IMG/VR virus record: IMGVR_UViG_3300033146_000515
Span: 1-24,115 of that record
Origin: a virus
Strand: one strand, 5' to 3'
Length of the DNA: 24,115 bases
Shown here: positions 1 through 24,115 of the stretch, piece by piece
Position numbering within the stretch: the first letter of the stretch is position 1
How the letters are laid out: each line of letters begins with the position of its first letter
Program-made: the position numbers and the translations under genes
The notes under the pieces: generated by a model
Told to the model about the DNA's origin: nothing
What the model saw: only the letters and a program-made list of their open reading frames with translations
The model's database searches: none

Positions 1-77
1 AGGGTGAATACGAGTACTATGATCAGGAACAGTTTGATAATCCTATTTCAAGATTTCTGAGGATGTTTGGAAAATGA
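1..77 (+). CDS. C-terminal end of an upstream gene (partial)
   Basis: An open frame runs from base 3 to a TGA at 75-77 and encodes an acidic, tyrosine-rich tail ending in ISRFLRMFGK. The start lies before the window. Its stop overlaps the ATG of the next gene (ATGA at 74-77), the same coupling seen through the rest of the block, which supports it being a real gene end. Nothing can be said about its function from 24 residues. Confidence 0.6.
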   Translation, partial: GEYEYYDQEQFDNPISRFLRMFGK

Positions 78-532
78 TATGGAATAACAGAAAGACAGCT
101 ACAACATTTCATGCGTGGGATCCACAACCCAAGCCACATCTAGATTATACACTTAAGGCACAGGAAGGAGATAAGTTGGATGATATACCATTTCGGTACT
201 TCAGAAATACCCTTCCTAGTAATCTAGCGGATTATAGAGGTGACGAGTCATACGACTTAAGGCGTGGTTGGGAACTATACGGTAAGCCTGCTAATATGTA
301 TGAGGCATGGAGATCTGGTTTTATTGCGCCTGTTCCAGAAGATAGCAATAGGTTTCATGGTTCTTCTGTAGGCCCGGAACATAATGGTGTTATGGAGTTT
401 ATTAAGGCGAAGAATCATCCTACACTACACTATGAGTTAGATTGGTATAATTCTCCTGATGCTAAGGATTTCAGAAATAACTGGGATTTAGTAGAGGATA
501 GTACTAATTACTATAAATATAGACGAAAATGA
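74..532 (+). CDS. Hypothetical phage protein, 152 aa (YDLRxxW / NHPT motif type)
   Basis: The protein is soluble-looking and rich in charged and aromatic residues, with no signal peptide or membrane segment. Around residues 60-70 it has YDLRRGWELYG, and around 114-117 KNHPT followed by an H-x-E-L stretch. From memory, a 'YD-[LY]-R..W ... HPT' arrangement recurs in short domains of phage proteins, often at the ends of larger virion proteins. That is recollection, not a search result, and no activity is known to me. The start overlaps the preceding stop as ATGA, and the stop overlaps the next start the same way, so it is translated as part of the operon. It begins Met-Ile but lacks the fuller basic leader of its neighbours. 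Confidence 0.65.
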   Translation: MIWNNRKTATTFHAWDPQPKPHLDYTLKAQEGDKLDDIPFRYFRNTLPSNLADYRGDESYDLRRGWELYGKPANMYEAWRSGFIAPVPEDSNRFHGSSVGPEHNGVMEFIKAKNHPTLHYELDWYNSPDAKDFRNNWDLVEDSTNYYKYRRK

Positions 533-906
533 TACTACATACAAAACCTATTAAGGCACAAGTAGGATGGGGAACCAGTGCCATTAGTTCAGATACTGAT
601 GCTATTAAGGCTGTTGGAGATATGTATAATGCATTCGAACAAGCTAGGCAGCAGGAGATGGAAGAAAACAGAAGGAAAGCAGAAAAAGCTAAGGGAGTAG
701 CTAAAGTAGCACAGCAAGGTTATAACGCATGGAATGAGAATGTACCACTTCCTCTAAGATTTATACCCTATGTTGATACAGTAGATGATGTAGCAGAATT
801 TACTAATGATGTTAATCAGGGGAATTATGGATGGGCTGCTGCTGGATTAGGAGCTATGTTACTTCCTTACATTACTACTAAGGGAATAAAGGCGTTGCGT
901 AAGGTG
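529..906 (+). repeat. Paralogous N-terminal module, copy 1 (pairs with 7007-7381)
   Basis: The first 126 codons align with the first 125 codons of the gene at 7007 almost without gaps, with about 60-65 percent identical residues by hand count. Strong blocks are KPIKAQVGW, EENRRKA, WNENVPL, PYVDTVDD and LP-[YF]-ITTK. Similarity stops sharply afterwards, at the border with unrelated C-terminal domains. Confidence 0.85.
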
Positions 907-1869
907 CCTGAATTAGCTGAAGATACTAAGAAGGTATTTAAGTCAGATATAGATTGGGGGAAGTGGAATAAAGAGATTCCTAAGAATGCAGAGTTGATGG
1001 AGGAGTACCATGATATAGAGAAGAAAGCTAAAGAATCTGGTACTTGGATGAAGACTCCGTATGGTGCTCCGTTTGCCGGCACTCCTGAGCAATTCGTGCA
1101 AGTTAATAGTAAAAACTTTAAAAAGGCATTCCCAAGAGGCTACTATAATATGTACAGGGGGTCATTTGCACACTATCCCGAGTTTAGAGTAGAACCTGTG
1201 TTTACTGGCGATAGGCATGTAGCGCATAACTATACATTATATAATGTGAATGATGCGCCAACTACGGTTTTTGCACCACGAAGCGATCCGGCATTGTACA
1301 ATTTGGCTGTACCAAAAGGAAACGATGTTAATATTGAAGGTATGTACAGAGATTGGTCTGGTGTTCCATTGTATGGCAGTCTTGGAGAGCAGATTAGTGA
1401 TATTTCTAAAAGAGATGCCTGGCTAACTAATAAATTAAAAGAAGTAGAGCACGAGGGTAGAAGACTGAATTTATTATCTAATAAGCACTATAATAAGAAG
1501 GCTGAAGAACATCTAAGTAAAATAACTGATGAAGACTATAGAAAACAGCAGCAACTTATAGATTTATTACCTAAAAAGGGCAGATCAACAGATGCTATAG
1601 CCGATGTTATGTCAGAAGCTGATCTCGACAATGTATTAATACATCACCTACATGATTCATCTAATCCAGGAACAATATTAATACATGAAAATAAACCGGG
1701 TCAGTTCGTGAAGTCATTATGGGGAAATAACGGTATGTTTGACATGACTAATCCGAATATATACAAATCACTGCTGGGTGTGTACTTAGGAAATAGATTA
1801 TTTGATAATTTGAGGGATGACCGCGTAAGGAGACTCTATGGCTGCATATGGTTCCGAGGCCTACCGTAA
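529..1869 (+). CDS. Polymorphic-toxin-like protein with possible ART-PolyVal (ADP-ribosyltransferase-like) C-terminus
   Basis: This 446-residue protein has three parts. Residues 1-14 are a basic leader (MILHTKPIKAQVGW). Residues 15-125 contain a charged helical stretch, then PYVDTVDD and a hydrophobic Gly/Ala segment at about 99-116, similar in style to pre-toxin linkers of polymorphic toxins. The whole N-terminal module is duplicated in the gene starting at 7007. The C-terminal part has YRG (Arg210), then FTGDRH with Phe225-Thr226, then a late D-x-V-L-I-H stretch. It ends with an FVKSLWGNNGMFD / NPNIY motif that I associate with ADP-ribosyltransferase-like ART-PolyVal domains of phage and mobile-element proteins. 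I cannot place all three catalytic residues of an ART, so activity is an inference. Its 3' end overlaps the next gene by 32 bases. A short hydrophobic tail follows the NPNIY motif. Confidence 0.6.
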   Translation: MILHTKPIKAQVGWGTSAISSDTDAIKAVGDMYNAFEQARQQEMEENRRKAEKAKGVAKVAQQGYNAWNENVPLPLRFIPYVDTVDDVAEFTNDVNQGNYGWAAAGLGAMLLPYITTKGIKALRKVPELAEDTKKVFKSDIDWGKWNKEIPKNAELMEEYHDIEKKAKESGTWMKTPYGAPFAGTPEQFVQVNSKNFKKAFPRGYYNMYRGSFAHYPEFRVEPVFTGDRHVAHNYTLYNVNDAPTTVFAPRSDPALYNLAVPKGNDVNIEGMYRDWSGVPLYGSLGEQISDISKRDAWLTNKLKEVEHEGRRLNLLSNKHYNKKAEEHLSKITDEDYRKQQQLIDLLPKKGRSTDAIADVMSEADLDNVLIHHLHDSSNPGTILIHENKPGQFVKSLWGNNGMFDMTNPNIYKSLLGVYLGNRLFDNLRDDRVRRLYGCIWFRGLP

Positions 1870-3412
1870 TGCATACAAGCAGGGAATGATAGCTAATAAG
1901 GCTTATGATGAAGAGGGAAATCCTATTTATTATATGCAGGAAAGTCCTGAGATTACAGTTACTGCACATAGGCCCACAGTTAAAGAGAGCGTAGGTAAGT
2001 GGGCTTATAATATAACGGCTCCTGCAATAGCTGGTGCACAAACTGTATTATCTACTCCAGCTAATTTGATTGGAGAGATTCTACAAGGAAGTGATGCTAA
2101 TTACTGGAGAGCGGTGCCTAAAGCTGCTAGAGATATCTGGTGGCCGGAGTATTCTAACTTAGCCGGTAGAACGGGGTCTGACAGTATACTTGGTGCTGGA
2201 GAAGTGGATGAGGCTGGTATAAGACACGCGGCCGATTGGAAGGGTAAGGCGTGGAATTTTATTTTAGATTCTGCTTCTGATCCATGGAGTTATGTAGGAG
2301 CTAATGCTCTGAATAATTTTTTCAAAGCTCCTGGAATGGTTACTGGTAATGTAATCAATGATGCTAAAAAAAGTCTTAGTTTTGCTAAGAGAGTACCTTA
2401 TTATTTGAAGCACCTCAATGCAGCAAGAAAAGTACCAATGAAGGAATTAGATCCTAAGTATGCTAGATATTTCTATTCTGAAAATCCTGCTACGCTATTT
2501 ACTACTACACCTAAAGCTAAGGTACGTATACCAGAGATGGAAGGAATGAGGCTGTTTGGAGATCCTATAAGTCCTTATTCAGTTCTTGGTAATAACCCTG
2601 AAGCTAAGATGTTTAAGTCAGCTAGAGATAATTATATTAGTTTCTACAAATCTGCTTATGGTAAGGCGCCTAGTGATAGGTGGTTGAATAAAGCACTTAA
2701 AAATACTAAAGAAGTATTGCCGGAAGAAACTAAACGATTCTATAGTTATATGGAACATCCGGAAACACTAGCTAAGTTACAGAATAAAATTGGTGTGAAT
2801 TATGTGCCTGGAGTGCATATACCAACTCTCACTAGTCCGCAACTAGCATGGCCTGCATTAAAGGCTGGAGTAGCTGGAAGAAGGCTAGGCGACTCGGCAG
2901 TAACAGCATTACTGAATTTTAATCCGAGAACTACTGCATGGCACGAGCTCACGCATCTAAATGATATATTTCAAAGGGATCCATCTAGAGCAACTGCTGT
3001 ACTAAATAAATTATTTGATTATGATGCTATCAGGCGCTCTGATCCGGAATATTTCACTAATCCGCATCGTATTACACAAGAACTGGTAGCAGTACTTATG
3101 CCTTCTAAAATAGCGAAAGGTGTAGGAAAAGAGATAGCAGAGGATGAGATAATGAATGCATTGAGAAGTACTGGTTATAGATTCGATAGGTTCTTAAGAC
3201 CAGGCATTTATAGACAACCAGCAAGTTTAAGAACTTATCCACTAGTTAGGATGGGTACACAAGGAGCACCCCCCGTTTATGGAAATGAGATAAATAGAAT
3301 ATTCCACATACCTACCACGAAGACTAAGATGGACATACTTAGAGGTTTTGTTAATCAAGGACTTCCGACTGTAACCGGTCTGGGTATATTAGGATCAACA
3401 CTAAAAGAATAA
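1838..3412 (+). CDS. Putative zinc metalloprotease (HELTH zincin) virion/cargo protein
   Basis: The 524-residue protein carries a perfect HExxH zinc-protease motif, HELTH, with His369, Glu370 and His373. A plausible third ligand is Glu415 in TQELVAVL, about 42 residues downstream, as in gluzincins. Upstream is a hydrophobic stretch (about 66-90, AITAPAIAGAQ-like) followed by Trp-rich sequence. The C-terminus ends in a hydrophobic tail with GLPTVTGLGILGS. Near the N-terminus (37-46) is PEITVTAHRP, which looks like a TonB box. It lacks the basic leader of its neighbours. I chose ATG 1838 because AAGGAG lies 5-6 bases upstream, one of the better Shine-Dalgarno matches in the window, and the start lies inside the end of the preceding gene. 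The protease fold is well supported by the motif, but the substrate is unknown. Confidence 0.7.
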   Translation: MAAYGSEAYRNAYKQGMIANKAYDEEGNPIYYMQESPEITVTAHRPTVKESVGKWAYNITAPAIAGAQTVLSTPANLIGEILQGSDANYWRAVPKAARDIWWPEYSNLAGRTGSDSILGAGEVDEAGIRHAADWKGKAWNFILDSASDPWSYVGANALNNFFKAPGMVTGNVINDAKKSLSFAKRVPYYLKHLNAARKVPMKELDPKYARYFYSENPATLFTTTPKAKVRIPEMEGMRLFGDPISPYSVLGNNPEAKMFKSARDNYISFYKSAYGKAPSDRWLNKALKNTKEVLPEETKRFYSYMEHPETLAKLQNKIGVNYVPGVHIPTLTSPQLAWPALKAGVAGRRLGDSAVTALLNFNPRTTAWHELTHLNDIFQRDPSRATAVLNKLFDYDAIRRSDPEYFTNPHRITQELVAVLMPSKIAKGVGKEIAEDEIMNALRSTGYRFDRFLRPGIYRQPASLRTYPLVRMGTQGAPPVYGNEINRIFHIPTTKTKMDILRGFVNQGLPTVTGLGILGSTLKE

Positions 3413-3416
3413 TGTA

Positions 3417-3635
3417 ATGAGTGATGAAGTAACAACAATTTTGGGAGACGTTAAATTTACCTATGATGGTTATTTAGCAGAAGCTATAGTAGATGGCGAA
3501 ACGGTATATGCTGAATTGAGTGATGATATTGATAATTATAATGATAGTGCAGAGACATTATCTGATTATCTTATAGCATTTATTGAAATGTATATACTAT
3601 CAGGAAGAAAATTAACAAAACAAACAGTAACATGA
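3417..3635 (+). CDS. Small acidic hypothetical protein, 72 aa
   Basis: I do not recognise it. The first half reads like a small beta-strand domain (VTTILGDVKFTYDG, then a strand containing EAIVDGETVYAEL). A very acidic Asp/Asn stretch follows, and then a helix with hydrophobic YLIAFIEMYIL. It starts 4 bases after the previous stop and its TGA overlaps the next ATG as ATGA, so it sits in the operon by coupling. The ATG at 3417 is preceded by A/T-rich sequence with no clear ribosome binding site. Confidence 0.6.
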   Translation: MSDEVTTILGDVKFTYDGYLAEAIVDGETVYAELSDDIDNYNDSAETLSDYLIAFIEMYILSGRKLTKQTVT

Positions 3636-4156
3636 TATTATACAGAAAATACCAACCAGGAGGATTGACTGCAATGCAGACTAATAAGGATATAAATTTA
3701 CCAGAGGTTCCTGAAATAACCGTAGGTAAATTTGCAAAGCCTAAAGATGTATACGGAATGTACATACATAAAGTACCTGGAGAGACAGCTGCAGCTATTG
3801 AGCGTAAAGCTACTAATGCACATACAGAGTTTCTACCACAGTTTAAGAATGCTTACGATAGAACTGATGCACTGTGGAAGAGAGGTAATGAGTACTATGC
3901 TGGGGATGTCATGAGAAATCTCAATACTGGTATTCAAGAGTTACCAGTTACTCCCTCATTATTTGAAGGAAATAGGGAGATACCAGGTACATCTAAATAT
4001 TACAACACTAATACAGCCGAGGATATGAACAAAGAGGAAGTTGATGACTATATCTTCGGTAAATTCTATGATAATGAAGGTACTACAGGAAATGTTACCG
4101 ATTATTATAGAGATCTTTACAATAAGAAATTACCAAGAGCAAGAAGATTATACTAG
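3632..4156 (+). CDS. Hypothetical protein with MILYRKYQPGG leader, 174 aa
   Basis: Residues 1-11 (MILYRKYQPGG) belong to the basic leader family found at several starts in this block. Residues 27-31 are PEITV, also present near the N-terminus of the metalloprotease gene upstream. The rest is charged, with a helical middle (about 50-90) and several Tyr-rich turns, and ends in a basic RARRLY. I see no catalytic motif. It starts in an ATGA overlap and ends with TAG, with an in-frame TAA seven codons later. The leader suggests it travels with the same protein set, perhaps into the virion, but its activity is unknown. Confidence 0.6.
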   Translation: MILYRKYQPGGLTAMQTNKDINLPEVPEITVGKFAKPKDVYGMYIHKVPGETAAAIERKATNAHTEFLPQFKNAYDRTDALWKRGNEYYAGDVMRNLNTGIQELPVTPSLFEGNREIPGTSKYYNTNTAEDMNKEEVDDYIFGKFYDNEGTTGNVTDYYRDLYNKKLPRARRLY

Positions 4157-4161
4157 AAATT

Positions 4162-4404
4162 ATGGATGATGATATAAGACTATTGAAAGTAAAAATAATG
4201 CTTTTAGAAGCAGGTGTTAATAAGGATGATGTTGATGAACTAGTAGAGAAATTAGTAGAGATAGTTGGTATGCAGCCACAGCCTATACAGGTTGCGCCAT
4301 GGTATCCATGCTATCCAACATACCCAACACACCCGGATCCGACTATACAGCCGGATGTATGGTATACAACTACAACAAAGAAAACAGATGGATCTATCCA
4401 TTAG
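4162..4404 (+). CDS. Small hypothetical protein with Pro/Tyr-rich tail, 80 aa
   Basis: The first 36 residues form a likely amphipathic helix pair (DIRLLKVKIMLLEAG, then DDVDELVEKLVEIVG). The second half switches to a low-complexity Pro/Tyr/Thr tail with repeated YP-x-YPT-type units between residues 46 and 62. I know of no family for it. The start at 4162 follows 'aaattATGG', the usual context here. It ends in TAG with a TAA two codons further on. The next gene starts inside its last codons. The proline-rich tail could be a linker or binding region, which is only a guess. Confidence 0.5.
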   Translation: MDDDIRLLKVKIMLLEAGVNKDDVDELVEKLVEIVGMQPQPIQVAPWYPCYPTYPTHPDPTIQPDVWYTTTTKKTDGSIH

Positions 4405-5143
4405 AAGTAAAAGCGGGAATTTACTTGACAAAGTAAAGAAGATAAAGTGGACTAATCGTTTCGATTGTCCACCTGGCTATAGTTTTAATTCTGACGGTTG
4501 GTTAGAGACGGATATACCCTTTCCGAAAATAACGGTGAACTTTCTACCTTACTTAATATCTAAGTTGGGAGAATATGAGATATTATTTCAGAACTTGCTT
4601 GCGCTGCGTTTATTAAATGATAAACCGCACAGTGAGTTAGAACAGGCTGTGTGGAATAGATACATACAAGCTACATTCGGAAGACAGCCTGATAAAGAGC
4701 TGTTTGAAGATGTTGTAGCAGCGTCCAGGTCAATTACGAGTACATCGCAGTTACCAATATTTGATGCTGATATATTATCTATGGATACAATATGGTATAA
4801 TGAGAACTTTACCGAAGCAGGTAAAGCAGCCATAAAGAAGAAGTTAAGAAGTAACTATATTTCTGCAGTTAGGTCTCTTATGCCTATCAATAAAAAGTAT
4901 AAGACTCAAGATGTTATGAATGAAGCTGATATCTCTCGTTATGCTATTAATCAGTACTGGAAGGAGAACCTACTGGACGCTAAGACTAGAACTATATCCT
5001 CTATAGTAGAAGCGGTTAACTACCTTGGAAATGAAGACTTACAATTAAAGGATATTGCTGATGTTGCAGGAGTTTCGATTAGATCGATTCAAAGATACAA
5101 AGACATGTGGAAATTAAAAACAGCACAAGATGATACTACATAA
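4388..5143 (+). CDS. Helix-turn-helix protein, 251 aa
   Basis: The protein ends in a likely helix-turn-helix at about residues 218-242 (LKDIADVAGVSIRSIQRYKD). This has the spacing of a DNA-binding HTH: helix, turn at AGVS, recognition helix. The first 200 residues are mostly helical with few motifs. An open frame extends upstream to 4265, but that part reads through the preceding gene in another frame with an out-of-character His/Arg-rich sequence. ATG 4388, which overlaps the preceding stop by 17 bases, is therefore the better start. It could be a regulator or a small-terminase-like DNA-recognition protein. The distance from the large terminase makes the second idea weak. Its stop overlaps the next gene by 14 bases. 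Confidence 0.6.
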   Translation: MDLSIRSKSGNLLDKVKKIKWTNRFDCPPGYSFNSDGWLETDIPFPKITVNFLPYLISKLGEYEILFQNLLALRLLNDKPHSELEQAVWNRYIQATFGRQPDKELFEDVVAASRSITSTSQLPIFDADILSMDTIWYNENFTEAGKAAIKKKLRSNYISAVRSLMPINKKYKTQDVMNEADISRYAINQYWKENLLDAKTRTISSIVEAVNYLGNEDLQLKDIADVAGVSIRSIQRYKDMWKLKTAQDDTT

Positions 5144-5159
5144 ACCAATAAAGGCTCAG
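5130..5159 (+). repeat. Leader-coding repeat (MILHKPIKAQ), copy A
   Basis: These ten codons differ from 7007-7036 at four third- or first-position bases (CTA/TTA, AAG/AAA, GCT/GCG, CAG/CAA), all synonymous. The protein sequence is therefore identical while the DNA has drifted, which points to selection on the peptide. A longer, one-residue-expanded version starts at 529. Confidence 0.8.
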
Positions 5160-7007
5160 AACTCATTAAATACAGGTATCTGGACTACGCCTTATAATGC
5201 GGTAAATAGTACTATACAACCCTACATTACGGACACACCATCGCTTGATGAATTAGAGATGCGGAGACGTAATGATATAAAAAACAAGAATGCACAATAT
5301 ACTACGCACAGTGAAGAGGGCAATGTAAATGCTACGAACACATGGTCTACACCGTATGGAGCACAACAAGACAATGCAAGGCAGGAGACAGTACCAGTAC
5401 AAAATCTTCAACAACTGCAAAATCAGTGGCTAGATGAAATGGAGCAAGTTCAAGCAGAGAATCAAGGTACTGTATCTGAATTTAAACCCACAGCATTACA
5501 GAGTGCGTGGGAGACGCTTGGAGGTGATCCTTTAGATATTCCAAGGATAAACACGCTACTAGCGAACTACGAAAATACTGCAGGAGACTTTGATGAAGCC
5601 ATGTCCTGGCACCCATTATATCTTATGGGAAAGGGCGCAGCAGGATTACTTGGTGGTATAGAAGAAGCAGAGAGACAACATAGAGCAGGGAATAGTACTG
5701 GAGCCTATGGAACACTTGCTGGCTCAGCACTTGCTGCAGCCATGTCTGGTGTACCAATCAAAGGAGGAAGAAAAGCAAAGAATAAAGTTGCAAAGATAAC
5801 AGAGTCGATAATTAATGAGAAGTTAGCTAAAATATTTCCTAGTGTGGCAGCAGCAAAGGTACCACACTCTTCATCGCAAGTATATAGGTCTCTAATAAAT
5901 GCAGCAGACGATGATGTGATACGTTATAGAGACGATATTATATCTGGGTTTGATGAAATAACCGGAGATCCAAATAAAATGATGCAAATGGCGCTACTTA
6001 GGAAACCGGATTGGAGTAATCCAGCGTCCGTTAAAAAGTTTGAGAATCTAGTAGAATCAGCAATGGAGGGTAACTTAAATGTCACTTCATTAAATGATTT
6101 ATACAATACTTATGGAATTCCAAATAACTTAAGAAGCAATCTGAACAGTCTGCAGTCAATAGGCTCTGATGCATCTGCGGTATTACAAGCGATAAAGAAT
6201 ATAAATAATAAATATGCTGTACAAACTGGAACGCCGGAAGGAGCGCAACTAGTGCATCAACTAGGCGCATTTAATACAAGTAAAGCTGGTGCTAATGTAT
6301 CCGGCGAAGGTGTATTAAGAAATATAGATAAGATTTTAATGAACGCTAATTCAGCGGGAAACCCAGTATATTTATCTACGTATGTTAAACCATATGGAGC
6401 AAAGTCACAGGCTTTTAGAGCGGGTCAATATGCTCCAGCTCAAATAATAGTAAATCCGAGACAAGCAGAAGATATAGGATGGGCTGCTTTACAGGATGCA
6501 GGAAGTACTAAGATGACACAAGTATCACAAGCCTTTCCTAAAATACTAGGTATAGGAGTACCAAAGGGCCCAAATAAGGGTGGTATAGATATGCTTACTA
6601 ATGACATTAATAACATAATAAGATCTGGAAATCTAGGAGAAGTAGCGGTAAAAGCACATCCAGCCAATATAAGAGTAGAGATGTCAAACATGCCTGGTAT
6701 ACCTTCTGAAATAAGAGGTCAGTATGAGACACTTGTGGAACAAGCAAATGCTAAATTAGATAACTTGCGTAAGGCGCTTGGTGTAGAATTCAATACGTTT
6801 GGTAATGTACCAAGTAAGACAGGATTAATAGAGAGACCAATTAACAAGTTTAGCAGTGTAATGGAACGCGCGCCTATTAGTCAAAATGACTATAGAAAAC
6901 TTGTAAAGGACGAATATAACAGGCTGCTGAAGTCGAAAGAATATGATCAAAGTGCTGGAGCTAAATCTATACTAAATGCTATATTGAATCAAAAAGTTTT
7001 TCACTAA
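5130..7007 (+). CDS. Large leader-bearing cargo/effector candidate, 625 aa
   Basis: The leader MILHKPIKAQ is identical in its first ten residues to that of the gene at 7007. Residues 11-150 are Gln/Asn/Thr-rich and low in complexity (WTTPYNAV and WSTPYGAQ recur). At about 192-210 is a hydrophobic Gly/Ala segment followed by basic KGGRKAKNK. This is the same layout, though not the same sequence, as the pre-toxin-like segments in the 529 and 7007 genes. The C-terminal 400 residues hold a helical part, then a mixed alpha/beta region with strands near VYLSTYVKPYG and AQIIVNPRQAE. I see no catalytic motif that I can name. It starts within the end of the HTH gene and its TAA overlaps the next ATG by one base. 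Confidence 0.6.
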   Translation: MILHKPIKAQNSLNTGIWTTPYNAVNSTIQPYITDTPSLDELEMRRRNDIKNKNAQYTTHSEEGNVNATNTWSTPYGAQQDNARQETVPVQNLQQLQNQWLDEMEQVQAENQGTVSEFKPTALQSAWETLGGDPLDIPRINTLLANYENTAGDFDEAMSWHPLYLMGKGAAGLLGGIEEAERQHRAGNSTGAYGTLAGSALAAAMSGVPIKGGRKAKNKVAKITESIINEKLAKIFPSVAAAKVPHSSSQVYRSLINAADDDVIRYRDDIISGFDEITGDPNKMMQMALLRKPDWSNPASVKKFENLVESAMEGNLNVTSLNDLYNTYGIPNNLRSNLNSLQSIGSDASAVLQAIKNINNKYAVQTGTPEGAQLVHQLGAFNTSKAGANVSGEGVLRNIDKILMNANSAGNPVYLSTYVKPYGAKSQAFRAGQYAPAQIIVNPRQAEDIGWAALQDAGSTKMTQVSQAFPKILGIGVPKGPNKGGIDMLTNDINNIIRSGNLGEVAVKAHPANIRVEMSNMPGIPSEIRGQYETLVEQANAKLDNLRKALGVEFNTFGNVPSKTGLIERPINKFSSVMERAPISQNDYRKLVKDEYNRLLKSKEYDQSAGAKSILNAILNQKVFH

Positions 7008-7381
7008 TGATATTACATAAACCAATAAAAGCGCAAGTAGGATGGCCTACCACACCAGTAGATAATTCAATAGGAAGAGCTAAAGCAGTTGGTGGACTCT
7101 ACGAAGACTTGGAAGAAGCTCGTAGATTAGAAATAGAGGAGAATCGAAGGAAAGCTAGAGAGGCCGAGGGTGTTGGTAAGTTTGCGCAGCAAACCTACAA
7201 TACCTGGAATGAAAATGTCCCCTTATGGCTTCGAATGGTTCCATATGTTGACACAGTGGATGACTACGCTGAATTAATGAATGACGTTAATAACGGAAAC
7301 TGGGGCTGGGCAACAGCTGGAGCCGGTGCTATGATGTTACCATTCATTACTACTAAATCATTAAAATTACTAGGCAAATCA
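7007..7381 (+). repeat. Paralogous N-terminal module, copy 2 (pairs with 529-906)
   Basis: This is the second copy of the N-terminal module. It is one codon shorter in the leader (KPIKAQVGW directly after MILH), and its conservation is strongest in EENRRKA, WNENVPL and PYVDTVDD. Similarity to copy 1 ends near codon 126. Confidence 0.85.
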
Positions 7382-8620
7382 GCAAAGGACTTAGAGAAGA
7401 TAGAAAAAACTGCAGAGAAAGTACGACCGGTCAGTGTGTCGGCATTCAATCCGGAACGCTATCCGACTAATGAACTGAAGAATGCTTTTATAAATAATAT
7501 ACATCCTAAGGCTGCTGCAATGAGGGATAAGATAGCTAAAGAAGTAGATCTTACTCCGGAGCAATATGCATACTTATCTTTTCTTAATCCAGAAAGTCCT
7601 GATTATCTGAAACATGTTGAGGACTACAAGAACTGGGATGTTAATGTACCGCAAACATTCTATCAATTTAAGGATAGATTCAATATACCACCTGAATATA
7701 TTAACAAGTTTGGAAAATTAGTAACAGATGATGAGGAATTTCTTCGTACAAAGAAAGTACTTGATAGAGTAAAAAGAAGGTATAGAACCGCATATGATCC
7801 ATATGATGCTAAAACAACACTAGACGAGCCAGAAAATTTCTATCATATGTTGGGAGCCTTTGCTAATAGGGCACCGGAAGAGATATTTGATACATTCAAT
7901 AAGGACTTAAGAATGAATAAGCAGTTAGGCAATGAGTTCGTAGTATCAACAGTAACAAGACCTGACTGGCATAGGTATCAATACGAGTTACCAAAAAGGT
8001 ATGAAGCGCCTAAGAATGTAAGACTTCGTATATACCCCGAATCTGACGATATTAAATGGGCTGCTACAGCTGATAATTTTAGCGGTTCAACTGGAGGCTA
8101 TGGTAAAGCTTTCGGAGAGGGCGTGACTGGAGTATCGAGATCAAAAACGCCTAAGATGTCTGACTTACAGAAAACATCACCAGATTTAGCACACTCTATG
8201 ATAAATAGGGAGACTAGAGTAACTGGTATGGGTGACATTGTAGACTATAATGAATTAGGGGTTCGTGTCAGAGATAACAACTACAGGTTTGAGTACGATG
8301 ATGATGTTCCTGATGCACTAAAACAAAAGATAGATCTGGAGAATGAAAGACTGGATAGAGTCTTTGGTAAACCGACAGAGCCTACCAAACCTATGAGAGG
8401 TAAATTTCAAACAAGTGAGGAGGAGTTTAGGTCCAGATTAGCAAAAGAGCAGGAAATGGTGGAAAGTAGAAAGGTTCCAATAAATGAGACAGAAACTCTT
8501 AGAAGAAATTTGAATGTGTTGTTTGGTCGTAAGATATTTAGTCATGGAGCACCGGCAGCATTAACTACTTACTATTTGTGGAAAAATAGAGATTATGGAA
8601 ATGAAAATGAAATACGATAA
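7007..8620 (+). CDS. Polymorphic-toxin-like protein with unrecognised C-terminus, 537 aa
   Basis: Residues 1-125 are the paralogue of the N-terminus of the 529 gene: basic leader MILHKPIKAQVGW, charged helix with EENRRKA, PYVDTVDD, and a hydrophobic Gly/Ala/Met segment at about 97-114 ending in LPFITTK. After about residue 140 the sequence is unrelated to the 529 gene and I do not recognise it. It is charged and Tyr/Asp/Pro-rich with a Gly-rich stretch near FSGSTGGYGKAFGEGV. The last 35 residues contain a hydrophobic tail (HGAPAALTTYYLW) resembling the end of the 1838 protein. The architecture of constant N-terminus and variable C-terminus suggests an effector whose toxic domain has been exchanged. 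That is inference. The start overlaps the previous stop as TAATG. Confidence 0.6.
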   Translation: MILHKPIKAQVGWPTTPVDNSIGRAKAVGGLYEDLEEARRLEIEENRRKAREAEGVGKFAQQTYNTWNENVPLWLRMVPYVDTVDDYAELMNDVNNGNWGWATAGAGAMMLPFITTKSLKLLGKSAKDLEKIEKTAEKVRPVSVSAFNPERYPTNELKNAFINNIHPKAAAMRDKIAKEVDLTPEQYAYLSFLNPESPDYLKHVEDYKNWDVNVPQTFYQFKDRFNIPPEYINKFGKLVTDDEEFLRTKKVLDRVKRRYRTAYDPYDAKTTLDEPENFYHMLGAFANRAPEEIFDTFNKDLRMNKQLGNEFVVSTVTRPDWHRYQYELPKRYEAPKNVRLRIYPESDDIKWAATADNFSGSTGGYGKAFGEGVTGVSRSKTPKMSDLQKTSPDLAHSMINRETRVTGMGDIVDYNELGVRVRDNNYRFEYDDDVPDALKQKIDLENERLDRVFGKPTEPTKPMRGKFQTSEEEFRSRLAKEQEMVESRKVPINETETLRRNLNVLFGRKIFSHGAPAALTTYYLWKNRDYGNENEIR

Positions 8621-9434
8621 TGTTAGCCTTGACGGTAAAGTAGGGTTTATTGAAGATGGGCACAAATATGTACTAATGGAAGATAAGAATTTTAAATTTA
8701 ACTCTGTAACCACGTTATTACATACTTATGGAGAGGAGTTTAAAACAGATGAAATAGCTGAAGCTGTATCCAACAATGAGAAGTCTAAATACTTTGGAAG
8801 GGATCCAGAGGATATTAAAGCAGAGTGGGAAGCTAAAGCAGACATGGGTACTAGATTGCACGCTTACGGAGAAGCGTTATTAAAAGGTGAAAAGGCGGTA
8901 CCGCCTGATTCCCCTAAAGCGAAATGGGTACCAGAGATTGTGGATAAATTAAAAGAAGACGGATATGAAATAGCTAAAACTGAATTACTTGTATATAGTA
9001 AAGATGTAGCTTTAGCTGGTCAATCCGATATAATTTTGAAGAAAAAGATAATGGATGAGTATTTCTTTATGATTTATGACTGGAAATTCCTTTCAGAACC
9101 AATCAAAAAGAAGTCTCACTATAATCCATTTACTAGACAGTATAAGAAGATGACAGGACCATTTAAACATTTAATGGACTGTAATTGGATTCACTATAGC
9201 ATCCAACTAGCTATATACCAGACGTTATCTGGTGATCCAGCTCGTGTAAAAGAAAAGGTCTTGGTTGTGGTAAACGATGACTCTTACGAGCTGATTCCAG
9301 CATATCCTATGCGTGTATTCTGGGACGATGCGAAACAACTTCAGGCAGTGTATGAAGTATGGAACGGTAAATTCTATGATAGTAGAGTGGATCGTCTACT
9401 TAGGCAGTGGCCTGAAGATATAAAAGGGAGGTAA
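8595..9434 (+). CDS. PD-(D/E)XK nuclease (RecB/Cas4-like exonuclease fold)
   Basis: The 279-residue protein shows the ordered motifs of RecB-type PD-(D/E)XK nucleases. These are GTRLH with His89, a Glu at 130 in TELLVY, GQSD with Asp145, YDWKF giving Asp162-x-Lys164, and the RecB-family QLAIY (Gln204, Tyr208). These build a metal-dependent active site that cuts DNA phosphodiester bonds. No helicase domain is attached and no Cys cluster of Cas4 type is visible, so it is a stand-alone nuclease, as in many phages. The likely role is DNA recombination, replication or degradation of host DNA. Three in-frame ATGs at 8595, 8601 and 8607 compete as starts. All lie within the end of the preceding gene. 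It contains a 14-bp perfect palindrome at 8893-8906. Confidence 0.75.
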   Translation: MEMKMKYDNVSLDGKVGFIEDGHKYVLMEDKNFKFNSVTTLLHTYGEEFKTDEIAEAVSNNEKSKYFGRDPEDIKAEWEAKADMGTRLHAYGEALLKGEKAVPPDSPKAKWVPEIVDKLKEDGYEIAKTELLVYSKDVALAGQSDIILKKKIMDEYFFMIYDWKFLSEPIKKKSHYNPFTRQYKKMTGPFKHLMDCNWIHYSIQLAIYQTLSGDPARVKEKVLVVVNDDSYELIPAYPMRVFWDDAKQLQAVYEVWNGKFYDSRVDRLLRQWPEDIKGR

Positions 9435-10312
9435 TGATACTATACAGAAAATTTAAAGATTCAGGAAAATTTGATGAGGAAGTAACTCCAGCACAAGCAG
9501 ATAGTGCACGAAATGCTAGACTAAACGACATATATGATAAGGTATATAGAGTGGATAGTTTAGTATCAACTATGGACAGTCCTCCGTGGTGGTATGATCC
9601 ATCTCCCGTTGTAGGTGAGAAGGCTCGCAATTATACACTTGAATACCTGCAGTCTCCAAAGTATAAGGAAAGATTACGTAACGAAGTTAAGCAGTCAGAC
9701 ATTGGCTCTAAGCTTCCATGGATTTCAGATTGGATTACAGATAAACTGATAAGTAGGAATATAAACACTGTAAAAGACCTTGATTATCGAGGACGCTCGC
9801 CCTACGAAGGATATTCATTTTATGATCCAAACAAAAACATAGTACGACTTGCTTCGGAGACTATCGCTATGGAAGATGCCTCAAATGCAGATGATGCTAT
9901 TAAAGAAAAGCTGGCCTATGAACTGGGATTGCATGAGACAGCACATGCAACTAATTCGTTTGGTGGTAGTTTTATACAGAACGAAGATCTTAGAAGCCCG
10001 CTGTATAATAGTATGACTGACAGAATAAAAGATCCTTATGCTGATGACCACGATAAACTAAATAGTGAGACACACTCCGATATTATGGCACTTAGAGGCT
10101 TACTAAAGGATATAGGCCTGTACGATGCCGGAACACAGGACTTCACTAAAGAAGTCCTAGATAAAGCAAAAATACTACTTAAAGGAAAGTCTTTCTTACT
10201 CAATAGATTGAGAAGACTTTATAATGACGATGATTTAATATTATTTATGAACAAAATAGCAGATTCAGATGTTAGAAACAAAAATACCTACAGGAAACCG
10301 AATATTACATGA
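9434..10312 (+). CDS. Putative zinc metalloprotease (HETAH zincin) with MILYRKF leader
   Basis: The 292-residue protein carries HETAH (His167, Glu168, His171). Forty-one residues after His171 comes ETHSDIMALRG with Glu212, a good candidate for the third zinc ligand of a gluzincin. The context (ELGLHETAHA before, a Gly/Phe-rich loop after) is typical of a true active-site helix. The N-terminus MILYRKF matches the basic leader of the 3632 gene. There is no signal peptide. It is a second HExxH protein in the same block, unrelated in sequence to the 1838 one outside the motif. The start overlaps the previous TAA (TAATG), with GGGAGG immediately upstream. It is likely a protease acting on a virion or host protein, but the substrate is unknown. 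Confidence 0.72.
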   Translation: MILYRKFKDSGKFDEEVTPAQADSARNARLNDIYDKVYRVDSLVSTMDSPPWWYDPSPVVGEKARNYTLEYLQSPKYKERLRNEVKQSDIGSKLPWISDWITDKLISRNINTVKDLDYRGRSPYEGYSFYDPNKNIVRLASETIAMEDASNADDAIKEKLAYELGLHETAHATNSFGGSFIQNEDLRSPLYNSMTDRIKDPYADDHDKLNSETHSDIMALRGLLKDIGLYDAGTQDFTKEVLDKAKILLKGKSFLLNRLRRLYNDDDLILFMNKIADSDVRNKNTYRKPNIT

Positions 10313-10529
10313 TGATGAGAAAGTATACTTCCAACCGGGAGATACAGTAGAATTAAAACAAAATGTGGATAATAAACCTAAGATGATAGTTAAGTCTATC
10401 GACAAAATGGCACGAGGAAGTTCCGCTCCGGAATTGCTTGGTGTGACTTGTATGTGGTTTAATATACAGTATGAATTGCAGACTGCAAGGTTTTCTACTA
10501 AAGATTTGAAACATGTCCAAGAGAGATGA
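10269..10529 (+). CDS. YodC/DUF2158-like small protein, 86 aa
   Basis: Residues 20-80 match the pattern I know from YodC (DUF2158) proteins: F-x-PGD-x-V-x-LK near residues 21-30, a PKM-x-V strand, then CMWF and a final F-[ST]-x-x-x-L. This is a small SH3-like beta-barrel fold of unknown biochemical role. It has 44 bases of overlap with the preceding protease gene, the longest overlap in the window. No later in-frame ATG lies before the domain, so ATG 10269 is the only reasonable start. It could be an accessory factor for neighbouring proteins. Confidence 0.6.
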   Translation: MLETKIPTGNRILHDDEKVYFQPGDTVELKQNVDNKPKMIVKSIDKMARGSSAPELLGVTCMWFNIQYELQTARFSTKDLKHVQER

Positions 10530-10704
10530 TGATAAAGAAATGTTAGGAGGGATTGAAAAACTCCTAAATAAGGACTACGAAGAAAGAGCACCTGTAGCCA
10601 AGTGTGAGCACGAGTCGGATGGCTTTATATATGACGAGTCGGATACAACCATCACGTATAAATGTGCTAAGTGCGGTATAAATTACGAAATCAGAAAACG
10701 ATGA
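10513..10704 (+). CDS. Small zinc-ribbon protein, 63 aa
   Basis: A charged N-terminal helix is followed by Cys31-x-His33 and, 17 residues later, Cys51-x2-Cys54-Gly. The region between contains two beta-strand-like stretches (GFIYDES and TITYKC). This is the look of a small zinc ribbon, which could bind nucleic acid or protein. The first pair is CxH with one intervening residue, unusual compared with CxxC, so metal binding is likely but not certain. It overlaps the previous gene by 17 bases and the next by an ATGA. Confidence 0.6.
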   Translation: MSKRDDDKEMLGGIEKLLNKDYEERAPVAKCEHESDGFIYDESDTTITYKCAKCGINYEIRKR

Positions 10705-11537
10705 TATACAACAAGGCAAAACAAATCAGAAGATACGGAGCAGGAGATGTAACTCCCAAAGCTACTAAAAAGGCACAGAAAAAGCCAGTTACACTACTTG
10801 AAAGCGTTAATCAAATAATTCAAGAGGATCTAACACCCACCTTTCATATAGGGCCTTATACGCCTAGCTTTGTAACGGAAGGTTTATATAATCATATAAT
10901 TGGTGATGATCCTGAACTAACTGAACTGGATCTTAATAAAGGTCGCACATATAAAAGCACTCCGCAATCATATCCTTCACAAGGTAATATAATACTTGGA
11001 GGAGGGTTTGTTGGGCCTGACGCAGCAGATATGCTACCTATGGCGGAAGCCGCAAAAAGATACAAAGATTCAAAGATATTCTACGGAGTAACAAAAGATG
11101 GTAGATTCGTAGTTGGTGGTCCAAATGAAATAGACCCTAATGTTGAAGTATTACCATCGTTTAAGGGTGGTAGAATAGCTAGCGTAGTAGTTGACCCAGA
11201 GGATGTTGACAACGATACACCACTTCATCTATTGGATGAGAGTGGTAATGTTATGTACCATAATTTGGAAAACAATGCTGGAAAAATTATAGTATTTGAT
11301 CCTACTACTGGGGCTAAGGTATTTCTGCACGGGAAACCACGAGATGTGGGAAGACGCATACAAGAGATGATGAAAAACAATAACAATCTTCATTATATGC
11401 TGTTGGATAACGGTGTCTTTAATGATATAATCAGGAAACAAAAGGGGCCTCTTACGGCAGATGACTACAGAGACTGGTATAGTAGAACAGGAGAGTATCC
11501 AAATAAAGTATTTAATTTAATCTATTCTTACGAATAA
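10701..11537 (+). CDS. Leader-bearing hypothetical protein, 278 aa
   Basis: The start at 10701 makes an ATGA overlap with the zinc-ribbon gene and gives a basic leader (MIYNKAKQIRRYGAGD), then a Lys-rich stretch (KATKKAQKKP). An in-frame ATG at 10671 would add ten residues that read through the preceding gene, so I reject it. The rest alternates beta-strands: NIILGGGFVG, KIFYGVTKDGRFVVGG, IASVVVDPEDV, GKIIVFD. Near the end is HYMLLDNGVFN. The layout faintly recalls phosphodiester-glycosidase (NAGPA) domains, in which a conserved loop sits in a similar place, but the diagnostic residues are not convincing. I treat it as unknown. Confidence 0.6.
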   Translation: MIYNKAKQIRRYGAGDVTPKATKKAQKKPVTLLESVNQIIQEDLTPTFHIGPYTPSFVTEGLYNHIIGDDPELTELDLNKGRTYKSTPQSYPSQGNIILGGGFVGPDAADMLPMAEAAKRYKDSKIFYGVTKDGRFVVGGPNEIDPNVEVLPSFKGGRIASVVVDPEDVDNDTPLHLLDESGNVMYHNLENNAGKIIVFDPTTGAKVFLHGKPRDVGRRIQEMMKNNNNLHYMLLDNGVFNDIIRKQKGPLTADDYRDWYSRTGEYPNKVFNLIYSYE

Positions 11538-11539
11538 TT

Positions 11540-12142
11540 ATGGCTTTACAATTCAAATTTAATAATGAAAAAATAATAACTGATGCTAAGTTCTTTATGG
11601 TACCTGAATTTGTTGAGATATGGAAATACGACAGAAGCAAAACAAAGACGAAAGCCAATAAATTGCTGTATTTCATATTCTTATTATGTGACATAGGAGA
11701 AGATAACCCGTTAGCAAATGTGGATACAAATGATAGAGAGGTTGAAGCCAAGTTTAGAGCATATCACGATAAGAAAAAGAAATTTACAAAGCGTGAAGTA
11801 GAACTGCTAGAAGCAGCAATTCCAATGTATATAGACTTGAATATGACAGTTGAAGAGAGGCTGCTGACTGTATTCGACAAGAAAGCCGCGGAATTAAAGA
11901 AAATGCTAGAACAGACAACGCCAGAGACTGTACGTAATGTAGATAATGGTGTTGTAACTTTTGTTAGCAATTCACGTATAATAACCTCAGCTCTTAACAA
12001 ACTATCAGTAATACGAAAGAATCGAGCTTCAATAGTAGCTACAATTAAGAAAGAAGCTATGAGCGAGAAAGTAAGAGGGCAGTTAGCACTGTCTCCACTG
12101 GTTAAGGGTCTAATAAATATTGAAATGAATGAAACTATTTGA
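11540..12142 (+). CDS. Hypothetical helical protein, paralogue of the next gene, 200 aa
   Basis: The protein looks mostly alpha-helical. Shared with the following gene are: a Pro-Glu/Asp start of the conserved part, a hydrophobic helix with FLLCDIGEDNP, a Tyr-Asp region, then KKMLEQTTPETVRNV, and a terminal helix with IITSALNKL. It begins at the usual 'aattATGG' context and lacks the basic leader. No catalytic motif is visible. A tandem pair just before packaging genes could be structural or packaging-related, but the sequence does not show it. Confidence 0.62.
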   Translation: MALQFKFNNEKIITDAKFFMVPEFVEIWKYDRSKTKTKANKLLYFIFLLCDIGEDNPLANVDTNDREVEAKFRAYHDKKKKFTKREVELLEAAIPMYIDLNMTVEERLLTVFDKKAAELKKMLEQTTPETVRNVDNGVVTFVSNSRIITSALNKLSVIRKNRASIVATIKKEAMSEKVRGQLALSPLVKGLINIEMNETI

Positions 12143-12701
12143 GTTGTATAAAGAGGGTCTAAAATTAGCAAAGGGTGCTTATATCCCAGATAGTCTGGAT
12201 GAATTGATGCGAGAGGATAAAAGTAATGCATTAAAATGGGCATTATATGTATTTCTATGCGCTGATAGAACAGACGATAATCCAATCAAAGATATACCGG
12301 AACCTAGAGTAGCAACTATGGCTAAACACCTGTCTTTTGGTGATGATAAAGTACTTGACCAAGATCATCTTAAATTAGCAACTAAAGCTATTGACGAATA
12401 TAAGAAAGATAATTTTGATGAAACGCAAGCTGACATCGACTTGTATGATAAGAAGATGGTTGAATTCATGACGTTGCTAGAGGAGACCACTCCAGTTATA
12501 GTGAAAAACGTGCATGAAATTACTGAAAAGATATCCTACACAACTAATGTAGATATCATAACAGCAATTCTAGACAACGTAATAAAGATTATAATTGATA
12601 AGGCTACTATGGTCGGATTACAGAATACAGGAAATTCTGTTGTTACACTTAGAGGAGGCTTATCACCCAATAACAAAGGAAAACTACCAAAAATGAACTA
12701 A
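12129..12701 (+). CDS. Hypothetical helical protein, paralogue of the preceding gene, 190 aa
   Basis: This aligns with the gene before it along most of its length. Examples are FLCADRTDDNP against FLLCDIGEDNP, MTLLEETTPVIVKNV against KKMLEQTTPETVRNV, and IITAILDNV against IITSALNKL. The pair is clearly a tandem duplication that has diverged far. The C-terminal 25 residues (LRGGLSPNNKGKLPKMN) are Gly/Lys-rich and unlike the first copy. It starts 14 bases inside the preceding gene. Function is unknown. The conserved TTP between helices would be the first place to look for a functional residue. Confidence 0.62.
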   Translation: MKLFELYKEGLKLAKGAYIPDSLDELMREDKSNALKWALYVFLCADRTDDNPIKDIPEPRVATMAKHLSFGDDKVLDQDHLKLATKAIDEYKKDNFDETQADIDLYDKKMVEFMTLLEETTPVIVKNVHEITEKISYTTNVDIITAILDNVIKIIIDKATMVGLQNTGNSVVTLRGGLSPNNKGKLPKMN

Positions 12702-12702
12702 A

Positions 12703-13065
12703 ATGATAGTTGCGAGTAAAACAAATATAAAAAAAGCCTGTAAAGGTAAGAAATTGCAAGCAGGAGGTAAGTGCCCACATAAAGGCCCTATGATGCGCAA
12801 GAAAAAGAAGGTCATGAAGAAGGTGCAGAATATGGATAAAAGGCTCTCAAAAGTAGAGGGAAAAGTGAACTCTATGGAAAAAGGAGGAAAGTCTGACATT
12901 CATATAAAGCCCTCTATGGAAGGTACTTTTACTGAATGGTGTAAAAGGCAAGGGTTCAGCGGTGTGACAAGCGAGTGTATAAGCAGGGGTAAAGCTAGCA
13001 AAGATGCTAGAATCCGAAAGAAAGCTACCTTTGCTGATAATTCAAGAGAATGGAACCATGGATAA
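12703..13065 (+). CDS. Basic small protein with coiled coil and IHIKPS...FT domain, 120 aa
   Basis: The N-terminus carries the leader in an extended form ending in KLQAGGK (residues 17-23), with Cys13 and Cys25 flanking it. Residues 34-65 are a Lys-rich likely coiled coil (KKVQNMDKRLSKVEGKVNS). Residues 67-120 form a compact domain beginning IHIKPS, then EGTFTEWCKRQG, and ending KKATFADNSREW. From memory, this HIKPS-x-x-G-x-FT ... R-x-x-A-x-FA-x-N-x-x-x-W pattern occurs in many small phage and large-virus proteins, and its role is not known to me. The very basic composition would suit nucleic-acid contact or packaging. The stop overlaps the next start by 8 bases. Confidence 0.65.
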   Translation: MIVASKTNIKKACKGKKLQAGGKCPHKGPMMRKKKKVMKKVQNMDKRLSKVEGKVNSMEKGGKSDIHIKPSMEGTFTEWCKRQGFSGVTSECISRGKASKDARIRKKATFADNSREWNHG

Positions 13066-14584
13066 TATAATACGACGACCTGGAGATAGTTATGAATACG
13101 CGAGAAGCGGAAACGACTACTATACAAGAAGAAAGGGCAGTAGTAAGTGGATAAAAACAACAGGAGCGGCTAGAAACGCTATCGCTAAACTGTATGGAAA
13201 TACTAGTCCAGCTGCAGCGCCAAAACCGGAAACTCCAGCGTCTACTGCAGAAGAAATCCGTACAATTAATACCCAAATAATACAACAACCTAGGCAGCAG
13301 TATCTTAATAGAGAAAAGCAATGTGCTAAGGGTATGTGTAATATTTGGGAGGCTGCTGGAGTAGATACAGAAAGTGCTGGTATGCGCCATAAGAACGCCT
13401 GGGGAATGCTTGGCTCCATACTATTTCATGGTGGTGATAAGATATTCAACTTGTATGAGGACAACCTAGATAAATTTAAAGATCTTAAATCACCGGAAGA
13501 TATTAAGAGTGCTACAAAAGCAGTGCTGGATCAGAATAAAGACTATATCGGCAAACTAAAACCAGGTGACGTAGTAGGGCTATTCTATGAACCATCAACG
13601 CATCATATGGAAGCTTATGGTAGTAAAGATCCTTTTGCGTTTCCGGATAAACACGGAGGCAGTCTATTAAATTATGTAGCATCTGCTATGGGTCTTGGAG
13701 GCGAGCATACATATAATACACACGTTGGCTATGTAGCTGATATTAAAAACGGTGTGCCAATAATCGCTCATAATATCGGAGGCCATTTGCATTTAGATCC
13801 AATAACTAAGCTAGCACCGACTTGGGCTGCTAGACCAGATGTAGATGAGCTAGAAGGTATTAAAGCTGGAAAAAATACTGTAGCAGATACTTTTAAAAAG
13901 GCTGCACAACAAAATCCTAATCCTGACGGCGATTATGATATCGATGAAATACTTGATAAAGATTCCCCGGTGCATAGTGCGATGCTGGATAAGGTACGCA
14001 ACCAGTATAGAAGAAGTGGCGTAAAAAGTAAGTATTATTACGTAGTGTACAAACCTACGGATACTATGTATCGCATTGACATCAATACTGGTGATTATGA
14101 GCGACTCGGTAAAGTCGGTATAGGAAGAAACGTAGGAGATAGGGATGTAGCTCATCCAGGCAAAGCTAGAGGAACGTTCAAAACCCAAAAAGGCTGGGCT
14201 AGAATAAACAGGGCTGCTGAGACTAAAACGGATGAGGAAAAGGAAAATTATGGTAAGAAATTCTTCGGTTTCAGTGGTTATGATCCACAAACTAAAAAAT
14301 GGTATAATTTACCGACCGGTGTTCACGGAACAGGTAAGGAAACAATGGGTAGATACTCTCATGGGTGTACTAGAATGGGATGTGAAATGGAAGATCAGGT
14401 AATCCCAGATTTGCAGAAGGGTACTATGTTCTATTATGTATCTGACGATAAAGCATCTCCTTATGATAAGTTAGATGCAGCAGTAACAGGTTTAGTCGGT
14501 GGTGTATCGAATTTCTTTAAAAAGGATGGTGGAAAACTTAAAAGACCTTTCATCTTATACAAAAAACAAAATAATTATGGATAA
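13058..14584 (+). CDS. Bifunctional cell-wall protein: papain-like cysteine peptidase plus L,D-transpeptidase (YkuD)
   Basis: This 508-residue protein has two enzyme-like domains. At about 85-245 there are Cys89 and Cys94 in QCAKGMC, a GDVV turn, His222 in THVGYV and His238-Asn239 in AHNIGG. That order (Cys, His, polar) and the GD-V / HVG-V context are typical of NlpC/P60 and CHAP-type amidases that cut peptidoglycan peptides. At about 330-480 is an L,D-transpeptidase domain with the signature His423 (GVHGTG) and SHGCTR (His435, Cys437 nucleophile, Arg439). Such enzymes remodel peptidoglycan crosslinks, usually in the periplasm. There is no signal peptide, as expected if it is delivered by a virion or released at lysis. 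An upstream ATG at 13004 is in frame, but 13058 overlaps the previous gene and is the better start. The C-terminus ends FILYKKQNNYG, echoing the leader of neighbours. Confidence 0.82.
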   Translation: MDNIIRRPGDSYEYARSGNDYYTRRKGSSKWIKTTGAARNAIAKLYGNTSPAAAPKPETPASTAEEIRTINTQIIQQPRQQYLNREKQCAKGMCNIWEAAGVDTESAGMRHKNAWGMLGSILFHGGDKIFNLYEDNLDKFKDLKSPEDIKSATKAVLDQNKDYIGKLKPGDVVGLFYEPSTHHMEAYGSKDPFAFPDKHGGSLLNYVASAMGLGGEHTYNTHVGYVADIKNGVPIIAHNIGGHLHLDPITKLAPTWAARPDVDELEGIKAGKNTVADTFKKAAQQNPNPDGDYDIDEILDKDSPVHSAMLDKVRNQYRRSGVKSKYYYVVYKPTDTMYRIDINTGDYERLGKVGIGRNVGDRDVAHPGKARGTFKTQKGWARINRAAETKTDEEKENYGKKFFGFSGYDPQTKKWYNLPTGVHGTGKETMGRYSHGCTRMGCEMEDQVIPDLQKGTMFYYVSDDKASPYDKLDAAVTGLVGGVSNFFKKDGGKLKRPFILYKKQNNYG

Positions 14585-16799
14585 TGAACTATGGGTTCCG
14601 GATATAAAATTATGTACGGAACAACATAAATTTAGAATGGAAAATGAGTGGAAGAGGAGCACTGGTGGAGAGATGAAACCGTCGATGTTAGGCATCGAAC
14701 GCTATAGGTGGGGACCAGTACTTCCGGATAAGTTTTATGAAGGAAGGAATCCACCGCCAGTACCGATAGATTCTGCAGAGAATATAGAATGGTACGAGGA
14801 GCAATTACGACGTTCTATATATGGGTTTGAATATAAAGGGTTTAGAATAACTGGAGACCATTATTGGGCCCTTAATTTCGTACCATTTCTTATAGCATTA
14901 AAGGATAAAAACGGAAATCCAACCACAAATTTCGACATTGACTTTCCATACTTCTCATACATGCACGATTATATCTTCAAATTAATCGAAGAAGCCCACC
15001 ACGAAGGAAAAGGATTCATGTGGATGGCTGGTCGTGCTGTTGGTAAGTCATATCTACTAAACAGTATAATAGCTAAATATTACTATTTAAAACCTAATAG
15101 CCACTCTGTTGTAGCGTGTACAAACGCACACCATACAAATGAAACCTTTGGAAAGCTGAAAGATATGCTTATTGCTATCGATAAAGCCCATCCAACACTG
15201 GCCTTAGCTAGATTAGAAGATACCAAATACTTTATCCGTTCTGGATATGAAGTAAACAGAGACGGTGTTAAGATGGAAAGTGGTCCAATGTCTAAAGTAC
15301 AAGGACTTATCTTCGGTGATAATCCGGATGCTACAAGGGGAACACGTCCTGATATATTCTTCATGGATGAGATTGGTGCGTGGTCAACCGGTAAAGCTAA
15401 CTTAAAAACCTGTATCTCAGCATCATGGGGATCATGGAAAGTAGGTAGTATTAAGAAAGGTCGTGTATTCATGGCTGGTACTGGTGGATCAGTTGCTTCA
15501 GACCAAGCAAGGGAGATATTTACTAATCCTAAAGCTTATAATTTACTAGCTGTTAATGATTTTGCTGTAGCCGGTAAAAAGACTTATCATTGCATGTTTC
15601 TTCCTGCTGATTACTTATATGGAGGTATGTGGGAAAAATATGGAGTCAATAATAACGAAGAGTCTAGGAAAATCCTGGACCAAGAACGTGAGGATACTAG
15701 AGAAGACATCGAACTCCATGATAAGATTGTTCAGGAATTCCCATACACGATAGAGGAAGTATTCCAGAAGAAGGGTACAAACATCTTCAATCAGAAGAAG
15801 ATAGCCAAGCAATGGACAGATATTCAATTCGGTGCAGATCATATAATTAAGCCTGAGAGAGGATTTCTTGAATGGAAACGCTCTAAGTCTGGAAAGATTG
15901 TAGGCGTGGAGTGGGTACTTAACCCGAACGGTAATATAGAGATAGTAGAGCATCCCTTTAGAGGAAAGAGTGGAAAAGAAATATTTAATGATCTCTATAT
16001 AGCCGGGGTAGATAGTATTGACCAGGGTAAGTTGGATTCAACATCAACAAAGGATAGATCATCCTTAGCATGTCTTATAAAGAAGCGTATTGTAGATGGA
16101 GCTTATTTCAGCCAGACGTCAAACATTTACGTAGCTAAATACTTAGGAAGAAGCTTGGATGTTAGAGATGACTATGAAGAAGTACTAAAGCTGTCTATGT
16201 ATTACAATGCTAAAGTAAACTTAGAGTATACGAAAGTAGGTCTAAGACAGTTCTTTATAGAAAAGCATCAATTCCACAGACTGATGAAACGTCCGGCAGT
16301 AGCTATGCCTTCGGCTTCAGACGGAGATTTGAAGAGACTCGGATATGATAACAGACAACATCTAATAGGCACAACAACCGCTACGCATGTTATCGATCAC
16401 CAGGACGGAAAGATCAAAGAATACATACAAGACTTCTGTCATCTAATATTCTTCGAGGATCTGCTAGAGCAGCTTAGAGACTATGATAGAGAAGATAGGA
16501 AGAAGTCTGACCTTGTTGTAGCTATGGGCCTATGCGAGATCGCAGACGAAGATATGCTGGGAGAGCCTGCTAAAGCTATGGAGAGCGTTAGTCAGGAATT
16601 AGAAGAATTCGGATACTACTATGACGAATACGGATTCAAACATTTCGGCGTAATACCTAAAAAGAATAGAGTAACAATAAATGACTTTATAGAAGAGGAT
16701 AATCGTATGGGCTACAGGTGGATAGACTCTACCGGAGTACCAAGATTTGATGATAAGTACGATGTGCAAGACGCAAGAGACTTAGAATTTGAACAATAA
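14577..16799 (+). CDS. terL: Large terminase subunit (TerL)
   Basis: The 740-residue protein is the packaging motor. The Walker A motif GRAVGKS is at residues 152-158 in MWMAGRAVGKSYLL, and Walker B is IFFMDE with Asp264-Glu265. The nuclease half starts at AGVDSIDQG (Asp479, Asp482) and has a late acidic site at SDLVVAMG (Asp645), as in the RNase H-like nuclease of terminases. Its length is on the long side for TerL. ATG 14577 overlaps the end of the preceding gene by 8 bases. The longer reading from 14499 translates the neighbouring gene in another frame, so I reject it. It is followed by a small gene and a co-chaperonin-like gene before the portal. No small terminase subunit is obvious next to it. 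Confidence 0.95.
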   Translation: MDNELWVPDIKLCTEQHKFRMENEWKRSTGGEMKPSMLGIERYRWGPVLPDKFYEGRNPPPVPIDSAENIEWYEEQLRRSIYGFEYKGFRITGDHYWALNFVPFLIALKDKNGNPTTNFDIDFPYFSYMHDYIFKLIEEAHHEGKGFMWMAGRAVGKSYLLNSIIAKYYYLKPNSHSVVACTNAHHTNETFGKLKDMLIAIDKAHPTLALARLEDTKYFIRSGYEVNRDGVKMESGPMSKVQGLIFGDNPDATRGTRPDIFFMDEIGAWSTGKANLKTCISASWGSWKVGSIKKGRVFMAGTGGSVASDQAREIFTNPKAYNLLAVNDFAVAGKKTYHCMFLPADYLYGGMWEKYGVNNNEESRKILDQEREDTREDIELHDKIVQEFPYTIEEVFQKKGTNIFNQKKIAKQWTDIQFGADHIIKPERGFLEWKRSKSGKIVGVEWVLNPNGNIEIVEHPFRGKSGKEIFNDLYIAGVDSIDQGKLDSTSTKDRSSLACLIKKRIVDGAYFSQTSNIYVAKYLGRSLDVRDDYEEVLKLSMYYNAKVNLEYTKVGLRQFFIEKHQFHRLMKRPAVAMPSASDGDLKRLGYDNRQHLIGTTTATHVIDHQDGKIKEYIQDFCHLIFFEDLLEQLRDYDREDRKKSDLVVAMGLCEIADEDMLGEPAKAMESVSQELEEFGYYYDEYGFKHFGVIPKKNRVTINDFIEEDNRMGYRWIDSTGVPRFDDKYDVQDARDLEFEQ

Positions 16800-16817
16800 C
16801 GAAAATTTTACTATAAT
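16789..16817 (+). promoter_or_regulatory. Possible promoter in the post-terminase gap
   Basis: TTGAAC (16789-16794) lies 17 bases upstream of a perfect TATAAT (16812-16817), and TTTG sits at 16788-16791, which would suit a Bacteroidota -33 element. The -35 part overlaps the end of the terminase gene and the gap to the next start is 57 bases. The DNA is AT-rich, so a chance match is possible. There is no second clear candidate in the window. Confidence 0.35.
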
Positions 16818-16856
16818 ATCTATGAATGTAATTATTAACAATCAATACGAATTAAT

Positions 16857-17057
16857 ATGGAAAATGTAGAAACTGTAACAGTAACTTTAGCAACACTTAA
16901 TGCAACTTTAGAGTATTTAGATACTCGACCACACAGAGAAGTAGCTGGATTAATCGCGGCTTTAATAAAAGAAGCAAATGCTTTCAGAGCAACAGCAGAA
17001 ACTGAGTCGGAAGTAGTACCTGAAACTGAACAAGTAAACGAAATAGTGGAAAAATGA
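16857..17057 (+). CDS. Small hypothetical protein, 66 aa
   Basis: The protein appears helical, with a Thr/Val/Ala-rich beginning (VTVTLATLNATLEYL), a helix with VAGLIAALIKEANAF, and an acidic tail ending in EIVEK. It has no known motif. It is the first gene after the 57-base gap that follows the terminase. Its TGA overlaps the ATG of the double-GroES gene, so the two are translationally coupled. It could assist that chaperone or be a head-assembly factor, but the sequence does not tell. Confidence 0.55.
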   Translation: MENVETVTVTLATLNATLEYLDTRPHREVAGLIAALIKEANAFRATAETESEVVPETEQVNEIVEK

Positions 17058-17662
17058 TATTAGAAAGTCATGAGCAAATAAATCCGAAACGAGACATGGT
17101 TCTCGTTGAAATGATAAGGTTAGATGAGATACAAGAGGGTCTAGTATTAGAACGAGATTCCGACGCAACAGATGTAGCAATAAGGTATGGTAAAGTCCTA
17201 AGTATAGGAGATAAAGTTGATATGCCGGAGCATTGCCCAGGACTAAAAGTAGACGAGATAGTCATATTTACTGAGTTTGCTGGATACTATGTAGTTACTA
17301 AGGAAGAGAAATTATTAAAGCTGATACGTGGTTACGATATAGTTGGAAAGTATGAAAATATGGAAAAAATGAATAAAGATGTAGCGCCGACTGCAAATCG
17401 ATTGCTGGTCGAAGAATATGATATGAATGAAGGATCTGACTTAATACTTAACACAACATCAAGAGATCCTAGATTAGCAGATATGCACTATGGTAAAATT
17501 ATCGGTATTGGACCTTCTGTAAAAGATGAGGACCTTAGTGTAGGAATGCTTGTAGCCTACGCTACATATGTCGGAACACAGATACGAGAAAAAGAATCTG
17601 ACACTGTTAAAGCACTTAAGATAATAGTCGAAGAGGATATATTACTTACAATAACAACCTAA
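17054..17662 (+). CDS. Tandem GroES/Cpn10-domain co-chaperonin
   Basis: The 202-residue protein has two GroES-type beta-barrel domains in a row, about residues 10-100 and 110-200. Each has the order of Cpn10: an opening strand (RDMVLVE / NRLLVEE), a mobile loop, a GKVLSIG / GKIIGIG strand, a V-D-E-IVIF / VGMLVAY strand, and a closing strand (YDIVGKY / EDILLTI). The mobile loops keep the hydrophobic tripeptide that binds GroEL: LVL at 30-32 and LIL at 130-132. GroES helps GroEL fold proteins, and phages such as T4 (gp31) and others encode their own for the capsid protein. A double-domain form is known in plant chloroplast Cpn20 but is not the usual phage layout. It follows the small gene by an ATGA overlap and is closed by a terminator. 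Confidence 0.82.
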   Translation: MILESHEQINPKRDMVLVEMIRLDEIQEGLVLERDSDATDVAIRYGKVLSIGDKVDMPEHCPGLKVDEIVIFTEFAGYYVVTKEEKLLKLIRGYDIVGKYENMEKMNKDVAPTANRLLVEEYDMNEGSDLILNTTSRDPRLADMHYGKIIGIGPSVKDEDLSVGMLVAYATYVGTQIREKESDTVKALKIIVEEDILLTITT

Positions 17663-17666
17663 ATAC

Positions 17667-17694
17667 AAGCTCAACATTATGTTGGGCTTTTATT
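17667..17694 (+). terminator. Rho-independent terminator
   Basis: A 9-bp stem (AGCTCAACA at 17668-17676 with TGTTGGGCT at 17680-17688, one T-G wobble), a TTA loop and a trailing TTTTATTATT form a compact hairpin on the plus strand. It begins 5 bases after the GroES-like gene's stop. The portal gene starts 19 bases past it, so transcription of the portal needs read-through or a promoter that overlaps this element. Confidence 0.75.
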
Positions 17695-17713
17695 ATTAAT
17701 ACGAAGAAGAGAT

Positions 17714-20002
17714 ATGATATCACAATATCCACAAGTATACTACGAGGATTTTTATTTAACGGAAGCGGATAAAAATGACAAGGAGTACCTTATGGCTAAC
17801 GCTGATCACTGGATCGCGGTGTTGGTAGAGCCTAAGACACACATTAAAACATACCGTAATTACTATAATGGCGTCAGAGATGATAAGGAGTTTCAGTACC
17901 TAACTGAGAACTACGGAATAGGTACACCTTCAGCACTAAAATTTACAAATCTTATTAAACCAAGAGTAGACGCTCTTGTGCATCAGTTAGAATCAGATTC
18001 TTATTCATACACTGTATCTGCAGTGGATGATAAAACTGTGGATATGATACAGCAGGAGAAGAAACTTAAAAAGATACAGGAGGCAGAAAATATACTAAAG
18101 CAATTTACCGTAAAAATGAAATCAGCGGTAGAAGCTGAAAAGGATAATCTCCCAACATTTTCTGAACTGCAGGATGCTCTAGAACGTGTACATAAGAAGT
18201 ATGAAACAAACTTCATATCAGATCTGGAAGTAGCTGTGCAACATGTTTGCGATTATTTTGAACACAGCAATCAAATGATGCTGCGTCATAAACTATCACT
18301 GCTTGTTCACGATCTGATAGTAACCGGAGAATGCTATTATAGGGTTCATTACGAGCGAGAAGGTCAAGACCCAATATTCGACGTTATCAAACCAGAAAAT
18401 TTCTTCCATAATAAAAGTACTAACTCACCATTTATCGACACAACAGACGCAGTAGTACACAGAGAGTATTTGACGCATAAAGAGGTCGCTCAGCGCTACG
18501 GAAAGTTTATGTCGCCTGAAGATATCAAAAAACTATTTGGTGAGCGCTACATGTCTAAAACAGCGCGTACATTGAATTCTGGTTTAGATCTAAATCTGTA
18601 TTACAGCGATGAAGATCCAGTCTTAACGCAAAGATATAAATCTGCAGCATATACAATTGAAGTGTGTCACGTAGAATGGTTAGCTACTAATGAAGTAGAA
18701 ATCGACGAAGAAGAGCAGAATTATTTAACAATATTAACGGACGGTAAGAACTTTAAAGCAAGAAAGAAAGTAAGAAGGACTGATCGCTATGAATGTACGC
18801 GTATTGGAGGTACAGTTTATGTTAATGCTGGTAAAAATGATGACGTACCAAGATCACAACAAGATCCCTACTCTTGCGGTTTCTCTTATGGAGGAGTGCT
18901 ATTCAGTGATAGAAACGGCAAACCTTACTCTGTTGTAGGCGCTCTTAAAGATCTTCAGGACCTGTATGATCTCACCATGTTCTACAGAGATAACTTGATA
19001 GCCAATTCTGGCGTCCCTGGAGATAGAATTAACGTAGCTGGTATACCTAAGGTACTTGGTAAAGATTTCATGACCAGATTACTTAAATTTATAGCATTAA
19101 AGAAAAATGGTGTAGAACTAATTGATCCCACCGAGCAAGGAGCTCAACTATTCCAACATTACGGCTCATTCGATAACTCAGTTAATGGAAACTCGTTGAA
19201 CGCCATTAATGCGGTTCTACAACAGATAGAGATGCAGGCACACATGATAGCCGGCACTACACCACAAATGCTAGGATTCATAGAAGAGCGTGATGCTGTA
19301 ACTAATGTTAGAGCCGGAATAAAACAAGCACTAGGAACTAATAGTTATCTATTTGAACTATTCAGAGCTAATCAAAATCGCCTGATGTCAGATCTGATTA
19401 AGGTATCACAAATTACTTATAAAAAGGGTAAGAAAATTTCATATGTTGTCGGAGATGAAGCCTATGTATTTGATATCATACCAGAGAAGTACTCCTACTC
19501 TGATTATGCAATATCCATATCATACGCATCAAGAGATGAGCAAAAGCTGCAAGCATTACAAATGCTAGCTAAAGAGTTAGTCGGTGCTGGAATGATCGAT
19601 CCTGATGTATTAGTTAAAGCGGTACTATCAAATTCAATAGTAGAAGTGAACAGAGTAATTACTGAAAACTGGAAGAAGAAACAAGCAGAAAATGATCAAA
19701 TTGCGCAAGCTTCGCAAGCAATTGAACAGTATGAAAAACAGATTAAAGAACTTACATCAGAACTCAACAATGTTAAGCAACAGCTTGAAGCAGCTAAGAC
19801 AGCTAATGACCAAGCAAAAATGTACGAAGTTCAGCAAAAAGCTAAAGAAGCCGAAAAGAAACTTGAGCTTGAGGAACAAAAACTTAAAGACACCAAGGCT
19901 TATAATGAGAAGCAGATTGAACTTAAGGAACAAGTAGTTCAGTTAGAAAGAGAACAGCTCTATATGGGAACTGGGGCAGAAAAAGAAGTTAAAAACTTAT
20001 AA
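17714..20002 (+). CDS. Portal protein
   Basis: This 762-residue protein has the character of a phage portal. It has an N-terminal region with THIKTYRNYYNGV, a helical, charged middle containing a coiled coil (about residues 110-180), and a mixed core with a Gly-rich stretch near SQQDPYSCGFSYGG. Then comes a helical 'stem-like' part around GIPKVLGKDFMTRLLKFIALKKNG. The end (about 650-755) is a very long Gln/Lys/Glu-rich coiled coil, a feature I associate with portals of crAss-like and related phages. A dodecamer at the capsid vertex through which DNA is packaged and ejected is the known role of such proteins. It follows the terminator after AAGAAGAGAT, a weak ribosome binding site, and the next gene starts 2 bases after its stop. 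I rely on size, shape and position, not on a single motif. Confidence 0.85.
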   Translation: MISQYPQVYYEDFYLTEADKNDKEYLMANADHWIAVLVEPKTHIKTYRNYYNGVRDDKEFQYLTENYGIGTPSALKFTNLIKPRVDALVHQLESDSYSYTVSAVDDKTVDMIQQEKKLKKIQEAENILKQFTVKMKSAVEAEKDNLPTFSELQDALERVHKKYETNFISDLEVAVQHVCDYFEHSNQMMLRHKLSLLVHDLIVTGECYYRVHYEREGQDPIFDVIKPENFFHNKSTNSPFIDTTDAVVHREYLTHKEVAQRYGKFMSPEDIKKLFGERYMSKTARTLNSGLDLNLYYSDEDPVLTQRYKSAAYTIEVCHVEWLATNEVEIDEEEQNYLTILTDGKNFKARKKVRRTDRYECTRIGGTVYVNAGKNDDVPRSQQDPYSCGFSYGGVLFSDRNGKPYSVVGALKDLQDLYDLTMFYRDNLIANSGVPGDRINVAGIPKVLGKDFMTRLLKFIALKKNGVELIDPTEQGAQLFQHYGSFDNSVNGNSLNAINAVLQQIEMQAHMIAGTTPQMLGFIEERDAVTNVRAGIKQALGTNSYLFELFRANQNRLMSDLIKVSQITYKKGKKISYVVGDEAYVFDIIPEKYSYSDYAISISYASRDEQKLQALQMLAKELVGAGMIDPDVLVKAVLSNSIVEVNRVITENWKKKQAENDQIAQASQAIEQYEKQIKELTSELNNVKQQLEAAKTANDQAKMYEVQQKAKEAEKKLELEEQKLKDTKAYNEKQIELKEQVVQLEREQLYMGTGAEKEVKNL

Positions 20003-20004
20003 TT

Positions 20005-20940
20005 ATGGTAAGAGAAGTAGAATTTTCTAATTTCGTAGAATTATTCGGAGACCAGAGCCATTATTTAGCAAATGTTGGGGATAATCCACTGATTTATGGC
20101 TCACTAGCGGATGGTGGAAAAACACTAACTGTTAATCTGAATATTAATAACCCAGTTACTGCTGGAGCAAAACGTATTGTATATCTGTATTTCGGAAATA
20201 TTGATTTCGAAAGCAGGCTTACTGATTACATAGAATTACCAGACTACAATATGGTTGATGGTGCCTATGTGTTTGATTTGTCTAAGGTATTAACTATACC
20301 GCGTAAAATATACAATACTAGAGGAACCTCAGAAATTGTAATTGAGCTTTATACATACGAAGCCAATATTACAACAGACTATGGAACTAAGAGGCTGTCA
20401 GTGCCTTATAGCATTGATTCTAGTCCTAAATATGAATATGATCAATCCACGGATGGTATCTACCGCATTTATGTAGTGGATATCGCTCCATGGAATTCGT
20501 CTACAATATATAACAGCGAGGATATTGTTGTTCATAATGACGTATTGTATATGTCACTGTATGACAATAATCAAGGTAATATTCCTCCAGACCCAATATT
20601 GTGGGCTGCGCCGGACAAAGAAGCAATTATAGATTATATTTATGGTACTACAAGTAATCCACCCTTAGCATCTATAATATCAGATATGTTAATTAGCAGA
20701 TACGCTAAATACAATCTAATTTTGAACTCGATGACACGTATAGGATTCAAACCCTATGATAACGAGTTTGCATTTCAGAAAACAGCGCTGTTGCAGATGT
20801 TTAGGGAAAAAGCGATGTTTCATTTAATGAATCATAAGCCTATAGATGCTGCTGCCGCGTTACAGCAGCTAAAATTAGCATATAGTGATCTTGCTGATAC
20901 AACCAATGTTAGAACGTACAATATAAAATATACATTATGA
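20005..20940 (+). CDS. Head-tail or tail protein with CBM5/12-like module, 311 aa
   Basis: Residues 1-140 are mostly beta-strands. Residues 163-200 match the small chitin-binding module type (CBM5/12): Trp163, then STIYNSEDIVVHNDVLYMSL, a Gly-Asn-Ile-Pro-Pro stretch and Trp200. The family is known to bind polysaccharides but also occurs in phage tail and fibre proteins. The last 90 residues are helical (AAAALQQLKLAYSDL), as in proteins that pack against the portal or tail. The position right after the portal suggests a connector or tail-adjacent part. The 'aattATGG' start and the ATGA overlap with the next gene support the limits. The exact role is inference. Confidence 0.65.
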   Translation: MVREVEFSNFVELFGDQSHYLANVGDNPLIYGSLADGGKTLTVNLNINNPVTAGAKRIVYLYFGNIDFESRLTDYIELPDYNMVDGAYVFDLSKVLTIPRKIYNTRGTSEIVIELYTYEANITTDYGTKRLSVPYSIDSSPKYEYDQSTDGIYRIYVVDIAPWNSSTIYNSEDIVVHNDVLYMSLYDNNQGNIPPDPILWAAPDKEAIIDYIYGTTSNPPLASIISDMLISRYAKYNLILNSMTRIGFKPYDNEFAFQKTALLQMFREKAMFHLMNHKPIDAAAALQQLKLAYSDLADTTNVRTYNIKYTL

Positions 20941-21797
20941 TAAAGACGATATACGATGGCGGTACAAGAGTGGATGGCGTTACTGTATTACAAAACGCGC
21001 AGATAGTACCAATTGAAAGTAAAATACTTATTCAAACTCCGGCACTTTCCGGTGGAACGGCAACGAAAGTATCATTCTTATACTATCATAATGTCAATAG
21101 ATACGGAGAGATACTAACAACTTTGGTTGCTATATTCGACCCAGAAGAAGCACAAAAGTCGCAATATGTGATATATGACCCAAACCTATTTGGTAGAAAT
21201 AGTGCTTATGAAGAATCACAAGCATATATAGGAACTAGCTATCGCTGGAGAAATGCTGACCTTGGTAGTACAAGTGTTGAAATGTTAGTTGATAGATCTA
21301 AATACTCAACACATACTTATAAGCATTATGACCTAGTGACAGATATAGCGCAGGATCCTTATGCTTCTAATAACTTCATGCTAGATGGTTGGTACTCATT
21401 GTTAAGTATAGTTTTAACAGATACTCCTACGATAATTGAGGATGGTGTGCTAAGGTCAAACAGCGGCGGTATTGAGTACTATTTTGATGGTGCATGGCAC
21501 GAATTCGACGGTGATATTTATACTGACGCACCAATAGCGAACATAATAAGAACTACAGGAAGCGGGAATAATTATATAGAAATAGCTTTCTTCGTAACTT
21601 ACAATGCTGTTTCATTATATGATCGCCTACTCACAAAAGAATTAAATGGTGAATGGTTTACCAATGTAAATAAAATAAGGCACAAGTATCGTTCCATTTC
21701 GAACGCTGCTGAAAGTGGCTACATGGACAAGGCACAGATTTTACTAAAATCTATGGATTTAACTTTATTATCTTCGAAACAAAATGTCAGAATATAG
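20937..21797 (+). CDS. Probable neck/tail structural protein, 286 aa
   Basis: The protein is beta-rich, with Tyr and Asp turns (SYRWRNADLGSTSVEML, WYSLLSIVLTD), a Gly-rich part near GGIEYYFDGAWHEFDGD, and a helical C-terminus ending in DKAQILLKSMDLTLL. That helical ending echoes the end of the preceding protein. I do not recognise the family. It is part of the portal-proximal gene group, linked by an ATGA to the previous gene and overlapping the next by 14 bases. It is likely a head-tail connector or tail component, by position only. Confidence 0.55.
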   Translation: MIKTIYDGGTRVDGVTVLQNAQIVPIESKILIQTPALSGGTATKVSFLYYHNVNRYGEILTTLVAIFDPEEAQKSQYVIYDPNLFGRNSAYEESQAYIGTSYRWRNADLGSTSVEMLVDRSKYSTHTYKHYDLVTDIAQDPYASNNFMLDGWYSLLSIVLTDTPTIIEDGVLRSNSGGIEYYFDGAWHEFDGDIYTDAPIANIIRTTGSGNNYIEIAFFVTYNAVSLYDRLLTKELNGEWFTNVNKIRHKYRSISNAAESGYMDKAQILLKSMDLTLLSSKQNVRI

Positions 21798-23427
21798 CGA
21801 ACATATAAATAGATTTTTAGAAGCGGCATTATTACCTGAGATAGATATGCTGAATATGAAGCTAAGCTCTTATACAGATTTTAGTTATAATGGAAAATCA
21901 TCCAAGAAGCTGATGTTAAGGTTATCTCAGTTGGTTACAATTTATGACTTCTTATTAGAGTATGTGAACGGTGATGAAGAGTGTGAGCTTTCTTCTTTAA
22001 GAGAATTAATTTCACTTACAGGTTTAGCGATTGGTAATAATCAATACATAATGCGTGCATTTGACCCATGGGCACCAATGCCTGGAGGAGAGTCCCCAGC
22101 TGGAACAAGAATACTTATACAGGTAGCATATACTGTGAATGGAACAGACGAAAATCCTACAGTGGTAGATGGTAACTATCTACTAACAACTGGAATATCT
22201 GCATCCTGGGTTCCAAGCGGAGCCGAGGTTGATGACATTCTAAGATATGAAAATGGAATTTGGAGTATCCTTTATGCAGTAAGATCTATGGCTGCTGGCA
22301 GTCTTGAGATTGAGTATGTAGAAACCAACGGAATGCCTACAGATAAAGTTAGTGCAAATTACGTATGGGATGGAGACAGATGGGATAATTATGATGCGTA
22401 TGAGCCAAATGACGGTTTAGAAAATATATCGGTATCCAATCCTAATCTAGGCGATATTAGTGAGCCACCATATGGAATTCCTGCATATACAGGCGGAGCC
22501 TTGCGAGGAAGAAGTATAAGTGCTATACTAGATGGTATGATTTTCGAAACAATACCATATAATTACGTAGCACCAACAACTTCACTGGTTGCTAAATCAG
22601 GAAACCTTGAGCGTGGATCTGACCTTGCTGGTAACATTGTTGGAACATATACTAAACGCGATGGAGGAGATCTTAATAATCAAGATCCTACATTTATAGT
22701 ACCTGGTGGTGATGAAATAGAAATCACTGTTACCATGGGTATAGACGAGCATAAAGTTGCTGATAACTCTCATACTCCAGGCAATAGAAGTATTACACTA
22801 GATGTTCCGGTTGATGCCGATGTTAGAATACCTAGTGAAGCTGCTACCTCTGCGGTAGGCGATATTGAATTTATTGCTAGGACTGCGGATGGCGTAGAAC
22901 AACTCGATAATAAAGGTAACCCGACTCCAAGACCATCTGATGTAATGGCTCGTATACTTGTTAGACGTGCTTATTATTACTCAAGATATCCAATATGGAT
23001 AGGATCCACAACAGAGAAATTTACTGTATCTAATCCAGAACTTACTGACTTATCAATTAATCCTAATAGCGGATCTAATACAAATGGAACATTGCTAGAC
23101 AGTTCATGGTTACAAAGCTCAGGATTAGGCATGAAGTCACTATTTACAGTAAATTTAACTAATCATACAATTAACGTCAAGGCTGGAGATGCACATTTAC
23201 TAGTAATATGCCCTCCAGGAATTACCGTATCCGGAATGGAGATGCTAGTATTTGGTTCATGGGAACCTATAACTAACTTAGCTTCATTCCAACTTACAGA
23301 TATATTAAGTGCAAATAACGATGAACCAAGAACTTACACTGCATATTATTTGCGAGATGTATCAGACGGTATCTATACAACTGACGTTCAATATAGAATT
23401 TCAACAGTAGGAACAATTCAACCATAA
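21784..23427 (+). CDS. Probable tail/fibre structural protein, 547 aa
   Basis: The first 90 residues are helical (HINRFLEAALLPEIDML, LRLSQLVTIYDFLLEYV). The remainder is beta-rich with many Gly, Asn, Ser and Thr residues and repeats of strand-turn units, like tail fibres or adhesion proteins. Short segments such as GSTTEKFTVSNPELTDLS and PNSGSNTNGTLLDSS are typical of fibre-like surfaces. No enzyme motif is visible. It lies between the portal-side proteins and a clear tail-fibre gene, so a tail or fibre-attachment role is the best guess. The start overlaps the previous gene by 14 bases and is followed by a 5-base gap to the next gene. Confidence 0.6.
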   Translation: MSEYSEHINRFLEAALLPEIDMLNMKLSSYTDFSYNGKSSKKLMLRLSQLVTIYDFLLEYVNGDEECELSSLRELISLTGLAIGNNQYIMRAFDPWAPMPGGESPAGTRILIQVAYTVNGTDENPTVVDGNYLLTTGISASWVPSGAEVDDILRYENGIWSILYAVRSMAAGSLEIEYVETNGMPTDKVSANYVWDGDRWDNYDAYEPNDGLENISVSNPNLGDISEPPYGIPAYTGGALRGRSISAILDGMIFETIPYNYVAPTTSLVAKSGNLERGSDLAGNIVGTYTKRDGGDLNNQDPTFIVPGGDEIEITVTMGIDEHKVADNSHTPGNRSITLDVPVDADVRIPSEAATSAVGDIEFIARTADGVEQLDNKGNPTPRPSDVMARILVRRAYYYSRYPIWIGSTTEKFTVSNPELTDLSINPNSGSNTNGTLLDSSWLQSSGLGMKSLFTVNLTNHTINVKAGDAHLLVICPPGITVSGMEMLVFGSWEPITNLASFQLTDILSANNDEPRTYTAYYLRDVSDGIYTTDVQYRISTVGTIQP

Positions 23428-23432
23428 ATACA

Positions 23433-24115
23433 ATGGCAATACCAATTCCAAGCTCATTAAGTAGACAAGGTAATTTCCCACTAGATAATCACTATCTAAA
23501 GGAAACTATAGCGGACAGAGATGCTATACCAGCAGCCGTACGTCACGAAGGATATCTGTGCTATGTGCGCAATACTTCTGGTGATGCTGGGGATCCTATG
23601 CCTACACTATTTTACTTAAAAGGAGGTATAGAAAATACTGACTGGGCAGTTACAGGTGGTGGCACTATTGGATCAACAGACGAGATCCCAGAAGGTTCTA
23701 CCAACTTATACTATACGGAGGCTAGAGTGAGTGCTAATTCAGATGTAGCAGCTAACACTGCTCATAGAAGTGCTACCAACAACCCACATAACGTAACACT
23801 AGAACAGGCTAGAAGTGCTGATAATGTATTAAGCGGTAATATTGATGCTGGAGGTCACATACTTGTTAATCTTGGAGATCCAATAAATACAGATGACTCA
23901 GCTACAAAAGGTTATGTAGACAGCAAGGTTTCTGGAGTTCTATGGCTTAAGCCTGTATTGGCTATCCAAGATGACCCACCAACATCTCCTGACTCTGGGG
24001 ATAGATACATTGTTGGGATAGCCGCTACTGGAGAGTGGATAGGTCATGAAAATAGTATTGCTGAGTGGGATGGTTCTGCTTGGGTTTATACTGTTCCAGA
24101 AGAGAGTGCTACAAC
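23433..24115 (+). CDS. Tail fibre protein, N-terminal part (cut by window end)
   Basis: The open frame runs from ATG 23433 to the window edge with no stop (227 codons visible). Around residue 93 is LYYTEARV. At 111-123 is HRSATNNPHNVTL and further on NTDDSATKGYVDSKV, all familiar from tail fibres of many phages. From about 170 the sequence GDRYIVG ... EWIGHENSIAEWDG matches the DUF2793-type domain often found on phage tail fibre proteins. The function is attachment to the host surface, with the receptor-binding part presumably in the missing C-terminus. The gap to the previous gene is 5 bases. Confidence 0.85.
   Translation, partial: MAIPIPSSLSRQGNFPLDNHYLKETIADRDAIPAAVRHEGYLCYVRNTSGDAGDPMPTLFYLKGGIENTDWAVTGGGTIGSTDEIPEGSTNLYYTEARVSANSDVAANTAHRSATNNPHNVTLEQARSADNVLSGNIDAGGHILVNLGDPINTDDSATKGYVDSKVSGVLWLKPVLAIQDDPPTSPDSGDRYIVGIAATGEWIGHENSIAEWDGSAWVYTVPEESAT

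Follow-up and report, generated by a model that had tools for sequence, protein, structure and literature searches.

Gene Content of the Locus

The stretch of DNA analyzed here, referred to as the window, comprises 24,115 nt of the IMG/VR virus record IMGVR_UViG_3300033146_000515 (positions 1 to 24,115). An intact ORF on the forward strand codes for a 202-aa co-chaperonin and is located between the genes for the terminase large subunit (TerL) and the portal protein. The features of this region are as follows:

14586–16799, + strand: terminase large subunit, upstream neighbor (PHROG 6681, E 2.6e-66)
16857–17057, + strand: small conserved ORF, 66 aa; its stop overlaps the co-chaperonin start (ATGA)
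17054–17662, + strand: tandem (two-domain) GroES/Cpn10 co-chaperonin, 202 aa (PF00166 twice, PHROG 3188 twice, AlphaFold2 model, Cpn20 7ekq_R as best PDB match)
17078–17353, + strand: N-terminal GroES domain, residues 9–100 (PF00166 profile positions 2–93 of 93; strands E15-20 to E98-100)
17114–17173, + strand: N-domain mobile loop, residues 21–40, with the patch L30-V31-L32 (low pLDDT; first two patch positions hydrophobic in 13/14 and 14/14)
17384–17653, + strand: C-terminal GroES domain, residues 111–200 (PHROG 3188 stretch 110–200; strands E116-121 to E196-200)
17420–17482, + strand: C-domain mobile loop, residues 123–143, with the patch L130-I131-L132 (low pLDDT; columns 131–133 hydrophobic in 14/14, 13/14, and 11/14)
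17714–20002, + strand: portal protein, downstream neighbor (PHROG 6547, E 3.5e-53)

A crAss-like phage of the gut type is the probable source of the window. Compared across most of the protein, the window TerL shares about 24–31% identity with the TerL of crAss-like and other Bacteroidota phages, and the window portal is 56–72% identical to the portals of five relatives bearing the tandem gene. Most of the examined relatives have a similar ORF of 69–92 aa, whose product follows a motif such as LNxxxxYLxxRPYxEVxxLI, a short distance upstream of the tandem gene, and the 66-aa product in the window is a possible translationally coupled partner of the co-chaperonin.

Terminase genes about 350 codons longer than that of the window occur in several relatives, at L001 (1–2808), L008 (1538–4819), L011 (4442–7696), and L029 (7935–11267). 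In L001 and L008, the terminase carries an insert at the Walker A motif (GK^T) that starts with Gln, ends with HN, and looks like an intein judging from these residues, while the window terminase is without it. Upstream of the terminase, a 526-aa protein (window 13004–14584) has a C-terminal L,D-transpeptidase (YkuD) domain. A short N-terminal peptide of the MILYKKPIKAQ or MILYRKYQxGG type is common to several otherwise different proteins encoded upstream of the terminase (window 529, 3632, 5130, and 7007; L008 298; L010 1273, 3000, and 3821; L011 3603; L012 4536; L026 1334, 3364, 4607, and 6358), and may possibly serve for virion targeting or as a cleaved leader.

Two GroES Domains in One Chain

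Both profile collections match the 202-aa protein in two stretches, namely Pfam Cpn10 (PF00166, E 8e-10, 39.1 bits against a curated cut-off of 21.1) and PHROG 3188 “co-chaperonin GroES” (E 2.5e-13), and two Cpn10 stretches are likewise found in all of the nine tandem-family relatives scanned with Pfam and PHROGs. The AlphaFold2 model, computed from an input alignment of 14 sequences (the window protein and the proteins of the other loci), has a pLDDT of 83.4 and a pTM of 0.80 and folds into a pair of GroES barrels, each with a flexible loop. The strands of the N-terminal half (E15-20, E43-51, E69-73, E78-80, E88-92, and E98-100) recur in the same order in the C-terminal half (E116-121, E144-152, E166-170, E175-178, E188-192, and E196-200). 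The parts of low pLDDT are the two loops (residues about 21–40 and 123–143), located where GroES carries its mobile loop, and this low pLDDT suggests that both are flexible rather than packed in the model. A separate AlphaFold2 model of a second family member, from L009, reached a pLDDT of 85.5 and a pTM of 0.82. The original prediction of a phage co-chaperonin with two tandem GroES domains and strand order kept in both halves is thus borne out by the paired profile matches and the repeated strand set, and the outcomes that would have spoken against it, a missing barrel or buried loops, did not appear in the models. A chance resemblance of the second half to GroES is ruled out by the double Pfam match, the AlphaFold2 model, and custom profiles.

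Among solved structures, the top match of the A6 profile was Chlamydomonas Cpn20 (7ekq_R), aligned over the full length (E 7e-10). Foldseek searches with both models also placed 7ekq_R first, with TM scores of 0.64 and 0.65 across both domains, as compared to about 0.25–0.34 for single-domain GroES chains; many GroES structures were among the matches, including 1g31_A. Since both domains superpose on Cpn20 at once, the modelled domain arrangement appears to resemble that of neighbors in a lid, although the superposition is loose, at about 6 Å rmsd overall. Cys61 (window 17234–17236), which lies between two N-domain strands at the site of the GroES roof hairpin, is invariant in 14/14 aligned sequences.

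Conservation of the Mobile Loops

The window protein has the tripeptide LVL at residues 30–32 in the N loop and LIL at residues 130–132 in the C loop, in line with the hydrophobic tripeptide originally described for the mobile loop of each half. Across an alignment of 14 tandem proteins with pairwise identities of 24 to 60%, the N-loop patch is hydrophobic at its first two positions (residues 30–31; 13/14 and 14/14) and less so at the third (8/14), where Thr is frequent, and the relative L001 (APLSA) is without the full N-loop tripeptide. The C-loop patch is hydrophobic at columns 131–133, one column past LIL (14/14, 13/14, and 11/14), and often has a Gly before it, as in GroES. The surroundings of both patches within the loops are polar and variable. 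In each loop, the best adjacent pair of columns holds 27 hydrophobic cells out of 28, compared to maxima of 17 and 19 when residues were permuted within each loop, and none of the 20,000 shuffles reached the observed values; as the aligned sequences are related and not independent, the comparison points to constraint without yielding an exact probability. The motifs FTEFAGY and RGYDI of the N-terminal domain are among the best conserved.

GroES docks on GroEL through its mobile loop (PMC5780408), and by analogy both domains of the tandem protein probably dock, the N-terminal domain with less certainty. The frequent Thr at the third N-loop position suggests that the N-terminal domain may bind more weakly.

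Relatives and Origin of the Duplication

The full-length tandem protein is encoded by sixteen other IMG/VR viral contigs. In all 14 loci inspected at the level of single genes, and additionally in L065, the tandem gene is located between TerL and the portal gene, which answers the earlier suggestion to look for the double-domain form beside these two genes in related phages. In searches of reference genomes, tblastn with the tandem protein and three divergent relatives gave no match among 50,697 phage records, and scanning 84,980 bacterial and archaeal genomes with the tandem alignment and TerL gave no relative, so that no host or prophage was assigned.

In a tree of domain halves, the 14 N-terminal and 14 C-terminal halves fall on separate sides in 100% of bootstrap trees, and this clean separation indicates that the duplication predates the group. 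The halves of Cpn20 and other phage GroES proteins fall outside, with modest support (93/87) and on long branches. Within these limits of support and branch length, the tree gives no sign that the tandem protein and plastid Cpn20 descend from one tandem ancestor. An acquisition of the gene from plastids was likewise rejected, since the Cpn20 halves lie apart in the domain tree, though on long branches. A duplication independent of Cpn20 is probably the best reading of these sequences, with some uncertainty about the deeper branching.

A Probable Partner GroEL in the Two Long Carriers

Two long contigs carry the tandem gene, G001 (128.8 kb, with no terminal repeat seen) and G031 (175.3 kb), of which the latter has a 121-bp direct terminal repeat and is therefore probably a complete genome. 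Both encode a crAss-type major capsid protein (PF23898); the window stops before the capsid gene. In G001, the capsid gene (L049 989–3562) is interrupted by a homing-endonuclease-like ORF, which suggests an intron.

Both genomes also encode GroEL, of 529 aa in G001 (PF00118 E 3.8e-33; PHROG 5725 E 4e-93) and 532 aa in G031 (PF00118 E 3.6e-42), and the two proteins share 35% identity. The groEL genes have similar flanks, a gene for 371 and 395 aa, respectively (ligase-like by eye), and a “MARY…” gene, and from these similar-looking neighbors groEL was probably inherited with the lineage. When groEL was looked for in other contigs with the tandem gene, the only matches were distant GroELs of phages.

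Scans with PF00166 and PHROG 3188 missed the known tandem gene of G031, and single Cpn10 genes were accordingly rechecked with custom GroES profiles. Without filtering, and in all six frames of G001 and G031, these profiles found no Cpn10 besides the tandem gene. Four other phages served as positive controls, and their single GroES genes were recovered; these four are also among the source sequences of the “singles” profile, so they demonstrate that the search works rather than gauge its full reach. Judging from their gene content, G001 and G031 seem to operate a GroEL of their own under a lid composed of tandem subunits alone. The phage represented by the window would likely also pair its tandem lid with a phage GroEL, the 24-kb fragment ending before that region.

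Proposed Mechanism and Alternative Readings

We consider it quite probable that this phage protein serves as the lid (co-chaperonin) of a group I chaperonin and joins two GroES units, head to tail, in a single chain. From each unit one mobile loop would extend, and its hydrophobic patch would dock on the apical domain of GroEL in the manner of GroES and T4 gp31. One GroEL ring would be closed by three or four chains, possibly together with one host GroES subunit, and the two halves of one chain would sit side by side in this lid, like those of chloroplast Cpn20. The AlphaFold2 models are of monomers, from which stoichiometry is not readable, and we infer the number of chains from known lids: apicoplast Cpn20, the sole co-chaperonin of its organelle, works alone and can replace GroES, and concatamers of six or eight domains are functional (PMC5780408). 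The partner in at least two relatives would probably be the phage’s own GroEL. Phage GroELs differ in this respect, as the GroEL of phage EL shows no interaction with E. coli GroES and some phage GroELs use no lid (PMC7185714). As clients, the major capsid protein or other virion proteins are probable, given the position of the gene in the terminase–portal cluster and the analogy with T4 gp31 and the capsid protein gp23 (PMC3012670). As originally suggested, a tandem lid may also give the capsid protein a larger or differently shaped folding chamber.

The fit of two-domain chains to a seven-fold ring may be explained in other ways. The tandem protein could join host single-domain GroES (e.g., three tandem chains and one single subunit, giving seven domains) and re-aim host GroEL, as chloroplast Cpn20 does with Cpn10. 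There are precedents for such a mixed lid, in that the lids of chloroplasts are built from different subunits that total seven domains (PMC5780408), the chain counts of 7ekq (one Cpn11, one Cpn23, and two Cpn20) add up to 1 + 2 + 4 = 7 domains, and Cellulophaga phage phi18:3 has genes for two Cpn10 proteins, the single-domain gp80 and the two-domain gp96, with which 3 × 2 + 1 is possible. However, both long crAss-like carriers have their own GroEL and no single Cpn10, and the activity of apicoplast Cpn20 alone and of the six- and eight-domain concatamers means that a single-domain partner is not required; a mixed lid is thus unlikely for the tandem family. It is also conceivable, if very unlikely, that only the C-terminal domain binds GroEL, with seven chains forming the lid and the N-terminal domains, as degenerate spacers or a cavity-enlarging collar, forming a second tier. 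Such a lid would simply resolve the seven-fold mismatch, and it would agree with the more complete, Gly-preceded patch of the C loop, the weak third position of the N loop, and the loss of the N-loop patch in L001. Against it, the best two N-loop columns are still far above the shuffles (27/28), FTEFAGY and RGYDI place the N-terminal domain among the best conserved parts of the protein, and the modelled arrangement resembles the side-by-side domains of Cpn20.

A role outside the chaperonin, with the GroES fold repurposed as a virion or head-assembly component, would suit the location of the gene inside the packaging cluster and a weak match to PHROG 931 “head morphogenesis”, but the conserved hydrophobic patches of the mobile loops have no obvious structural use and the long relatives encode GroEL, which leaves this reading extremely improbable. 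For the preferred reading, a fused two-domain lid with both loops docking, a further step may be tentatively proposed for the crAss-like lineage, with somewhat less than even confidence: that it has a complete chaperonin of its own, dedicated to capsid folding, in which GroEL is capped only by tandem GroES, either as a six- or eight-domain lid on a seven-fold ring or with an altered ring symmetry.

How an even number of lid domains meets a seven-fold chaperonin is a question raised for chloroplast Cpn20, whose natural lids include single-domain subunits. G001 and G031 represent a natural two-gene system (GroEL and tandem lid, according to the sensitive profiles) for testing this symmetry question, and the same two genomes are suited to exploring the reasons for which some phages encode a folding machine themselves. 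Moreover, they belong to a family which indicates that the tandem lid arose a second time, probably independently.

Comparison With Known Systems

Phage co-chaperonins (gp31, CocO) and phage GroEL/GroES pairs are already known, and 231 GenBank phage records match GroEL. T4 gp31 and RB49 CocO have the same fold as the domains described here, with 1g31_A among the Foldseek matches. They are single-domain heptamers acting on host GroEL, whereas the tandem protein has two domains per chain and its two long relatives encode a phage GroEL. Flavobacterium phages immuto and elemo, as well as MW202828, also encode a GroEL/GroES pair in Bacteroidota-type phages, but their single-domain GroES is located beside groEL, in contrast to a tandem lid in the packaging cluster, far from groEL. 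The closest TerL relative among GenBank phages (31%) is that of gut phage MT835470, which likewise has a Cpn10 domain upstream of TerL. It differs in having one Cpn10 domain with a GGLII loop in a protein of 183 aa with a weak Pfam score, and the record has no GroEL match.

A parallel in layout among phages is phi18:3 gp96, annotated as “chaperonin cpn10” (PHROG 13932; Baltivirus, Pachyviridae), a 200-aa protein of a phage with a Bacteroidota host, encoded just upstream of the terminase and portal genes. Its C-terminal half is Cpn10 by Pfam and Foldseek matches the protein in its entirety to the tandem model; this and three other viral protein models aligned across most of the query. On the other hand, it has no tblastn similarity to the tandem protein, and its N-terminal half was not found by Pfam. 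Phi18:3 also encodes the separate single GroES gp80 and has no GroEL match; its single- and two-domain Cpn10 genes (L063 31108–31362 and 41458–42060) represent the two types that also occur together in chloroplasts. We conclude that gp96 is probably another two-domain phage Cpn10 already present in GenBank. The premise of the original prediction that phage co-chaperonins are single-domain is therefore incomplete, and a two-domain phage Cpn10 is not wholly new. A literature search found no description of tandem GroES in phages or of GroES in crAss-like phages, and the novelty lies in the tandem family of crAss-like phages and in its link to a phage GroEL in the absence of a single GroES.

The tandem GroES lid layout has so far been described mainly in chloroplasts. 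Chloroplast and apicoplast Cpn20, the top match by both profile and fold, likewise has two head-to-tail GroES domains and two mobile loops in about 200 aa. The phage protein differs in being viral, in its identity of about 21%, and in having no transit peptide, and the domain tree places, with modest support, the Cpn20 halves among other GroES proteins rather than beside the phage halves, so that the phage duplication was probably a separate one. The phage protein is therefore of the Cpn20-type layout, with two Cpn10 domains in one chain, yet it is not to be filed as a Cpn20.
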